DNA of 64,000 nt from Bacteroidota bacterium. Its GTDB lineage: Bacteria; Bacteroidota; Bacteroidia; Bacteroidales; Lentimicrobiaceae. Each line of letters begins with the position of its first letter. Within the stretch, counting starts at the first letter, position 1. The translations under genes and the position numbers were made by a program. This document shows, piece after piece, positions 1 through 64,000 of this stretch. The notes beneath the pieces are model-generated. The model ran no database searches. It was given only the letters and a program-made list of their open reading frames with translations, and was not told the origin of the DNA. The stretch lies in contig WSXU01000003.1 in NCBI GenBank assembly GCA_009773455.1, positions 190,834 through 254,833 on the forward strand. The letters are read 5' to 3'.

Positions 1-875
1 GTTCCACCGTTTTCGGTTTCAAGGAATTCTGTCCGATATCCATATGTTTGATATGACATGATTCCATGCTGTTCATCAAAAAATGCAAATTTCCCTGAAT
101 AACCCAAGGATTCTGTGTGAACTTGCAACCAGTTATTGCCTGAGTCAGTCGTCTTAAATATGCACCCATCGGCATTAGGTGAGCCAGTAAAAATGTATAC
201 AAATCCGGTTGAGTCATTAACAAAATAGCAGTCATTCAATTGCCCATCAGCTATTTGAGGTGATAGAGGCTCCAGAGTCCAGGTAGCTCCACCATTGGTC
301 GTTTTCAGGCATTCGGTAGACCACGTAAATATAAACCCGGTGAGGCTATCAGCAAACATAATCATTCTAAGATCTGTGGTCGTACTGCTTGATACTGGGC
401 TCCATGTTTCACCTGTATCAGTGGTTTCAAACAGCTGACCATATTCACCAACGGCAAATCCATGGGTATCAGTACAAAATTCAAGATCGTTGATGCAATG
501 CCAAGTGCTCGTGCTCCCCTGATATTTCAGGTCCCAGGTTTGGCCACTGTCAGTTGTTTTAAGGATGGATTCGTTTCCTCCGTTAATAAAGCCGGTTGTA
601 CCATTGATAAAGTGAATTCCTTTGCAGACATATTGATTGTTCATTCCGGCAGGATTCAACATAATGTTCCAGGTTTCTCCTGCATCATCCGACATCATAA
701 TGGTAGAACCTTCGCAAACAGCCATAAGCCGGTTGGTGCCCGGGATTCTGGTGATATCGTTGATGGTATTTTCCTGTGGAGTAGGGGTGATTCTGGTCCA
801 TGGGTTCTGGGCTTCAGAAATGAAGGTAGCACTCAGAATGCATATAAGAACGCTCAATGCATGGATAATTTTCAT
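1..875 (-). CDS. Secreted YCF48/BNR-like beta-propeller protein, truncated at window edge
   Basis: The reading frame starts at the ATG complementary to 873-875 and stays open to base 1, so about 291 residues are visible and the C-terminus is missing. Residues 1-20 form a signal peptide (MKIIHALSVLICILSATFIS). The rest consists of repeats with the pattern GxxxxTTDxGxTW followed by GFAVGExGQLxET, typical of YCF48-like and photosynthesis-system-II-assembly-like propeller blades in Bacteroidota. Such proteins are usually secreted, and many carry a T9SS C-terminal sorting domain, which would lie outside the window. Substrate or partner cannot be told. It is transcribed leftward; the 155 bp between it and rimM contains no obvious gene. 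Confidence 0.8.
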   Translation of the reverse strand, partial: MKIIHALSVLICILSATFISEAQNPWTRITPTPQENTINDITRIPGTNRLMAVCEGSTIMMSDDAGETWNIMLNPAGMNNQYVCKGIHFINGTTGFINGGNESILKTTDSGQTWDLKYQGSTSTWHCINDLEFCTDTHGFAVGEYGQLFETTDTGETWSPVSSSTTTDLRMIMFADSLTGFIFTWSTECLKTTNGGATWTLEPLSPQIADGQLNDCYFVNDSTGFVYIFTGSPNADGCIFKTTDSGNNWLQVHTESLGYSGKFAFFDEQHGIMSYQTYGYRTEFLETENGG

Positions 876-1030
876 AATTCAGATATTTATAAATATAACC
901 TATACTATTTTCAACGAAAGGTATAAAAATTCTGCATGGTTTAATCACATACAACAATTAATTAACCGGGTGATTTTCATTCATCCATGTTAATGTGCAA
1001 AAGAAAAGCGATAAAATGGTCAGGTGTTTT

Positions 1031-1552
1031 TTATTCCAGGTAAAGCTCAATCAGCCCTTCGGGTGCCCTGGTATGAATGGTTCTGGTTTCTCTGTTTACC
1101 TCCAGGATAATCTCATCGGTGATGGGAATCAGGATTTCTTTTCCTTTAAAGAGCACCCTTAAAACCGCCTGGTGCGGATATTCAAGCACTTCTTCGATGA
1201 TGCCGGCTTCGCCGAAGTTTTCATCCATCACACTGAAGCCTTTTACTTCATGGTAATAAAACCGGGTTCCGGTCAGGGGGGGGAGCATGGTCAGCGGGAG
1301 GAACAATGCACAACTGATCAGCAGTGAGGCCTGATCCGTGGAATCAATGTCGGCGAAGGTAACTACCGCGTTGTTGTTGTGGCGGTGTTCAAGTGACTCA
1401 ATAAAAAAAGGAATCAGTTGTCCGTTCATTTGAACGAAAACTGATTCCAGTTCTGTGTAATTCTCAGGGCTGTCGGTATCGAGATGGATCAGAAGGGCGC
1501 CTTTCGCGGCATGAAGTTTAAGAATTTTACCGAGGTAAAAATAACCTTCCAT
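1031..1552 (-). CDS. rimM: Ribosome maturation factor RimM
   Basis: 173 residues, the usual length of RimM. The N-terminus (EGYFYLGKILKLHAAKGAL) is the RimM beta-barrel start, and a PRC-barrel follows from about residue 95 (FYYHEVKGFSVMDENFGEAG, then EILIPITDEIILEVN). RimM binds S19 and helps late assembly of the 30S head. It lies 25 bp behind rpsP on the same strand, the classical rpsP-rimM pair, so co-transcription is expected. Confidence 0.95.
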   Translation of the reverse strand: MEGYFYLGKILKLHAAKGALLIHLDTDSPENYTELESVFVQMNGQLIPFFIESLEHRHNNNAVVTFADIDSTDQASLLISCALFLPLTMLPPLTGTRFYYHEVKGFSVMDENFGEAGIIEEVLEYPHQAVLRVLFKGKEILIPITDEIILEVNRETRTIHTRAPEGLIELYLE

Positions 1553-1577
1553 CCGTCACCGATATAACTGTACCGAA

Positions 1578-2264
1578 TTATTCGGCAGCAGGTTTTTCTT
1601 CAGCAGGCTCTTCGGTTGCAGGCTCTTCGGTTGCAGGTTCTTCAGCAACGGGTGCTTCAACCACAGGTTCTTCAGCAACAGGCGCTTCAGCTACGGGAGC
1701 CTCGGCAACAGGTGCTTCCTCTTCAACGACTGCTTCTTCAGCAACTTCCTCAGTTTCTTCTCCAGCGGTTTCTCCGGCAGCAGCTTTTCTGGCAGCTTCC
1801 ATCTCTTTCATCCGTTTTTTGGCGATTTCCTCAGCGCGGGCTTCGTTTGCCTTTACTTCTGCTTCGAGACGTTTTTTGTTCACTTCTTTTTCACCCAATT
1901 CAACAGCTTTCACAGCGCTGTGGGCTTTGGCTTCCTTGGCTTCTTTCCATTCGTTGAAACGAACTTCAGCAACTTCTTTGGTAAAAGCGCCTTTTTTTAC
2001 ACCCCTCATCAGGTGGTCGTAATAAAGTACGCCGATATCTGAAAGGATATTTTTAACGGTTGGTGTGGGATCTGCTCCTTTGCTGTACCAATCGTAGGCT
2101 TTGGCAAATTCAAGATCAATTTCTGCAGGTTTTGCAACGGGGTTGTACGTGCCAATCTTTTCGATGAATCTTCCATCCCGGGGTGCACGACCGTCCGCAA
2201 TTACAATGTGATAAAAAGGCCTGCCCTTTTTACCATGACGTTGTAATCTCATTTTTGTTGGCAT
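1578..2264 (-). CDS. rpsP: 30S ribosomal protein S16 with long acidic C-terminal tail
   Basis: Residues 1 to about 85 are a standard S16 (MPTKMRLQRHGKKGRPFYHIV..., DGRFIEKIGTYNP). The protein then continues to 228 residues, whereas typical S16 is 80-90. The extension has a Lys/Glu/Ala-rich helical stretch (about 95-165) and then a low-complexity run of EEPVAEAPVAE-like repeats to the end. Extended S16 proteins are known in Bacteroidota; the tail probably hangs off the 30S body and its role is not known. It leads the rpsP-rimM operon. A TTACTTTG element at 2312-2319 (minus strand) differs by one base from the Bacteroidota -7 consensus. Confidence 0.95.
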   Translation of the reverse strand: MPTKMRLQRHGKKGRPFYHIVIADGRAPRDGRFIEKIGTYNPVAKPAEIDLEFAKAYDWYSKGADPTPTVKNILSDIGVLYYDHLMRGVKKGAFTKEVAEVRFNEWKEAKEAKAHSAVKAVELGEKEVNKKRLEAEVKANEARAEEIAKKRMKEMEAARKAAAGETAGEETEEVAEEAVVEEEAPVAEAPVAEAPVAEEPVVEAPVAEEPATEEPATEEPAEEKPAAE

Positions 2265-2380
2265 AAAATCAAATTTTTAAGTAATTGAATATGTGTTTTT
2301 AAACAGGGGTGCAAAGTAACGGATTAATTCTGAGATAAAAAAGCGGTTTGAGAGGAATTATTGTATTTTATGGTTACAGA

Positions 2381-2496
2381 GTTTCAAGGTTTCAGGCCTG
2401 CCCGCCGAAGGAGGGGTTTCAGGGTTTCAGGCCTGCCCGCCGAAGGAGGGGTTTCAAAGTTTCAAAGTTTCAAGGTTTCAAGGTTTCAAGGTTTAG
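2381..2496. repeat. 8-bp tandem repeat tract with two copies of a GC-rich 21-mer
   Basis: Units of GTTTCARG/GTTTCAAA repeat through the tract. They are interrupted by two identical copies of GCCTGCCCGCCGAAGGAGGGG at 2396-2416 and 2431-2451, 35 bp apart. It lies between the rpsP leader and the YqaE-like gene. Nothing coding is visible. Confidence 0.85.
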
Positions 2497-2593
2497 CTAA
2501 CAGAATTACAAGGCAATAGTGTTATCCGGGGATGAATGGTATGTAAAACTGAAAATAATATCACAGTGTAAAGCACCTTCCCTTGAACTGTTG

Positions 2594-2621
2594 GAAATTA
2601 GAAATTAGACATTAGAGATTC
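2594..2621. repeat. Short heptad tandem repeat
   Basis: Four 7-bp units in a row: GAAATTA, GAAATTA, GACATTA, GAGATTC. It belongs to the 7-bp-period repeats seen throughout the window. The rest of 2265-2691 holds no gene I can support. Confidence 0.6.
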
Positions 2622-2691
2622 CCGCCATCGAACGCATTTTCACCATGTCTCACATCAATTAAATACAGGAAAGATTCTGATCGAAAAAAGG

Positions 2692-2847
2692 CTAGTATCG
2701 TTTATTCACAATCACCAGTGCGGCAATCACCCCCGGAACCCAGCCAGCCAGGGTCAGCAGAAATACAATGAGAACCGATCCGCAGCCCTTGTCCAGAACG
2801 GCCAGTGGAGGGAATATAATACAAATGAGCACCCTTAAAAATGACAT
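2692..2847 (-). CDS. YqaE/Pmp3-family small membrane protein
   Basis: A 51-residue protein starting MSFLRVLICIIFPPLAVL and continuing with DKGCG, a second hydrophobic helix containing LAGWVPG, and VIAALVIVNKRY at the C-terminus. Two membrane helices joined by a short loop, the PPLAV motif, and the xxGWxPGxIxA signature are those of the YqaE/Pmp3 (UPF0057) family, found in stress-induced inner-membrane peptides of bacteria and in yeast Pmp3. The length fits the family exactly. The function is thought to relate to membrane potential under salt or cold stress; this is family knowledge, not shown here. Confidence 0.85.
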   Translation of the reverse strand: MSFLRVLICIIFPPLAVLDKGCGSVLIVFLLTLAGWVPGVIAALVIVNKRY

Positions 2848-2901
2848 AGCGGAATGGTCGTAGGTTTGTCTATGGTATTTGACCCTCTTTCAGATAAAAA
2901 G

Positions 2902-4902
2902 TTACAGAAATTCCTTTTCAGTATCCTCTTCATTCGGAATTGAATCGGCTGGAAGTACCAGTTCCCTGGCAGGGCCTTTCAGCTCTATCTCTGGCTTTAA
3001 CTGATCATATTCGTCCTGGGTTATCCATTCCTTGTTCAGCATTTTTCCAGAAACCAGCGTATAGTAAGATTGCAGGTATTCACGCAGGTTTCCGTTTTCG
3101 TCAAATGAGTACCTGAACCACTTTGGTTTGGGTACAATGCTGGCAAGGTAAATACTCTCGGCAAGGGTGAGTTTCGAAACATCCTTGTCAAAATAAAAAT
3201 GTGCAGCTTCGTTCACCCCGTAAACCATCGGCCCGGTTTCGATGATGTTCAGGTACACTTCAAACATCCTGTCCTTGCTGACCATCTGCCGTGATTCAAT
3301 CATCCAGGTGATGAGCATCTCTTCTATCTTACGGGTAATGTTTTTATTCCGGTTAAGAAACACGTTTTTAACCAGTTGCATACTGATGGTGCTGCCACCA
3401 CGGGCAAATCTTTTTTCCTTGATATTGGTTATTATACTGGCTCTTATGGCATCGGGAATAAATCCGTTGTGATAATAAAACGAACCATCTTCAGAGGTCA
3501 TGATGGCATTTTTCAGGTAAGCAGGGATCTGGTCGATTGTCCTGAAGTCCGGATTTTCAGGCCCGACCATAAATTGCCTCACAGCCTGGCCTTTTTCATA
3601 GGCAGTGTACTGGAAGGGCCCGTTGATGTATGTAAAATCAGTGTTTCCGAATTGCTCTACCGCAAATTTGTCCGATGTAAGTGCTGCAACGAAAATCAGC
3701 GAATCGGGCCGGGAAAAATCATAGTCGAAATCAAGATTGAAACCCAGTTTACCCCTGACACGAATGCCTTCAAAATTCGGGAACAGTCCGGCCGGTAGTG
3801 AAGAGAAGAAATCCTGGGCGCCAAACTCAGGTTTATGAATGCTGATTCTCAGTCTCTTCTCAGGCAGGTTATCGAATCGCACATAAGGGTTAAACCCAAT
3901 CCTGTTGAAGGAAAACAGGCTGGAACTGTCGAGCTCGATGTGCGAACTGCCGAAATTCAGGCGATAATCCACCTCACTCAGCTCCAGTTTGACGTCGTTT
4001 GGCGAAATCCTGGCATTGTTGAGCAATGAGTTGTAAAGCACTGCCTTACCTTCAAGCCTTGAGGTTTCAAGGTCGGGTTCTGTAAATTCCAGTTGAACGC
4101 TTGCTGAATCAAATGCAATCACGGTCTTCCACCGCTGGTGGATATAGGGAATCTGAACTTTCAGACTGTCCATTGTCCTGACCGACAGTGCGGCCCTGTT
4201 AATCCGTGGATTCAGAATACCCGCAACCTGCCAGTGCATCGAAAGACTGTCGTCGGTAACATCCACCAGTGTTTTGAAGTAATTGTCGGTTATTTTCAGT
4301 TGAGGAAAGCTGAAAGAAAACCGGTGGTTGTTGATGGCTGCCTTAACTGTGAACTTTTCGATGCTTATGGTTGAAGGAACATAATCGAAAAATGCATTGA
4401 ACAAACTGGCAACCCGCTGTGCATAATTACCCACGGCTTTCTCTTCAGGCGCTTTTATCGCGCTGTCGCTCTTCTTCCGGTCGAGAAGAAAGAGATAATT
4501 GCTCTGGTTCCCGCTTCTCTGAAGGTTTACCGATGGCTCAAGAATCTCGACATCGCCGAAGCGGAGCCTCATCCTGAGCAGTTCGAGTGGCTTGATCCGG
4601 ATGCTGATTTGCCTGATGAGTATCAGGGTATCCTTACCCTCAGGTACAAGTCCAAGATTCCTGACTTTTATGGTGCTGATGCCTGAAAATGAAGCATTCT
4701 GATAGGTAATCCGGGCTCCGATTCGTTCGCTGTAAACCCTGATTTTTTTATTTATTGCATAATTCAGCATGGTATTCCGGAAGACTCCTGCAATGATGAT
4801 CAGCAGAAGAAGGATTCCTGCTATGATAAAAACTGTTTTTCGGGAAGGTCTGTAAAATTTCACGCTTCGGTGGCTTTTCAGAAATGGCAGAGAAAGTTGC
4901 AC
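2902..4902 (-). CDS. Membrane-anchored AsmA-like/GT51 peptidoglycan glycosyltransferase
   Basis: 666 residues. One N-terminal membrane helix at about 24-46 is followed by a long periplasmic region (50-430) whose start resembles AsmA proteins (RIGARITYQNASFSGIS, then DVEILEPSVNLQR). Residues about 445-620 are a glycosyltransferase family 51 domain: catalytic Glu near 469 in SEDGSFYYHNG, then GGSTISMQLVKNVFL and RKIEEML. GT51 polymerises lipid II into glycan strands on the periplasmic face. No transpeptidase domain follows, so this is a monofunctional enzyme with an unusual N-terminal half; normal MtgA has about 240 residues. It may instead act on a special glycan pool at the envelope. Confidence 0.85.
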   Translation of the reverse strand: MQLSLPFLKSHRSVKFYRPSRKTVFIIAGILLLLIIIAGVFRNTMLNYAINKKIRVYSERIGARITYQNASFSGISTIKVRNLGLVPEGKDTLILIRQISIRIKPLELLRMRLRFGDVEILEPSVNLQRSGNQSNYLFLLDRKKSDSAIKAPEEKAVGNYAQRVASLFNAFFDYVPSTISIEKFTVKAAINNHRFSFSFPQLKITDNYFKTLVDVTDDSLSMHWQVAGILNPRINRAALSVRTMDSLKVQIPYIHQRWKTVIAFDSASVQLEFTEPDLETSRLEGKAVLYNSLLNNARISPNDVKLELSEVDYRLNFGSSHIELDSSSLFSFNRIGFNPYVRFDNLPEKRLRISIHKPEFGAQDFFSSLPAGLFPNFEGIRVRGKLGFNLDFDYDFSRPDSLIFVAALTSDKFAVEQFGNTDFTYINGPFQYTAYEKGQAVRQFMVGPENPDFRTIDQIPAYLKNAIMTSEDGSFYYHNGFIPDAIRASIITNIKEKRFARGGSTISMQLVKNVFLNRNKNITRKIEEMLITWMIESRQMVSKDRMFEVYLNIIETGPMVYGVNEAAHFYFDKDVSKLTLAESIYLASIVPKPKWFRYSFDENGNLREYLQSYYTLVSGKMLNKEWITQDEYDQLKPEIELKGPARELVLPADSIPNEEDTEKEFL

Positions 4903-5213
4903 TGCAAAATTACTGTTTTTCAGGCAACCGGTCGAGCAACGAACAGATTAAAACAAACGGCTTAACCTTTTCCACCCTTGTTGTTTCAGAAATTCCTTCC
5001 TTCCGGCGATAACCGGCGTAAACAGGTCAGATCAAAGCGGTTCGGTAGTTTCTCAAAACTTATCAACATCGCCGGCAGCCCGAAGGGATTTAGATTATTT
5101 TTACCTTCAGTTGTTAATTTCCCCCGTGAGTCATCAAGTTGTCTGGTTATCAGGTCACTGGTTATAGCGGGTTATCTATAAATTCCGGGTTTGTCCGGAC
5201 CTGTTTACCATCA

Positions 5214-8200
5214 ATGAGCAAATTTACCCATCTACACGTACACTCAAAATATTCAATTCTTGACGGTGGTGCCGACATCAGTGAGATGTTCAGCAAGGCC
5301 GTAAAAGACAATATGCCTGCCATTGCCCTGACCGATCATGGAAACATGTTCGGGGTATTTAAGTTTGTTGCTGAAGCCGATAAATACAATAAAAAAGGGG
5401 AGCCGCCTGTCATCAAGCCGATTGTTGGCTGTGAATTCTACCTTGTCGAGGATCGTCACCGCAAGCAGTTTACCCGTGAGCAGAAAGACCTGAGGTTTCA
5501 TCAGCTCTTACTGGCAAAGAACACAACGGGGTATAACAATATTGTAAAACTTGCTTCCCTGGGCTATATGGAAGGCTTCTACAGCAAGTATCCCAGGATT
5601 GACAAGGAACTGCTGCTAAAGTACCATGAAGGTTTAATAGCCACCACCTGCTGCCTGGCGGCCGAAGTACCCAGGGCCATCATGAACAGGGGAGAAGATG
5701 AGGCAGAGAAGTTGTTCAAATGGTGGCTCGACCTTTTCGGCGAAGACTATTATGTGGAACTCCAGCGTCACGGAATCCCTGAACAGGAAAAGGTGAATGA
5801 AGTACTTATCCGGTTCGCCAGGAAATACAACGTCAGAATCATTGCTACAAACGATTCGCATTATGTGGAACAGGATTTCTATAATGCCCATGACATTCTG
5901 CTGTGTGTAAATACCGGCGAGAAGCAGAGTACCCCTTCTTCAAAGGATTATAATGATGAAGAATCGTCAACCAAGGGCAAGCGTTTTGCCTTTTACAACG
6001 ACCAGTTTTACTTCAAAACAACGGCAGAGATGGAAACCCTGTTTTCCGATTTGCCTGAAGCCATTGACAATACCAATGAAATCGCCGGAAAGGTTGAACT
6101 ACTCAACCTGAAAAAGGAGATCATGCTGCCCCACTTTGCCCTTCCGCAAGGCTTTACCGATCAGTTTGACTATCTGCGCGATATGACCTATAACGGGGCC
6201 AGACGTCGCTACGGGGAGATTACCCCTTTGATTGAAGAACGTCTGGCATTCGAGCTTGGAACCATCCGCAGCATGGGATTTACCGGTTACTTCCTGATCG
6301 TTTCCGACTTTATCAGGGCTGGCCGCGATATCGGTGTTTTTATCGGTCCCGGCCGCGGTTCTGCTGCGGGATCTGTAGTGGCATACTGTATCGGCATTAC
6401 CAACATCGACCCGCTGAAATATGGTTTGCTGTTTGAACGTTTCCTGAATCCGGACCGTAAGAGCATGCCCGATATTGATACCGATTTTGATGATGAGGGC
6501 CGTCAGAAAGTGATCGACTATGTGGTTGATAAATACGGCAGAAACCAGGTGGCCCAGATAGTGACCTTTGGTACCATGGCCGCCAAGAGCTCCATCAAGG
6601 ATGTTGCCCGTGTACTGGACCTGCCGCTGAATGAGTCGAATATGCTGGCTAAACTGGTTCCTGACAAACCCGGCATCGAACTGAACCGGGTGATGCTCGC
6701 TCCGATCGATGGTGAAAAGAGCCTGAAGGAGAAAGAAGGGCTGACCAATGAGGATCTCGAGGACGTAAGGAAACTTCGCGAAATTGCCAAAGGAACCGAC
6801 CTTCAGGCCATAGTCCTGAGGGAAGCCATTGCGCTGGAAGGCTCTGTGCGTAGCACCGGCATTCATGCCGCGGGAATCATCATTGCCCCTTCCGACCTGA
6901 CCGAAATCATTCCGGTACATACATCGAAGGAATCGGAATTGCTGATAACCCAATTCGAGGGCAAGGAAATTGAGAATGCCGGGGTTATCAAAATGGACTT
7001 CCTCGGGTTGAAGACACTGTCCATTATCCGCGATGCCCTGCAGATGATTGAAGAGAACCACGGCGTCAGGATGAACATCGACGATGTTCCGCTCGACGAT
7101 AAAAAGACCTTCGAACTCTACCAGCGCGGGGAAACCAACGGTACCTTCCAGTTTGAGTCGGCCGGAATGCAGAAGCACCTCAGGGAACTGAAACCCGATA
7201 AGTTTGAGGACCTCATTGCCATGAATGCCCTCTATCGTCCGGGCCCTATGGAGTACATCCCGAATTTCATTGCCCGTAAGTTTGGCCGTGAACCGGTGAC
7301 GTATGATGTGCCTGAAATGAAGGAATACCTGGAAGAAACCTATGGAATTACAGTCTATCAGGAACAGGTAATGCTGCTTTCGCAGAAACTGGCGAACTTC
7401 ACAAAGGGCGATGCCGACACCCTCCGCAAGGCCATGGGTAAAAAGGATAAAAAGACCCTTGACGAGAAGAAAAACAAATTTATGGAGGGCTGCAAAGCCA
7501 ATGGTCTTGACCTTAAAGTCTGCGAGAAAATATGGATTGATTGGGAAGCGTTTGCACAGTATGCCTTCAATAAATCACATTCCACCTGTTATGCTTTCGT
7601 AGCGTTTCAGACAGCCTGGCTTAAGGCGAACTATCCGGCAGAATACATGGCTTCGGTGCTTACCCATAACCTCAGCGACATCAAGAAAATTACCTTTTTT
7701 ATTGATGAGACACGCCGCATGGGAATTCCGGTACTTAGCCCGGATGTGAACGAATCGGCCCACAATTTTGCGGTTAACAAGCACGGTGAGATACGTTTTG
7801 GAATGGGCGCCGTGAAAGGTGTTGGTGAAAATGCAGTCAATGCCATCATCGAGGAACGGAAGGCCAACGGACCTTATTCCAACATCTTTGATCTTGCCAG
7901 GAGAGTGAACCTACGCACGGTGAACCGAAGGAGTCTGGAAGCCCTGGTGATGGCCGGTGCCTGTGATACATTCGAAAATACCCACCGGGCACAATATTTT
8001 CAGAAAGAGAATGGCGACGGACTCTCGTTTCTCGAGAAAGTGCTCAAACATGCCAACGATTACCAGGCGCAGAAATCCGGCCTGCAGGTGAGCCTTTTCG
8101 GGGGTGATTCGGCCGAAGAAATGCCTGAAATCAAAATGCCGGTTTGCGACCTCTGGACCAATCTTGAGCAGCTGAAAAACGAAAAGGAAGTCACCGGTTT

Positions 8201-8804
8201 TTACATGTCGGGTCATCCGCTCGACGATTACAAATACGAAATCCAGGCCTTCTGCCGCAACACAATCGCTGACATCAGGGAAGAAAATCTGAAAAATATT
8301 GAGGGCCAGAAGGTTGTGCTTGCCGGAATTTTATCCGCTGTCAATCACAGGATTTCGAAACAGAACAAGCCGTTCGGCATGTTTACCCTCGAAGACTGGA
8401 ACGATACCATTCAGCTCTCGATGTTTTCGGAAGAGTATCTGAAACATAAATACCTGCTTGAGGAAGGGATGTCGCTGATCGTTACGGGGGTTGCCCAGAA
8501 GCGGTTCCGCGATTCCACCCAGATCGAATTCAGGATTTCATCCATCAGCCTGCTGGCTGAAGCCATGGAGAAGATGACCAGGCTAATTACCTTGAATGTC
8601 AGTGCATACAGCGTAAATGAGGCGCTGATCGGCCGGCTGAAGAAAGCTGCCGGTGAATGTAAAGGGAATTGCCCTTTTGAGATCAATGTATATGACGATA
8701 TCTTGAAAACCAATGTGAAGATGCCCTCAAGGATGCGTATTCATCCAAGACTTTTTACCGAGCAACTGAGGGAAATGCCTGAAATCGAGTTTGTTTTGTC
8801 GTGA
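5214..8804 (+). CDS. dnaE: DNA polymerase III subunit alpha
   Basis: 1196 residues from the ATG at 5214. The frame is open upstream to 5139, but conserved sequence starts at MSKFTHLHVHSKYSILDG, the PHP domain. The polymerase palm carries PDIDTDFDDEG near residue 419 (two catalytic aspartates) and GVIKMDFLGLKTL near 590 (third). Further on are GTFQFESAGM, the YRPGPMEYIP motif, a helix-hairpin-helix region and a C-terminal OB fold (KVVLAGILSAVNHRISKQNKPF). This is the main replicative polymerase. An inverted repeat follows the stop at 8815-8841 but lacks a T-run. Confidence 0.97.
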   Translation: MSKFTHLHVHSKYSILDGGADISEMFSKAVKDNMPAIALTDHGNMFGVFKFVAEADKYNKKGEPPVIKPIVGCEFYLVEDRHRKQFTREQKDLRFHQLLLAKNTTGYNNIVKLASLGYMEGFYSKYPRIDKELLLKYHEGLIATTCCLAAEVPRAIMNRGEDEAEKLFKWWLDLFGEDYYVELQRHGIPEQEKVNEVLIRFARKYNVRIIATNDSHYVEQDFYNAHDILLCVNTGEKQSTPSSKDYNDEESSTKGKRFAFYNDQFYFKTTAEMETLFSDLPEAIDNTNEIAGKVELLNLKKEIMLPHFALPQGFTDQFDYLRDMTYNGARRRYGEITPLIEERLAFELGTIRSMGFTGYFLIVSDFIRAGRDIGVFIGPGRGSAAGSVVAYCIGITNIDPLKYGLLFERFLNPDRKSMPDIDTDFDDEGRQKVIDYVVDKYGRNQVAQIVTFGTMAAKSSIKDVARVLDLPLNESNMLAKLVPDKPGIELNRVMLAPIDGEKSLKEKEGLTNEDLEDVRKLREIAKGTDLQAIVLREAIALEGSVRSTGIHAAGIIIAPSDLTEIIPVHTSKESELLITQFEGKEIENAGVIKMDFLGLKTLSIIRDALQMIEENHGVRMNIDDVPLDDKKTFELYQRGETNGTFQFESAGMQKHLRELKPDKFEDLIAMNALYRPGPMEYIPNFIARKFGREPVTYDVPEMKEYLEETYGITVYQEQVMLLSQKLANFTKGDADTLRKAMGKKDKKTLDEKKNKFMEGCKANGLDLKVCEKIWIDWEAFAQYAFNKSHSTCYAFVAFQTAWLKANYPAEYMASVLTHNLSDIKKITFFIDETRRMGIPVLSPDVNESAHNFAVNKHGEIRFGMGAVKGVGENAVNAIIEERKANGPYSNIFDLARRVNLRTVNRRSLEALVMAGACDTFENTHRAQYFQKENGDGLSFLEKVLKHANDYQAQKSGLQVSLFGGDSAEEMPEIKMPVCDLWTNLEQLKNEKEVTGFYMSGHPLDDYKYEIQAFCRNTIADIREENLKNIEGQKVVLAGILSAVNHRISKQNKPFGMFTLEDWNDTIQLSMFSEEYLKHKYLLEEGMSLIVTGVAQKRFRDSTQIEFRISSISLLAEAMEKMTRLITLNVSAYSVNEALIGRLKKAAGECKGNCPFEINVYDDILKTNVKMPSRMRIHPRLFTEQLREMPEIEFVLS

Positions 8805-8928
8805 AGCAATGCCGTATGCTGATGCTTTGGGCTACAGCATATTGATGGATAAAAAATGACATATACCGATGTTTATATTTATCGGATAAATTTCAGCAAG
8901 TGGTCAGCCTCAAAGCAAGAAAATGAAT

Positions 8929-8936
8929 TACCTTTG
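8929..8936 (+). promoter_or_regulatory. Candidate -7 element of the trxA promoter
   Basis: TACCTTTG matches the Bacteroidota -7 consensus TAnnTTTG and lies 38 bp before the trxA ATG. A good -33 TTTG at the usual distance is not visible, so support is moderate. Confidence 0.4.
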
Positions 8937-8974
8937 AAGCATTCACTTAAAGTCGAACCCCAAATTATAAAACT

Positions 8975-9292
8975 ATGGCACTAGAATTAACCGATGCTAA
9001 TTTTGAGGAACTTGTAATCAAGTCAGACAAGCCGGCAATTGTGGACTTATGGGCAGAATGGTGCGGCCCCTGCCGGATGGTAGGCCCGCTTGTTGAAGAA
9101 CTCAGCCATGAATATGAAGGCCGTGCCGTGATCGGGAAGCTGGATGTTGACAGCAATCCCGGTATTACTGCAAAATATGGTATCAGGAATATTCCAACCA
9201 TTCTTTTCTTTAAAAATGGCGAAATAGCCGACAAGCAGGTTGGTGCAGTGCCCAAATCAGTGCTTGCTGCCAAGCTTGAGAAACTGCTGTAA
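8975..9292 (+). CDS. trxA: Thioredoxin
   Basis: 105 residues, the standard thioredoxin length. The active site WCGPC has Cys30 and Cys33, with the upstream PAIVDLWAEW strand, Asp25 and the cis-proline region RNIPTILFFKNGE. It is a cytoplasmic disulfide reductase serving ribonucleotide reductase and others. It is a single-gene unit: a weak promoter element precedes it and a strong intrinsic terminator follows 19 bp after the stop. Confidence 0.96.
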   Translation: MALELTDANFEELVIKSDKPAIVDLWAEWCGPCRMVGPLVEELSHEYEGRAVIGKLDVDSNPGITAKYGIRNIPTILFFKNGEIADKQVGAVPKSVLAAKLEKLL

Positions 9293-9310
9293 CAAGATTT
9301 TCTGAACAGC

Positions 9311-9346
9311 CGGGATGCATGTCTGCAAACATGTGTCCCGTTTTTT
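9311..9346 (+). terminator. Intrinsic terminator of trxA
   Basis: A 12-bp uninterrupted stem (9311-9322 with 9329-9340, two G-U pairs) with loop CTGCAA, followed by six T. The ATG at 9315 lies inside the stem, which argues against its use as the start of the next gene. Confidence 0.9.
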
Positions 9347-9374
9347 ATACAATGACCAGCTAATTAATCTACCC

Positions 9375-10310
9375 GTGCCAGTAACCATTGATCAGGCCCG
9401 TTTTGATGAATTCAGTCCGCTTGAACTGCTTGCCCGTCAGGTGGTTGAAGGGTTTATTACAGGACTGCACAAAAGCCCTTTTCACGGTTTTTCTGTAGAA
9501 TTTGCCGAACACAGGCTTTACAATCAGGGTGAATCGGTAAAACACATCGACTGGAAACTCTTTGGACGCAGCGACAAAATGTTCGTGAAGCGATACGAAG
9601 AGGAAACCAACCTTCGTTGCCAGATTGTGATCGATGGCAGTTCATCCATGTATTTTCCTTTAAGGGAGGGCAATGCTGCAGAAGGGGCCGATAAGATGAC
9701 TTTTTCGGTTTACTCGGCAGCCGCCATCATGTATCTTTTAAGGAAGCAGCGCGATGCAGCCGGACTCAGCATATTCAACGATGAAGTGGTGCTGCATACC
9801 CAGGCCCACAGCAACACTGTTCACCATAAATATCTTTATGCCGAAATGGAAAAGTTGCTGAATCCGGTGCAGGATATCAGGGGCAAACATACTTCGGCAT
9901 CGAAAGCGCTTCACCAGATCGCCGACAACATCCACAAACGCTCACTGGTTGTGATTTTCAGCGATATGCTCGACAACAGCGATGCCAGCAATGAACTTTT
10001 CCCCGCGTTGCAGCACCTGCGCCACAACAAACATGAAGTGATTCTTTTTCATGTTTATGACCGGCAGCACGAAGTTGAATTTGCCTATGACAACAAACCC
10101 TATCGTTTTGTGGATATGGAGTCGGGTGAAGAACTGAAAGTGAAACCCCATGAGATCAGGGAGAGTTACCAGGAAAGAATGCGTGCTTTCAAAACAGATA
10201 TAGCCATGAAATGCGCCGCCTACCACATCGATCTCGTGGATGCAGACATCAACCTGGGATATAAGCAGGTGTTGTTACCTTATCTGCTGAAGAGGGTGAG
10301 GATGCATTGA
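9375..10310 (+). CDS. DUF58 (MoxR-associated, vWA-like) protein
   Basis: About 311 residues from a GTG at 9375. The frame is open back to an ATG at 9315, but that codon lies in the trxA terminator and the residues it would add do not fit the family. Conserved DUF58 features are LELLARQVVEGFITGLHKSPFHGFS, the YNQGESVKHIDWKLFGR motif, YEEETNLRCQIVIDGSSSM (a MIDAS-like DGSSSM) and VVIFSDMLDN. DUF58 proteins usually accompany MoxR AAA ATPases and batA/batB genes in envelope stress systems; none of those is next to it here. The start is the least certain part. Confidence 0.85.
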   Translation: MPVTIDQARFDEFSPLELLARQVVEGFITGLHKSPFHGFSVEFAEHRLYNQGESVKHIDWKLFGRSDKMFVKRYEEETNLRCQIVIDGSSSMYFPLREGNAAEGADKMTFSVYSAAAIMYLLRKQRDAAGLSIFNDEVVLHTQAHSNTVHHKYLYAEMEKLLNPVQDIRGKHTSASKALHQIADNIHKRSLVVIFSDMLDNSDASNELFPALQHLRHNKHEVILFHVYDRQHEVEFAYDNKPYRFVDMESGEELKVKPHEIRESYQERMRAFKTDIAMKCAAYHIDLVDADINLGYKQVLLPYLLKRVRMH

Positions 10311-10417
10311 GTTCCAAGTTCCAAGTTCCAAGCTCAAAGTTCCAAGCTCAAAGTAAAAAGTAAAAAGCCTGCCTGCTGTTTACCCGCCGGAGGAGGGCAG
10401 GCAGGTAAAAAGTAAAA
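10310..10417. repeat. Heptad tandem tract with GC-rich palindrome
   Basis: Starting on the last base of the DUF58 stop codon: AGTTCCA three times, then AGCTCAA, AGTTCCA, AGCTCAA, then AGTAAAA units. It is interrupted by an inverted repeat (CCTGCCTGC ... GGCAGGCAGG, 10369-10405) that also contains CCCGCCGGAGGAGGG, close to the 21-mer at 2396. The remaining sequence to 10596 holds no recognisable gene. Confidence 0.85.
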
Positions 10418-10596
10418 TATTAGAAGCCTGACTCCCCGCCTGATTCTGGTAAATCGGCAGATGGGTAAAAAAATAAATGTTTGCAATTGAATCCCGGATG
10501 AATAATCTCCGGATCCCGGGATGGCGTTTTTACAGAACCTGAGTTATTGATTATTCTTGTGTTTCACATCCGGAAACAAAAAATTCATAATTCTTT

Positions 10597-11409
10597 TCAA
10601 CCGATCAGCAGGAACCGTTCAAACAGTTTTGTCAGCGATTTCTCAGCTATGGCTGCAGTTTCCAGGATATCCGACAGTTTTACCGGCTGCAGGTTATCCG
10701 GATCGCATTCATCGGTGATTACACTTACGGCTACACAGGGCAGTTTCATATGGTTGCAGGCAATCACCTCAGGAACAGTTGACATACCCACCACATCGGC
10801 CCCGATGATCTTCAGGAAACGATATTCTGCGCCGGTTTCAAGGTTTGGCCCTGAAACGGCCGTGTAAACGCCCTCATATAGCGTGATATTCTCCTCATCC
10901 GCGGCTTTCCTCATCTGATGCAGAAGTCCGGGATGATAAGCCTCACTCATATCAGGAAATCTGACACCCAGGTCTTCATCGTTGGGCCCCATCAAAGGAT
11001 TATTCATCAGGAGGTTGATGTGGTCGGTGATCAGCATCAGGCTGCCTTTTTTATAGGAAAGGTTGATACCACCGGCTGCATTCGACAACATTACCTGTTT
11101 AATCCCAAGCAGTTTCATAACCCTGATCGGAAAAACTATCTGATTCATGGTATAGCCTTCGTAATAGTGAAACCGGCCCTGCATGGCAAGTACCTTATGT
11201 CCGCAAAGTTCACCATAGATCAGCTTACCGTGATGGGTTTCGACAGTTGAAACAGGGAAATTCGGGATATCTTCGTAGTCAAGCACGATCTCTGGTCTGA
11301 TTCTGTGAGCCAGATCGCCCAGTCCGGTACCCAGTACAATTCCTGTTTCTGCACCTGTAATGCCCCTGTTTTTAAGAAAATCTGCGGTTTCTGTCAGTTG
11401 GTTGTTCAT
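10597..11409 (-). CDS. Purine nucleoside phosphorylase
   Basis: 270 residues from the ATG at 11409 (MNNQLTETADFLKNRG). The frame is open further upstream, but those residues do not match the family. Signature regions are GIVLGTGLGDLAHRI, VETHHGKLIYGELCGHKVLAMQGRFHYYEGY and VMLSNAAGGIN, with GPNLETGAEYR and VGMSTVPEVIAC later. This is the trimeric PNP/MTAP class, which splits purine nucleosides with phosphate for salvage. It is transcribed away from the DUF493 gene with a shared 86-bp upstream region. Confidence 0.94.
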   Translation of the reverse strand: MNNQLTETADFLKNRGITGAETGIVLGTGLGDLAHRIRPEIVLDYEDIPNFPVSTVETHHGKLIYGELCGHKVLAMQGRFHYYEGYTMNQIVFPIRVMKLLGIKQVMLSNAAGGINLSYKKGSLMLITDHINLLMNNPLMGPNDEDLGVRFPDMSEAYHPGLLHQMRKAADEENITLYEGVYTAVSGPNLETGAEYRFLKIIGADVVGMSTVPEVIACNHMKLPCVAVSVITDECDPDNLQPVKLSDILETAAIAEKSLTKLFERFLLIG

Positions 11410-11495
11410 GATTATCTGTTTTTGCCGGCATATATTTTTCCAGCGCAAATTAAACAATTTCCCGCTTTGTGCATTTACTGTAAAAATAAAGAAGC

Positions 11496-11774
11496 ATGGC
11501 AATCAATGAGGATTTTTTATCCCGTCTGGAAATACAGCTGGCGCAGAATTCGTCCTGGCCCTCAGTTTATATGTTCAAGTTTATTATTCCCGAAAGCAAC
11601 CAGGGCTATGCCCTGCTTCGCAGCCTGTTTGGTGAGGAATCGAGGTTGTTTACGCGTCATTCATCCGGAGGTAAATACATATCCGTAACTGTTAAGGAGA
11701 TGATGATAGATCCGGCTGAAGTTATTGAACGGTACCGGAAAGCCTCGGCCATTGAAGGGATTATTGCGCTCTGA
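11496..11774 (+). CDS. DUF493 (YbeD-like) protein
   Basis: 92 residues, the usual DUF493 length. The ferredoxin-like fold pattern is visible: VYMFKFIIPES, RHSSGGKYISVTVKEMMIDPAEVIERYRKASAIEGIIAL. E. coli YbeD is the family type; it is a small alpha/beta protein proposed to be an allosteric-type regulatory domain, with no established reaction. The gene is divergent from the PNP gene and convergent with rny. Confidence 0.85.
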   Translation: MAINEDFLSRLEIQLAQNSSWPSVYMFKFIIPESNQGYALLRSLFGEESRLFTRHSSGGKYISVTVKEMMIDPAEVIERYRKASAIEGIIAL

Positions 11775-11795
11775 AATCAACAACGCAGATATTAA

Positions 11796-11831
11796 AAAAG
11801 CAGGGACCCGACATTTCGGATCCCTGCTTTT
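11796..11831. terminator. Bidirectional intrinsic terminator between DUF493 gene and rny
   Basis: AAAAGCAGGGA (11796-11806) pairs with TCCCTGCTTTT (11821-11831). A-runs and T-runs flank the stem on both sides, so it can end transcription from either convergent gene. Confidence 0.85.
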
Positions 11832-11848
11832 GTTTTATTTCAGCTTAA

Positions 11849-13390
11849 TTACTTGGCGTAGCTGATCGCCCTTGTTTCACGGATAACCGTAATCTTGATC
11901 TGTCCGGGATAGGTCATCTCATCCTGGATTTTCTTCGAAAGATCATAGGAAATCTTGTTGGCATCGTCGTCAGAAACTTTATCGGCACCAACAATAACCC
12001 TCAGTTCACGGCCGGCCTGTATGGCATATGTTTTAACAACGCCCGGATAGGAGAGGGCCAGATCTTCAAGGTTTTTGAGACGCTGAATATAGGCCTCAAC
12101 CACTTCGCGGCGTGCACCTGGTCTGGCACCTGAAATGGCGTCGCAAACCTGTACAATGGGAGCAATGAGGCTTTCCATTTCAATTTCGTCGTGATGGGCA
12201 CCGATGGCATTACAGATGTCGGCTGGCTCTTTGTACCGCTCAGCAATCTTCATTCCAAGGATGGCATGTGGCAATTCGGGTTCATTATCGGGCACCTTGC
12301 CTATGTCGTGGAGCAGTCCGGCGCGCTTGGCTTTCTTGGGACTAAGACCCAGTTCAGCGGCCATGGTGGCGCAGAGGTTGGCAACTTCCTTGGAGTGCTG
12401 AAGCAGGTTCTGACCATACGATGAGCGGTATTTCATTTTACCGATCATTCGGATCAGTTCAGGGTGCAATCCGTGAATACCAAGGTCAATGGTAGTGCGT
12501 TTACCGGTTTCAATGATCTCCTGTTCAATCTGTTTTTTCACCTTGGCAACAACTTCCTCGATGCGGGCCGGATGGATGCGCCCGTCGGTCACCAGCTTGT
12601 GCAGCGACAGTCGGGCAATTTCACGTCTGACCGGATCAAAACCGGAAAGAATAATGGCTTCAGGAGAATCATCGATGATGATTTCAACGCCGGTGAGTGC
12701 TTCCAGGGTACGGATGTTGCGTCCTTCACGGCCAATGATCCGCCCCTTGATCTCTTCGCTCTCAATGTTGAAGACTGAGACTGAATTTTCGATGGCATGT
12801 TCAGCAGCTGTTCGCTGAATGGTCTCGATTACAATTTTCTTGGCTTCGGTATTGGCGGTAAGTTTGGCTTCCTCTACAATGTCCTTGATGTGGACCATTG
12901 CTTCGGATTTGGCGTCATCTTTCAGGGTTTCGATCAGCAGGTTCTTGGCCTGTTCTGCCGATAATCCCGAAATGGTTTCAAGCTGTTCAACCTGCTGCCT
13001 TGTAGCTTTGTCAAGCTCTGTTTGTCTTTTGGTGACGATTTCAAGCTGTGCTGTAAGGTTGTCCTTGATGGTAGTGGTTTCTTTCTGTTTGCGTGTTAAC
13101 TCCTCTATTTTTTGTGAGATAACAGCTTCTTTTTGTTTTAAGCGGTTTTCGTTTTTTAATAACTCTTTGTTTTTCTCCTGCAGCTGGTTTTCGTGATCGG
13201 TCTTCATTTGAAGGAACTTCTCTTTGGCCTGCAGGATCTTATCCCTTTTGATCATTTCGCTTTTTTCTTCAGCGTCTTTCAGGATATTTTCACTCTTTTT
13301 TTCGACTGCCTTTCGTAGTAGTGTGCTGGTTATCAGCGCTCCGACTACTAATCCGGCAATGGCTGCAATAATTATTAGAATTGTCTCCAT
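11849..13390 (-). CDS. rny: Ribonuclease Y
   Basis: 513 residues, as expected. A membrane helix at 3-24 is followed by a long coiled coil (30-190), a KH domain ([26 protein letters not shown], about 213-238) and an HD domain with LLHDIGKV and GAHHDEIE. It is a membrane-anchored endoribonuclease starting mRNA decay. It lies downstream of the 6S-like RNA on the same strand, but a T-rich terminator between them suggests its own transcript or partial read-through. Confidence 0.97.
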
Positions 13391-13437
13391 TGTTAATAGG
13401 TTAGTTAGAGATATGATGAATGGAGGAAGAAGAGGAC

Positions 13438-13604
13438 AAAAAAAAACCGCATTGATCCGGAGTTTTGGTAAACCCCAAAACTACATGAATGAGACTGCCA
13501 GGGACTTCGAACTTCCAATGCCCTCCTGGGAGAGTCCCGGCCGAAACCGGGGTAAGGCCTGTTCTACGTCCACCTCTGAGCTTTGTCCCAAAGTTGAAAA
13601 TGTT
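13438..13604 (-). ncRNA. ssrS: Probable 6S-like RNA (between zapA and rny)
   Basis: There is no reading frame here, yet the stretch is strongly structured and oriented like its neighbours. 13585-13595 can pair over 11 bp with 13470-13480 (many G-U pairs), forming a long-range closing stem. Inside are a hairpin CCCGG-TTTCGG-CCGGG and a CTCCC/GGGAG-type hairpin. The 3' end runs into CCG/CGG plus nine T (minus strand, 13460-13438). A TAAGTTTG -7 element lies just upstream (13612-13619). In E. coli the 6S RNA gene also abuts zapA. Family assignment is inferred from position and shape; a covariance search was not possible. Confidence 0.55.
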
Positions 13605-13611
13605 GAGTTTA

Positions 13612-13619
13612 CAAACTTA
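13612..13619 (-). promoter_or_regulatory. -7 element for the 6S-like RNA
   Basis: TAAGTTTG on the minus strand fits TAnnTTTG and would start transcription near 13604, at the 5' edge of the structured RNA. No -33 TTTG is visible at the usual 19-bp distance. Confidence 0.45.
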
Positions 13620-13673
13620 AATGAATCAATGCGGAATATTGTAATGCTTTTCAAAGAACTTTATAGTGAACTC

Positions 13674-13964
13674 TTATCTTTCCGGTACAACTGTTAATAA
13701 TCCATTTATCTCTTCAAGTTTTAAAAGTAATCCTTTTTCCGAGAATTTTATTTGATTATCCAGTTCAATGGTGCTTGTTGAAAACTGCAAAGCCACCATC
13801 GCCAGTAAATCCTGTTTATCTTTATATTGAAAATGGCTTGCATAGTTTTTCATTTGTTCATCAATAGCTCTGGCGGCAGCCCTTACAGCTTCTTCTTCAC
13901 TTCTCTCAATCTTCAGTTTGTAAGTTCTGTCTGCAATTACCACGCTTATTGAAAGTTCATCCAT
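13674..13964 (-). CDS. zapA: Cell division protein ZapA
   Basis: 96 residues with the ZapA fold: an N-terminal beta-sheet segment (LSISVVIADRTYKLKI), then EEEAVRAAARAIDEQMKNYASHF and a long coiled coil (QDLLAMVALQFSTSTIELDNQ). ZapA crosslinks FtsZ filaments at mid-cell. It follows a coiled-coil gene by 19 bp in a two-gene unit driven by a consensus promoter. Confidence 0.9.
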   Translation of the reverse strand: MDELSISVVIADRTYKLKIERSEEEAVRAAARAIDEQMKNYASHFQYKDKQDLLAMVALQFSTSTIELDNQIKFSEKGLLLKLEEINGLLTVVPER

Positions 13965-13983
13965 TCGGCTGATTTACAGTTTA

Positions 13984-14271
13984 TTATTTGTTCAAGAGTC
14001 CAATACAATGGTCAATTTCCCGCACAAGTTCATTAATCTTCAATTTGACATCCGTCCTTTTTTCTTCCTTGTTTAGCGATTTCGCCAGTTTTAATGTTTT
14101 TAGTTTTTCGTGTTGTTCAGTAATAATCGATTCAAGTATTTCAATCTCAGACCTGAGCGTATTGACTTCATCTCTGAGTTTTGCATTCTCTTCCTGAAGT
14201 ATTCCGGTCTGTCCGATCAGCTTCCGCACTTTGAATTCTATTCCTGCAATAAGTGTTTCGGCATTTTTCAT
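13984..14271 (-). CDS. Small coiled-coil protein, possible division partner of ZapA
   Basis: 95 residues, nearly all predicted coiled coil (LIGQTGILQEENAKLRDEVN, then EIEILESIITEQHEKLKTL), ending in an amphipathic segment (VREIDHCIGLLNK). I do not recognise a named family with certainty. Position upstream of zapA, size and coiled-coil nature resemble ZapB-type Z-ring linker proteins; this is inference from context. Confidence 0.75.
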   Translation of the reverse strand: MKNAETLIAGIEFKVRKLIGQTGILQEENAKLRDEVNTLRSEIEILESIITEQHEKLKTLKLAKSLNKEEKRTDVKLKINELVREIDHCIGLLNK

Positions 14272-14291
14272 GAAAACCTGGTTAATGGCGG

Positions 14292-14322
14292 CAAATATAA
14301 TTTAAAGTTTGTAACCTTCAAA
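14292..14322 (-). promoter_or_regulatory. Consensus Bacteroidota promoter of the coiled-coil/zapA unit
   Basis: On the minus strand TTTG (14322-14319) is followed by exactly 19 bp and then TATATTTG (14299-14292). This matches TTTG-N19-TAnnTTTG in both parts. The start codon lies 20 bp further on at 14271. Confidence 0.8.
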
Positions 14323-14418
14323 CAGGCCGCCCGCCTGTAAGTGGTCATTTTTGTTCAAATATAATCATTAATCACTCTGTCGTTACATTTTTAGCTAATT
14401 TTAATCAAAATTTCAGTT

Positions 14419-15690
14419 GTGAACGAAGCGTTTCTGCACTATTTGTGGAAGTACAGGTTGTTTACTTCTGCACTTACAACCACCTCTGGCGAGGAGGTTG
14501 AAATTCTTTCACCCGGCATTCACAATCACAACGCCGGACCTGATTTCAGCGATGCCAGGCTCAGAATTGGTTCCACCATCTGGGCCGGCAATGTAGAAAT
14601 TCACATTAATTCATCAGACTGGGAGCGACATGGTCATCACAAAGACCCGGTATACGACAGTGTGATTTTACATGTTGTATTGAACAACGACACCGATGGT
14701 TCCAACCGGAATATTCCGGTTGCCGGAATCAGGGGGAAATTTAATCAGGATATATATCAGGCATATAAGTCATTCCTGAGCGCGAAAAACTGGGTACCCT
14801 GTATTAACCAGGTAGGATTCATCGATCAGGCAGAAATCAGCTTATGGCTTGAACGCATGCTCATCGAAAGGCTTGAGCACAAAGCGGCATACATTCAGGA
14901 GTTTCTTGAAATATCGGAGAATGACTGGGAAGGCGTTCTCTATATGATGCTTGCCCGGAGTTTCGGCTTTGGCCTGAATGCTTTACCTTTTGAGATGCTT
15001 GCAAGGTCATTGCCTTACAGGATCATTGCCAGACACAGGGAAAATCCCATGCAGGTTGAAGCGCTTATTTTCGGTCAGGCGGGTCTGTTGAATCCGCAAC
15101 TGACTGAAATCTGGCCACAACAGTTATTCAGCGAGTATTCCTTCCTCAGGAAGAAATATCAGCTGTTTCCAATTGCAGCCCATACCTGGCGATTTATGCG
15201 CCTGCGACCTGTAAACTTCCCAACCATTCGTCTGGCTCAGTTTGCTTCACTCCTCTGCAGCCATGAAAGCCTGTTCTCTGCTCTGCTCAGTTGTGGTAAT
15301 GCAGAAAGCATTATACAATGGATGATGTCTTCTGCTTCCGGGTTCTGGGATACACACTACCATTTCAATAAATCTTCGGGCTCCGGTACAAAATCGCTGG
15401 GACGCAGTTCTGCCGGGCTGCTGGCAATTAATGCCGTACTCCCGTTGATGTTCGTATTTGGTCGTGCCACGGCTAACGATGAACTTTGCAACAGGTCACT
15501 GAGTTTTTATTCACAACTGCCCGGTGAATTAAACAGCATTACACGGCATTGGAAATCTGCCGGCCTGGATATTTCATCTTCATTCAGTACGCAGGCCCTA
15601 ATTGGAATGAAATCAGAGTATTGTGATAAATTCAGGTGCCTTGATTGCCGTTTGGGGAACCTGCTGTTACGAAATCAGGGGTCTTTATGA
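14419..15690 (+). CDS. DUF2851 family protein
   Basis: 423 residues from a GTG codon; no upstream ATG is in frame and family similarity begins at once (NEAFLHYLWKYRLF). Typical DUF2851 features are GEEVEILSPGIHNHNAGPDF, DARLRIGSTIWAGNVEIH, HHKDPVYDSVILHVV, and a C-terminal cysteine group CDKFRCLDC (three Cys). The family is almost confined to Bacteroidota. The N-terminal half resembles a nuclease-like fold, but no activity is established. Confidence 0.85.
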   Translation: MNEAFLHYLWKYRLFTSALTTTSGEEVEILSPGIHNHNAGPDFSDARLRIGSTIWAGNVEIHINSSDWERHGHHKDPVYDSVILHVVLNNDTDGSNRNIPVAGIRGKFNQDIYQAYKSFLSAKNWVPCINQVGFIDQAEISLWLERMLIERLEHKAAYIQEFLEISENDWEGVLYMMLARSFGFGLNALPFEMLARSLPYRIIARHRENPMQVEALIFGQAGLLNPQLTEIWPQQLFSEYSFLRKKYQLFPIAAHTWRFMRLRPVNFPTIRLAQFASLLCSHESLFSALLSCGNAESIIQWMMSSASGFWDTHYHFNKSSGSGTKSLGRSSAGLLAINAVLPLMFVFGRATANDELCNRSLSFYSQLPGELNSITRHWKSAGLDISSSFSTQALIGMKSEYCDKFRCLDCRLGNLLLRNQGSL

Positions 15691-15858
15691 CCGGAGTTTA
15701 GTTTTTATTTTATATTATTGCATTCAGGAAGAGTATGCTGGAGTAACTGATGTCATACAGACATGGATTAAGCTTTTAATAATGATTGTATTTTTTTTAT
15801 GAGACCAGTTATAGCAGATAACCGTAAAGGCATTCAGTGATCAGAAAATCAGATATTT

Positions 15859-17697
15859 ATGACTAAAAGTACTGAATCATGGGGTTCAAGAGTGGGCCTG
15901 GTCCTGGCTATGGCTGGTAATGCAGTCGGCTTTGGAAATTTTCTGAGATTCCCTGTGCAGGCTGTGCAGAACGGGGGAGGGGCTTTTATTATTCCTTATC
16001 TTGTTTCATTCCTGCTGATGGGTATTCCCCTGTTGTTTATTGAATGGTCTTCAGGCCGCTTTGGCGGTAAGTTCGGGCATCATTCCACCCCTTTTATCAT
16101 GCAGTCGATGGATCGGCGAAAACTCTGGAAATATGTCGGGGTTTTCGGTATCTTTTCAAACATTGCCATCGCTGCCTATTATTGCTACATCGAAAGCTGG
16201 ACGATTTCCTACATTATACACTCAGTAATAGGCACCTTTGATGGCATGAGCCAGCATGCCGTTGCTGCTTTCTTTTCCGATTACCTCTATATCTCTACTA
16301 CAACCACAGGGATACCCTATGAAGCCCTCATCTTTTTTGTTATCTGCATTGCATTGAATGCCTGGATTCTGAGCAAAGGTCTCAGCTCAGGAATCGAGAA
16401 AGTTGCCATGATCGGGATGCCACTGCTCATCATTTTCGGGATTTTTCTGGCATATAAGGGAATTACCCTGAAGGCCGGAGTTCACGGGGCCATCAATGAC
16501 GGGACCGTCGGACTGAATTTTCTCTGGACACCGGATTTTTCTTCACTGGCAAATCCAAAAGTCTGGCTGGCGGCTGCCGGACAGATATTTTTTACATTGA
16601 GTGTAGGGATGGGGTCCATTCAATGCTATGCTTCTTATCTGAAAAAGCGGGAAGATGTTGCGCTCAATGCGATGTCAGCCGGATGGATGAATGAATTTGT
16701 TGAAGTTGTGCTCGGCAGTGCTGTCATTATTCCGATAGGAATCGGTTATCTGGGTATTGATAAGGTTGTTGAATTGACGAATATCGGAGGTCTTGGACTG
16801 GGATTCCGCACCATGCCCTACCTGTTTGAGCAATGGGGACCCGTTTTGTCGGCAGTGGCCGGTTTGGCATTTTTCGGTCTGCTTTTCTTTGCCGGAATAA
16901 CCTCTTCACTGGCGATGGGTACACCCGGAATGGGGTTTATGATGGATGAATTTAAATGGTCCAGACCCAGATCAGCCTGGGTATTTGGTTTTGTAGTAAT
17001 GATCCTTGGACTGCCAACCATATTTTTCTTCAATGAAGGCGTTTTTGATGAGTACGATTACTGGGCGGGAACGGTTTCACTGGTGGTGTTTGCGTTACTG
17101 GAGGCCATACTGTTTTCGTGGGTATTTGGCCTCGACAAAGGATGGAAGGAAATCACGGAAGGTGCAGATATTAAAGTGCCATTGGTTTACAGGTTTATCA
17201 TTAAATATATAACCCCGGTTGCCCTGATTCTGGTTTTTACCGGGGCACTGCTCAGGCCAGCCAACGACGACTGGTCAAAAGTAAGTTTCGGGGGCTGGCC
17301 TCTGCACAATGAAAGTATTCTGGGGCAGTTACAGCATAAAGGGGCCGGACCGAATAACCAATGGTTCTCCCAGTCTTTCTATGCCGAAGCGTCCGGAATT
17401 GTGGATTCTGTTTACTCAACGCCCGGCGACAAGTTTTTCTTCAGGACCTCGGCTGTTGATAATTCAGGGAAGGTAAACAATAAGGTTTACCAGTACACTC
17501 CGGTGAGGCATCAGTTGCTGATTGAAAAAGGTGATATTGTTACCACAGGCCAGGTTGTATACATTGGCAAGGTAATTAACAGGGTATTCTATATGGATAT
17601 GGCAAGATTATTATTGCTCACCATTTTTCTGCTGATTTCTGTATTGGTTTATATTGCATGGCGTAACCGAACAAATGAAAGGAGAACCGGAATATGA
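15859..17697 (+). CDS. NSS-family sodium-dependent transporter, MetP-like
   Basis: 612 residues. The N-terminus SWGSRVGLVLAMAGNAVGFGNFLRFP is the TM1 sodium/substrate site of the neurotransmitter:sodium symporter family, followed by NGGGAFIIPYLVSFLLMGIPLLFIEW. About 12 membrane helices are visible. The family couples amino-acid uptake to sodium. Odd: about 110 mostly polar residues (467-578, from RPANDDWSKVSFGGW to GKVINRVFY) sit between the penultimate and last helix. The stop overlaps the start of a MetS-like gene (ATGA), so this is probably the large subunit of a MetPS-type methionine/alanine importer. Confidence 0.9.
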   Translation: MTKSTESWGSRVGLVLAMAGNAVGFGNFLRFPVQAVQNGGGAFIIPYLVSFLLMGIPLLFIEWSSGRFGGKFGHHSTPFIMQSMDRRKLWKYVGVFGIFSNIAIAAYYCYIESWTISYIIHSVIGTFDGMSQHAVAAFFSDYLYISTTTTGIPYEALIFFVICIALNAWILSKGLSSGIEKVAMIGMPLLIIFGIFLAYKGITLKAGVHGAINDGTVGLNFLWTPDFSSLANPKVWLAAAGQIFFTLSVGMGSIQCYASYLKKREDVALNAMSAGWMNEFVEVVLGSAVIIPIGIGYLGIDKVVELTNIGGLGLGFRTMPYLFEQWGPVLSAVAGLAFFGLLFFAGITSSLAMGTPGMGFMMDEFKWSRPRSAWVFGFVVMILGLPTIFFFNEGVFDEYDYWAGTVSLVVFALLEAILFSWVFGLDKGWKEITEGADIKVPLVYRFIIKYITPVALILVFTGALLRPANDDWSKVSFGGWPLHNESILGQLQHKGAGPNNQWFSQSFYAEASGIVDSVYSTPGDKFFFRTSAVDNSGKVNNKVYQYTPVRHQLLIEKGDIVTTGQVVYIGKVINRVFYMDMARLLLLTIFLLISVLVYIAWRNRTNERRTGI

Positions 17698-17837
17698 ATA
17701 CACCAGCCCTGATTATGATGATCTCTGTCGAAGCAGTTATCACCTACCTTACAGTGTGGTTCTTTTATAAAGTGCTGACAATAAAGCCAAAGCCGGAACC
17801 GGACTCTTTCAGCGAAAATGATGAAGAGCAGCGGTAG
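17694..17837 (+). CDS. MetS-like NSS transporter small subunit
   Basis: 47 residues: MNTPALIMMISVEAVITYLT, a single membrane helix reaching WFFYKVL, then a polar tail KPKPEPDSFSENDEEQR. The ATG overlaps the transporter's TGA by one ATGA, a classic sign of translational coupling. Size, topology and position match the MetS family of small NSS subunits, first described in Corynebacterium MetPS. Confidence 0.8.
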   Translation: MNTPALIMMISVEAVITYLTVWFFYKVLTIKPKPEPDSFSENDEEQR

Positions 17838-18149
17838 CAATATATTGAACTTGTTTCACAAGGAAATAATCTCCTGATATTCTGATTTTCCATTTGTATT
17901 TTATAGTTATAAATATTATATTTGTGATTATAAATAAAACATGGTGACAACAATACGCCATGGATATATCTATAACCTGTAAATGCCGGATATTATCAAA
18001 TAGGTTAACAACCATAATTAATTGGAATCAAAGCATTGCTGCCGGATTTATGCTCATAAAAGGATGAAATGTACCATTGATGAATAAAGAATAACCTTAG
18101 AACTGATATTTTAATTATCATTCAAAAATAGAGTGACTTAATTCTGAAA
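17838..18149. other. Gene-free AT-rich stretch
   Basis: 312 bp of AT-rich sequence between metS and the helix-hairpin-helix gene. I see no reading frame, RNA or clear terminator; it presumably carries the promoter of the following gene. Confidence 0.5.
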
Positions 18150-19190
18150 ATGCTTCACTATAATGGCTGGAGCTTCGGGAAAGTATTTGTAAAAACTATT
18201 CTCCAGGTTATTGGTAACTATATCCGGATTATAATTCAGTTGAAAAGGTCAGCTCCAATATGGCACCATCTGACGGAATATCTGTCATTCGGGAAATCGG
18301 AAAGAATAGCCATTGTTTCTGTTATTTTTCTGATTCTTGTTTTGATCTTCTTTCCGACATTATACAATCGTCTTTACCGTCCTGTCCAATTAAATGATCC
18401 TTTATTCGAAAAAGAGATCGCAGCCTTTCTTCACCAGGAGGTGAGTACAGTGGAAGCAGATCCCGGTAATTTTGATTATTCCAACCCCGACCATGAGGTG
18501 CTGCACAGGAATATCAGACCTTTTCTTTTCGATCCAAATACCCTTGACAAACAGGGTTGGATTAAAATGGGTTTTTCTGAAAAACAGGCATCCGGAATCA
18601 TAAAGTACCATGAAAAGGGTGGAAGATTCCGGAAAAAAGAAGACCTGAAGAAATTGTATGCTGTATCCGCAGAGGTTTTTAACATTCTGGAGCCTTTCAT
18701 TGTAATTGAAGAGAATAATCAGCTGCCTGGAAAAACAACATTGAGTGAACAAAAAGGAAATTTTACAACAAAAACATTGCCAGAGCGTTACAAAGCCGAA
18801 CTCAACAGTGCAGATTCATTGGAACTGGTTAAAGTTTATGGCATTGGTCCGGCAACTGCCAGAAGAATATTAAAATATCGCAAAAAGCTTGGAGGATTTG
18901 CCTCTGTTGATCAGTTGCGCGAAGTTTCCGGAATCGACAGCACCAGGTTTGTAATGATCAGTGAAGGTGTATTCACTGATCCCGATGTTATTGAGAAGAT
19001 TGAAATAAACAGGGCATCCATCAGTCAGCTCCGGCAGCATCCCTATATTGATTATTATATTGCAAAGGCAATTGTTGACAGCCGGATCAGAAAAGGGGCA
19101 TTCATAAGCCCTGAAGAATTGCTGGAAATTCCCCTGATCCATAAAGAACTTTTTGAAAAACTGAAACCATACATTTCAGTAAGCCAATAA
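18150..19190 (+). CDS. Membrane-anchored helix-hairpin-helix (ComEA-like) protein
   Basis: 346 residues. A membrane helix lies at about 51-70 (IAIVSVIFLILVLIFFPTLY). Three helix-hairpin-helix units follow: DKQGWIKMGFSEKQASGIIK (about 130-175), the best one at ADSLELVKVYGIGPATARRI with YRKKLGGFASVDQL (220-260), and NRASISQLRQHPYIDYYIAK (290-340). HhH pairs bind DNA without sequence preference; ComEA in natural transformation is the nearest model, but Bacteroidota homologues lack proven function. The first 50 residues before the helix are longer than usual, so the true start could lie further in. Confidence 0.8.
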   Translation: MLHYNGWSFGKVFVKTILQVIGNYIRIIIQLKRSAPIWHHLTEYLSFGKSERIAIVSVIFLILVLIFFPTLYNRLYRPVQLNDPLFEKEIAAFLHQEVSTVEADPGNFDYSNPDHEVLHRNIRPFLFDPNTLDKQGWIKMGFSEKQASGIIKYHEKGGRFRKKEDLKKLYAVSAEVFNILEPFIVIEENNQLPGKTTLSEQKGNFTTKTLPERYKAELNSADSLELVKVYGIGPATARRILKYRKKLGGFASVDQLREVSGIDSTRFVMISEGVFTDPDVIEKIEINRASISQLRQHPYIDYYIAKAIVDSRIRKGAFISPEELLEIPLIHKELFEKLKPYISVSQ

Positions 19191-19259
19191 TGTGCATTGA
19201 CATTCAGTGGATAATGGGTTGTGGTTCTTAATGCATCATGCTCATCCGGAAGATCAAGC

Positions 19260-20018
19260 TCATCCGGTAAAACCTTTCGGGGATTCTTTTTGATCACCTG
19301 TTGTATCTGTGGACTGTTGTTCAACAGCGGTGGAGGTGGAACTACTGCCAAACGGCATTGTTGTTTTATCCTCCTGTGCCCAGTAAGGAGTGGTGCCGGT
19401 TTCCTCTTCCTCAGCTTCATCTTCAGGCCATTCATATACTTTTTTCTGGGGCCCGCTGTTCCGGTAGACATAGGCAAGTAATACCCCTGCTATGATTCCC
19501 ATCAGGTGCGATTCCCACGAAATGTTCCTTTCAGGGAAAAAGTCGGGAAATATGCCCCAAACCATACTTCCATAGAGGAAAATGACCAGAAGGCTGAAAG
19601 CCATTAACCTGGGTTCACGGCGGATGATTCCGCTTACAAAGTGAAAGGCTGCAAGGGCATATACAACACCACTTGCTCCGATGTGATAGTGGTCGCCCCT
19701 CGCAAACAACCACACCCATAGTCCGGTAAGGAGCCAGGAATAGATGAATATTCGGATTGCTTCTTTTTTGTAATAATACATCAGTGCTGAACCAAGAACA
19801 AAAAGCGGGGCAGAATTGGCAGAAAGATGTGCCAGATCGGCATGAAGCAGGGGTGAAAACAGTATGCCCGGAAGTCCTTTTGCCTTCAAAGGGAGCAGGC
19901 CGAGAAAGGCAAAAGAAACACCTGACATCATTTCAGTCAGCTTGATAACCCACATTATGGCTACAATCAACGTAAAAACTGCTACTGAAACAGTAAGCCG
20001 TCGCTTATCATCCTGCAT
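19260..20018 (-). CDS. Rhomboid-family intramembrane serine protease
   Basis: 252 residues from the ATG at 20018 (MQDDKRRLTVSVAVF); the frame is open 14 codons further. Six membrane helices are visible. The rhomboid marks are HADLAHLSAN (His59, His64, Asn68), the nucleophile Ser116 in HIGASGVVYA, and His171 in SHLMGIIAGV, so the Ser-His dyad is intact. The C-terminal 60 residues are an acidic, Ser/Thr-rich cytoplasmic tail. Substrates cannot be predicted. It sits 88 bp after the DUF5777 gene on the same strand. Confidence 0.9.
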   Translation of the reverse strand: MQDDKRRLTVSVAVFTLIVAIMWVIKLTEMMSGVSFAFLGLLPLKAKGLPGILFSPLLHADLAHLSANSAPLFVLGSALMYYYKKEAIRIFIYSWLLTGLWVWLFARGDHYHIGASGVVYALAAFHFVSGIIRREPRLMAFSLLVIFLYGSMVWGIFPDFFPERNISWESHLMGIIAGVLLAYVYRNSGPQKKVYEWPEDEAEEEETGTTPYWAQEDKTTMPFGSSSTSTAVEQQSTDTTGDQKESPKGFTG

Positions 20019-20105
20019 GTTTTGATTTTTAATAAAAAAGATACAGGCAGAAAGGTACAAAAACCATTCCTGCCTGACAAATCACAATCTGTTTTATTAA
20101 GCGCT

Positions 20106-21005
20106 TTATCTGGGTTCCGGTGCAGCTGGTTTCCTGATGGTAAATACCCTGCTGATGTTAAACCCGAAATAGATGTCGCCATTTTGCCATTTCCCGGTTG
20201 TTTTGGTAATCAGGCCACGGTCAAACATGGGCTGGGCGTTTGAAAAATGCAGCTGAAAAACATGTCCCCCGGTTTCAATGTCAAATCCGACCGAAAGCGG
20301 ATTTTCGGAATTATCAGCTACGGATCCGGGCAAAATATAGAAATATTCAGCGTTAAAGCTGACCCTTTGGGTGATTTTGTACCGTCCGCCAATGCCGGCA
20401 GCATAGGTATCATTATCCTCTGATGCTGTGGCAACCAAATTCCTGTGAATAAATGTCGGAGTAATTTGCAAAGAAAAGCTATTACTGAATTTCCGGGCGA
20501 TCAGAACCTGGTTCACAAAAGACAATCTTGATGAAAAGTAATTCTTCCTTTCGGGATATTGCCATTTCATTGAATTGAGATCCATCGAAGTAAACAGGGT
20601 AAGCGTTATTGGCATATTTCTAGCTCCTTTTGATTGTCTGAGGACTTTTGCTTTCAGAAAACCATCATAGGTCTTTTCATAGGAGCTCCGGCCGACGCCA
20701 ACACTGAGGAAATTGGTCAGTCCATATTCAAGTCCGATCCTGATGGTAGAATTGTCAAGTCCGAAAAGCTCATATCCGCCTGAGTTGATTTTTCCAAAAT
20801 TATGGGAAATCATAAACAGGAGTACACCGTTGGCGGGATTTTCAACAGAATGACCACTGACTACCCTGGTTGTCTTGAAAGTAGCATAGGTGTAATCTGT
20901 AATGGGTTCTTCTTTTCCGAAAACATCCATAAGGTCCTGTGAAACTGAAACCAAAGGCATTGAGAAAATCAGAAAAAGAGAAAGGGGTATTGCTAATTTT
21001 TTCAT
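20106..21005 (-). CDS. DUF5777-family outer-membrane beta-barrel protein
   Basis: 299 residues from the ATG at 21005, with signal peptide MKKLAIPLSLFLIFSMPLVSVSQ. Alternating strands run to the C-terminus: TTRVVSGHSVENPANGVLLF, ISHNFGKINSGGYELFGLDN, GLEYGLTNFLSVGVGRSSYE. These are the hallmarks of DUF5777 barrels. It closes a five-gene minus-strand cluster with heme-motif lipoproteins; the 19-bp gap to the preceding gene points to one operon. A barrel plus surface or periplasmic hemes suggests a passage for electrons or a docking platform, which is inference. Confidence 0.85.
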   Translation of the reverse strand: MKKLAIPLSLFLIFSMPLVSVSQDLMDVFGKEEPITDYTYATFKTTRVVSGHSVENPANGVLLFMISHNFGKINSGGYELFGLDNSTIRIGLEYGLTNFLSVGVGRSSYEKTYDGFLKAKVLRQSKGARNMPITLTLFTSMDLNSMKWQYPERKNYFSSRLSFVNQVLIARKFSNSFSLQITPTFIHRNLVATASEDNDTYAAGIGGRYKITQRVSFNAEYFYILPGSVADNSENPLSVGFDIETGGHVFQLHFSNAQPMFDRGLITKTTGKWQNGDIYFGFNISRVFTIRKPAAPEPR

Positions 21006-21024
21006 TTGTCGCAGTTTGTGTTGC

Positions 21025-21429
21025 TTAATTCTGAGGTGCACCCTGATTAATCCAGGCATCAATTTTCAATAATTCACAAGTAGAAAGCTTGTTGCCACCC
21101 TTTGGCATTGGTGAAGCTCCGCTCTCATGGTTAATTGCCTTCCTGAAGGCTCCGCTGTTAATGGCAGTTTTCAGACCGTCGTAAGTGCTGGTTATCACAT
21201 TGCCCGAAGGGGATGCTTCGCTGTGACAGCTGTTGCAGTTCGATGCCAGCAAGGGTGCGACGTAACCACTGTAGGTAATACCGGTTGTATCGCATTGTCC
21301 GCCGGGTAATTCAGGATAAAGATATTCTTCACTGTCGTAATAGCAGGAAGATACCATCAATGAAATTACACTGAAAGCAACCATTTTAATAAGGTTACTT
21401 ATAATTCTGTCAGTTGTTGGGCGCTCCAT
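21025..21429 (-). CDS. Small lipoprotein with one CxxCH heme motif
   Basis: 134 residues from the ATG at 21429, overlapping the preceding gene by 20 bp; an ATG at 21384 is an alternative start. The signal peptide ends in a lipobox with Cys29 (SLMVSSC). One CNSCH heme-binding motif (Cys65, Cys68, His69) lies in a c-type-cytochrome domain ending PMPKGGNKLSTCELLKIDAWINQGAP. It corresponds to the second domain of the two larger lipoproteins of the cluster. Confidence 0.8.
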   Translation of the reverse strand: MERPTTDRIISNLIKMVAFSVISLMVSSCYYDSEEYLYPELPGGQCDTTGITYSGYVAPLLASNCNSCHSEASPSGNVITSTYDGLKTAINSGAFRKAINHESGASPMPKGGNKLSTCELLKIDAWINQGAPQN

Positions 21430-22114
21430 TGTCGATCCAGTTTTTAATTTGGGTGATATTGCAGTCAGTAAGCCTGATGCCATCTTTCGGCATCGGGGAA
21501 TATCCCGGAAGCCAGGCAACTGATCCGTAAAGGGAATTATTGTCAACTGCTGCCCTGATGGTAGTGTAGTCTTCAAGCCTTATTCCTCCCGAGGGTTCAT
21601 TGCCACTATGGCAACCCCTGCAGTTGGTTGAAATAAGCGGATAGATGTCAGCTGCAAATGTGAAGTTTTCCGGACTGCATGCTTCTGTACAGTAATTGTA
21701 CAAAGCTCCCTGATCAATCCATTTTGCTATAATGGCCTTTTGTTCAGACGTAAACTCAGCATAGGGTGAAGGGGGCATTTTGGATTCACCGTTTTTGGAA
21801 AGTACTTTATAAAGTCTGCTGCTCCCAGAGTTGCCTGGCTTAACCCCTCCTGTAATCTTTATCCGGTAATAATCGGTAAGAATTATTCCATTCTGGGCTG
21901 TTCCCATATCATGACAGCCTGCTTTGGCGCAGGATGATTTTATCAGTGGCAGGACACTGTTGATAAAATATACTGAATCCTGATCACAGGTATTCGACGG
22001 AGCCGGAAGGTCTGGATTTACCGGGAAATCAGAAAAATCAGTTTCATGTCTGCACTGAATGAAAACCAGGACAGACATGATAATTGCCAACGGCACAATA
22101 ACTCTCTTCAACAT
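21410..22114 (-). CDS. Two-domain heme-motif lipoprotein (PSCyt1-like)
   Basis: 234 residues with lipobox Cys21 (VLVFIQC). Domain 1 carries the uncommon motif CAKAGCH (Cys62, Cys67, His68, four residues between the cysteines) and a SKMPPSP methionine that could be the second heme ligand, then IIAKWIDQGA. Domain 2 carries CRGCH (Cys165, Cys168, His169) and PMPKDG. The repeats resemble planctomycete-type cytochrome domains. It is probably exported and tethered to a membrane by lipid; redox activity is inferred, not shown. Confidence 0.82.
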   Translation of the reverse strand: MLKRVIVPLAIIMSVLVFIQCRHETDFSDFPVNPDLPAPSNTCDQDSVYFINSVLPLIKSSCAKAGCHDMGTAQNGIILTDYYRIKITGGVKPGNSGSSRLYKVLSKNGESKMPPSPYAEFTSEQKAIIAKWIDQGALYNYCTEACSPENFTFAADIYPLISTNCRGCHSGNEPSGGIRLEDYTTIRAAVDNNSLYGSVAWLPGYSPMPKDGIRLTDCNITQIKNWIDNGAPNN

Positions 22115-22190
22115 TTTCGTTTATTTGATGCGGGTCGTAAGAGAAGCGAATTGTCTATGTTTTTATTTCCTGAATGCGGCAGAGCATCAG

Positions 22191-22985
22191 TTAGTTTATA
22201 ATCAGTTTCTCATTTATTGTGCCGTCAGGAGTTGTTAACCTGAGAATGTAATAACCCGGTTTAAGGTTATTCGAAATGCGAACCGATTGTCTGCCGGCAT
22301 TTAGTTCACCCTCGTAAAGTGTTTCCTGCTTCTGCCCGTTTAAATTATAGGCGTCGGCGATCACACGTCCGCTGGTATTGAGATTGATTTCAGCAAAGAT
22401 AAGCTTTCCGGCGGGATTCGGGTAAATCCGGGTGTTTGTTTTGACCGCATTTTCGATACCAACACTGAAATTTTCGTTCAGAACCAGCGAGGACAGTCCT
22501 ACATTTGGCTGACTGATAACCCTGGCGATATACATGGTAACAGTACCAGTGCCGGGGGCCGGTGCTGTCCACTGAAAATTCCAGGTTTTGGTTGCAGCGG
22601 TGCTTGCCTGTGAATGGGTGATGTACTTGCCGTTCCCGTTAAGCAAAGTTCCCGAACCTGCAATGAGTGTTCCAAGTTGGGTGCCGGCAACATTCTGTGG
22701 CGAAGCCTGAAATCCTTTACGGCCGTTTCCGGTCAGGGTCACGGTAAAATTATAAGTGGAACCGGCCACATAGCCGGTTTCAGGTACATCAGAAGTAAGA
22801 ACTCCTGTAACATTGGTAGCTGTTCCTCCGTGGCAAATGGTGCAGTTTTTTGCATCACCGGGCGATCCGGTATGGCCTGCTGGGGCTCCGGTAGGGTATT
22901 TAAGGCCGGTGTCACCAGAGAACGACTGGGTTAATGAAACAATGGCCAATAACAATGGGATTGCTATAAAGTAACGGGCTTTCAT
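22191..22985 (-). CDS. T9SS-sorted protein with CxxCH and reeler/choice-anchor-like domain
   Basis: 264 residues from the ATG at 22985, with signal peptide MKARYFIAIPLLLAIVSLTQ. A single CTICH motif (Cys48, Cys51, His52) follows the segment PTGAPAGHTGSPGDAKN. Residues 60-175 form a beta-sandwich like reeler domains (YVAGSTYNFTVTLTG, GTGTVTMYIARV). The last about 75 residues (RIYPNPAGKLI ... GYYILRLTTPDG) are a type A T9SS sorting domain, so the protein is probably released or anchored on the cell surface. That makes it the outermost heme-motif protein of the cluster. Confidence 0.85.
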   Translation of the reverse strand: MKARYFIAIPLLLAIVSLTQSFSGDTGLKYPTGAPAGHTGSPGDAKNCTICHGGTATNVTGVLTSDVPETGYVAGSTYNFTVTLTGNGRKGFQASPQNVAGTQLGTLIAGSGTLLNGNGKYITHSQASTAATKTWNFQWTAPAPGTGTVTMYIARVISQPNVGLSSLVLNENFSVGIENAVKTNTRIYPNPAGKLIFAEINLNTSGRVIADAYNLNGQKQETLYEGELNAGRQSVRISNNLKPGYYILRLTTPDGTINEKLIIN

Positions 22986-23083
22986 GGGTTTGTGTATTGG
23001 TGATTTATTAATATTATCTTGTCTGTGAGCCGTTTTCCTGATGAATGGAAAAGTTAACAAAGGTTTGGCACTTCAACGGAACA

Positions 23084-23815
23084 TCAGTTGTTGGGAGAAC
23101 CATCTGCTATCCATTTTCTGATCTGGATAATTGTACAATCGGGCAATTTATTTCCACCCTTTGGCATAGGGCTGTATCCCTGCTGGTGACTCACGGCTCC
23201 GAAAAGGCTGCCATTGTCGGCAGCTGACTTAACCGATGAATAATCATCAAGCCTGACTCCTCCTGAAGATGAAAATGCATTGTGACATCCTTTGCAATTG
23301 TTTTCTATAACAGGCTTTACAGCACCTGAATAAGTAAAATTGCTGGTATCGCAACCGGCATCGCAGTAATTGTTACGGGCACCCTGTTCTATCCATTTCC
23401 GGATCAGCAGAATCTGGTCGGTCGACAGTGCACTTGCCGGTGGCGGTGGCATTCTTTCATCGGTTTCACTTTCGGTAATGGCTTCATATAGCTTGCTGCT
23501 TCCCGGATTGCCCGGAATAATTTCAGCGGTATTCATAACCGACTGATAGGAAGTGAGAATAACACCTTCCTGGGCAGTTGAGCCATCATGACAGCCTGAC
23601 ATTCCGCAACTGGAGATCAGCAATGGCAACACATCGTTACGGAAATAAACCGTATCCGGATCGCATGATAAACCGTCGGGGATGGTGTCAATGGGGGGAA
23701 TTGGGTCTACAATGACGATTTCTTCAGGTTCATGTTTGCAGGAAATGAGAACGATCAGAAATGGTAAAAACAGGATCAATACTGTTTTGAAAAGTAATGC
23801 TGATTTAAATTTCAT
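23084..23815 (-). CDS. Two-domain heme-motif lipoprotein (PSCyt1-like), first gene of cluster
   Basis: 243 residues, lipobox Cys26 (IVLISC). Domain 1 has CGMSGCH (Cys70, Cys75, His76) and RMPPPPASALSTDQ; domain 2 has CKGCH (Cys174, Cys177, His178) and PMPKGGNKLPDC. It is clearly a paralogue of the protein encoded at 21410-22114, with the same order of motifs and the same C-terminal DNG-SPNN/GAPNN ending. It is the first gene of the cluster and diverges from the S41 protease gene. No consensus promoter was found in front of it. Confidence 0.82.
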   Translation of the reverse strand: MKFKSALLFKTVLILFLPFLIVLISCKHEPEEIVIVDPIPPIDTIPDGLSCDPDTVYFRNDVLPLLISSCGMSGCHDGSTAQEGVILTSYQSVMNTAEIIPGNPGSSKLYEAITESETDERMPPPPASALSTDQILLIRKWIEQGARNNYCDAGCDTSNFTYSGAVKPVIENNCKGCHNAFSSSGGVRLDDYSSVKSAADNGSLFGAVSHQQGYSPMPKGGNKLPDCTIIQIRKWIADGSPNN

Positions 23816-23936
23816 ATTCGTTAAGGTGAACGAGTCGGTTGAGTGTTTCCCGGAAATTTGAATGACAATGTAATGTGTGACAGTTTTAAACCAAAACGGA
23901 ATAATAATTGTTCATAATGCGACGGCATTTTATCAC

Positions 23937-23944
23937 TAACTTTG
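23937..23944 (+). promoter_or_regulatory. Candidate -7 element of the S41 protease gene
   Basis: TAACTTTG fits TAnnTTTG and lies 39 bp before the start codon at 23984. A TTG at 23908-23910 is too far upstream for a standard -33 box. Confidence 0.4.
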
Positions 23945-23983
23945 TACAATAAATCTACCAGATCTCTTTCCAATCCCTTTTCT

Positions 23984-25606
23984 ATGAACACTTCATTCAG
24001 AAAATTCAATTTTTTATCTTTCTTCGGGCTGTTTCTTTTTTCCTTTTTTTGTGTTGCTGATGTGAATGCACAGCAGCGTAGCGATTCAAAGGCTACAGTG
24101 CAGAAATTTGCCTCTCTGCTTCAGATGATCAACTATTATTATGTTGATTCTACCAATGGGGCCAAACTGACCGAAGATGCTGTGATTGCCATGCTAAAGG
24201 ACCTTGATCCACATTCCGTTTACATTTCGAAAGATGAGGTTCAGAGAGCGAACGAGCCGTTGCAGGGCAACTTTGAAGGGGTTGGCATCCAGTTTCAGAT
24301 CTTCAGGGACACCATCCTCGTTATTGCAGCTGTCCCCGGCGGGCCATCCGACAAACTCGGAATAATGGCCGGAGATAAAATTATAACAATCAACAATGAA
24401 GATGCTTTTGGCTCAAAGCTGACCAATAGTTTTGTTATGGAGCGGTTGCGTGGTGCCAAGGGCACAAAGGTGAAAATTGAAATTTTCCGCCGTGGGACCA
24501 AAGGTCTGATCGAATATACCATTGTCAGGGACAAGATTCCCTTGAACAGCATCGATGCAACCTATATGCTCACTGAAGATATAGGATATATCAAGCTGAC
24601 CCGCTTTGCCAGAACATCACTTTCTGAAGTGAAGGAATCGGTCACCAGATTGAAATCCAAAGGAATGAAAAGCCTGATTCTGGACCTTCGGAACAACTCC
24701 GGCGGGTTTTTGGATGTTGCGATTGACCTTTCCGATGAATTCCTCCCATCTGAAAAACTGATTGTTTATACCCAGGGACTGAGAAGCCCCCGCATGGATT
24801 TCAAGGCTACCTCACGGGGCGGATTTGAGAAAGGTAAACTCATCGTAATGGTGAATGAAGGCAGTGCTTCGGCAAGCGAAATTGTTGCAGGAGCAATCCA
24901 GGATTGGGACCGCGGGCTGGTTGTGGGTCGCAGATCATTCGGCAAGGGGTTGGTTCAACGTCCTTTCGAACTACCCGACAGCTCGGTGGTCAGACTGACA
25001 ACGGCGAGATATTATACCCCTTCGGGACGGTGCATCCAGAAATCCTACGAAGAGGGAATAGATGACTATTATGATGATCTGACCAAGAGGTTTGAACACG
25101 GTGAGTTCGTTTCTGCCGACAGCATCCGTTTCCCTGATTCATTAAAGTACTATACCCCTTCAAGGAGGGTTGTTTATGGTGGCGGAGGAATTATGCCCGA
25201 TGTTTTTGTTCCCCTCGACACAACGGCCACTTCAAAGTATTATACTGACATTCTGCGCAAAGGACTAATGAATGACTTCGTCATCGGCTATATGGAGAAA
25301 AACAGGGACGTTCTCAGGAGCCAGTATCCAGATATCAATACATTCCGTACCGGATTTACAGTTGATGATAAGTTTCTTACTGAATTTACCGATTTTGCAG
25401 CAACCCGGGAGGTTCCCACTGATCAGGAAGGAATCGAAAAATCAGGCAGCGAAATCAGGCATGTTCTGAAGGGTTTAATTGCCCGGAATATGTTTGATGT
25501 CAGTGCATATTTTGAAGTAATCAGCCCCATCGACCATGAATTGATGCGCGCTGTGGAAGTTATGCATGAAGATAATCTTTTCAGGAAGCTGAGTATTGCC
25601 ATGTAA
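23984..25606 (+). CDS. S41-family C-terminal processing protease
   Basis: 540 residues from the ATG at 23984; signal peptide ends near FFCVADVNAQ. A PDZ domain (about 85-165) contains GNFEGVGIQFQ and KLGIMAGDKIITIN. The S41 core has the catalytic Ser296 in GSASASEIVAGA and Lys321 in SFGKGLVQ, 25 residues apart as in CtpA/Prc. It acts in the periplasm, trimming or degrading proteins from the C-terminus. The last 150 residues are helical, as in Bacteroidota homologues. Confidence 0.95.
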   Translation: MNTSFRKFNFLSFFGLFLFSFFCVADVNAQQRSDSKATVQKFASLLQMINYYYVDSTNGAKLTEDAVIAMLKDLDPHSVYISKDEVQRANEPLQGNFEGVGIQFQIFRDTILVIAAVPGGPSDKLGIMAGDKIITINNEDAFGSKLTNSFVMERLRGAKGTKVKIEIFRRGTKGLIEYTIVRDKIPLNSIDATYMLTEDIGYIKLTRFARTSLSEVKESVTRLKSKGMKSLILDLRNNSGGFLDVAIDLSDEFLPSEKLIVYTQGLRSPRMDFKATSRGGFEKGKLIVMVNEGSASASEIVAGAIQDWDRGLVVGRRSFGKGLVQRPFELPDSSVVRLTTARYYTPSGRCIQKSYEEGIDDYYDDLTKRFEHGEFVSADSIRFPDSLKYYTPSRRVVYGGGGIMPDVFVPLDTTATSKYYTDILRKGLMNDFVIGYMEKNRDVLRSQYPDINTFRTGFTVDDKFLTEFTDFAATREVPTDQEGIEKSGSEIRHVLKGLIARNMFDVSAYFEVISPIDHELMRAVEVMHEDNLFRKLSIAM

Positions 25607-25627
25607 CCAATGATCTTATTATTGCCG

Positions 25628-25662
25628 AATCCGCATTATCACCGATGATGCGGATTTTTTTA
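25628..25662 (+). terminator. Intrinsic terminator of the S41 protease gene
   Basis: AATCCGCAT (25628-25636) pairs with ATGCGGATT (25648-25656), followed by a T-run. The rest of the gap to 25913 shows nothing else recognisable. Confidence 0.85.
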
Positions 25663-25913
25663 CTAAAAATCCAGTCCTGCCAAAGTAATTGAACCCGGAA
25701 CAAACTTATCCTGAAGATTGCATCAGAGCATTATTGTTTTTATCATGAAGTGATGGCTTTGTAAAGGAGTTGATTCCCGGCAGCTGCAAGCTATTCATTT
25801 TATAAAAAAAACATTGCATTGTTAGGTAGTTTGAAATCTATCTTTAAATTTGTTATTCCAAACTTTCTTTCCGGTTAACCATTCAAACAAAGCATTTTCC
25901 AGAAACCTGCCCT

Positions 25914-26900
25914 ATGACAAACATCGAAACTACTTACATGGGTTTAAAGCTTTGCAGTCCTTTAATTATCGGTAGCTCAGGACTGACCAATTCAATCAGC
26001 AACATCATTGAATTTGAAAAAAGAGGGGCAGGAGCGGTTGTTCTGAAATCCTTGTTCGAGGAGCAGATTAAGTTTGAAATTGCAAGTACGGGTTCAACCG
26101 AGAATAGTCCGAATTATTACCCTGAGGCATTTGATTATATCTCAAATTATAGCCGCGAGAACAGTGTTTCAGCTTACCTTTCATTAATCAGGGATGCAAA
26201 GAATGCAGTGAAGATACCGGTTATCGCAAGCATCAACTGTATTACAGCAGAGGAATGGACGAGTTTTGCCCGTAAAATTGAAGAGGCAGGTGCCGATGCC
26301 CTTGAACTCAATGTTTTCATTTTACCCAGTGATCCGGCCATGAGTGCCGATCAGAACGAAAAGCTTTATTTCAATATTCTGGAAGAGGTTAAGAAGCAGG
26401 TTAAAATTCCGGTAGCTCTTAAAATCAGCTATTATTTTTCAGGTCTGGCCAAAATGGCACTGAAGCTTTCGTGGGCAGGTGCAAATGGTATCGTGCTGTT
26501 TAACAGGTTTTACTCACCGGATATTAACATCGAAACCATGAAGGTGGTTCCTTCAAATGTTTTCAGTACACCTGAGGAGATAACCACCTCGCTGCGTTGG
26601 GTTGCCATGCTCAGCGACCGGCTGTACTGCGATGTCTGTGCTTCAACAGGCGTGCATGACAGCGAAGGACTGATCAAACAGTTGCTGGCAGGAGCGAAGG
26701 CAGTGCAGATCGCCTCCACGCTTTATAAAAACGGATTTGACCGTATTGATGAAATGAATAGCGGATTGAAAATATGGATGGACAAGCATGGTTTTTCAGC
26801 AACCGAGGAATTTATCGGTAAAATGAGTTTCAGGAAAGCAGAGAATCCTGCAGCCTATGAACGTGTCCAGTTTATGAAGTACTTTGCTGGAATAGAATAG
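25914..26900 (+). CDS. Dihydroorotate dehydrogenase-like flavoprotein
   Basis: 328 residues with a PyrD-type FMN TIM barrel: TYMGLKLCSPLIIGSSGLT at the start, KIPVIASINCITAEEWTSFA, GADALELNVF, IPVALKISYYF, NGIVLFNRFY, and the phosphate-binding end VHDSEGLIKQLLAGAKAVQIAS. Bacteroidota carry this paralogue beside true PyrD and its substrate is not settled; a thymine/uracil or orotate-type pyrimidine is only a guess. Single gene, converging with the BaiN-like gene after 36 bp. Confidence 0.85.
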   Translation: MTNIETTYMGLKLCSPLIIGSSGLTNSISNIIEFEKRGAGAVVLKSLFEEQIKFEIASTGSTENSPNYYPEAFDYISNYSRENSVSAYLSLIRDAKNAVKIPVIASINCITAEEWTSFARKIEEAGADALELNVFILPSDPAMSADQNEKLYFNILEEVKKQVKIPVALKISYYFSGLAKMALKLSWAGANGIVLFNRFYSPDINIETMKVVPSNVFSTPEEITTSLRWVAMLSDRLYCDVCASTGVHDSEGLIKQLLAGAKAVQIASTLYKNGFDRIDEMNSGLKIWMDKHGFSATEEFIGKMSFRKAENPAAYERVQFMKYFAGIE

Positions 26901-26936
26901 GTTGCTTCCTTTGCATTTCCCGCCAGACCAGCGGAC

Positions 26937-28175
26937 TTATTTCTCTTCCAGGTTCATGTTGATTGCCATGGCTGCACAGTACGCCGTTGAGAAAGCAGCC
27001 TGAATGTTGTATCCGCCGGTATCGCCATCAATATCAAGCACTTCCCCGGTAAAGTAAAGATTCCTGATTAAATTCGATTGCATGGTTGTTGAGGAGATTT
27101 CATTCAGTGAGATACCTCCTGCTGTGGCCATAGCAGATTTATACCCGCTCAGCTTTTCGATTTCAAACGGACTGGCACAAAGTAATTCTGAAAGTTTCGT
27201 ACGTACCTTCTTCTGAATTTCTGCCATTGGCTGCTCAGCAGCACCACCGGCTTCCTCAATCATAAATTTAATCAGATTTTTAGGAGCACTGCACGATTTA
27301 AGCCAGGTCTGAAGAGCAGTTTTACCACTTATCTGTGCATGGGAAATAAACTCCTCTACAAATGCCTGCTGGTTTTTACCGATGAAGTTAATTCTCAGAA
27401 GATCACCTTCGCAAATGTATCTTGAAAAGTCAATGATACCTGGTCCTGACAAACCTTTCAGGGTAAATACGATATCCCCGTGATGTTCATTTGTTTTAGA
27501 CCCCTTATGAAAAAGGCTGATTGTTGCAGAAGGTATGGAAATACCTGAAAGAACAGCCATTTTGTAACCCCTGATGGTTACCGCGCACAGGGCAGGTTTT
27601 GGCTCAACAATTGTATGACCCAGCATCATGCCAAACCTGTACCCGTCTCCGGTTGAACCCGTTGAAGGATAGGACATCCCGCCTGTTGCAATCACAAGAT
27701 TACGGCAATCATAGGCTGATCTTGCAGTCAGTACCCTGAAAGTGCCATTGTAATGCTCTACTCTTGTAACGGGACTGCCCCTGAGAATGCTGATCTTGCT
27801 CCCGGAGCATGCATTGAGCAATACTTCAAGAACATCAGCAGCTCTATAGGAAGAGGGAAAAATCTTCCCATTCCTGTCTTCAACAGAATCAACACCTGCC
27901 TTCTTAAAAAATGTCACAAGATCTTTATTGCTGAAGGCGTGTAAAGCATGCTTTAAGAACCTGCCGTTTTTTCCGTAGTGTTGCAGAAAATCACCTGTAG
28001 ACCCGGAGTGTGTAAAATTACATTGCCCGGTGCCGGAGATCAGTAATTTGCGTCCGGCTTTTTCTCCTTTTTCAATCAGCAATACATTGCGATTCAACAG
28101 GTTAGCCGCTGTAAAAAGTCCTGCTGGACCACCCCCGATCACAATCGTATCATATTTTCCTGAAGATTCCGTCAT
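26937..28175 (-). CDS. BaiN/HI0933-family FAD-dependent oxidoreductase
   Basis: 412 residues. The Rossmann start TIVIGGGPAGLFTAANLL binds FAD, followed by EKGEKAGRKLLISGTGQCNFTHSG, which is diagnostic for the HI0933/YhiN family. Later marks are VIATGGMSYPSTGSTGDGYRF and, at the end, LYFTGEVLDIDGDTGGYNIQ. The family includes BaiN of bile-acid dehydroxylation, but most members have no known substrate. Cytoplasmic, apparently a single-gene unit. Confidence 0.92.
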   Translation of the reverse strand: MTESSGKYDTIVIGGGPAGLFTAANLLNRNVLLIEKGEKAGRKLLISGTGQCNFTHSGSTGDFLQHYGKNGRFLKHALHAFSNKDLVTFFKKAGVDSVEDRNGKIFPSSYRAADVLEVLLNACSGSKISILRGSPVTRVEHYNGTFRVLTARSAYDCRNLVIATGGMSYPSTGSTGDGYRFGMMLGHTIVEPKPALCAVTIRGYKMAVLSGISIPSATISLFHKGSKTNEHHGDIVFTLKGLSGPGIIDFSRYICEGDLLRINFIGKNQQAFVEEFISHAQISGKTALQTWLKSCSAPKNLIKFMIEEAGGAAEQPMAEIQKKVRTKLSELLCASPFEIEKLSGYKSAMATAGGISLNEISSTTMQSNLIRNLYFTGEVLDIDGDTGGYNIQAAFSTAYCAAMAINMNLEEK

Positions 28176-28516
28176 AGGATGGCTAAATTATGGATAAATA
28201 GATCCGGAATTTACAGAGAAATCAGCAGAATATATAAGAAGTTTTTGATTTGGCATATGTTTATAGCTGGCAATTCTGTAATGACATAGACAAGTTTTCA
28301 GGTTTTAGGCTGGCAAGGAAGATTTTTTTAAATAAGTGTTTAAATACCTTTTGTTAATCTGGTTGTTTATGGTTAATTTCATCCCATAAATATAATCTTA
28401 ACCAACAGAAAGTTACCTTTTGGATGATCATGGATGTATTATCAGAAATGTACTGGTTACCCTGAACAATGCATAAAACTCAGGCAAAATTCTGTTAAAT
28501 CTGGCAAGAGGATATC
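28176..28516. other. Gene-free divergent intergenic stretch
   Basis: 341 bp between the BaiN-like gene and the hybrid kinase, which are transcribed away from each other. It must hold both promoters, but I see no consensus TTTG/TAnnTTTG pair, gene or hairpin. Confidence 0.5.
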
Positions 28517-31500
28517 ATGATGAAAGAGAATCTGAATAGAATAAAGGATGAATTGCGTGAAAAAGTAGACCGGGCACTTGAATTAAATGTTTCAGGAAAC
28601 GATGTTGACGGGTTGACGGGGTTAAAGGATGTTATAACCGATTTATGGCAATTTATTGAATCTGGTGTCAATAGCCTGAACACGGAAACAGAAATCTTTG
28701 AGGGTAAAACAACTGTCACTTCTGACAAAAATCTGGCAGAAAGTATTCTCAATGCCCTTGATGACGTTATAATTTCACTTGAATATCCCTCTCTGAGGGC
28801 ATTATATATATCTCCGCTGCTGGCTGATGTTTTCGGATTTTCAGTCGATGAACTGATCAAAGATCCTGGCAAACTGATTCCTTTGTGTCATCAGGATGAT
28901 AAACCTTTACTTGAAGAATTCTACCGCCAACTTCCTGTGTTAAGCAAGCAGGAACTGGAATACCGGGTTATTTTGCCTGACAATCAGGTCAGGTGGATCC
29001 ACACCCGTGTTAAACCGATTTTTGATTCTGATGGCAATGTGTACCGCCTGGATCTGATCTCACATGACAAGACCGAACGCAGGCACCTGCAGGATTTCTC
29101 AATCCGCATCAATCAGGTTCTGTTAAATCTGGGACCTGATTTTGAGCATAATATCAATAAACTGACTTCTCTTTTTGGTGAACTTTTTGGTGCCACCTGT
29201 GCGTTGTATAACCGCCTGGATGAAGGTTTGCTCTGCTCTGTCGGACAATGGGCGGTTCCTTCTGATTATCAGGCTGAAGATAAACCCGATGGGCACATCT
29301 GTTTCGATGTTATCAGAAACAGCTCCGATAAAATGCTGGTTATCCGTAACCTCGACACGACCAGCTATGCCGATACCGATCCCAATGTCAGACCTTATAA
29401 GTTAAAGACCTATATAGGCAAGGCTGTTTTTTGCGAAGGTGTTGCCGTAGGATCTGTGTGTGCTGTTTTTCAGGAGGATTTTATCCCCGGGGTCGAACAG
29501 GAGAATATGCTCGACATGATTGCCAATGCCATAGGTATTGAAGAAACCCGGTTGAAAGCTTCAAAGGTTATCATGGAAACGGAAGAGAAACTCATGGTTC
29601 TCATCAACTCAACTCCGGATATTATTTGTTTTAAGGATAGCGAAGGAAGATGGTTGCAGGCAAATGACAGTATTTTGAATCTATACTGCCTCGAAGGGGT
29701 CGATTACCGCGGTAAGTCGGAACCTGAACTGGCAGAGTTTACGGCAGATCTGTATAAGGATGCATTCAGGAATTGTGGTGATTCTGACGAAAATGCCTGG
29801 AAGGCCGGGAAACAGACCAGAACTGAAGAAGCAATTCCTGATATTAATGGCAATCTTCATGTATTTGATGTGATTAAAGTCCCTCTTTATAATACAGATA
29901 ATTCCCGGAAAGGAATTGTTGTATTCGGGCGCGATATCACACCCAGGATAGAAGCCGAAAGGCAAACAAGGTTCCTGAACCAGAGCGCCCTGGAATTCAT
30001 TGAGATGGAAGACAGTGTTAATATCTATGAGTTTATTGGAAATAAAGTTCACGAGCAGGCAGGTAAAAGCATAGTTCTGGTGACTTCATTTGATGAAGGC
30101 ACTCAACATATGACCCTCGAATCGCTTCATGGAATTGGAAATGGCTTTGATAAATTATTGAAACTCCTTAAACAACATCCGGTCGGAATGTACACTTTGC
30201 TCACTCCGGAAAGAAAAAGGGATGTCCTTTACCAAAAACTAACCAATCGGAAAGATGTGTATGAGCTCCTGGCCGGGGCGATCAGCCTTCCGGTGGCCAA
30301 AGCCATGGAAGCTGTTTTTAATATTGGAAGCATCTATGAGATGGGTTTTGCCCGTCATGAGTTTCTGCTCGGGGATGTAACGATAATCACACCTAAAAAT
30401 ACGCCTTTGACCAATACCGAGGTGATTGAAGCATTTATCAAACTGGCCGCTGTGGCCCTTCACCGCAGGCAGGCAAATGAAGAATTGCTTGAAAGTGAGG
30501 AAAGCTACCGGGGATTGTTTAACAGCATATCAAGTGCCGTTTACATCATGGACAGGGAAGGAAAGTTTCTCGATGTTAATGATGGTGCCATAGCCATGTA
30601 TGGCTATCCCAAAGAACGATTTATTGGTCATACCCCGGCATTCCTTTCAGCACCTGGTAAGAATGATTCGGTTGATATCCCTGCAATCCTTAGGAAAACC
30701 TTTGAAGGCATTCCTCAGGTTATTGAGTTTTGGGGAATACGGAGTAATGGAGAAATCTTCCCGAAAGATGTCAGATTTTACAAGGGAAAATACTTTGGAA
30801 ACGATGCCGTCATTGTCATTGCAAATGATATCACCGACCAATACCATATGATCAGCCAATTGGTAGCAGCGAAGGAAATCGCCGAATTCAACCTTCAGAA
30901 AACCAACAGTATCATCAGTGCATTCCCTGATTCCATCTTTATCATTGATAAAAATGGCAGGCTTCAGGAATTCTTCTCAAACGATCCCGATGATTCTCTC
31001 ATCAGACATCGGAATTTTCAGGATATTGAAATCGACAAAATTATGCCCGTCGATATCTCAGATCTCATCCGTCGTCATATCGGGATCGTACTTGAATCCG
31101 GGCAGATACAGAAATATGAATACATCATACCTTCACAAAATGGCCGGAAATTTTTTGAAGCCAGGATGGTGAAGCTTTCGTCGGATAAAGTTCTCGCGGT
31201 GATGCGAAACACCTCTGAGCGGATGGAGTTAATGGAAGAATTGTATCATGCTAAAGAAAAAGCAGAGGAGAGTGACCGGTTAAAAACTTCGTTCCTGCAT
31301 AATATTTCTCATGAAATCAGAACACCGATGAATGGGATCGTCGGGTTTTCAAATCTGTTGACCCAACCCGGGATTAAACAGGAAGATGTGAGCGAATACA
31401 ATTCCATCATCAACAGCTGCAGTAATCAGTTGCTGTCAATCATTACCGACATTGTAAGCATTGCCACACTTGAAGCCGGGCAGGAAAAAGTGAGGGAAGT

Positions 31501-32377
31501 GAAAACAAACGTGAATGAAATCTTTCATGTTGTTTATCATCAGCTTGTTTCAAGAGCAATTGAGAAGAGTCTGAAACTTGGTTTTACTACCAGCCTGCCT
31601 GATGCCAGGGCTGAGATCCTTGCCGATGAAACCAAACTTAATCAGGTTCTTACCAATCTGATAAACAATGCAATCAAGTTTACCGAAAAAGGCGAAATCC
31701 AGTTGAGTTATACCCTTGAAGAAAACCAGCTGAAATTCTGTGTCGAAGACTCAGGGATCGGAATTCCCGAAGAGATGCAGGACATTATTTTTGACAGGTT
31801 CAGACAAGTCAACATTACTACCTCCAGCAACTTTGGAGGTACCGGGCTGGGACTTTCCATCTCAAAATCCTATGTGGAACTGATGGGAGGAAGGATTTGG
31901 CTCGACAGTAAGGCCATGGAGGGGACAAGATTTTATTTTACCATACCATACAAACCTTTAGCTATGCCGGTAGCTGAAACACAACCGGCAGAAATGCAAA
32001 AGCTGGAGTTACTGGCCGACAAAACCCTGTTAATTGTTGAGGATGAATTTATCAATTTCAGATTGCTTGAGAAAATGCTTCAAAGCTACAATCTGAAAAT
32101 AATCGGTGTTGAGAACGGTTATGATGCCATTAGTCACTGCTCCCGAAACAAGGAGATAGACATTATCCTGATGGACCTGAAAATGCCTGGTATTGATGGT
32201 TTTGAGACTACCCGGGAGATTCGGAAAATAAGGCCTGATGTTGTTATCATAGCCCAGACTGCCCTTGCTTTATCCGGTGACCGAGAAAAAGCCATTGAGG
32301 CCGGTTGTAACGATTATGATCCCAAGCCAGTGCGCAAAGACGAACTTCTTGCCAAACTTATTAAACACCTGATGTAG
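28517..32377 (+). CDS. Soluble multi-PAS/GAF hybrid sensor histidine kinase
   Basis: 1286 residues with no membrane helix. Order: a short N-terminal helix region, PAS (about 80-185), GAF-like (200-345), PAS (355-475), GAF-like (480-645), PAS (655-780), PAS (795-900), HisKA with phospho-accepting His near 932 (FLHNISHEIRTPMNG), HATPase (1030-1150, with GIGIPEEM and GGTGLGLSIS) and a C-terminal receiver with Asp near 1220 (ILMDLKMPGIDG). It probably senses cytoplasmic signals such as redox or small ligands. An NtrC-type regulator follows 118 bp downstream and may be its output partner, though it has its own -7 element. Confidence 0.93.
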   Translation: MMKENLNRIKDELREKVDRALELNVSGNDVDGLTGLKDVITDLWQFIESGVNSLNTETEIFEGKTTVTSDKNLAESILNALDDVIISLEYPSLRALYISPLLADVFGFSVDELIKDPGKLIPLCHQDDKPLLEEFYRQLPVLSKQELEYRVILPDNQVRWIHTRVKPIFDSDGNVYRLDLISHDKTERRHLQDFSIRINQVLLNLGPDFEHNINKLTSLFGELFGATCALYNRLDEGLLCSVGQWAVPSDYQAEDKPDGHICFDVIRNSSDKMLVIRNLDTTSYADTDPNVRPYKLKTYIGKAVFCEGVAVGSVCAVFQEDFIPGVEQENMLDMIANAIGIEETRLKASKVIMETEEKLMVLINSTPDIICFKDSEGRWLQANDSILNLYCLEGVDYRGKSEPELAEFTADLYKDAFRNCGDSDENAWKAGKQTRTEEAIPDINGNLHVFDVIKVPLYNTDNSRKGIVVFGRDITPRIEAERQTRFLNQSALEFIEMEDSVNIYEFIGNKVHEQAGKSIVLVTSFDEGTQHMTLESLHGIGNGFDKLLKLLKQHPVGMYTLLTPERKRDVLYQKLTNRKDVYELLAGAISLPVAKAMEAVFNIGSIYEMGFARHEFLLGDVTIITPKNTPLTNTEVIEAFIKLAAVALHRRQANEELLESEESYRGLFNSISSAVYIMDREGKFLDVNDGAIAMYGYPKERFIGHTPAFLSAPGKNDSVDIPAILRKTFEGIPQVIEFWGIRSNGEIFPKDVRFYKGKYFGNDAVIVIANDITDQYHMISQLVAAKEIAEFNLQKTNSIISAFPDSIFIIDKNGRLQEFFSNDPDDSLIRHRNFQDIEIDKIMPVDISDLIRRHIGIVLESGQIQKYEYIIPSQNGRKFFEARMVKLSSDKVLAVMRNTSERMELMEELYHAKEKAEESDRLKTSFLHNISHEIRTPMNGIVGFSNLLTQPGIKQEDVSEYNSIINSCSNQLLSIITDIVSIATLEAGQEKVREVKTNVNEIFHVVYHQLVSRAIEKSLKLGFTTSLPDARAEILADETKLNQVLTNLINNAIKFTEKGEIQLSYTLEENQLKFCVEDSGIGIPEEMQDIIFDRFRQVNITTSSNFGGTGLGLSISKSYVELMGGRIWLDSKAMEGTRFYFTIPYKPLAMPVAETQPAEMQKLELLADKTLLIVEDEFINFRLLEKMLQSYNLKIIGVENGYDAISHCSRNKEIDIILMDLKMPGIDGFETTREIRKIRPDVVIIAQTALALSGDREKAIEAGCNDYDPKPVRKDELLAKLIKHLM

Positions 32378-32460
32378 AGTTGCGGCGCCGAAGCTCCTTT
32401 ACCATTTGATCTAATTTATGTTTATTGAACTTTGGATGCAGGGTTGATAAGATAACTTCC

Positions 32461-32468
32461 TATTTTTG
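32461..32468 (+). promoter_or_regulatory. Candidate -7 element of the NtrC-type regulator gene
   Basis: TATTTTTG fits TAnnTTTG and lies 28 bp before the ATG at 32496. The nearest TTTG (32431) is 26 bp away, longer than the standard 19. Confidence 0.4.
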
Positions 32469-32495
32469 CTGTAAATAATCTCCATTCCTGTTTTG

Positions 32496-33866
32496 ATGAG
32501 TAAAGTTCTGATTGTTGACGATGATGTGACTTTCTGCCTGATGCTGGATACCTTCCTGCAAAAGAAGGGTTTTGAGGTTCAACAATCATTTTCTTACGCT
32601 GAAGCAATAAAAAAAATCAAGTCATTTAAACCTGATATTATCCTTACCGACCTCAGGCTCCCCGATCATGACGGACTTGAAGTGATGCATTTTGCCTTGC
32701 GTGAATCAGCCGGGGTGCCTGTAATCCTGATGACCGGCTACGCTGATATCAGGACAGCAGTGCAGGCAATGAAACTCGGTGCTTTTGATTATGTTGCGAA
32801 ACCGGTAAATCCCGATGAGATCATCATCACCATAAACCGCGCGTTAAGCCAGACCGGTGTTCCCGATGCTGCTGTTACAGGACTAAACACGGAATCATTC
32901 TTTGTTGAGGGTACCAGCCCCGCTGCTCTGAAAATCAGTGATTATGTAAGGCTGGTAGCTCCGACGGGAATGTCGGTACTGATCATGGGAGAAAGCGGTA
33001 CTGGAAAGGAATTTGTAGCCAGGAAGATTCATCAGTTGAGCACCCGCAGCGACAAACCTTTCGTGGCAATTGACTGCGGAGCTTTACCACGCGACCTGGC
33101 TGGAAGTGAGTTTTTCGGGCATCTGAAAGGTTCATTTACCGGCGCTTTCGCAGATAAGCAGGGACAGTTTGAAGCAGCCAACGGGGGCACCATTTTTCTG
33201 GATGAAATCGGAAACCTTGGTTATGATATTCAGGTGCAGTTGCTTCGGGCTATTCAGGAAAGGAAAGTCAGGCGCATCGGCTCAACCAGTGAGATTCCGA
33301 TTGATGTGAGAATCATTACGGCAACAAACGACGACCTGAAAAAATCAGTGGTCACCGGAGAGTTCAGGGAAGATCTATATCACCGGATCAATGAATTTGC
33401 CATACAGGTGTCGCCCCTGCGCGACCGTCATGATGACCTGATCATTTTTACAAGGCATTTCCTCGACCTGGCAAATAAAGAACTCAGCAGAAACGTTGAG
33501 GGATTCTCCTCTGAAGTAATTGATATTTTCTCAAGATATTCCTGGCCGGGAAATTTCAGGGAGCTTAAAAACATCATTAAACGTGCAGTATTGCTTTCAA
33601 CCGGTGGCATCATCATGGCTGATACACTGCCGGAAGAACTCATCCGTGAAGCTGAACTTCGTGATGAGCCCCTGATTAAAGTATCACCTGTAGTGCATTC
33701 AGCAGGTATGAATCTGAAAGAAACAGCTCACCGCAGCGAAAGGGAACTTATTTTAAGCACACTCGAAAAAGTCAGATTCAATAAATCGAAGGCTGCCATC
33801 CTCCTGAATATCGACCGTAAAACACTTTATAACAAGATGAAGCAATTCGGAATTCCGCTTCAGTAA
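32496..33866 (+). CDS. Sigma-54-dependent response regulator, NtrC family
   Basis: 456 residues from the ATG at 32496. Receiver domain at 1-118 (VLIVDDDVTFCLML, phospho-Asp in ILTDLRLPDHDG, and MKLGAFDYVAKP). AAA+ domain at about 145-380: Walker A GESGTGKEFVARKIH, sigma-54 contact loop GSFTGAF (the GAFTGA motif with Ser for Ala), Walker B GGTIFLDEI. The C-terminal Fis-type helix-turn-helix is NKSKAAILLNIDRKTLYNKM. It activates RNA polymerase with sigma-54. It overlaps the 3' end of the next kinase gene tail-to-tail by 7 bp. Confidence 0.95.
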   Translation: MSKVLIVDDDVTFCLMLDTFLQKKGFEVQQSFSYAEAIKKIKSFKPDIILTDLRLPDHDGLEVMHFALRESAGVPVILMTGYADIRTAVQAMKLGAFDYVAKPVNPDEIIITINRALSQTGVPDAAVTGLNTESFFVEGTSPAALKISDYVRLVAPTGMSVLIMGESGTGKEFVARKIHQLSTRSDKPFVAIDCGALPRDLAGSEFFGHLKGSFTGAFADKQGQFEAANGGTIFLDEIGNLGYDIQVQLLRAIQERKVRRIGSTSEIPIDVRIITATNDDLKKSVVTGEFREDLYHRINEFAIQVSPLRDRHDDLIIFTRHFLDLANKELSRNVEGFSSEVIDIFSRYSWPGNFRELKNIIKRAVLLSTGGIIMADTLPEELIREAELRDEPLIKVSPVVHSAGMNLKETAHRSERELILSTLEKVRFNKSKAAILLNIDRKTLYNKMKQFGIPLQ

Positions 33867-36403
33867 TTGAGTGTTTTTTGCCTGATTACTTCATTCAATT
33901 CCGCCATTCCGGATTTCGTTTTGTTGAGGATCTCACTTATTTTATTTCTGTCAAAATCAGTTTCCCTACGGAGTGATTCAAGTTCCGTTAGCATGGCAAC
34001 TTCTTCTTTGGCTCCAAGGTTTCTTATATTCGGCAGTATTCTGTGAGCCAGCAGGGCAAGATGCTGATAATCGGCCGAATCAAAGGCAGTCTGCATTTGT
34101 CCTGAAGTAGTAATGAGGTTCTCTGAAAGTGAATTAAGTATTTTTATCATTGCCTCATGATCATCCCCTGCGAATTTCGCGAATGCTTCCAGGTCTATGT
34201 TTCTTCCCTCTTCCGGTCCTGATTTGCCGGCCCGGGAATCACTCATCATTTCAATTTTCAGGACTTTGCCTATGGCTTCAAACAACTGGATTTGCCTGAA
34301 GGGCTTGATCAGAAAACTTGCAATTCCTTTTTCACGGAACAGTTCCAGGTCATCATTGGTTGCGTGCGCAGTAAGACCCATAACAGGAGGGGTGCCCGAC
34401 CCGATTGATCCGAAATGCAGCTTTATCTTCCCGGCCAGTTCGGGCCCGCTGATGTTTGGCATTTGTATATCGGTCATAATCAGATCATATTCGGATGGAT
34501 GCTCACTGAATAATTTCCAGGCTGCCAGTCCGTCACCGGCTGCATCCACCTGAGCACCGGCCGATTTAAGTAATTCATGGATCAGTATACGGGTTGTTTC
34601 ATCGTCTTCGGCAAGCAGAATCCTGTATCCGCTGAGATTAACTGAAATGCCCTGATACTCCCTGATTAACTCTTCAATGGTTCCCTGATACACATCCAGA
34701 GGCAGGCTTGTTGTGATGTTTGTACCAGAACCAGGTTTGCTTTCAAGAAATATTTCGCCCTTCATCAGATCTACGAGTTTTCGGCAGATAGCCAACCCAA
34801 GCCCGGATCCACCATATTTCCTTGTAATACCGACATCCACCTGAGTGAACTCCCCGAAAATTTCCTGCTGTTTATCTTCCGGAATTCCGATTCCTGTGTC
34901 TGAGACGCTGAAAATCAACTGTATTTGATCACCGGCTGGTGTTGATGAAAGGTTCAGGTTCACCTTGCCTGCTTCTGTGAATTTAATACTGTTGTTCAGC
35001 AGATTATAAACGATCTGCCTGATTCTAAGCGGATCCCCCAAAACTGCCAGCCCGGGCTCAAGGGTGGAGCTATAATTCATTTCCAGACCTTTGCGTTCTG
35101 CTTTGTGCTTTATGGTTTCAAATACCTGCCTGAAAAGATCGGCAGGCAGGAAAGCCACGACATCCAGGTTGAATTTCCCGCTCTCGATGCGCGAATAGTC
35201 AAGCAGATCATCAACCAGGCCAAGCAGGTGCTCTGAGGATGAGTTGATGTATTTCAGGTAATTTTCCTGTTCCCCTGAAAGTCTTGTGGTTGAAAGCCTC
35301 TCGGTAAATCCGATGATGCTGGTAATCGGAGTTCTGATTTCATGACTCATGTTTGCCAGGAAGAGTTCCTTTACTTTGAGGAGTTTCTCTGCAAGATGAC
35401 GGGCCGATTCAAGCTGCTTCCTGTAAAAGTTGCTTCGGGCCAGGTCTTTCCAGATAAGGATAACAAAAAAGATCATTGTGATCAACCCTACTGCCGCAAG
35501 AACAACAGCGGTATACCATAACCTTCTGAAAACCTCACGTTGATGGACAGCATCCTCCAGTGCCCGGTTGATCTCTTCCTTCTCAAACAAAAGAAGAACA
35601 TTGCGGATTTCATCCATGATTACCTGGTCGGTCCGCATCAGAAGCAGGTCGCGCTTAATGGTCATCTCCTTATCCAGCCGCTCCTTTTCTCCCATTATCT
35701 GCAATTGCGATTTTACCATCTCAATGGTGGTATCCTGAATTACAGAAACCGGTCTGATTGAATCATCCGAAACAAACTGCGGATTGATTCTCTGTAATGA
35801 ATCCTTTCTGGGTTTCCTTCCCGTGATATTGTCCCAGATTTTCTTAAAAAAGCCAGGCTTTGATCCATCTTCAACATCCTGTATCTGTCTGTCGGAAATA
35901 ATTCTCGGTGAAACACGACCATTGTTCAGTGAACTATCGGCATCCCGGCCTGTCATACCCGTCTGATTGTTCCTGTTTGAATCAAGGGTATCGTTTGCCC
36001 TGGTTATTCTGAAAAAGCTCTCTATTGTGCCTCTCTTGATTTTCAGCAGACTGTCAACAACGAGCATTCTTTTATACTGCTCAGGTTGCATTGTGCTGAA
36101 ATATTTAAGTGAGTCAGCGAGTTTCAGAATGCCCTTGTCAAGCCTGCGATATCTGGCAAGGTACCTTTTTTCTCCTGTTGTGATATAGGCCCTGGCCTGA
36201 CCATTGGCTTCAATAAGCTCAGAAAGCAGGTTGCTGACCAGGGTCAGCTTGATGACGGATTCAGAGGCCCCTGTTTCGGGCGGGCTTAACTGGGTCGCCA
36301 GTTTTATTACTGCAAAAACAGCTCCGAGGGCGAGAATCAGGAGTATAAAGAAGCCCGAAAGAACTTTTCCTTTTACACCGACTGACTGACCTTGTTTTTT
36401 CAT
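33860..36403 (-). CDS. Membrane hybrid histidine kinase with receiver and HPt domains
   Basis: 847 residues. Membrane helices at about 14-33 and 295-317 bracket a large extracytoplasmic sensor (35-290) of unknown fold, with a low-complexity Asn/Asp/Arg patch near 145-175. Then HisKA (FLANMSHEIRTPITS, His near 354), HATPase (GIGIPEDK, GGSGLGLAIC), receiver (ILLAEDDETTRILI, MTDIQMPNISG) and a C-terminal HPt with His near 787 (LLAHRILPNIRNLGA). The layout is that of a full phosphorelay in one chain, able to pass phosphate to a separate regulator, plausibly the adjacent NtrC-type protein. A TACCTTTG element lies at 36410-36417. Confidence 0.92.
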   Translation of the reverse strand: MKKQGQSVGVKGKVLSGFFILLILALGAVFAVIKLATQLSPPETGASESVIKLTLVSNLLSELIEANGQARAYITTGEKRYLARYRRLDKGILKLADSLKYFSTMQPEQYKRMLVVDSLLKIKRGTIESFFRITRANDTLDSNRNNQTGMTGRDADSSLNNGRVSPRIISDRQIQDVEDGSKPGFFKKIWDNITGRKPRKDSLQRINPQFVSDDSIRPVSVIQDTTIEMVKSQLQIMGEKERLDKEMTIKRDLLLMRTDQVIMDEIRNVLLLFEKEEINRALEDAVHQREVFRRLWYTAVVLAAVGLITMIFFVILIWKDLARSNFYRKQLESARHLAEKLLKVKELFLANMSHEIRTPITSIIGFTERLSTTRLSGEQENYLKYINSSSEHLLGLVDDLLDYSRIESGKFNLDVVAFLPADLFRQVFETIKHKAERKGLEMNYSSTLEPGLAVLGDPLRIRQIVYNLLNNSIKFTEAGKVNLNLSSTPAGDQIQLIFSVSDTGIGIPEDKQQEIFGEFTQVDVGITRKYGGSGLGLAICRKLVDLMKGEIFLESKPGSGTNITTSLPLDVYQGTIEELIREYQGISVNLSGYRILLAEDDETTRILIHELLKSAGAQVDAAGDGLAAWKLFSEHPSEYDLIMTDIQMPNISGPELAGKIKLHFGSIGSGTPPVMGLTAHATNDDLELFREKGIASFLIKPFRQIQLFEAIGKVLKIEMMSDSRAGKSGPEEGRNIDLEAFAKFAGDDHEAMIKILNSLSENLITTSGQMQTAFDSADYQHLALLAHRILPNIRNLGAKEEVAMLTELESLRRETDFDRNKISEILNKTKSGMAELNEVIRQKTLNY

Positions 36404-36550
36404 TTACTGCAAAGGTAAGAGCAAATAATATACGAAGTACATGCTTTAATCCCTTCAAACTTATGAAATTGTTAATCCGGGGTTGCCGGAAAAAAGAAAA
36501 AGAGATGATCGTTAATTTTCGCCCAACAGGATGAATATAATTCAATAGAA

Positions 36551-36579
36551 AAGCCCCCTGATGTTGCCAGAGGGGGCTT
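36551..36579 (-). terminator. Intrinsic terminator of the coiled-coil lipoprotein gene
   Basis: AAGCCCCCT (36551-36559) pairs with AGGGGGCTT (36571-36579). Read on the minus strand the stem is followed by CTTTTCTATT, so it fits the gene that stops at 36632. Confidence 0.8.
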
Positions 36580-36631
36580 CTGAATAAAGAAACATTCCTG
36601 TCTTGTGAAAAGGTATGATCTTTAGTTGTAG

Positions 36632-37516
36632 TTATACTTCAGTTGAAATTACAAGCATCTTTGATTTCTGCCAGAAAGTAGCCGGATCCTTGATGATAAT
36701 CTCTTCAATATTTTTCTCGCTTCCGACAATTTCATATGAACCGACAGGATGTACCGACATCAGGGTTGCTTTTTTAACTCCTAACGGAATTGACTTCAGC
36801 GAACGGATGTCAACTTTGGTGAATTGGGCAAGGTTTACATCACCGGCAATTTTTTGGGTGCGTCCGATACCCAGAACTCCACCTTCCTTGCTGAGAATCT
36901 TTTTCTCAACCAGTTCTTTGCGCGGCCCTACAACAAAGTAAGCAGTATTTAACTCATTGGTTTTTTCTGTTACATTGTCAGCAAGCTGGCGATTGTTATT
37001 CTTTATATTTGAAATGGTGTCGTTAAGTGAAGCTATGCTGAAATTGAGGTTGGTCAATTCATTCTTGAGGTTCACTATTTCCGTATCACGTTCAGCAAGT
37101 TGCTGATTGGTCAATTCGATCATATTTTTCAGCTCTGTTTCCAGTTCGGCAATTTTAACCTTTGAGTTACTGAGTTTACCTGAGAGTGTTGCGATTTTCT
37201 GCTTGTTGTCAGCCATCAGTTCATTGATGAGCCTGATGTCTTCGTTGATGCGTTCACGCACCGGCTTGCTTAACTCGGCTCCATTGGCTGTTTCCTGACT
37301 TATAAGCTTTTCTTTGATTTTTATCTCTGTCAGGTTTGCTTCAATCTGGTTCATCGTTTCGAGAAAGTCGTTGATGAGGGAGTCCTTGGAATTTGCAACT
37401 GTAAGCAGATTTGCTTGTTCTTGCTCAAGTTGACTGATGCGGGCAATCTGTTCCTTGTTTTCGCATGAGGCCATCAGAAATGGAAGTGCAATAAGGATAA
37501 GAATCATCTTTTTCAT
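36632..37516 (-). CDS. Coiled-coil lipoprotein
   Basis: 294 residues from the ATG at 37516. The signal peptide MKKMILILIALPFLMASC has lipobox Cys18. Residues 20-205 are an almost continuous coiled coil (SQLEQEQANLLTVANSKDSL, KLSNSKVKIAELETELKNM). The last about 90 residues form a globular beta-rich domain (ELVEKKILSKEGGVLGIGR, VDIRSLKSIPLGVKKATLMS). I recognise the protein type as common in Bacteroidota but know no function. A periplasmic spacer or cell-envelope role fits the build. Monocistronic, with its own terminator. Confidence 0.8.
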   Translation of the reverse strand: MKKMILILIALPFLMASCENKEQIARISQLEQEQANLLTVANSKDSLINDFLETMNQIEANLTEIKIKEKLISQETANGAELSKPVRERINEDIRLINELMADNKQKIATLSGKLSNSKVKIAELETELKNMIELTNQQLAERDTEIVNLKNELTNLNFSIASLNDTISNIKNNNRQLADNVTEKTNELNTAYFVVGPRKELVEKKILSKEGGVLGIGRTQKIAGDVNLAQFTKVDIRSLKSIPLGVKKATLMSVHPVGSYEIVGSEKNIEEIIIKDPATFWQKSKMLVISTEV

Positions 37517-37774
37517 AGCAGTGTAGTTTTTATTTGAAAGGACATTGTTCAAATTACAAGCCACTGTTTAAGTATATGGTTAAGTGCAATAAAATCAGCT
37601 GGTTATATTTTATCCGCTTCCTGTAATATGTGTAATAAATACCCCAATCCGGGCAAAACCTGAACTAATCAGGGATTTTGGATGAGAAATCATGGACAGC
37701 CGCATAAGAAAAGAAGGCAGCGTGTTGTTCAAACGGCAGGCAACCGGTTTTAGCTTCGGTAACAGATTAACCCG

Positions 37775-38485
37775 CTAATGTTTCATTTTACCCGTTTCTT
37801 TTTTCATGCAGCTTTCAAGAATGGAGCGCGTTCTCTCACTTCCGTGCGAAGGCAGAAACAAATCACAGCCTGTGTCGAGCAACAGTTGCCAGCTGCTGAT
37901 TAATTCCTGAGTGTCATCAGCGAAAGGAGGGAGGCAACTTCGCCGAAAGGCGCCAAAAAGAGCATCACCAACCAGGGCCAGTTCATGATCAATAATGATA
38001 CTTAATGAACCGGCCGTGTGCCCGGGAGTGGGCAGGATCCTGACATTTATTCCGTATTCTGACAGGTCGGTTTCCTTGTCAATGTTGATATCGGCTACTG
38101 CTCCGGTATACCTGACGACCTGAGATGCCCTTCTGCCGAAATTCCGCACCAGCCAGGATGAAAACAGATTGGTTCCGGCAGGCAGCGGGCTGTCACCTGA
38201 TGCCAGAAAACGGGATTCTTCAGTATGGACAACGATCTTTGGGTGGTATATTTTTTTTATTAAATGTGTATTGGCTGCATGGTCAAAATGGGTGTGTGTC
38301 AGCACCAGAAAATCAAGGTTTCCCCTGAGATGCTTCCTGAGGTTCTTTTGTAATCTTTTAACCATAAATGCAGGACTGGTATCGATCAGGAGGTTGATTC
38401 CGTTGCCTGAAACAAGAAAAACATTGCTCCGACCACCGAGGATCTTAATGATTCTTGTACCCGCCCTTGTTGTCCATTGTTTCAT
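37775..38485 (-). CDS. Metallo-beta-lactamase-fold hydrolase
   Basis: 236 residues. The metal-binding HTHFDHAAN motif follows LDFLVLTHTHFDH, with PGHTAGSLSI and LVGDALFGAF providing the next ligands and HGSERT the last His. This is the glyoxalase-II-like arrangement with two metal ions. The substrate is not evident; no signal peptide is present. The next gene upstream on the same strand ends 64 bp away but is unrelated. Confidence 0.88.
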   Translation of the reverse strand: MKQWTTRAGTRIIKILGGRSNVFLVSGNGINLLIDTSPAFMVKRLQKNLRKHLRGNLDFLVLTHTHFDHAANTHLIKKIYHPKIVVHTEESRFLASGDSPLPAGTNLFSSWLVRNFGRRASQVVRYTGAVADINIDKETDLSEYGINVRILPTPGHTAGSLSIIIDHELALVGDALFGAFRRSCLPPFADDTQELISSWQLLLDTGCDLFLPSHGSERTRSILESCMKKETGKMKH

Positions 38486-38549
38486 GAGTCAGGTTGTTTT
38501 GTTAAGCAGAAAGTACCAGACCTGTGTTATCGGTTTTTTTTTCTGTTTG

Positions 38550-40124
38550 TTAGTATATGATTGACTTGTAATTTACAATTCCCGCATCTGTTCCGATGTT
38601 AACCATGTAGAAACCCGGAGTCAGATCTGAGATATCCAGTTCTGTTGAACCGGAACCATGAAGCGGGCCTGAATCAAGTACCAGGGCACCGGAAGTGTTG
38701 AAAATCCGGATATGTCTTGTCTTTTCAGCAATGATTTTCAGGGTGTGCTTTCCGGTCTGAAATACCCTGATATCGGGGAGCATTTCACCCGACAACTGTT
38801 GTGCAGAAACCATTATACCGTCGATCGTAACCCGTTGAAACCATATGTTTAATTTTCCATCCCTGGTATCACCCCACACAGCGCTGAGGGTGTCGTTATA
38901 TAGCTCAACGCTCATAAAATCATTGCCATTTCCAAGCAGGATTTCATCAAAGGCTATGCTGGTATCCGAAATTCTGAAATTGGGTGAGAAAACGGGTGAT
39001 CCGTTGCGTCTGGTGGCACAATAGATTTCATAGGAAGCCATATAACCGGTGTCCACAGCATTGCGACGGTCGCGCCACGTTACGGCCAGATCACCATCAT
39101 TGTCAAATCCGGCCCAGACAAGGTCCTGCATTCTGCCGTTTCCGGCCGGATCATCGTTTATTCTGATTCCTTCTGACCAGGTAAGACCTGCATCCAAAGA
39201 CTCACGGAAAAATACATCGGCATCACCGTTCTCCTTGCTGAGATTAAAAAAAGCGAGATGGTCGGGGTTCGAGGGATCGGCTTTCAACAGGTAACCTTTT
39301 TTTGCCGTAGTGTCGGTAACAGCGACTGACGATCCTGAGGAATAAACGGTGTTATGGGTAAGCCCTGCTCCTGCATTGCAGGATGTGGCAAGTATAAACT
39401 GAGGAAGAATTCCCTGCGAAATGATATAGCTGGGGTAGATGCAATGGAAGGTCCCGTTGCCGGTAACCACCGGCGTTGGCATTGGCTTCCTGACCATTAA
39501 CCCCGCCAGCCACCCGGTGGTATCGGCATATCTCCAAGGGCCAAAGGTTTCCCCATGGTCGTAGGAGGCGATAAAATAGGGGTGGTAAGAGGGGCCTGAT
39601 GCACCGGTGGCATTTACTGTTGTAATATATAGATTCCCGTCATTTTCGCCACCCGACCGGTCGGCACAGATCCATGGCCGGTCAATCGGCATCTGGCCCG
39701 GATCCGCGTTGATATCTATTACCAATACGGGATTTCCCCAGTTGAGCCCGCCATCGGCCGATTTCCGCAGATAAACTGCTCCTGAAGTGAAATAAGGGTC
39801 GTAATCAATGTAACTCAGAAAAACATTTCCATTGTTATCAAAAACCATCGATGGATCGGCAGAAGTGTAGCCTGTTTCTACATGCGGCACTGTCTGGCTC
39901 TGGCTCCAGGTTTTGCCCCCGTCAAGGCTTATCCGGGTTTTTATCATCACCCGGTTTTGAAAAACAAAACCCATCCATGCGGCAACAAGGTGCTGAGGGT
40001 TGGCGGGGTTTACCGATAGATAGGGCTCTCCGTCAAAAATCAATCCTTCAGAAATATTTCGGTTCTGACCTGATGTAGTTTGAATCAGCAAAGTGATGAG
40101 CACCAAAATGGAATATTTTCTCAT
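38550..40124 (-). CDS. T9SS-sorted sialidase-like (BNR) propeller protein
   Basis: 524 residues with signal peptide MRKYSILVLITLLIQTTSG. Repeated Asp-box motifs (SLDGGKTWSQ, SADGGLNWGN, SLDAGLTWSE) describe a six-bladed propeller of the exo-alpha-sialidase fold. The classical sialidase catalytic Arg-Tyr-Glu set is not evident to me, so hydrolase activity is uncertain. The final 80 residues (HTLKIIAEKTRHIRIFN ... GFYMVNIGTDAG) form a type A T9SS sorting domain, so the protein is secreted or surface-bound. Confidence 0.85.
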   Translation of the reverse strand: MRKYSILVLITLLIQTTSGQNRNISEGLIFDGEPYLSVNPANPQHLVAAWMGFVFQNRVMIKTRISLDGGKTWSQSQTVPHVETGYTSADPSMVFDNNGNVFLSYIDYDPYFTSGAVYLRKSADGGLNWGNPVLVIDINADPGQMPIDRPWICADRSGGENDGNLYITTVNATGASGPSYHPYFIASYDHGETFGPWRYADTTGWLAGLMVRKPMPTPVVTGNGTFHCIYPSYIISQGILPQFILATSCNAGAGLTHNTVYSSGSSVAVTDTTAKKGYLLKADPSNPDHLAFFNLSKENGDADVFFRESLDAGLTWSEGIRINDDPAGNGRMQDLVWAGFDNDGDLAVTWRDRRNAVDTGYMASYEIYCATRRNGSPVFSPNFRISDTSIAFDEILLGNGNDFMSVELYNDTLSAVWGDTRDGKLNIWFQRVTIDGIMVSAQQLSGEMLPDIRVFQTGKHTLKIIAEKTRHIRIFNTSGALVLDSGPLHGSGSTELDISDLTPGFYMVNIGTDAGIVNYKSIIY

Positions 40125-40181
40125 TGTATTTTGGGATGATTTCTCATGAATTCCAGATTCAGGATGTTTTGTGTATTGGGA

Positions 40182-40775
40182 TTATAACCTTTTATGTCCG
40201 GAATCAATGCGCAACAGCGGAATTTTTACACCTTCTGCCGAGCATTCAATCAGCACCCTTAAACGCCTTTCCTTTGTAGTCTCCTGTTTGGCACTCATGA
40301 TCCAATATATGCTTGTTTTACGGTAGTATGGAGAACTGCCGGTGAAATAGGCCCACGCCCGTTGGTTTTCCCTGAATACTTCTTCCATTTCACTTGTCAG
40401 TGTTGCCGCTTCCCGCTCAAAGGAATAAATGCCTGATTTTTCAGGTTTACGCTTTTCAAATGCCGCCAGGCCAGCCGGCTGCATCAATCCGGCCGCCTTG
40501 AGTTCCTCTACCCGTTTGATGTTGATCAGGCTCCAGACACTGTCGGGTTTGCGCGGAGTAAAACGGATTTTATAAGAATCCTGATCAATCGATTGGGCCT
40601 TTCCGTCGATCCACCCATAGCACAGAGCAATTTCCACAGCACTTTTGTATTCCAGTCCCCTGGCATTACCTTTCACCTTTTTATACAAACAAACCCATAA
40701 CTCGCGTGCCGTAGTGTGGTTGTTTTCAAGCCAGCCAAGGAATTCGTCGGGCCCGGTAAAAAAAATCTGTTCCAT
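40182..40775 (-). CDS. YdeI/OmdA-family protein
   Basis: 197 residues. Family signatures are ELWVCLYKKVKG, SAVEIALCYGWIDGKAQSID, IRFTPRKPDSVWSLINIKRVEEL and the C-terminal WIMSAKQETTKERRL. The family is described as bacteriocin-protection or OmpD-associated (YdeI), with a YjbR-like region; the molecular role is unknown. It is transcribed divergently from the TolB-like gene across 238 bp in which I see no consensus promoter. Confidence 0.88.
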   Translation of the reverse strand: MEQIFFTGPDEFLGWLENNHTTARELWVCLYKKVKGNARGLEYKSAVEIALCYGWIDGKAQSIDQDSYKIRFTPRKPDSVWSLINIKRVEELKAAGLMQPAGLAAFEKRKPEKSGIYSFEREAATLTSEMEEVFRENQRAWAYFTGSSPYYRKTSIYWIMSAKQETTKERRLRVLIECSAEGVKIPLLRIDSGHKRL

Positions 40776-41013
40776 ATTTTATGTCTGCCTATGCGTCAGT
40801 AAAGATAAATCAGATGTTTGTTAACTTCAATCTTAAATATAGTTTTCAGGACTATTCTTTAGAACTCCTGAACCGGATTCCTTTGAGGTAATAAACACGG
40901 CTTTATCAACAAGGTTTTCCGGCTGATTTGAACCAATCCTTCAAACATTAGTTTATACAACACACAGTTCTCAAAGAAGCAATCACCCAATCCAGTATTC
41001 ATTTCACTTAGTT

Positions 41014-42135
41014 ATGAAAATAGACTCTTTGCCGGTTTTTCTGCTTTCAGCCAGCCTTTCTTTTATGTTTTTTCCGGGGATGAGAAACCATTCCCATCCC
41101 ATAGGCAGTAAAAACGGAAAACAAGCACCGGATACAACGATCCGTTATCAGGAGGAAAAGCACCTCAGCAACATCAGGCAACTCACAAAAAACGGCGATT
41201 ATGCAGAAGCATACTTCAGTTTTGATGATTCAATGATCACATTTCAGGCTAAAAGCAAGGAATGGGGTGCCGCATGCGACCAGATATATACCTTCCCTTT
41301 CAGCGATGGTGATATGCTGAAGAATCAGCCTCAGCTGATCAGCAATGGTGTCGGCAGGACCACCTGTTCCTATTTCATGCCGGGCGATCAAACCATCCTT
41401 TATGCATCAACGCGGTCGGGTGGAACATCCTGCCCTCCGGAACCCGAACGGCGGGCAGATGGTAAATATCTGTGGCCGATCTATAAGGATTTCGATATTT
41501 ACATTGCTGATCTGAAGGGGAAAGTTATCGATACCCTTGTAAAACACGATGGCTACGATGCCGAAGCGACCGTATCACCCGATGGAACGATGGTTGTCTT
41601 TACCTCGGACCGCACAGGGGACCTGGAGTTGTATATATGCAACACCGATGGGAGTCAGGTGAGGCAGGTTACTTTTGACCTGGGTTATGACGGTGGTGCC
41701 TTTTTCTCACCCGACAGCAAACAGCTTGTTTTCAGGGCTTCAAGACCTAAGACAGCAGAGGAAGTGAAGGAATATAAAGATTTGTTGAAAGAAGGGCTGG
41801 TGGCACCGACCAATATGGAAATATACACCTGTAATGTTGATGGATCTGATTTGAAGCAGATTACCCATCTGGGTAAAGCCAACTGGGCGCCTTTTTTTCA
41901 TCCTTCCGGAAAAAAAATAATCTTCAGTTCGAACCATGCAGGGGCCAGGGGTTTCGAATTTAACCTGTACATGATCAATACCGATGGGTCAGGGCTTGAA
42001 AGGATTTCATTTGATCCTGTTTTCGATGCCTTCCCGATGTTTTCCTATGATGGGAAAAAACTGATCTTCTCTTCCAACAGAAACAACGGCGGGACCAGAT
42101 TTACCAATCTGTTCATCGCTGATTGGGTGGAATAA
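41014..42135 (+). CDS. TolB-like WD40/PD40 beta-propeller protein, secreted
   Basis: 373 residues. An N-terminal signal sequence (FLLSASLSFMFFPG) precedes propeller repeats of the PD40 type: ATVSPDGTMVVFTSDRTGDLELY, GGAFFSPDSKQLVFRASRP, APFFHPSGKKIIFSSNHAG, MFSYDGKKLIFSSNRNNGG. The repeats resemble those of TolB and of prolyl oligopeptidase propellers, without a catalytic domain. It is likely periplasmic or surface-exposed; the partner is unknown. Confidence 0.87.
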   Translation: MKIDSLPVFLLSASLSFMFFPGMRNHSHPIGSKNGKQAPDTTIRYQEEKHLSNIRQLTKNGDYAEAYFSFDDSMITFQAKSKEWGAACDQIYTFPFSDGDMLKNQPQLISNGVGRTTCSYFMPGDQTILYASTRSGGTSCPPEPERRADGKYLWPIYKDFDIYIADLKGKVIDTLVKHDGYDAEATVSPDGTMVVFTSDRTGDLELYICNTDGSQVRQVTFDLGYDGGAFFSPDSKQLVFRASRPKTAEEVKEYKDLLKEGLVAPTNMEIYTCNVDGSDLKQITHLGKANWAPFFHPSGKKIIFSSNHAGARGFEFNLYMINTDGSGLERISFDPVFDAFPMFSYDGKKLIFSSNRNNGGTRFTNLFIADWVE

Positions 42136-42181
42136 ATCAGAATCCGGGCATTCTTCCGGGAATATCATGTCACGAAATTAA

Positions 42182-42224
42182 AGAGGCAGTGTCTGCAGCC
42201 GAAACTACTGACTCCGCCTCTCTT
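42182..42224. terminator. Possible terminator between convergent TolB-like and qNOR genes
   Basis: AGAGGC (42182-42187) pairs with GCCTCT (42216-42221), with a second internal pairing AGT/ACT. The T-run is weak (TCTTAT), so this is tentative. Confidence 0.45.
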
Positions 42225-42301
42225 ATATTTCCCGGTATGAAGATGACTTTATTAAAGTATTGATTCACCAGGATATCTACATTCCGCTCTGTGAAGGTTG
42301 A

Positions 42302-44539
42302 TTATCTGGTTTTGGACTGAAATGCCAGCCTGAAGACAAACCAAAAGAGTGCCAGGGTACCCATGGCAAAAATGGTATCGCCAATGGTTCGTAACCAGCG
42401 GAAAACAATCAATGTTGGTTGTTGCATAAATTCGGCTGAGCGCGCATACCACATGCCTTCGTTAACACTGGCTACAGTTTGCATAAAACCAACAGGTAAA
42501 ACACTCAGGAGAATCATCAGGAGCAAACCGATATTGATTGCCCAGAAGGAAAAAGCAAGCAGTTTCTCATTCCAGACCTGCTGCCGGTATAGGCTGCGTA
42601 AAACGAACAGCATCAGGCCAATGCCCAGCATTCCGTAAACCCCAAACAAAGCTGCGTGCCCGTGGACCGGTGTTGTATTGAGGCCCTGCATATAGTAAAG
42701 TGCAATTGGTGGATTTATTACGAAACCGAAGATTCCGGCACCCAGAAAATTCCAGAAGGAGACCGACAGCAGGCTGTAAATGGGCCATTTATAGTCGCGT
42801 AACCATTCCGTTGCTTTGCTTAATCTGTAATTGTGAAAAGCTTCGAATCCTATCAGGATCAGAGGAACCACTTCAAGGGCGCTGAAAGTCGCGCCAAGTG
42901 CCATAACAGCGGTTGGCGTGCCTGTAAAATACAGGTGGTGGAATGTGCCCAGGATTCCGCCTGAGAGAAATATAATGGTGGCAAAAAGGACCCCTGATGT
43001 TGCTGTTTTTGTCCTGAGCAGTCCCATCCTGACAAAGAGAAAAGCGGCAACAACGGTGGCAAATACTTCAAAGAAACCTTCAACCCATAGATGTACTACC
43101 CACCAGCGCCAGTATTCAGCAACAGCAAGGTTTGTTTGCCTGCCCCACATGAGCCCTGCGGCATAGAAGAGGGCAATTGCTGCCGATGCGATCAGGAAAA
43201 GGATCAGAAGGTTTTTTTCTTCTGTCTTTCTTTTAAATACCGGGATCAATGGTCTGGCCATAAGTGCCAGCCAGATAAACAATCCCACAAGAAGGAAAAT
43301 CTGCCAGAACCTTCCAAGATCAACATATTCATATCCCTGATGACCGAACCAGAAATTCTCAGTCAGGCCCAGGCGTTGCATTACCCCAAACCATTGGCCG
43401 GCCATTGACCCTAAAACAATAATGAGTAAGGCAAAAAAGAGGAAATTAACCCCGAGTTTCTGAAATCTGGGATCACTGCCCGAAACAGCCGGGGCGATGT
43501 ACAGTCCCGTAGCAAGCCATGCAGTTGCGATCCAGAAAATGGCCAGCTGAACATGCCAGGTGCGCGAAATGGCATAAGGCATAAATTCAGCCAGAGGAAA
43601 GCCATACAATCCTTCTCCTTCAACTCCATAATGGGCAGTAACAATTCCCATGACAACCTGCAGCAAGATGAGAAAATTAACGATCCAGAAGTATTTTTCA
43701 ACTGCTTTCATTGAAGGGGTAATGTTCTGACGCATGAGGGGATCTTCTTTCGGCATTTCGGTCTCCGAATCTTCTTTTGTCCTTGCATGATAAAATACCA
43801 GCAAACCAATGCCCAGCAATAGCATGATCACACTGAATCCGGTCCAGAGGATCAGGTCCCCTGTAGGTTTGTTTCCGACTATAGTGTCGGGGGGCCAGTT
43901 GTGGGTATAAGTTACAGTTTCGTCCGGACGCTCGGTTACACAGGCCCAGGATGCCCAGAAAAAGAAAGCATTCATTTTTTGCATCCGTTGAGGGTCTCTG
44001 ATCGCATTCTCAGGTATTGCATAAGCACTTCTGAGATGGCTGAGCGTCGGATCATTGGTAAATAATCCTGAATAATAGGTAAACAGGCTTATGATTGCTT
44101 CTGCCCTCAGGGGACTGACCGTGATGGTTTTGTTATTTTCATCGTAGGTGTTCTCCCTCAGGAGATTCTGTAAGCGACTCTCAAGGGCTGCCTTTTTCTC
44201 CCCATCCAGCGTTTTATAGCTTTGGCTGAACTCTTCTGCTGACCATTTTTCAAGAATATAAATTGCTTCACGGTGAATGTAATCGGCAGTCCAGTCAGGA
44301 GCTACATAGGCTCCATGCCCCCATATACTGCCAACTTCCTGCCCACCCATGCTCTGCCATACATTCTGGCCATCCTTGATGTCCTGTCCTGTAAACAGCA
44401 CCGTACCATCCGTCGTGATTACTTTTAAAGGAACCGGCGGAGCTTTCTGATAAATTTCATATCCATAGTACAACAAAACAGCAAAGGAAATGCCGACCAC
44501 AGCAGCAAAGCCTATCCAGAGTTTTTTTTCAGGTTTCAT
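42302..44539 (-). CDS. norB: Quinol-dependent nitric oxide reductase (qNOR)
   Basis: 745 residues, typical of the single-chain qNOR. The N-terminal helix plus periplasmic domain (QDIKDGQNVWQSMGGQEVGSIWG) is the qNOR-specific extension. The oxidase-like core has heme and FeB ligands: RTWHVQL near 325, HLWVEGFFE near 483-491 with the catalytic glutamates, GTFHHLYF near 531, and HGHAALFG near 627. It reduces NO to N2O with quinol in the inner membrane. No other denitrification gene is present here, so detoxification is the likely task. It follows the Rrf2 gene by 74 bp and is probably in one operon with it. Confidence 0.95.
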   Translation of the reverse strand: MKPEKKLWIGFAAVVGISFAVLLYYGYEIYQKAPPVPLKVITTDGTVLFTGQDIKDGQNVWQSMGGQEVGSIWGHGAYVAPDWTADYIHREAIYILEKWSAEEFSQSYKTLDGEKKAALESRLQNLLRENTYDENNKTITVSPLRAEAIISLFTYYSGLFTNDPTLSHLRSAYAIPENAIRDPQRMQKMNAFFFWASWACVTERPDETVTYTHNWPPDTIVGNKPTGDLILWTGFSVIMLLLGIGLLVFYHARTKEDSETEMPKEDPLMRQNITPSMKAVEKYFWIVNFLILLQVVMGIVTAHYGVEGEGLYGFPLAEFMPYAISRTWHVQLAIFWIATAWLATGLYIAPAVSGSDPRFQKLGVNFLFFALLIIVLGSMAGQWFGVMQRLGLTENFWFGHQGYEYVDLGRFWQIFLLVGLFIWLALMARPLIPVFKRKTEEKNLLILFLIASAAIALFYAAGLMWGRQTNLAVAEYWRWWVVHLWVEGFFEVFATVVAAFLFVRMGLLRTKTATSGVLFATIIFLSGGILGTFHHLYFTGTPTAVMALGATFSALEVVPLILIGFEAFHNYRLSKATEWLRDYKWPIYSLLSVSFWNFLGAGIFGFVINPPIALYYMQGLNTTPVHGHAALFGVYGMLGIGLMLFVLRSLYRQQVWNEKLLAFSFWAINIGLLLMILLSVLPVGFMQTVASVNEGMWYARSAEFMQQPTLIVFRWLRTIGDTIFAMGTLALFWFVFRLAFQSKTR

Positions 44540-44613
44540 AAGCGTTGGATTTAAGTTATTTAAATATTTAGAAAGTAATCAGGTACAGAAATACTTAAAA
44601 CAAATTAAAAAAA

Positions 44614-45048
44614 TTATCTCTTCAGGCAGGTGTCGCCGTTTTTAAGTCCTTTTGCCAGCGATGCCACATTTGTTGATTCCAGCACCCTCTTCAGACTATT
44701 GCGGATTTCAACGAATTTATCGTGCACCGGGCAGGGAATTGAACCGGAACACTCTTTCAGACCCAATCCACATTCGGTGTAAACAGCATCACCATCAATG
44801 GCTGTGACTATCCCGGCAACCGATAGGTGGTCCATTTTTGCTGCCTCCATGTAAAACCCTCCGGTCTGCCCACGTGTAGAATAAATGATTTCAGCCTTTA
44901 CAAGCTGCTGCAGAATTTTTGAAGTAAAAGCTACCGGAGAGTCAATCTCGTGAGAGATATCTGTCAGACTCGCCCTGAGACCTTCCATTGATTGCCGGGC
45001 GATATAAATGGTTGCCCTGATGGCATATTCACAGGCTTTTGAAAACAT
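44614..45048 (-). CDS. Rrf2-family [Fe-S] regulator, NsrR-like
   Basis: 144 residues from the ATG at 45048. An upstream TTG in frame lies inside the -7 promoter element and is excluded. The winged helix MFSKACEYAIRATIYIA and SPVAFTSKILQQLVKAEIIYSTRGQTGGF are standard Rrf2. Three cysteines (Cys93, Cys100, Cys106 in TECGLGLKECSGSIPCPVH) are placed as in IscR/NsrR to hold an iron-sulfur cluster. Being next to qNOR suggests a nitric-oxide sensor. A 14-bp dyad overlaps its promoter, implying autoregulation. Confidence 0.92.
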   Translation of the reverse strand: MFSKACEYAIRATIYIARQSMEGLRASLTDISHEIDSPVAFTSKILQQLVKAEIIYSTRGQTGGFYMEAAKMDHLSVAGIVTAIDGDAVYTECGLGLKECSGSIPCPVHDKFVEIRNSLKRVLESTNVASLAKGLKNGDTCLKR

Positions 45049-45066
45049 GTAAGCGTTTTTATGGCA

Positions 45067-45097
45067 CAAAAATAGGAATAATATTTAATCGGACAAA
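45067..45097 (-). promoter_or_regulatory. Consensus promoter of the rrf2-norB operon
   Basis: On the minus strand TTTG (45097-45094) is followed by 19 bp and TATTTTTG (45074-45067), a full match to the Bacteroidota housekeeping consensus. The ATG at 45048 is about 12 bp after the expected start site. Confidence 0.8.
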
Positions 45098-45115
45098 AAT
45101 ATCCGAATAAATATT
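45080..45115. promoter_or_regulatory. Operator-like 14-bp dyad overlapping the rrf2 promoter
   Basis: AATATTTAATCGGA (45080-45093) and TCCGAATAAATATT (45102-45115) are inverted repeats matching at 13 of 14 positions, spaced by 8 bp. The left arm fills the region between -7 and -33, and the -33 box sits in the centre. Binding would block RNA polymerase. The natural ligand is the adjacent Rrf2 protein. Confidence 0.75.
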
Positions 45116-45239
45116 TCATTACCCCAAAAGTCACGGATAAAGGCAATTTCTTTCCCTGCTCAGATTGTAAGGATTATGCCATTTTGGAATGAAAGATTGT
45201 TACAATGCAATACCTGTTTAATCCTGAAAGTTCATCATA

Positions 45240-45281
45240 GAAATCAGCAATCAGAAATCGGCCATCCGAAATCTGAAATCC
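45240..45281. repeat. Heptad repeat in the guaA upstream region
   Basis: Six 7-bp units in phase: GAAATCA, GCAATCA, GAAATCG, GCCATCC, GAAATCT, GAAATCC. The tract ends one base before the guaA -7 element. Confidence 0.7.
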
Positions 45282-45282
45282 C

Positions 45283-45290
45283 TATCTTTG
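45283..45290 (+). promoter_or_regulatory. -7 element of guaA
   Basis: TATCTTTG matches TAnnTTTG and ends only 4 bp before the ATG, so the transcript would be leaderless or nearly so. No TTTG lies 19 bp upstream; that place is taken by the heptad tract. Confidence 0.55.
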
Positions 45291-45294
45291 CACC

Positions 45295-46824
45295 ATGCAG
45301 GAGACCATTTTAATTCTTGATTTCGGATCCCAGTACACTCAGCTTATAGCCCGGAGGGTGAGGGAGTTAAACGTTTATTGTGAGATTTATCCCTTTAATA
45401 AAATTCCTGAGTTAACGCCATGGATAAAAGGTGTGATTCTTTCAGGAAGCCCGTTTTCAGTCAGGGATAAGGATGCACCCTTTCCTGACCTGTCGGTTAT
45501 ACGGGGCAAAGTTCCTGTCCTGGCAGTGTGTTATGGAGCACAATATCTCGCCCAGACATCCGGAGGAGAGGTAATGCCTTCGAATACCCGGGAATACGGA
45601 CGGGCCAATCTCGGGTTTATCGATGTCACGAACCAGCTCATGTCCGGAATGAGCAAAGGAAGCCAGGTCTGGATGTCGCATGGGGATACCATCCTGCATA
45701 AACCCGATCATTTCAATGTGATTGCCAGCACTGCTGATGTTGAAATTGCCGGTTTCCAGGTTGAAAATGAACAAACCTGGGGCATTCAGTTTCATCCTGA
45801 AGTATATCATTCTTCCGAAGGCAGTATATTACTCGGGAATTTTGTTGTTTCCATCTGTAATTGCCATCAGCAATGGACTCCGGCATCTTTCATTGAATCC
45901 ACCATTGAGGAATTAAAAAAGACACTCGGCAACGATAAAGTCGTTCTGGGCCTGTCAGGTGGTGTTGATTCTAGTGTTGCTGCCGTGCTCCTGCACAGGG
46001 CCATAGGAAAAAACCTGCATTGCATTTTTGTTGATAACGGACTTCTCCGCAAGGATGAATTTTCTAAGGTTCTTGATTCCTATCAGCACATGGGGCTCAA
46101 TGTAAAAGGGGTTGATGCCGGCGACCGTTTCCTGTCGGCCCTCGAAGGAATCAGCGAACCGGAGTTAAAACGCAAGGCCATCGGGAAAACCTTTATTGAG
46201 GTGTTTGACCAAGAAGCCCACCTGATTACCGGCGTTAGCTGGCTGGCACAGGGTACCATCTATCCCGATGTAATAGAATCGATATCGGTAAACGGCCCTT
46301 CGGCCACCATCAAATCGCATCACAATGTTGGCGGACTGCCCGATTACATGAAGCTGAAAGTGGTGGAGCCACTGAAAAGCCTGTTCAAGGATGAAGTCCG
46401 CAGGGTAGGTTCTGGTCTGGGCATAGATCCGGATATCCTGAACCGCCACCCGTTCCCCGGTCCTGGGCTTGGCATCAGGATACTTGGAGAAATTACCCGT
46501 GAGAAAATCAGGATCTTACAGGAAGCTGACGCCATTTTTATCGATGGCTTAAAATCATCGGGTCTTTATAAGGAAGTCTGGCAGGCCGCTGTAATATTGT
46601 TGCCGGTTAAATCGGTTGGCGTGATGGGTGACGAGCGCACCTATGAGTTTGTGGTAGCCCTTCGGGCTGTTGGTTCAACCGACGGAATGACGGCAGACTG
46701 GTCGCATCTGCCCTATGAGTTCCTTGCAAAAGTATCGAATGACATAATCAACAAGGTTAAAGGCGTTAACCGGGTTGTCTATGATATAAGTTCCAAGCCT
46801 CCGGCTACCATCGAATGGGAGTAG
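45295..46824 (+). CDS. guaA: GMP synthase (glutamine-hydrolysing)
   Basis: 509 residues. The N-terminal class I glutamine amidotransferase has the nucleophile Cys in [13 protein letters not shown] and His-Glu in [11 protein letters not shown]. The ATP-pyrophosphatase domain has the PP-loop [16 protein letters not shown], and the C-terminal dimerisation domain ends [17 protein letters not shown]. It converts XMP to GMP. A gene starting 28 bp later on the same strand is likely co-transcribed. Confidence 0.97.
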
Positions 46825-46852
46825 CAGCCGTTTTGTTTTTAAAACAGATGAT

Positions 46853-48922
46853 GTGAAAAGGATATTCATAGTTGCTTTATTCTTCCTTGTTGCGGTTCTG
46901 AGCCTTTTTTCGCAGGAGCAGAAAATCAAAAGGTCGGATATAATCGAAAACCTGAAGGGAATTCCATATTATATTCATTTTGTGAATTCAGGGGAAACCC
47001 TGAAGGCTCTTGCAGATGCCTATTCTGTAACTACAGAAGAAATCGTTCAGGCAAATCCGGAGATTACCAATGGGCTGAAGGCCAACCAGGTTTTGAAAAT
47101 TCCAATGAAACCTGACAGGCCAGATGTTTCTCCATCAACCACGGCAACACCGGTTAATGAGAAAGGTGATTTGCAACCTGTTCCGGGTACCAGGATGCAT
47201 ACCATTGAACCTAAAGAGACCTGGTACGGGATTTCCAGGTTCTATCGCGTTCCGGTTAAGGATCTGATCTCTGCCAATCCCGGAGTTGATACACTTAAAG
47301 TCGGTATGTCGGTCTCCATTCCTGATCTGAGCGCTGAGAAACAACCGGAAGCCAGGCAGGGTATGCTTCAACACACCGTGCAGCCTCAGGAAACCATCTA
47401 TAGTTTAACAAAGAAGTACAACATAACCGCTGAGGAACTTCAAAAGGCCAATCCGGAACTGACCGAAGGACTGAAAGCCGGCCAGCTGCTGAATATTCCA
47501 TCGGGGCAGGATGTGAAGACAGACCCGGAACCACTGAATAACTCACTGGTGATTACAAAGGAATCTTACAGGGAACATGTCGTTGAAAAGAAGGAAACAC
47601 TTTACAGCATTGCGAAGCTGTACGGTGTTGAAATCGGTGATATTATTAAAGCCAATCCGGCGGTGACCGGGGAGCTGAAAAAGAATGATGTGCTCAGGAT
47701 TCCAATTCCCGGTGCCGTAGAATCTGAAACAATCCTACCTGATAAAGTACTCCCCGATAATAAAAAGGAACCCGTTCCTGACAGGAAAAGCGAAGGGCCC
47801 TGCGATCCGGAAGGCAAAAAAAATCAGTCATATACGGTTGCTTTGCTGATTCCTTTTATGCTTGAAGAAGCCGACAGCATCAACACCGGTGATCCGTCTT
47901 CATTGCGTCTGCCCTCTGAATACCATTCGCTTGATTTTATCCAGTTTTATGAAGGTGCACTGATTGCAGTCGATTCACTCACCAATGCAGGTATGAAAGT
48001 CAAAGTGCTTGTGTTTGATGTTGATGCCGGTGAACATGTGACCAAAACCCGGAAGATTCTGGCCAGGGCTGAAATGGCAGATGTAGATCTGATCATCGGT
48101 CCGTTCTTTGCAAAGAGTTTCGAACTGGTGGCATCGTTCGCGGCCAGCCATTCCATCCCTGTAATCAATCCTCTGACCCAGAGATCTGAAATTGTCCAGG
48201 ATAACCCTTATGTATTTAAAGTACAGCCTTCATCCAGGAGTCAGTACAATGAAACAGCACGTTATATAGGCAATGAATTCGCTGGTTCAAATGTGCTTAT
48301 CATCCGTCGGAACAACGAGGAGAACAGCAGCATGGCCGCTGATCTCAAATCAGCCCTCGATAAATACGGGAATGGCATGATCAGGGTAAAAGAAGCGGTT
48401 TACAGCCAGTCGTTCGATGCCGGGTTGTTCAATAACCTGGTCTCCGGGAAGAAGAATGTTGTTGTTGTCCTTACCTCCGATAAAGCGCTGTTGCCGGCAT
48501 TGCTACGTAAAATGAACGATGCCCGGTCAAAATACGACATCACGGTATTCGGACTTCCGGAGTGGGAAAATATGGAACTCGACAGTCAGTATCTGCTGAA
48601 TCTGAATACTCACCTGTATAACGGATGGTTTGTCGATTACAGCGACCAGGCTGTACAATCATTTGTCGGCACCTTTAAGACACGATTCGCAACAGAACCT
48701 GTTCTTGAGAATTATGCTTTTCTTGGATATGATATCAGTTTCTATTTTCTCAGCAATCTTTTCACTTATGGCCGGGCTTTCAGCAAATGCCTGAGCGCTG
48801 TTGATCATAAGGGACTGAGCACCGGGTTTACATTCCGGAAGAATGATTCTGGCGGCTATGAAAATACGGCTTCATCGGTATATGAATTAAAGGATTACAA
48901 GCGGAAACTCGTTAACAGATAG
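46853..48922 (+). CDS. Four-LysM protein fused to periplasmic-binding-protein-like domain
   Basis: 689 residues from a GTG at 46853; the nearby ATG codons lead at once to a stop. Signal peptide RIFIVALFFLVAVLSLFSQ. Four LysM domains: HFVNSGETLKALADAYSV (about 40-85), HTIEPKETWYGISRFY (115-160), HTVQPQETIYSLTKKY (172-217) and HVVEKKETLYSIAKLY (240-285). From about 325 a type I periplasmic-binding fold follows (YTVALLIPFMLEEADS, VDLIIGPFFAKSF, VINPLTQRSE, ENYAFLGYDIS). LysM binds glycan chains, so the protein probably sits on peptidoglycan in the periplasm. The 3' end runs into a heptad repeat. Confidence 0.88.
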   Translation: MKRIFIVALFFLVAVLSLFSQEQKIKRSDIIENLKGIPYYIHFVNSGETLKALADAYSVTTEEIVQANPEITNGLKANQVLKIPMKPDRPDVSPSTTATPVNEKGDLQPVPGTRMHTIEPKETWYGISRFYRVPVKDLISANPGVDTLKVGMSVSIPDLSAEKQPEARQGMLQHTVQPQETIYSLTKKYNITAEELQKANPELTEGLKAGQLLNIPSGQDVKTDPEPLNNSLVITKESYREHVVEKKETLYSIAKLYGVEIGDIIKANPAVTGELKKNDVLRIPIPGAVESETILPDKVLPDNKKEPVPDRKSEGPCDPEGKKNQSYTVALLIPFMLEEADSINTGDPSSLRLPSEYHSLDFIQFYEGALIAVDSLTNAGMKVKVLVFDVDAGEHVTKTRKILARAEMADVDLIIGPFFAKSFELVASFAASHSIPVINPLTQRSEIVQDNPYVFKVQPSSRSQYNETARYIGNEFAGSNVLIIRRNNEENSSMAADLKSALDKYGNGMIRVKEAVYSQSFDAGLFNNLVSGKKNVVVVLTSDKALLPALLRKMNDARSKYDITVFGLPEWENMELDSQYLLNLNTHLYNGWFVDYSDQAVQSFVGTFKTRFATEPVLENYAFLGYDISFYFLSNLFTYGRAFSKCLSAVDHKGLSTGFTFRKNDSGGYENTASSVYELKDYKRKLVNR

Positions 48923-48958
48923 CAGATAACAGTTAACAGATAACAGTTAACAGATAAA
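48911..48958. repeat. Heptad tandem repeat across a stop codon
   Basis: Units of AGATARC/AGTTAAC run through the TAG stop (48920-48922): AGATAGC, AGATAAC, AGTTAAC, AGATAAC, AGTTAAC, AGATAAA. It is the reverse complement of the GTTAACT-type tracts at 60171 and 61401. Confidence 0.85.
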
Positions 48959-49094
48959 CAATGCTGCGAAATTCAATTTCCATCAGAATATTTTAAATCC
49001 TGTCTGTGCAACCCAGCGTAGTATCATTGCACGCCTGAGTTGGCGGTGGATGCGCATGTATTATTATACTGGTGTTGATGATTTTGTAGTCGGA

Positions 49095-49940
49095 TCAGCG
49101 ACCAAGTTGTCGGCGAATATCCGAACGGATAATCAGGCTCTGCACAGTTTTGGCAATGCCGAAAATCAGGACAAAAGCAAAAATGATGGTCGCTCCGGAG
49201 GGTATATTCCAGTAGTAGGAGATCATCAATCCGGAAACGGAACCCACAATTCCTATAAGAATGGAAAGGAGGATGATCGATCGGAAATTGTTGGTAAACA
49301 GGTTGGCTGTTGATTGCGGTATGGTCAGAAAAGAAATGACCAGGATGATGCCGACAACCCTGATGTTCAGAACAATGGTAAGCGCAACCAGGCTGATGAG
49401 AAGGTATTTGAACAATTGAACCGGGGCTTTGTGGACCCTGGCATATTCTTCGTCGAAAGCGATGAAAATAATAAGGTGGTAAAATCCGGTAAAGAAAAGC
49501 ATCAGAAACAGCGCAAGGGCAGCCATCAGCCAGAGATCAGCCGGACCAACGGTAAGTATGCTGCCAAACAGGTACGACATCAGGTTGGGTGCATAACCAG
49601 GTGTGAGAAAAATAAAGATTATCCCCAGGGCCATCCCCAGCGACCAGAGAATACCAATGGCTGAATCTTCACGGATGTTGGAGCGGCTGGCGACAAATTC
49701 GATACCGATCGCCGACAGGATACTGAACACTGCTGCTCCGGCAACCGGGTTCAGTCCCAGAAACCAGGCTATCCCGATCCCACCGAATGAGGCATGGGTA
49801 ATTCCGCCACTGATAAAAACCATTCGTCGGGCAACAATATAGGTTCCGGCTATACCACAGGTGATGCTGGCCAGCAGGGCAGCCAACAGAGAGTTGGTGA
49901 AAAAACTGTATTTAAACAGATCAAGGATGCTTTCACTCAT
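49095..49940 (-). CDS. znuB: Zinc/manganese ABC transporter permease
   Basis: 281 residues from the ATG at 49940. About eight membrane helices of the ABC-3 family: LLAALLASITCGIAGTYIVARRMVFISGGITHASFGGIGI, then the HKAPVQLFKYLLISLVALTIVLNIRVVGIILVISFLTIPQSTA signature. It imports a divalent metal with the ATPase and binding protein encoded just upstream. The start overlaps the ATPase gene by 8 bp, a sign of coupling. Zinc is preferred because the binding protein has a His-rich loop; manganese remains possible. Confidence 0.9.
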   Translation of the reverse strand: MSESILDLFKYSFFTNSLLAALLASITCGIAGTYIVARRMVFISGGITHASFGGIGIAWFLGLNPVAGAAVFSILSAIGIEFVASRSNIREDSAIGILWSLGMALGIIFIFLTPGYAPNLMSYLFGSILTVGPADLWLMAALALFLMLFFTGFYHLIIFIAFDEEYARVHKAPVQLFKYLLISLVALTIVLNIRVVGIILVISFLTIPQSTANLFTNNFRSIILLSILIGIVGSVSGLMISYYWNIPSGATIIFAFVLIFGIAKTVQSLIIRSDIRRQLGR

Positions 49941-50694
49941 GGGTATGGATATGAATGTGTTCGCCAAGAACCGTGTGGGGCACCTCTCCGTGGGTAATCA
50001 GCTGAATGGGACAGTTGTAGGCTGCCAGCTGGCTTTGTGTGATGATGTTTGACCGGTGATAATGCAGATTCCGGTTAACACAGGCAATAGTTTTAACATA
50101 ACTGGTAATGGTGCCGACATCGTGTGAAACCATCAGTATAGCCATGGTTTTATTCAGTTCTCCAAGCAACTCATAGAGGTCGTGCTCAAATTTGTTGTCA
50201 ACAAAGGTATTGGGTTCATCAAGAATCAGCAGTTTGGGGTTGGCTATGATGGCCCGGCCAAGATAAACACGTTGCATCTGACCGCCCGAAAGATCCCCGA
50301 TGCTTTTTTTCTGCAGATGGCCGATGCCCATCAGCTCAAGGATTTCTACAGCCCTGACCCGGTCGCTGCGGTGATAGGCCCTGAAACCCTGCTTCACCGA
50401 CATCAGCCCTGAAAGAACCACTTCAATTACAGTAATGGGAAACTTCTTATCGGTCTGGCTAACCTGGGGCAGATAACCGATCAGGTTCCTTTCACCCGGA
50501 TTATGAAAAACAATGCTCCCCTGCATGGGTTTCACCAATCCGAGGATCAGCCTGACCAGGGTGGTTTTTCCGCCTCCGTTCGGGCCGATCACGCCGATAA
50601 AATCAAGTTCGCTGATGGCAAAGCTGACATCTTTCAGCACCATCTCACCATCGTAACCGGCGCATACATCCTGTAATTCAAGTATTTCAGCCAT
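49933..50694 (-). CDS. znuC: Zinc/manganese ABC transporter ATP-binding protein
   Basis: 253 residues from the ATG at 50694. Walker A is GPNGGGKTTLVRLI, the signature is LSGGQMQRVYLGRA, Walker B is PKLLILDEP, and the switch is in MVSHDVGT. The C-terminus ends in a short His run (EHIHIHTHE), which could bind metal. It lies between the permease and binding-protein genes in one minus-strand operon. Confidence 0.92.
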   Translation of the reverse strand: MAEILELQDVCAGYDGEMVLKDVSFAISELDFIGVIGPNGGGKTTLVRLILGLVKPMQGSIVFHNPGERNLIGYLPQVSQTDKKFPITVIEVVLSGLMSVKQGFRAYHRSDRVRAVEILELMGIGHLQKKSIGDLSGGQMQRVYLGRAIIANPKLLILDEPNTFVDNKFEHDLYELLGELNKTMAILMVSHDVGTITSYVKTIACVNRNLHYHRSNIITQSQLAAYNCPIQLITHGEVPHTVLGEHIHIHTHE

Positions 50695-50706
50695 CACGGA
50701 AATCCG

Positions 50707-51591
50707 TTATTTCATTGCTCCAGTACCGGCAATTTTGCGGGCAATGGAAATGAGGTTATTGCTCCAGTCGGGCGAAGATGGGTTGAATTCCTCAACCCTG
50801 GCGTTTAACTGGCCTGCAATGGTTACAGCATTCTGTTTGTTGAACTGCGAAGATATAAAGATCGTGTTGATTTTCTTTTCCCTGGCTATATCAATCAGTT
50901 CCTTCATATAAGCCGGACTGGGTTCCTTGCCTTCCTGTTCGATGGGGATCTGTGTCAGATTATAATCGCGTGCAAAATACCCCAGTGAAGGATGGTATAT
51001 CATAAAGCAGTTGGCTTTATCAGCCACCAGGATATTCCTGATTGCCTTGTCGAGCGAATCGAGCGAAGCCATAAAACGCAGGTGATTATCCTGATAATAG
51101 GATGTATTTCCCGGGTCAATCAGGGTCAGCGCTTTCAGAATATTGTCGGCCTGACATCTGGCTCCGGAAACCGACAACCAGATGTGCGGATCCGTTCCGC
51201 CTTCATGGGCATGACCATTGTGTTCATGGGCTTCACCACTCATCAGATTATAACCTTCTGATGTATTGAAAATTTTCAATCCGGGATTGCTTCCCGAGAG
51301 TTTCCCGAGCCAGCTTTTTTCCACATCAAGATGCCCAACCTTAAAATAAGCTGATGAATTGCCGGTTTCAATCATCTGACGGGCAGTAGGCTCGTAGGTT
51401 TCATGATTGGCCTCTTCAGGTATCAATACATTGATGCGGAATTTATCCCCTGCAAGGTGGCTCAGAATGTATTTCTGCGGTAGAATGGTAACCGTGATTA
51501 CCTTGTCCTTTTGATTTTTTGCAGGATTATTCCGGCAGGAGACCAAGGCCAAAACACTAAATACCAGAGAAATAAATAGAAAACGGAACAT
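50707..51591 (-). CDS. znuA: Zinc ABC transporter substrate-binding lipoprotein
   Basis: 294 residues from the ATG at 51591, lipobox Cys after VFSVLALVS. Cluster 9 (TroA/ZnuA) family: VTVTILPQKYILSHLAGD, NHETYEPTARQM (metal-ligand His), the His-rich loop EAHEHNGHAHEGGTDPHIW, MIYHPSLGYFARDY. The loop is typical of zinc proteins. First gene of the operon. The 388-bp region in front may include its control, but I see no Zur box I can vouch for. Confidence 0.92.
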   Translation of the reverse strand: MFRFLFISLVFSVLALVSCRNNPAKNQKDKVITVTILPQKYILSHLAGDKFRINVLIPEEANHETYEPTARQMIETGNSSAYFKVGHLDVEKSWLGKLSGSNPGLKIFNTSEGYNLMSGEAHEHNGHAHEGGTDPHIWLSVSGARCQADNILKALTLIDPGNTSYYQDNHLRFMASLDSLDKAIRNILVADKANCFMIYHPSLGYFARDYNLTQIPIEQEGKEPSPAYMKELIDIAREKKINTIFISSQFNKQNAVTIAGQLNARVEEFNPSSPDWSNNLISIARKIAGTGAMK

Positions 51592-51817
51592 AGTCAAAGA
51601 TTATTTATTCAGGGAAACACGATTCAAATATGTTCTGAACATGATTGCAAAACTACAATAATTCACAGGATGCTTAACAATCCTTTGAAAGGTTTGTTTA
51701 AGACAATTGGTTTCCGGTGAGTGTGCGAATAATCTGAGGAAATATCATAAATTTCTTGAAGAAATATTCTGCTGCATTTCCTGTAACTTCAATCTATATG
51801 ACTTGTTAACAGCTTTA

Positions 51818-51835
51818 TTGTTAATTGATTAACAA
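51818..51835. promoter_or_regulatory. Perfect 8-bp-arm palindrome, possible operator
   Basis: TTGTTAAT-TG-ATTAACAA. It lies 227 bp before the znuA start and 145 bp before the atpE start, so it could serve either gene. AT-rich palindromes can arise by chance; the regulator is unknown. Confidence 0.4.
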
Positions 51836-51922
51836 TTATGTTATTAAGTTATATATCTGAATAACAAACTATTACAATTGATTCCGGAGCTAATAATTAT
51901 TCGTTACCGGAGCAAATTTTAT

Positions 51923-51952
51923 TTTCAGGCTAAGAAATATCCTTTATTTTTG
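51923..51952 (+). promoter_or_regulatory. V-ATPase operon promoter
   Basis: TATTTTTG (51945-51952) is a full -7 match. TTTC at 51923-51926 is a near -33 box at 18 bp. The first start codon is at 51980. Confidence 0.55.
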
Positions 51953-51979
51953 CTCTTATAATTCGATAAATCGTCACAT

Positions 51980-52579
51980 ATGGAAAATAAACTTCAGGAA
52001 CTCACCCGGAAGATCTACGATGAAGGCATTGAAAAAGCCAGGCAGGAAGCTGCAGTCATTCTGGGGGAGGCCCGGAAACAGGCTGATGAAGTAACAGAGA
52101 AAGCCCGGAAGGAAGCAGATGAAATTCTGAAACATGCGCGGAACAATGCCGATGAGATGCACCGCAACGCTCAATCAGAGATCAGGATGTCATCAAAACA
52201 GGCAGTGAGTGCCATTCGCCAGCAGATTGCCGCTTTGATTACAGCCAGAGTGGCCGATGCGCCGGTTAAGGAAGCGCTTTCTGATAAAGAATTTATTGGT
52301 GACCTCATCAGAAAAGCCCTGGAGAATTTCAACAGCAATGCTGCGCTTGTGCTCCCGGCAGCCGATGAAAAGGCACTGGAAAAATACTTTGGCAACCGGT
52401 TGAATCAGGTAATCAGCGCAGGTGTTACTGTCACTTTTGACGATAAGATTAAGGGCGGGTTTAAAATAGGGCCAGCGGACAACAGCTACGTCATCAGTTT
52501 TACAGATGAAGACTTTCAGGCCTTTTTCCGCTCCTTTATGCGGCCGAGGACCATTAACCTCTTATTCGGCGGCGAATAA
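51980..52579 (+). CDS. atpE: V-type ATP synthase subunit E
   Basis: 199 residues. The first half is a long, highly charged coiled coil (KIYDEGIEKARQEAAVILGEARKQADE), the second half a compact domain ending ISFTDEDFQAFFRSFMRPRTINLLF. This is the peripheral-stalk subunit that holds the A3B3 head. First gene of an operon of seven; the stop overlaps the next start by one base. Confidence 0.9.
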   Translation: MENKLQELTRKIYDEGIEKARQEAAVILGEARKQADEVTEKARKEADEILKHARNNADEMHRNAQSEIRMSSKQAVSAIRQQIAALITARVADAPVKEALSDKEFIGDLIRKALENFNSNAALVLPAADEKALEKYFGNRLNQVISAGVTVTFDDKIKGGFKIGPADNSYVISFTDEDFQAFFRSFMRPRTINLLFGGE

Positions 52580-53421
52580 TGATCAGGCAGAATTACTACT
52601 ACCTTGTTGCCGGTTTGCCTGATGTTACCATCGAGCAGGGTAAATTGCAGTTTGGTACCGCAGAATTCAGGGAAGAACTGAAAACAGGCCTGTCGAAAGG
52701 TGACTATAGCCAGATGGAATTGCTCTTCCTGGCAGATGATAACCGGAATCTGCTTAACCTCCTCCTAAAGGAGAACAGACCCCTTCTGGCAACCGGGGTA
52801 TATCAGCCTGATTTTCTTGCTGAAGAAATCAAAGAACCGGAAAACATCAGGTCCTATATGAAGCGGTTCATCGAAAGCTTCAGGGCTGAGACCCGCCTGT
52901 ACCCGAACCTTTCTTTCGAGAATGAACTTTCAACACTCTGGTTCGAAGAGTTGCTTTCTACACGGAATGAATTCCTCCGCGACTGGTTCTCTTTTGAACT
53001 GAATCTGAAGAACGTGATCCTGGTGCTTTCGGCACGGAAGAATGGCCTGTCTTGGGAAAACCAGGTGATCGGCAACAATCCCGTAGCTGACATTATCCGT
53101 AAAAGCAATGCCCGCGACCTTGGATTATCAGCCGAATGGCCGTGGATAGAAAAGGTACTGCAGATCACCGATACAGACGATATTCTCCTGCGTGAGAAAG
53201 CCATAGATCTCCTTCGGTGGAATTACCTGGACGAACTTAATACCTTCAACTACTTTACGGTGGAAGTACTGATGGCTTATTATCTGAAACTGGACATCAT
53301 CGAACGCTGGCTGAAGCTCGATTATGCCACAGGTGAGGAGATGTTCAGGCGTATGCTTGGTGAATTACAAAACAGTTATGAATTTCCTAATGAGTTTTCA
53401 ATAAAAGATGGAAAAAAATAA
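52579..53421 (+). CDS. DUF2764 protein in the V-ATPase operon
   Basis: 280 residues starting MIRQNYYYLVAGLPDV, with all-helical character (YMKRFIESFRAETRLYPNLS, KVLQITDTDDILLREKAIDLL). It matches DUF2764, which occurs only in V-ATPase operons of Bacteroidota and relatives. It occupies the place of subunit C between E and A, has a similar length and helical make-up, and may replace C as the connector between stator and rotor. That role is inferred. Overlaps subunit A by 14 bp. Confidence 0.85.
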   Translation: MIRQNYYYLVAGLPDVTIEQGKLQFGTAEFREELKTGLSKGDYSQMELLFLADDNRNLLNLLLKENRPLLATGVYQPDFLAEEIKEPENIRSYMKRFIESFRAETRLYPNLSFENELSTLWFEELLSTRNEFLRDWFSFELNLKNVILVLSARKNGLSWENQVIGNNPVADIIRKSNARDLGLSAEWPWIEKVLQITDTDDILLREKAIDLLRWNYLDELNTFNYFTVEVLMAYYLKLDIIERWLKLDYATGEEMFRRMLGELQNSYEFPNEFSIKDGKK

Positions 53422-55177
53422 ATTGACAACCGGAAAGGTTGCAGGCATCATCGCCAACCTTGTGATTGTGGATGTTGACGGGCCGGTTTCGCAGAACGAA
53501 ATCTGTTATATCAACCTTGGCGGGGTAAGACTGATGGCTGAAGTTATCAAGGTGCTGGGCACCAAGGCTTACACCCAGGTGTTTGAAAGCACCCGAGGGC
53601 TGAAGATAGGTGAAAGCGTTGATTTCATGGGTCATATGCTCGAGGTAACACTGGGCCCCGGTATCCTTTCACGCAATTTCGATGGTCTGCAGAATGATCT
53701 CGATAAGATGGAAGGAACTTTCCTGAAACGCGGTGAATATACTGCTCCGATCAATGTTGATCAGGAGTGGCCTTTCACCCCTCTGGCCAAAGCCGGCGAC
53801 AGTGTGATGGCGGGTGACTGGCTGGGTGAGGTAAAGGAAAACTGGATCGGACACAAAATCATGGTTCCTTTCAAGTTTGAAGGTAAATACACTGTAAAAA
53901 GTGTAAAGGCCGGAGGAACCTACAAGGCATCCGATACCATCGCAGTGCTGACCGACAGGGATGGTCGTGAGGTAAATGTGAGCATGGTGCAGAAATGGCC
54001 GGTAAAGGTACCCATCAAAGCATACACCGATAAACCCAGACCATTCAGACTGATGGAAACTGGTGTCCGCATCATCGACACCATGAATCCCATTGTTGAG
54101 GGTGGAACCGGATTTGTTCCGGGTCCGTTCGGATCGGGTAAGACCGTTTTGCAGCATGCCCTGTCGAAACAGGCCGAAGCCGACCTCATCATTGTTGCTG
54201 CCTGCGGCGAACGTGCCAATGAGGTTGTTGAAATTTTCACCGAATTCCCCGAGCTGGATGACCCGCGCACCGGACGCAAGCTGATGGAGCGCACCACCAT
54301 CATCGCCAATACTTCCAACATGCCGGTTGCTGCCCGCGAAGCCTCTGTTTATACTGCCATGACCCTGGGTGAATATTATCGTTCAATGGGTCTGAAAGTA
54401 TTGCTGCTGGCCGATTCTACTTCGCGATGGGCACAGGCCCTGCGCGAAATGTCGAACCGCATGGAAGAACTCCCGGGACCTGACGCCTTCCCGATGGACC
54501 TGCCGGCCATTATTTCAAGTTTTTATGCCCGTGCAGGATATGTATACCTGAACAACGGCAGCACGGGTTCCATCACCTTCATCGGAACCGTATCACCGGC
54601 CGGTGGTAACCTTAAAGAACCGGTAACAGAATCTACAAAGAAGGCTGCCCGCTGTTTCTTTGCCCTCTCGCAGCAGCGGGCCGACAGCAAGCGTTACCCG
54701 GCTGTTGACCCCATCGACAGTTATTCAAAATATCTGGAGTACCCTGAGCTACAGGAATACCTGGCTGAAAATATATCACCCGAATGGCTTGCAAATGTGC
54801 TCGAGACCAAAAACCTGCTTCTCCGTGGCAAAGAGGCCTACGAACAGATCAACATCCTGGGCGATGACGGCGTTCCCATCGATTATCACCTCCGCTACTG
54901 GAAGTCTGAAGTCATTGACTTTGTGATTCTGCAGCAGGATGCCTTCGACAAGATCGATGCTTCCACGCCCATCGAAAGGCAGAAAGATATGCTGGGCAAA
55001 GTGCTGGAAGTCTGCCGCACGGGTTTTGACTTCGAAAGTTTTGAAGAGGTAAATCCATATTTCAAACGGGTAATAAATGTTTTCAAGCAAATGAATTATT
55101 CATTGTATCAGTCCGGCGACTTTAAAAAATATGAAGCTGAACTGGATGCGATCATTAAAGAAAGGAAGGCTGCCTGA
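53408..55177 (+). CDS. atpA: V-type ATP synthase catalytic subunit A
   Basis: 589 residues. Catalytic P-loop GPFGSGKTVLQ, followed by ACGERANEVVEIF, the arginine-finger partner region and the non-homologous insert typical of A subunits (residues 90-200, e.g. ENWIGHKIMVPFKFEGKYTV). It hydrolyses or makes ATP in the A3B3 head. Conserved in full length; the stop shares one base with the next start. Confidence 0.97.
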   Translation: MEKNKLTTGKVAGIIANLVIVDVDGPVSQNEICYINLGGVRLMAEVIKVLGTKAYTQVFESTRGLKIGESVDFMGHMLEVTLGPGILSRNFDGLQNDLDKMEGTFLKRGEYTAPINVDQEWPFTPLAKAGDSVMAGDWLGEVKENWIGHKIMVPFKFEGKYTVKSVKAGGTYKASDTIAVLTDRDGREVNVSMVQKWPVKVPIKAYTDKPRPFRLMETGVRIIDTMNPIVEGGTGFVPGPFGSGKTVLQHALSKQAEADLIIVAACGERANEVVEIFTEFPELDDPRTGRKLMERTTIIANTSNMPVAAREASVYTAMTLGEYYRSMGLKVLLLADSTSRWAQALREMSNRMEELPGPDAFPMDLPAIISSFYARAGYVYLNNGSTGSITFIGTVSPAGGNLKEPVTESTKKAARCFFALSQQRADSKRYPAVDPIDSYSKYLEYPELQEYLAENISPEWLANVLETKNLLLRGKEAYEQINILGDDGVPIDYHLRYWKSEVIDFVILQQDAFDKIDASTPIERQKDMLGKVLEVCRTGFDFESFEEVNPYFKRVINVFKQMNYSLYQSGDFKKYEAELDAIIKERKAA

Positions 55178-56496
55178 TGGAAACCAAAGCATTTCAGAAA
55201 ATATATACGAAGGTTACCCAGATAACCAAGGCTACCTGCACACTGCAGGCGAGCGGCATCGGGTATGAAGAGATGGCAACAGTGAATGGTCGCCTGGCCC
55301 AGGTGGTAAAGATCAACGGTGACAATGTAACCCTTCAGATTTTCTCAGGAACGGAAGGCATTCCTACCAATGCTGAAGTCATATTTCTAGGTCGTCCGCC
55401 TGTGCTCAAAGTAGGGGAGGAACTGGCCGGAAGGTTTTTCAACGCTTACGGGCAACCCATCGACGGAGGACCTGAAGTGGAAGGTGAAGAGCGCGAAATC
55501 GGCGGTCCGTCGGTTAACCCTGTGCGCCGCAAGCAACCATCGGAACTCATTGCTACAGGTATTGCAGGTATCGACCTCAACAACACCCTGGTAACCGGGC
55601 AGAAGATTCCTTTCTTTGCTGATCCCGATCAGCCGTTCAACCAGGTGATGGCTATGGTGGCACTCAGGGCAAAGGCAGATAAGATCATCCTTGGCGGGAT
55701 GGGTCTCACCAACGACGACTACCTTTATTATAAGAACGTCTTTGACAATGCAGGTGCCCTCGACCGGATCATCAGTTTTGTGAACACCACTGAAAATCCA
55801 CCGGTGGAGCGTTTGCTGGTTCCCGATATGGCACTGACTGCAGCAGAGTACTTTGCCTATGATAAAAAGGAAACGGTTCTTGTACTGCTGACCGATATGA
55901 CGCTGTATGCCGACGCGCTCAGCATCGTTTCCAACCGTATGGATCAGATTCCTTCGAAAGACAGTATGCCCGGGTCACTTTACAGCGATCTTGCCAAGAT
56001 TTATGAAAAGGCTGTTCAGTTCCCCGAAGGTGGTTCAATCACCATTATTGCAGTAACGACCTTGTCGGGCGGCGATATTACCCATGCCATACCCGATAAC
56101 ACCGGATACATTACCGAAGGTCAGTTGTTCCTCCGCCGCGATTCCGATATCGGAAAGGTAATTGTTGACCCGTTCCGTTCGCTGTCGAGGCTGAAACAGC
56201 TGGTCATCGGAAAGCAAACCCGTAAAGATCACCCGCAGGTTATGAATGCTGCCGTGCGTCTTTATGCCGATGCATCCAATGCGAAGACCAAGCTGGAGAA
56301 TGGTTTCGACCTGACCGACTACGATGTGCGTACCATGAATTTCGCCCGTGAGTATTCGAACGACCTGCTGGCGATTGATGTGAACATCGACACAACCATG
56401 ATGCTTGACAAAGCCTGGGAGTTATTTGGCAAGCACTTTAGTAAAGCAGAAGTCGGCATTAAACAGGAGTTCGTTGATTTATACTGGCCTGCTTAG
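55177..56496 (+). CDS. atpB: V-type ATP synthase subunit B
   Basis: 439 residues, slightly short of the usual 460. It has the beta-barrel start (TKVTQITKATCTLQASGIGYEEMATVNG), the degenerate nucleotide site region LVTGQKIPFFADPDQPFNQV without a Walker A motif, and SLSRLKQLVIGKQTRKDHP. Non-catalytic partner of A. It is followed by a 192-bp repeat-filled gap before D. Confidence 0.95.
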   Translation: METKAFQKIYTKVTQITKATCTLQASGIGYEEMATVNGRLAQVVKINGDNVTLQIFSGTEGIPTNAEVIFLGRPPVLKVGEELAGRFFNAYGQPIDGGPEVEGEEREIGGPSVNPVRRKQPSELIATGIAGIDLNNTLVTGQKIPFFADPDQPFNQVMAMVALRAKADKIILGGMGLTNDDYLYYKNVFDNAGALDRIISFVNTTENPPVERLLVPDMALTAAEYFAYDKKETVLVLLTDMTLYADALSIVSNRMDQIPSKDSMPGSLYSDLAKIYEKAVQFPEGGSITIIAVTTLSGGDITHAIPDNTGYITEGQLFLRRDSDIGKVIVDPFRSLSRLKQLVIGKQTRKDHPQVMNAAVRLYADASNAKTKLENGFDLTDYDVRTMNFAREYSNDLLAIDVNIDTTMMLDKAWELFGKHFSKAEVGIKQEFVDLYWPA

Positions 56497-56501
56497 GCAA
56501 T

Positions 56502-56650
56502 GGGCACAGGGCTCAGAGCAGGGAGCATGGGTTTGTCACCCGACCCTGTCACACTGAGCGGAGTCGAAGTGCGTCCTTCGTCTCTTCACTGGCACAGGGC
56601 ATGGGGCATGGAACATGGGGCTCGTCCCTCGACCCTTTTTTGCGTCCCTC
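56502..56650. repeat. Heptad repeat tract and dispersed element inside the V-ATPase operon
   Basis: Between subunits B and D. Approximate 7-bp units (GGGCACA GGGCTCA GAGCAGG GAGCATG, then GGCATGG GGCATGG AACATGG) flank the element CACACTGAGCGGAGTCGAAGTG at 56550-56571. That element is a dispersed partial palindrome I know from many Bacteroidota genomes. There is no room for a subunit F gene. Confidence 0.75.
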
Positions 56651-56688
56651 GTCCCAAATAAAGAAGTTGGATTTTATTACTGAACGAA

Positions 56689-57291
56689 ATGGCTATCAAA
56701 TTTCAATATAACAAAACCTCACTGCAGGATCTCAACAAACAGTTGAAGATTCGTGTACGGGCCTTGCCTACCATTAAAAACAAGGAGTCGGCACTGCGCA
56801 TGGAGGTGAAAAAGGCAAAGGATACAGCCATTGCGCTGACCCAGAAGTTGGATGCTGCCATTGAAGGCTATCGTTCCATGGTGCGGCTCTGGGGCGAGTT
56901 CGACACGAGCCTGGTCAGGGTGGAAGATGTGGAACTCAGCATCCGCAAAATTGCCGGCGTGAGAATACCTGTGCTCGAAGAGGTGAAATTCACCATTGGT
57001 GATTTCAGCCTGTTCAACCGCCCGGCCTGGTTTGCCGATGGCATTGGTATTGTGAAACAACTTGCCGGCATAGGCATCGAAAGCGAATTCTACAACCGTA
57101 AAATGCACCTGCTCGACCATGCCAGGCGCAAAACCACACAAAAGGTTAATCTGTACGAGAAAGTTCAGATTCCGGGATATGAGGATGCCATCCGAAAGAT
57201 AAAGCGGTTTATGGAAGATGAGGAAAACCTTTCAAAATCAGCACAGAAGATTGTGAAGGACCGTCAGCAAAGAATGGAGGAAGAGCTATGA
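56689..57291 (+). CDS. atpD: V-type ATP synthase subunit D
   Basis: 200 residues, mostly two long helices (KFQYNKTSLQDLNKQLKIRV, then IPVLEEVKFTIGDFSLFNRP in between, then YEDAIRKIKRFMEDEENLSKS). It is the central rotor shaft passing through the A3B3 head. The stop overlaps the start of subunit I (ATGA). Confidence 0.92.
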   Translation: MAIKFQYNKTSLQDLNKQLKIRVRALPTIKNKESALRMEVKKAKDTAIALTQKLDAAIEGYRSMVRLWGEFDTSLVRVEDVELSIRKIAGVRIPVLEEVKFTIGDFSLFNRPAWFADGIGIVKQLAGIGIESEFYNRKMHLLDHARRKTTQKVNLYEKVQIPGYEDAIRKIKRFMEDEENLSKSAQKIVKDRQQRMEEEL

Positions 57292-59057
57292 TCGTTCCGA
57301 TGAAGAAGTACGCATTCCTGGTGTACCATGCTGAGTACGAAGCTTTTTTGCAGAAAATCAGGGATATAGGTGTGGTACAGGTTGTTGAATCGGGCAACGA
57401 TACCACCGACACCATTCAGGATCGTTATGTGTTGTCTTCAAAGATATCCGAAATGGTAAGGATGCTGAAGGCCAGGAAACAAACACCCCGGCAGCCTGAA
57501 CAACCTGCCGGAGACATTGAGCTGATCGGAAGGTTGCAGGACCTGAAAGCAGAACAGGATAAACTGGGAATTCACCTTTCGGCCATCAACAAAGAAATTG
57601 CACAGGCTGAACCCTGGGGTGACTTTTCACCGGAGGTGTTGTCGAAAATTGCCAAAGCCGGTTACAGAGCCAGGTTCTTCAGTTGCCCTGAACGCAGGTT
57701 TGAGGAAAGATGGAACACCGATTATTACATTGCCGACATCAGCCGGAAACAATCCATCGTTTACTTTGTGGTGTTTCAGGAAAAAGATCAGGCTTTAGAT
57801 ATTGATGCGGAAGAGATGCGCATTCCGGAAAATCCGGTAAAGGAACTTGTCGGACAGCGTGATGAAATCCGCCTGAGGACACAAGAGATCGGGAAAGAGC
57901 TGGATGAAATTGCAGCCCTGTATCTACCTGAGCTTGAAAAGGCAGGCGGCCGGGTGTTGAGTGATGCACGTTACGAGAGTGTACTCATCAATACATTGCG
58001 CGAAGCGGATGATAAGCTTTTGATCCTGAATGGGTTTGTACCTGAAACAGGAGAACAGGTCCTGAAATCATGGCTGGATGAGACCGGCTATGTTTACTTT
58101 ACCGAAAGACCGGTACCCGACGATAATCCGCCGGTATTGCTTAAAAACAATCGTTTTGCAAAGCTTTTTGAGCCCATCGGCAGCCTGTTTTCATTGCCAT
58201 CCTACAACGAACTTGACCTCACGCCCTTCTTCGCCCCGTTTTTCATGATGTTTTTCGGATTCTGCATGGGCGATGTTGGTTATGGATTGTTGCTGGTGCT
58301 CATCGGCATTTTTATGAAAAGGCGCGTCGCACCGGCCATTCGTCCTTTTCTCACACTGGCTGTTTACCTCGGCATAGCCACGATGTTTTTCGGGGTAGTC
58401 ACGGGCACCATAGCCGGGTTTGACATGGAAAAGATCGCCATTTTTGGATCGTTGAAAGGGATGATGCTGAGCGATCAGCAGATTTTCTACCTTGCCCTAG
58501 CCATCGGCCTCTTTCAGATTTTATTCGGGCTTGGAATTCAGGCCTATGCGAAGTTTAAACAATTCGGGTTTGCCTATGCTGTGTCACCACTGGGCATCAT
58601 CATCGGTGTTCTGGCTATGCTCGACATTGCCCTGATTAAACAGGGCGGCATGATATCAAAAATATTTCTGTACATCAGTCTGGCCATGATTGTCCTCTGG
58701 AGCGATCCGAACCTGGGCATCTTCGGCCGGCTGGGTAAAGGGGTATGGGATCTGTATGGCATCATCACCGGTATTTTCGGCGATGTACTCTCCTACATCC
58801 GCTTGTTTGCACTCGGTGCCTCGAGCGGAATTCTGGGGTTTGTGATCAACAGCATTTCACTTCCATTGCTTGATTCTGTGCCGGTTCTTGGTCCGATTCT
58901 GTTTATCATTGTCATGGTGGTCGGACACGGGGCCAACCTGATGCTCGCCGGATTGGGCTCCTTTGTACACCCGATGCGTCTGACCTTCGTTGAATTTTAC
59001 AAGAATGCCGGTTTTATAGGCGGCGGCAAAAAATACAATCCGTTTTCAAACAACTGA
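57288..59057 (+). CDS. atpI: V-type ATP synthase subunit I
   Basis: 589 residues. The N-terminal 310 are cytoplasmic helices (MIVPMKKYAFLVYHAEYEAFL, GDIELIGRLQDLKAEQDKLG). The C-terminal half has about eight membrane helices, including FMMFFGFCMGDVGYGLLLVLIG and GDVLSYIRLFALGASSGILG, whose Arg is the conserved channel residue. This stator a-subunit equivalent forms the ion path against the K ring. Confidence 0.95.
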   Translation: MIVPMKKYAFLVYHAEYEAFLQKIRDIGVVQVVESGNDTTDTIQDRYVLSSKISEMVRMLKARKQTPRQPEQPAGDIELIGRLQDLKAEQDKLGIHLSAINKEIAQAEPWGDFSPEVLSKIAKAGYRARFFSCPERRFEERWNTDYYIADISRKQSIVYFVVFQEKDQALDIDAEEMRIPENPVKELVGQRDEIRLRTQEIGKELDEIAALYLPELEKAGGRVLSDARYESVLINTLREADDKLLILNGFVPETGEQVLKSWLDETGYVYFTERPVPDDNPPVLLKNNRFAKLFEPIGSLFSLPSYNELDLTPFFAPFFMMFFGFCMGDVGYGLLLVLIGIFMKRRVAPAIRPFLTLAVYLGIATMFFGVVTGTIAGFDMEKIAIFGSLKGMMLSDQQIFYLALAIGLFQILFGLGIQAYAKFKQFGFAYAVSPLGIIIGVLAMLDIALIKQGGMISKIFLYISLAMIVLWSDPNLGIFGRLGKGVWDLYGIITGIFGDVLSYIRLFALGASSGILGFVINSISLPLLDSVPVLGPILFIIVMVVGHGANLMLAGLGSFVHPMRLTFVEFYKNAGFIGGGKKYNPFSNN

Positions 59058-59121
59058 TGCTGAGGCGAATGAAATTTTAACTGAAAAGAAAACTCAAACA
59101 AAAACAAACAATAACAATTAA

Positions 59122-59589
<468 letters not shown>

Positions 59590-59616
59590 CCGGACAAAGA
59601 ATTATTTCTTCAGAGA

Positions 59617-59649
59617 GCATTGCCGGTTTGTAACCGGTGATGCTTTTTT
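59617..59649 (+). terminator. Intrinsic terminator of the V-ATPase operon
   Basis: A 12-bp stem (59617-59628 with 59632-59643, two G-U pairs), a TGT loop and six T. The rest of the gap to 59891 holds a CACGCGGAGACGCAAAGACG element (59691-59710), a dispersed sequence common in this phylum, and no gene. Confidence 0.92.
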
Positions 59650-59891
59650 GCGTTATATAGTTAAAGGATATCTGATGTTCTGATGTGTTTCACGCGGAGA
59701 CGCAAAGACGCTATGTTTCATGGTGTTCAAACTGTTTCCGGGCAGGGATGCGAAGTTTATCTGATATTTTGAAAGGATTTAATTTTGCCAATCAATTTTT
59801 CACCTTTATAACAAACTTTTTGTCCCTGACAGCCCTTCTTCGGTGGGTAGACCGACAGGCAGATTTGCGTGATTCTTTAATAAACTTAACT

Positions 59892-60134
59892 ATGGAAACC
59901 AACAACGAATTTAAAGTAAAAGGCGAAGACCTGCTCGCCAAAATCAAGGAACTGATTCATCAGGGAAATATCAGCAGGATCATCATCAAAAATGAAGAGG
60001 GAAAGGTATACCTCGAAGTGCCTGTAACCGTCGGTGTTATAGGTGCCCTGTTGCTGCCGGTACTGGCTGCCATTGGCGCCCTGGCTGCCCTTGCGGCAAA
60101 TTTCACCATCGAAGTAATCAGGAAAGAGGAGTAG
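59892..60134 (+). CDS. DUF4342 protein
   Basis: 80 residues from the ATG at 59892 (METNNEFKVKGEDLLAKIKEL). The frame is open further upstream but passes through a dispersed repeat and is not conserved. The N-terminus is a short helical region (LIHQGNISRIIIKNEEGKVYLEVP), the C-terminus one membrane helix (GALLLPVLAAIGALAALAA). This fits DUF4342, a small membrane protein family without known function. Confidence 0.8.
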   Translation: METNNEFKVKGEDLLAKIKELIHQGNISRIIIKNEEGKVYLEVPVTVGVIGALLLPVLAAIGALAALAANFTIEVIRKEE

Positions 60135-60170
60135 GAGTTTGAAGTTGAAGTTGAATTATTTCGGTAAACT

Positions 60171-60222
60171 GTTATCTGTTAACTGTTAACTGTTAGTTGT
60201 TAACTGTTAGTTGTTAACTGTT
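60171..60222. repeat. Heptad tandem repeat GTTAACT type
   Basis: Seven units: GTTATCT, GTTAACT, GTTAACT, GTTAGTT, GTTAACT, GTTAGTT, GTTAACT. It starts 36 bp after the DUF4342 stop. Confidence 0.9.
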
Positions 60223-60240
60223 TAAGTCGCTCTTTAAATA

Positions 60241-60330
60241 ACCACTCAGGCACTAAGAGCACAAAGGTGCACTAAGGAAAGATTTGATAATCTTAGTGGA
60301 TCTTAGTGTTCTAAGTGGCTCAGTGGTCAC
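60241..60330. repeat. 90-bp imperfect palindromic element
   Basis: Starts ACCACTCAGGCACTAAG and ends CTCAGTGGT; the two halves are inverted copies with several mismatches and contain repeated CACTAAG/CTTAGTG. It could fold into one long hairpin. There is no coding potential. Confidence 0.7.
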
Positions 60331-60385
60331 TTTTGCCGCTTTTTCCGCTCTTACGCTTAAGTCGCTTCTTTTCGCCCTCTCCCCC

Positions 60386-60470
60386 TTGAACCGCGAAGCG
60401 ATTGAACCATTGAACCTCTAACGCCTAACGTCCAACATCAAACCTCTAAAGCGCGCAGCGCATTGAACCC
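60386..60470. repeat. Heptad tandem repeat ATTGAAC/CTCTAAC type
   Basis: Units CTTGAAC, ATTGAAC twice, CTCTAAC, GCCTAAC, GTCCAAC, ATCAAAC, CTCTAAA, ATTGAAC, interrupted by GC-rich inserts (CGCGAAGCG, GCGCGCAGCGC). Confidence 0.75.
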
Positions 60471-60531
60471 CACATACCCCCATCGGTTTTCCTGAAAAAC
60501 GACAGCTAGACCAGGAACAATAATCCAAACT

Positions 60532-60559
60532 GTTAATTGTTAGCTGTTAGTTGTTAGCT
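60532..60559. repeat. Heptad tandem repeat next to the stop of a lipoprotein gene
   Basis: GTTAATT, GTTAGCT, GTTAGTT, GTTAGCT. It ends 2 bp from the stop codon of the gene at 60562-60903. Confidence 0.85.
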
Positions 60560-60561
60560 GA

Positions 60562-60903
60562 TCAGTCCGTCAGGCGTCCGCCGGCACTGATCCATTCGGA
60601 GATTTTAGCTTTATCGGAAGCAGAAAGCGCTCCGGTTGGAGGCATGGTTCCGAAATCAACGGCCAGGGATTTTATCTGTGATCCTGCTGAAACAATACTG
60701 CTGTTTGATTCGAAATTAAATCCTCCGGCATTGGCCGGGGCAACATGACAGCCCGACAAAGCGCAGCTGCCGGTGATGACCGATTTCGCAGCCAGAAACT
60801 TCGGACCCGGAGTGTCGGCAGGATTATTGTCTTCACTTTTTGAACATGACCATGCAAGGCCGATTGTCATTACAAGACTTACTAGCAGAAGGTTTCTTTT
60901 CAT
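60562..60903 (-). CDS. Small lipoprotein with one CX4CH heme-like motif
   Basis: 113 residues, lipobox Cys20 (MTIGLAWSC). CALSGCH (Cys47, Cys52, His53) has four residues between the cysteines, as in domain 1 of the lipoproteins at 21410 and 23084; TMPPTGALSASDKAKISEWISAGG supplies a possible Met ligand. It is a one-domain relative of that cluster 37 kb away. Exported and lipid-anchored; an electron-transfer role is inferred. Confidence 0.8.
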   Translation of the reverse strand: MKRNLLLVSLVMTIGLAWSCSKSEDNNPADTPGPKFLAAKSVITGSCALSGCHVAPANAGGFNFESNSSIVSAGSQIKSLAVDFGTMPPTGALSASDKAKISEWISAGGRLTD

Positions 60904-61099
60904 TTCAGATGTTATGGGTTAGTGAATTGCCATGCTTCGAATCATCCCCGGTGGATGATGAATGCCGGGTAAAATTATGGAAGACAATATTTACTGTAAA
61001 GCAAAGGTTTCCCAATGGGAATTTATTATCGCCGAACGGGAATTAGATGTAGTTGACTTTTACTGCCATCTGGTTCGGATTGCTGTGACCTTGGCTTAG
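60904..61099. other. Gene-free upstream region of the monoheme-type lipoprotein
   Basis: About 200 bp without a gene, containing a short inverted repeat TTCCCAATGGGAA (61008-61020). It leads into the long heptad array. Confidence 0.45.
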
Positions 61100-61377
61100 G
61101 TAAGGAGTAAGGAGTAGGGAGTAGGGAGTAGGGAGTAGGGAGCTTGCCCGCCTTTGGCGGGTAAGGAGTAGGGAGTAGGGAGTAAGAAGTAGGAAGTAGG
61201 GAGTAAGGAGTAGGGAGTAGGGAGTAAGGAGTAAGGAGTAGGGAGTAGGGAGCTTGCCCGCCTTTGGCGGGTAATGAGTAATGAGTAATGAGTAAGGAGT
61301 AAGGAGTAAGGAGTAGGGAGTAGGGAGTAAGGAGTAGGGAGCTTGCCCGCCTTTGGCGGGTAAGGAGTAGGGAGTAT
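61100..61377. repeat. Long heptad array (GTARGGA) with three identical palindromes
   Basis: More than 25 units of GTAGGGA, GTAAGGA and GTAATGA. They are interrupted by three exact copies of GCTTGCCCGCCTTTGGCGG (61142-61160, 61252-61270, 61341-61359), each able to form a CCCGCC/GGCGGG hairpin. The array keeps its 7-bp phase between inserts. Non-coding. Confidence 0.92.
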
Positions 61378-61400
61378 GCCGGTGGTCGGGCGGAATACCT

Positions 61401-61460
61401 GTTACCTGTTAGTTGTTACCTGTTAGTTGTTACCTGTTAGTTGTTAGTTGTTAGTTGGTA
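61401..61460. repeat. Heptad tandem repeat next to the stop of the EFR1 gene
   Basis: GTTACCT and GTTAGTT alternate for three rounds, then GTTAGTT twice more. It ends 2 bp from the stop codon at 61463-61465. Confidence 0.9.
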
Positions 61461-61462
61461 AC

Positions 61463-62533
61463 TCACTCCGCCTTCAACGCCCGGTACCTCCGTCCCCAGA
61501 ATTTATACCTGGTTAAAGAACTGAAAACTACCAGCCTTTCGAAAAACCGGAAACGCATCAGGTAATGGATCAACCTGTACCACAATCCCAGGAAGGACAG
61601 CATAAGTACAGTTTCTATTAAAAATCTCAGAATCCCGTTTTCAATCGGGAAAAACCATAACCCGAAATACCGGTAAAACAAAACCATAATCACGGATGAG
61701 AAAAGCATCAGGAAACCGATGATGAAACCATGCCCGGTTTCAATCGCTTTCTTAGAGCAATTGCCCATGCACTTCATGCAGCTTTCGCAGTTGAAGGTCC
61801 AGAAGGGCCGGTTGTCAACCTTAATGATGGCCTTCACCGGGCAGCCTTTGATGCATAAATCACAATTGTTGCAATCGCCGGAGGCATAGAACGTTTTGGC
61901 GAACAGGAATCGTCCGACGAAATAATATCCAAAAGAGATGGGTGAGATCAGCACATCCTGGATGAATTCATACAAAGCCCTGAAATCGCTCTTTCCGGAG
62001 AAAGCTTTTCCTGCAAAGGCCATTACCCGTTCCCTGTTTCTTTCATGCAGATACTTAACAGTACGCTCATTCAATCCAGGATGTATTGATATCCAGTTGG
62101 AGGGCATGTCGACCGGAACCATCGCCCCGATTGAAAACCCTTTCAGCCAGAGGATAAGGGCTGCCAGGTAAAAGGTTATTCCGGAAAGTCCCGGCGTTAT
62201 CCATTTACCGATCAGCATCCCTGCACGGGTATTCATCAACAGTACCCTGTTCTTTCCTTTCGGAAAACGCATCAGGAAATGCAGCATCACAGGGGGATAG
62301 TTGAACCCATGCACAGGTGAAATAAATACTACGAGAGCATCAGCATCGGGTTTGGGTATCACAAGCCTGTCGGTTTCGGCGATATTGATGATCCGGCATT
62401 CCATACCCTTCTCCCCGGCAACCTTCGCCGTCCAGAGCGCTACATTCCTGGCATTGCCCGTTCCGGAGAAATAATAGATGATCACTTTTCTGTAAGCTGA
62501 TGGAAACTGAATTTCCGGGCTGATTTCTTTCAT
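61463..62533 (-). CDS. EFR1-family flavodoxin/ferredoxin membrane protein
   Basis: 356 residues. The N-terminus is a flavodoxin-like FMN domain (VIIYYFSGTGNARNVALWTA, then VFISPVHGFNYPP). Two 4Fe-4S motifs follow at about 222-270: CNNCDLCIKGCPVKAI and CESCMKCMGNCSKKAI. Two membrane helices come after (FIIGFLMLFSSVIMVLFYRY and ILRFLIETVLMLSFLGLWYR). EFR1 proteins are proposed low-potential electron carriers; the membrane tail is longer than in the short family type. Single gene, flanked by heptad repeats. Confidence 0.87.
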   Translation of the reverse strand: MKEISPEIQFPSAYRKVIIYYFSGTGNARNVALWTAKVAGEKGMECRIINIAETDRLVIPKPDADALVVFISPVHGFNYPPVMLHFLMRFPKGKNRVLLMNTRAGMLIGKWITPGLSGITFYLAALILWLKGFSIGAMVPVDMPSNWISIHPGLNERTVKYLHERNRERVMAFAGKAFSGKSDFRALYEFIQDVLISPISFGYYFVGRFLFAKTFYASGDCNNCDLCIKGCPVKAIIKVDNRPFWTFNCESCMKCMGNCSKKAIETGHGFIIGFLMLFSSVIMVLFYRYFGLWFFPIENGILRFLIETVLMLSFLGLWYRLIHYLMRFRFFERLVVFSSLTRYKFWGRRYRALKAE

Positions 62534-62706
62534 GTGAATCGATTAACTTTTTGAATGCTGATTTTGCTGATTTCAGGATATCTTCATCAGTCAGGTAACC
62601 TGAATCCAATGTAACCTGGTATATCCGACACCACTATGGTTCTTCAAAAGTACAAAGGCATTGTTAAATTTGCCAGATACTTCGTATATTTTCTGATCGT
62701 AAAGGT

Positions 62707-63798
62707 CTTACCTGAAAACCGTGAAACCCTCCACCGGTCTGCGTACACTCACAGGTTCCGGATACTCTGAAACATACCCGACACGAGCAATAAACAGGAC
62801 AGGATCCGGGTATCCGGCAAACAGTCGGGGGTCCTCCCTGAATTTTGTTTCTTCCAGGATCTGGTTCATCGGATGGAAGCCAATGTTGAGTTTCCGGCAC
62901 CTGAGATGGATGCGCTGATAAAGCCGGCCGGTGTTGATCCAGCCTTTAACATTGTCAGCGGGTTGCGAGATCAGTATCCACCCACCGCAGTTTTCAACGA
63001 GGCGTTTTGTTTTTCCACCCCCTGGGTCACGAACGACTCCTTTTTTGAATCTTCAGGTTTATAATAGTTTCTCACCATAAACCCGCCCACTCCCGTGATA
63101 CCCATGCCTGCCGTAGTTAATCCGTCAAGGTTTTCACGCACCTCTTTGTTTGAAAAGCGCATCCAACCGGCCAGTTCATCCTGCGCCTGCCTGTTGAAAG
63201 CCTGTTGTTCATAAGCAGCAAGGGCCTGCTTTCTGAGGTAGATTCCCTTTTCTGATGAAGCATCAATAAAATGGATATTCCCCCGGTCGCCGGCCATCAG
63301 AACAGCTTTGTCTACTGCATTAAGCGGCTCCGTGTCGAAAGCGATGCGCAGGGTCATTCGTTTAGTGATTTCATCAAGCGCCGTTTTATCCGGTGTTTTC
63401 CCCGATCCGGATAACCGGATGGATGCCACGGTTGAAGCTGCACCGTTTAGTCTTTTATTGATCCTTATATCCGTTGTGTAACCATAGCATGCAGCGGCGA
63501 TGCCGAGGTTTTCGATAAAGGCCCCGACCGACATATACATCTCCCTGCCGGAAGGATCCACCACCGGCAGTTTCCTGGTTGTATCGGCAAAAACAAGAAT
63601 CGAGTCATTGCCGTAAACTTCCACACTCCAGGGCTGAGAATTGTGCGAACTTCCTGCCAGTGAAGCATGGTAAAGTACCTGATAAATGTCGCTTTTGCCT
63701 GTTAGGTTCGGCTTCACATGGCTGCGGTTGAATGAAGAGCAGGAGGGAAGCAGCAGTATCATTGCGGCACAGAAATAATTTAATCCGCTCTTTTTCAT
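62707..63798 (-). pseudogene. Acg-type nitroreductase-like lipoprotein, frameshifted
   Basis: Start at the ATG at 63798 gives lipobox MILLLPSC. The first frame runs to a TGA at 62971 and ends KQNASLKTAVGGY, which is not natural. In the next frame the C-terminal half of the family continues from KRLVENCGGWILISQP through GRLYQRIHLRCRKLNIGFHPMNQ to a TAA at 62707. One extra A in the run at 63010-63014 (T5 on the plus strand) restores GVEKTKRLVENCGG and one protein of about 363 residues. It is either a real 1-bp deletion or a homopolymer sequencing error. The family binds FMN in the nitroreductase fold. Confidence 0.8.
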
Positions 63799-63875
63799 GG
63801 TTTGTCTGATTGATGCTTTCATGGAATTGGCCTGTGGTGGTTGTGGTTAACCGTTGATTATAGCCCTTGGCAGGA

Positions 63876-64000
63876 TCAGTATTTCTTCCAGATCCTGTAT
63901 CCGACACGCAGTACGGGGGCAAAATCGGCTTTGGGGATGTGGTAGGTGGTGCCGTTGAAATCAGCGGTTTTATCACCCCTGAGATACAGGTGTAAACCGG
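63876..64000 (-). CDS. C-terminal fragment of a gene cut by the window edge
   Basis: The frame reads from the right edge to a TGA at 63876-63878, giving 41 residues: GLHLYLRGDKTADFNGTTYH, then IPKADFAPVLRVGYRIWKKY. Alternating residues and a terminal aromatic (Tyr) suggest an outer-membrane barrel end. Too short to name. Confidence 0.5.
   Translation of the reverse strand, partial: GLHLYLRGDKTADFNGTTYHIPKADFAPVLRVGYRIWKKY

Follow-up and report, generated by a model that had tools for sequence, protein, structure and literature searches.

A DUF5777 beta-barrel and heme-motif lipoproteins in a conserved Bacteroidota gene neighborhood: a candidate cytochrome-barrel electron port

Introduction

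What would bring two kinds of heme-motif lipoprotein, a T9SS-tailed CxxCH protein and an outer-membrane barrel of unassigned function into one tight run of genes? The question is raised by five genes in a 64,000-nucleotide stretch of Bacteroidota DNA (hereafter the window), for which an earlier note had suggested a lipoprotein-to-surface redox chain or a docking complex. DUF5777, the barrel family, is titled in Pfam as having no assigned function and is named nowhere in the literature that we searched.

Results

The five-gene locus

All five minus-strand ORFs between 20106 and 23815 were confirmed (Table 1), and the contents are those first described: two paralogous lipoproteins (46% mutual identity), each with CX4CH and then CXXCH, a one-motif lipoprotein, a T9SS CxxCH protein and a DUF5777 barrel. 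Intergenic distances in 5' to 3' gene order are 98, 76, -20 and 19 bp; the reported 20-bp overlap and 19-bp gap are thus exact on recomputed coordinates. Promoters found by a sigma-70 scan, whose coverage leaves Bacteroidota promoters outside, were no more frequent than in shuffles (7 vs 8.0 expected), and a terminator scan gave 6 vs 3.8 expected. Elsewhere in the source genome a cytochrome c assembly family is matched three times, and 150 T9SS tails were scored.

Table 1. Position and main characters of the genes and heme-related sites of the locus
Feature	Coordinates	Strand	Remarks
Diheme lipoprotein 1	23084..23815	-	243 aa; lipobox Cys26 then K-H-E-P; CX4CH then CXXCH; PSCyt1 E 1.2e-14
T9SS-tailed CxxCH protein	22191..22985	-	264 aa from ATG; choice-of-anchor V + type A sorting domain; accessory
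Diheme lipoprotein 2	21410..22114	-	234 aa; paralogue of diheme lipoprotein 1
Monoheme lipoprotein, core member	21025..21429	-	134 aa; start overlaps previous gene, 20 bp
CXXCH heme site of monoheme lipoprotein, residues 65-69	21223..21237	-	
Met108 codon of monoheme lipoprotein, likely distal heme ligand	21106..21108	-	
DUF5777 beta-barrel, core member	20106..21005	-	299 aa; PF19089 match

Heme motifs of the lipoproteins

The lipoproteins carry the sequence motif of class I cytochromes c, a CXnCH followed by a distal Met. C65, C68 and H69 of the monoheme lipoprotein are invariant in 28 aligned rows, as is Met108, which by analogy with class I cytochromes c is the likely distal heme ligand. 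Diheme lipoprotein 1 has MP after each of its two heme motifs, and its second domain shares 46% identity with the monoheme lipoprotein; diheme lipoprotein 2 groups with the second copy in a locus of Bacteroidales UBA5537 (L052). Scores against family models were below the cut-offs, both for Cytochrome_CBB3 with the monoheme lipoprotein (18.4 bits, cut-off 27) and for the LIC11213 family NF047812 (52.9, 43.8 and 14.9, cut-off 100).

Conservation among relatives is strong: CX2-4CH with a later Met-Pro is found in 73/73 monoheme relatives, and at least two heme sites in 50 of the 55 diheme relatives (the other five have one), all 50 with MP after the first and second site. Across 80 DUF5777 loci, CX2-4CH occurred in 127/424 nearby same-strand ORFs vs 1/232 on the opposite strand, and in 9/338 ORFs at least 4 kb away. 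Given this conservation and same-strand enrichment, the motifs are, as judged from sequence, not chance occurrences. The lipoproteins would presumably bind heme covalently.

The DUF5777 barrel

The barrel gene matches PF19089 over profile positions 1-247 (E 1.2e-96, 323.2 bits, cut-off 23.1), a family present in 153/395 sampled Bacteroidota genomes. Its predicted model is a 12-stranded barrel (pLDDT 92.1, pTM 0.83), closest in fold to the 12-stranded channels KdgM, NanC and FapF, with KdgM first (Z 18.0, rmsd 2.0 over 167 residues). An enzyme reading was set aside: OMPLA and LpxR are among the fold matches, at Z about 12 and 15.7, below KdgM. Many conserved charged residues fall at inferred lumen positions, so that the lumen may be closed, leaving no room for heme.

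A neighborhood conserved across Bacteroidota

The earlier note had proposed co-occurrence beyond this genome as a check, and the linkage indeed extends through the phylum. Partners within 4 kb were scored by strand at 80 named DUF5777 loci: a monoheme lipoprotein lay on the same strand in 73 (opposite strand, 0), a YceI lipocalin in 61 (0), an OB-fold protein in 59 (1) and a diheme lipoprotein in 55 (0). A systematic phylum sample of 50 loci (49 taken as every third row of DUF5777 profile matches, plus one chosen) gave YceI in 43, the monoheme lipoprotein in 34 and any CX2-4CH ORF in 36, each partner being on the opposite strand in at most one. Sixteen of the 50, a count that takes in one locus that dropped out of processing (L192) and one that was cut (L187), have no monoheme relative, and some of these carry other CxxCH genes. 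YceI is common around these genes in general, since matches also lie at least 4 kb from DUF5777 in 17/80 loci. The five genes are, by these gene-order comparisons, a local copy of a phylum-wide Bacteroidota module, widespread and little-studied; searching the literature for YceI together with beta-barrel, cytochrome and Flavobacterium returned nothing, and a YceI gene is listed in iron-limited Riemerella in the available text of PMC5429918.

As a set, the five genes are only partly representative: the usual partners YceI and OB-fold protein are missing from the locus, and the T9SS gene is accessory. The source genome does encode a YceI and an OB-fold protein elsewhere, and within the window's genus this OB-YceI pair sits apart from the barrel operon.

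The T9SS-tailed CxxCH protein

The product of 22191-22985 carries a choice-of-anchor V domain (NF041895, 80.2 bits, cut-off 42), a family unnamed in the literature searched, and a TIGR04183 type A tail (39.7 bits, cut-off 23), which places it among T9SS cargo. Relatives adjoin DUF5777 in two loci (L037 and L052), both of the window's genus, and among the matches listed, read by eye, only the window and one other genome (G081) have the domain next to DUF5777. Found in so few loci, the gene is accessory; as a core part it was rejected, the family occurring in 88/296 sampled genomes. T9SS-tailed CxxCH ORFs as a class are enriched near DUF5777 on the same strand (9/692 vs 2/1177 other ORFs; p 0.003, counting related loci as independent), and they are of three unlike kinds, other lineages included.

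That envelope genes are merely co-localized here, with no joint function, draws on the rarity of the five-gene version with the choice-of-anchor V gene, seen in few relatives; set against the phylum-wide same-strand linkage and the natural fusion described below, we regard it as very improbable.

Type II clusters

In a paralogous cluster of the source genome (type II), DUF5777 is accompanied by cytochrome b561 and multiheme cytochromes. Each of the nine such loci fetched has a monoheme lipoprotein on the upstream side and, downstream, a protein with seven CxxCH motifs; b561 is present in eight, and the ninth is truncated where its contig ends. The cluster also includes a pentaheme lipoprotein, one domain of which is MtrC/MtrF-like (named on L046). 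The distal ligand of the type II monoheme proteins varies by eye, some having His. YceI was absent from the displayed neighborhood of type II clusters, as were multiheme proteins from the type I clusters examined. The idea that divergent DUF5777 genes in general have multiheme neighbors was rejected: a heptaheme protein occurred in none of 21 further low-scoring loci (taken from 22 found), 19 of which have YceI.

Such a distribution invites a reading centered on YceI, which is the partner seen most often in the systematic sample and is frequent in the divergent loci too: an envelope antioxidant or quinone-recycling system, in which YceI would bring to the outer membrane a quinone that quenches lipid radicals there, and the lipoprotein cytochromes and barrel would relay or remove electrons, none of which leave the cell. 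A scheme of this kind has been proposed for BcnA (a YceI) and LcoA (a b561) in Burkholderia. Named DUF5777 carriers include Hymenobacter, Pontibacter, Rufibacter and Salibacter, which are aerobes, as this reading would favor; we know of no electron exchange with the surroundings in these aerobic genera. Mutants of bcnA and lcoA have more lipid peroxidation, and an isoprenoid or ubiquinone-8 is bound in most YceI structures, according to the available text of PMC9113575, but BcnA-LcoA as described there includes neither an outer-membrane barrel nor c-type cytochromes. Since YceI is also kept apart from the barrel operon in the window's genus, type II clusters combine multiheme cytochromes with a displayed neighborhood free of YceI, and the T9SS-tailed CxxCH neighbors point outward, we consider this reading unlikely.

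Natural cytochrome-barrel fusions

A further tie between the two core members comes from another class, where a monoheme cytochrome and a DUF5777 barrel form one protein in seven genomes, cytochrome first and barrel second. Compared with the first fusion, a protein of 421 residues, the other six show 52-56% identity over a span that begins at residue 25-50 and ends at 419-421, with no stops; in an eighth candidate (G519) the contig end falls inside the barrel. The arrangement is rare, being present in 7 of the 148 genomes of that class that match the fusion protein, and barrel-only close relatives coexist there (G522:C93, G368). Among the loci collected before these fusions, CXnCH was present on one of 231 DUF5777 domain hits, a total in which overlapping loci are counted more than once. 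Natural fusion into one protein is good evidence, at the level of gene architecture, that barrel and monoheme cytochrome work together, and it suggests that the cytochrome sits at the periplasmic mouth of the barrel.

Two fusion loci include a MauG-type diheme peroxidase, and at one of them (L296) it is joined by MbnP and a molybdopterin oxidoreductase. With MbnP and MauG-type genes adjoining a fusion, the cytochrome preceding the barrel and the fold nearest to KdgM, NanC and FapF, the barrel might instead be a metal-ion or small-organic channel whose cargo is oxidized or reduced by cytochromes on the periplasmic face; Fe2+ is likewise thought to be admitted into the Cyc2 pore (PMC8406198, available text). 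The conserved charged residues inferred to line the lumen suggest a tight passage, and T9SS-tailed CxxCH proteins beside the barrel would be unnecessary for uptake, so that we think such redox-coupled import improbable.

Docking in the split form

The monoheme lipoprotein and barrel of a close relative (L052) were also folded as one chain with the stop codon read as Gly, the alignment consisting of 55 of 69 monoheme rows and 12 of 66 barrel rows. This model, in which the barrel signal peptide is the linker and heme is not included, reached a pTM of 0.67, near the value that we estimate for an undocked pair (about 0.62, vs about 0.85 when docked), so docking is not supported by it; fold searches with it returned barrels only. 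A functional link between cytochrome and barrel is backed by the fusions; the proposed docking complex did not dock confidently in this model.

Discussion

We put forward, as a reading whose chances seem to us evenly balanced, that these genes encode a small electron port in the outer membrane, built from cytochromes and a barrel; it would be an analogue of Cyc2 without being a Cyc2. Two components would form its core: DUF5777, as a barrel of 12 strands, and a monoheme c-type cytochrome of class I, which would be kept at the outer membrane through its lipid anchor in the window and, in the other class, through being fused directly to the barrel. The heme chain would be lengthened by the diheme lipoprotein, which has His at +3 counted from the lipid Cys, and in some loci by a CxxCH protein exported through T9SS; it would probably reach the cell surface. 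Periplasmic electrons would enter type I clusters probably via the YceI lipocalin as quinone carrier, and type II clusters probably via cytochrome b561 and the heptaheme cytochrome. By bringing hemes on both faces close together, the barrel would allow electron exchange with an outside substrate or mineral, much as in Cyc2, which uses a single heme.

Covalent heme, electron transport, its direction, purpose and partner, a physical complex of the split form and the membrane side of each lipoprotein are all what we infer from the genes. In the monoheme lipoprotein the lipobox is followed by C-Y-Y-D-S-E-E-Y-L-Y-P, and the acidic stretch that follows the lipid Cys resembles a surface-export signal; the cues to membrane side conflict, the fusion pointing to the periplasmic mouth and the acidic motif to surface export. 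As for the lipoprotein-to-surface redox chain of the earlier note, its functional link is strengthened by the fusions and by T9SS-tailed CxxCH neighbors elsewhere, and the passage of electrons along it is our supposition.

A broader formulation, which we offer more tentatively, is that DUF5777 and a monoheme cytochrome, bound or fused, constitute an unrecognized trans-outer-membrane electron port with interchangeable donors inside (YceI-bound quinol, or b561 and the heptaheme cytochrome) and an extension of lipoprotein and T9SS-exported heme proteins outside. If so, electron exchange with the outside would be far more widespread in Bacteroidota than has been supposed, and carried out by a device far smaller than Mtr. 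A single purified protein, the natural fusion, would allow the question to be addressed directly.

Comparison with known systems

Several described families share part of this design. The LIC11213 family (NF047812) and PSCyt1 (PF07635) resemble the lipoprotein cytochrome domains in sequence, but neither model describes a barrel partner. BcnA (a YceI) and LcoA (a b561) of Burkholderia, a proposed lipocalin detoxification system (PMC9113575), likewise link a YceI lipocalin to a cytochrome, as the module does; that cytochrome is a b561, DUF5777 and c-type lipoproteins are not described in the available text, and the window's five genes include neither YceI nor b561. A b561 was not recognized near this genome's OB-YceI pair either, in a single-sequence search of weak power.

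The porin-cytochrome complexes MtrCAB, MtoAB and PioAB have barrel and cytochromes encoded together as here, and the type II cluster shares with them multiheme proteins, a heptaheme cytochrome and the pentaheme lipoprotein with its MtrC/MtrF-like domain. In those complexes a 26-stranded barrel encloses a decaheme cytochrome (PMC8406198, available text), whereas the window cluster has neither a multiheme cytochrome nor a 26-stranded barrel.

The last comparison is with Cyc2, the fused cytochrome-porin Fe(II) oxidase. Its barrel is predicted to have 16 strands vs 12 in the DUF5777 model, and its motif AXPXFAR[Q/K][T/Y] (both from the available text of PMC8406198) is absent upstream of the monoheme CXXCH in the window, where cytochrome and barrel are separate genes and the cytochrome a lipoprotein rather than part of one polypeptide. 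Both nevertheless couple one small cytochrome domain to an outer-membrane barrel, and in the DUF5777 fusions of the other class the order, cytochrome and then barrel, is the same as in Cyc2.

The cluster and its conservation

Translation and profile scans of the five ORFs at 20106-23815 gave the transcription order diheme lipoprotein 1, choice-of-anchor V protein with a T9SS type A tail, diheme lipoprotein 2, monoheme lipoprotein and DUF5777 barrel, with intergenic gaps of 98, 76, -20 and 19 bp; the earlier note's description of five minus-strand genes was correct in the details checked. An S41 peptidase gene lies upstream on the opposite strand. The genome (4.8 Mb, 159 contigs) has as its nearest named relative, in a scan that may omit very near records, Bacteroidales bacterium UBA5537 (L052; 76% DUF5777 identity).

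Of 395 genomes sampled from the phylum, 153 contain DUF5777; the 14 control genomes all lack it. The 80 named loci (Bacteroidales, Flavobacteriales, Chitinophagales, Saprospiraceae, Pontibacter, Rufibacter, Hymenobacter and others, by title) are the best 80 of at least 589 and so over-represent close types; contig ends truncate several of them. Less than 4 kb from DUF5777 on the same strand, the monoheme lipoprotein occurs at 73 of them, YceI at 61, a PF12869-type OB-fold protein at 59 and the diheme lipoprotein at 55, and 38 loci have all four. The corresponding counts are 0, 0, 1 and 0 on the opposite strand and, from 4 kb outwards on either strand, 1, 17, 0 and 0. A sample that lowers this bias (n = 50: every third listed row to row 145, which gives 49, with G081 added by choice; L192, lost by a script, was scored as a miss, and L187 is cut) gave YceI 43, monoheme 34, OB 15, diheme 5 and any CX2-4CH ORF 36 on the same strand, and 1, 1, 1, 0 and 1 on the opposite strand. 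Conserved co-occurrence outside the window's genome, on which the earlier note had made its proposal of a joint function depend, is thus phylum-wide. From the 50-locus counts, the diheme and OB genes are less general than the monoheme and YceI genes, although their lower numbers may in part be an effect of models trained on the 80 loci.

Half of the usual partner set is missing from the window's operon, yet is encoded in the genome: YceI and OB genes are absent beside DUF5777, and a separate contig (C20) carries an OB gene and, after it, one for YceI. PF12869 matches occur in 13 of 19 genomes of the genus; in all 13 a YceI match is nearby on the same strand of the same contig (among the matches listed), and in 12 the pair and DUF5777 are on different contigs. 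G001, a genome of two contigs, has the pair at a distance of about 1.4 Mb or more from each of its two DUF5777 genes.

Coordinates of the features (window positions are on the minus strand for the five cluster genes)
Feature	Location	Remarks
Diheme lipoprotein 1	23084-23815	
Codon of His28	23732-23734	the +3 His (C-K-H-E/D-P), almost invariant in diheme lipoproteins
T9SS/choice-of-anchor V protein	22191-22985	
Diheme lipoprotein 2	21410-22114	
Monoheme lipoprotein	21025-21429	
DUF5777 barrel	20106-21005	
Rhomboid protease gene	19260-20018	directly downstream of DUF5777; likewise in seven same-genus loci
Second DUF5777 of the genome (L032)	G000:C151:66000-85900	multiheme cytochrome and b561 cluster
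Second choice-of-anchor V protein	G000:C12:147489-147896	513-aa frame, T9SS tail match, away from DUF5777
T9SS-tailed, choice-of-anchor V kind	L052, L230	
T9SS-tailed, FRVxQIPNG CxxCH domain kind	L238:7764-9398, L241, L242:4224-5873, L245:5310-6956	541-549 aa; starts with FRVxQIPNG, then CxxCH; beside DUF5777
T9SS-tailed, cytochrome-like domain kind	L085, L103, L210	
Long DUF5777 open frames	G206:C2 (L149), G427:C1:1270235, G489:C121, G565:C53	388-473 aa; may hold a second domain
Fusion gene runs	L296:370-7450, L297:1175-8137	fusion, NHL protein, C-E-H lipoprotein cytochrome, unknown of 342 or 327 aa, MauG-type diheme peroxidase

Heme proteins

Judged by sequence, the lipoprotein heme proteins look like genuine class I cytochromes. 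Of the 73 monoheme relatives, 61 have a CX2CH heme site, 3 have CX3CH and 9 have CX4CH, and Met-Pro follows at least 20 residues later in every one; 50 of 55 diheme relatives have two or more sites (the other 5 a single one), all 50 with MP after both the first and the second. Alignment of 28 monoheme proteins (the window's own and 27 of the 71 relatives fetched) showed little or no variation at the lipid Cys, the heme-site residues, MP and another two Cys. Cytochrome c assembly family PF01578 has three matches in the genome, one with an internal stop. His stands at +3 after the lipid Cys in 29 of the 30 diheme relatives (of 55) with a recognised lipobox, where it may act as heme ligand, sorting signal or docking element.

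Two cluster types

The second DUF5777 cluster of the genome comprises a monoheme lipoprotein, DUF5777, a cytochrome c, a heptaheme protein, a b561-like protein, a pentaheme lipoprotein, another cytochrome c and a NapC/NirT-type cytochrome (Pfam names for such type II genes were mostly obtained on the genus relative L046), and is likely an extracellular electron transfer locus. It adjoins a divergent gene of 228 aa; the corresponding L046 gene, of 230 aa, encodes a regulator of the Crp/FNR type. All nine type II clusters fetched (L032, L045-L051, L063) have a monoheme lipoprotein before DUF5777 and a 7-CxxCH protein after it, and b561 was seen in eight, the ninth (L050) being cut; their monoheme proteins are more variable, with Met in some and His in others near the distal position (by eye). 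Sequence divergence alone does not account for the type II context: among 21 of the 22 further low-scoring DUF5777 loci, none has a heptaheme neighbour and 19 have YceI.

Type II shares the monoheme lipoprotein and the barrel with type I, in which no multiheme protein was seen, and the types likely differ in electron donor. This swap of likely donor around a constant pair is a main reason for reading the pair as the electron-handling core. The frequency of YceI favours a rival reading, an envelope antioxidant system around that protein, modelled on BcnA-LcoA (PMC9113575, in part); the multiheme cytochromes of the type II clusters count against it.

Barrel and natural fusions

The DUF5777 model (window plus 77 relatives; pLDDT 92.1, pTM 0.83) has 12 strands; among solved structures the nearest in fold are those of KdgM (Z 18.0, rmsd 2.0, 167 aligned), FapF (17.9) and NanC (17.5). 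Strand alternation predicts that conserved charged or polar residues such as D114, K118, Q166, E220, D242 and E244 face the lumen, which may indicate a closed barrel. A redox-coupled channel is another rival reading, against which a tight lumen would count. A fused-chain model of L052 (pTM 0.67) gives no support to the docking complex that the earlier note had suggested.

Coupling of cytochrome and barrel is well supported. L254 encodes, in a single 421-aa ORF, a cytochrome domain (about residues 54-150, with CAQAGCH and QMP) and then DUF5777 (171-420). Matches to this protein occur in 148 of 244 genomes of its class (one other than the window's), mostly as barrel alone (G522:C93 and G368 hold close relatives of this form), with six more near full-length fusions, 52-56% identical and without internal stop; the seven each come from a different genus, in four families altogether (f49, f80, f81, f68), and all have CX4CH and MP. 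An eighth candidate, G519, is cut. By eye, the N-termini are mostly ordinary signal peptides (L266 starts at a contig end), and L265 and L268 may have a lipobox-like stretch. Both ends of a barrel with an even number of strands face the periplasm, and the fused cytochrome should therefore sit at the periplasmic mouth.

In G070, G521, G524, G527 and G519 the fusion or barrel gene is followed, no more than about 0.3 kb downstream, by a match to a separate cytochrome domain. C-E-H is the start of four separate lipoprotein cytochromes, three beside fusion genes (L295, L296, L297) and one beside the barrel-only gene (L299); the diheme proteins of the window have the similar C-K-H and C-R-H. L296, the only one of the two fusion runs so scanned, also has MbnP and a molybdopterin oxidoreductase.

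The surface side

Monoheme lipoproteins share the motif C-Y-Y-D-x-E-E-x-L-Y-P after the lipid Cys; at least three acidic residues at +2 to +8 occur in 46 of the 51 (of 73) with a recognised lipobox, in 4 of 46 other lipoproteins of the same loci and in 2 of 30 diheme proteins. The motif is similar, but not identical, to Bacteroidetes lipoprotein export signals such as C-X-K-(D/E)2-X, SDDDD and SDDFE (PMC5080379, in part). As read from sequence, its export-like character is at odds with the fusions, which suggest the periplasmic side.

T9SS-tailed CxxCH ORFs number 9 of the 692 ORFs near DUF5777 (<3 kb) on the same strand, versus 2 of 1177 others (p 0.003, related loci treated as independent). 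The tail model was custom-built from four tails and iterated; in an NCBIfam scan of five of the nine, L238, L242 and L245 passed the TIGR04183 cut-off, and L230 and L085 fell below it. The nine fall into three dissimilar kinds. The window's T9SS gene thus looks like an instance of repeated recruitment without a core role.

Comparison with known systems

We read the module as a small cytochrome-barrel redox port, and give this reading overall about an even chance; electron transport by it across the outer membrane is likely at most. No paper on DUF5777 by name was found, and a related-term search (titles, abstract openings and passages of PMC5429918) found the gene set nowhere described, both within a scope that leaves out most subscription papers and preprints. 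As a redox port, the module would resemble in mode of action Cyc2, the fused cytochrome-porin Fe(II) oxidase, whose cytochrome is likewise proposed to lie at the periplasmic mouth (PMC8406198, in part); it differs from Cyc2 in that the DUF5777 barrel is 12-stranded and of another family, and in that the window's cytochrome is a separate protein.
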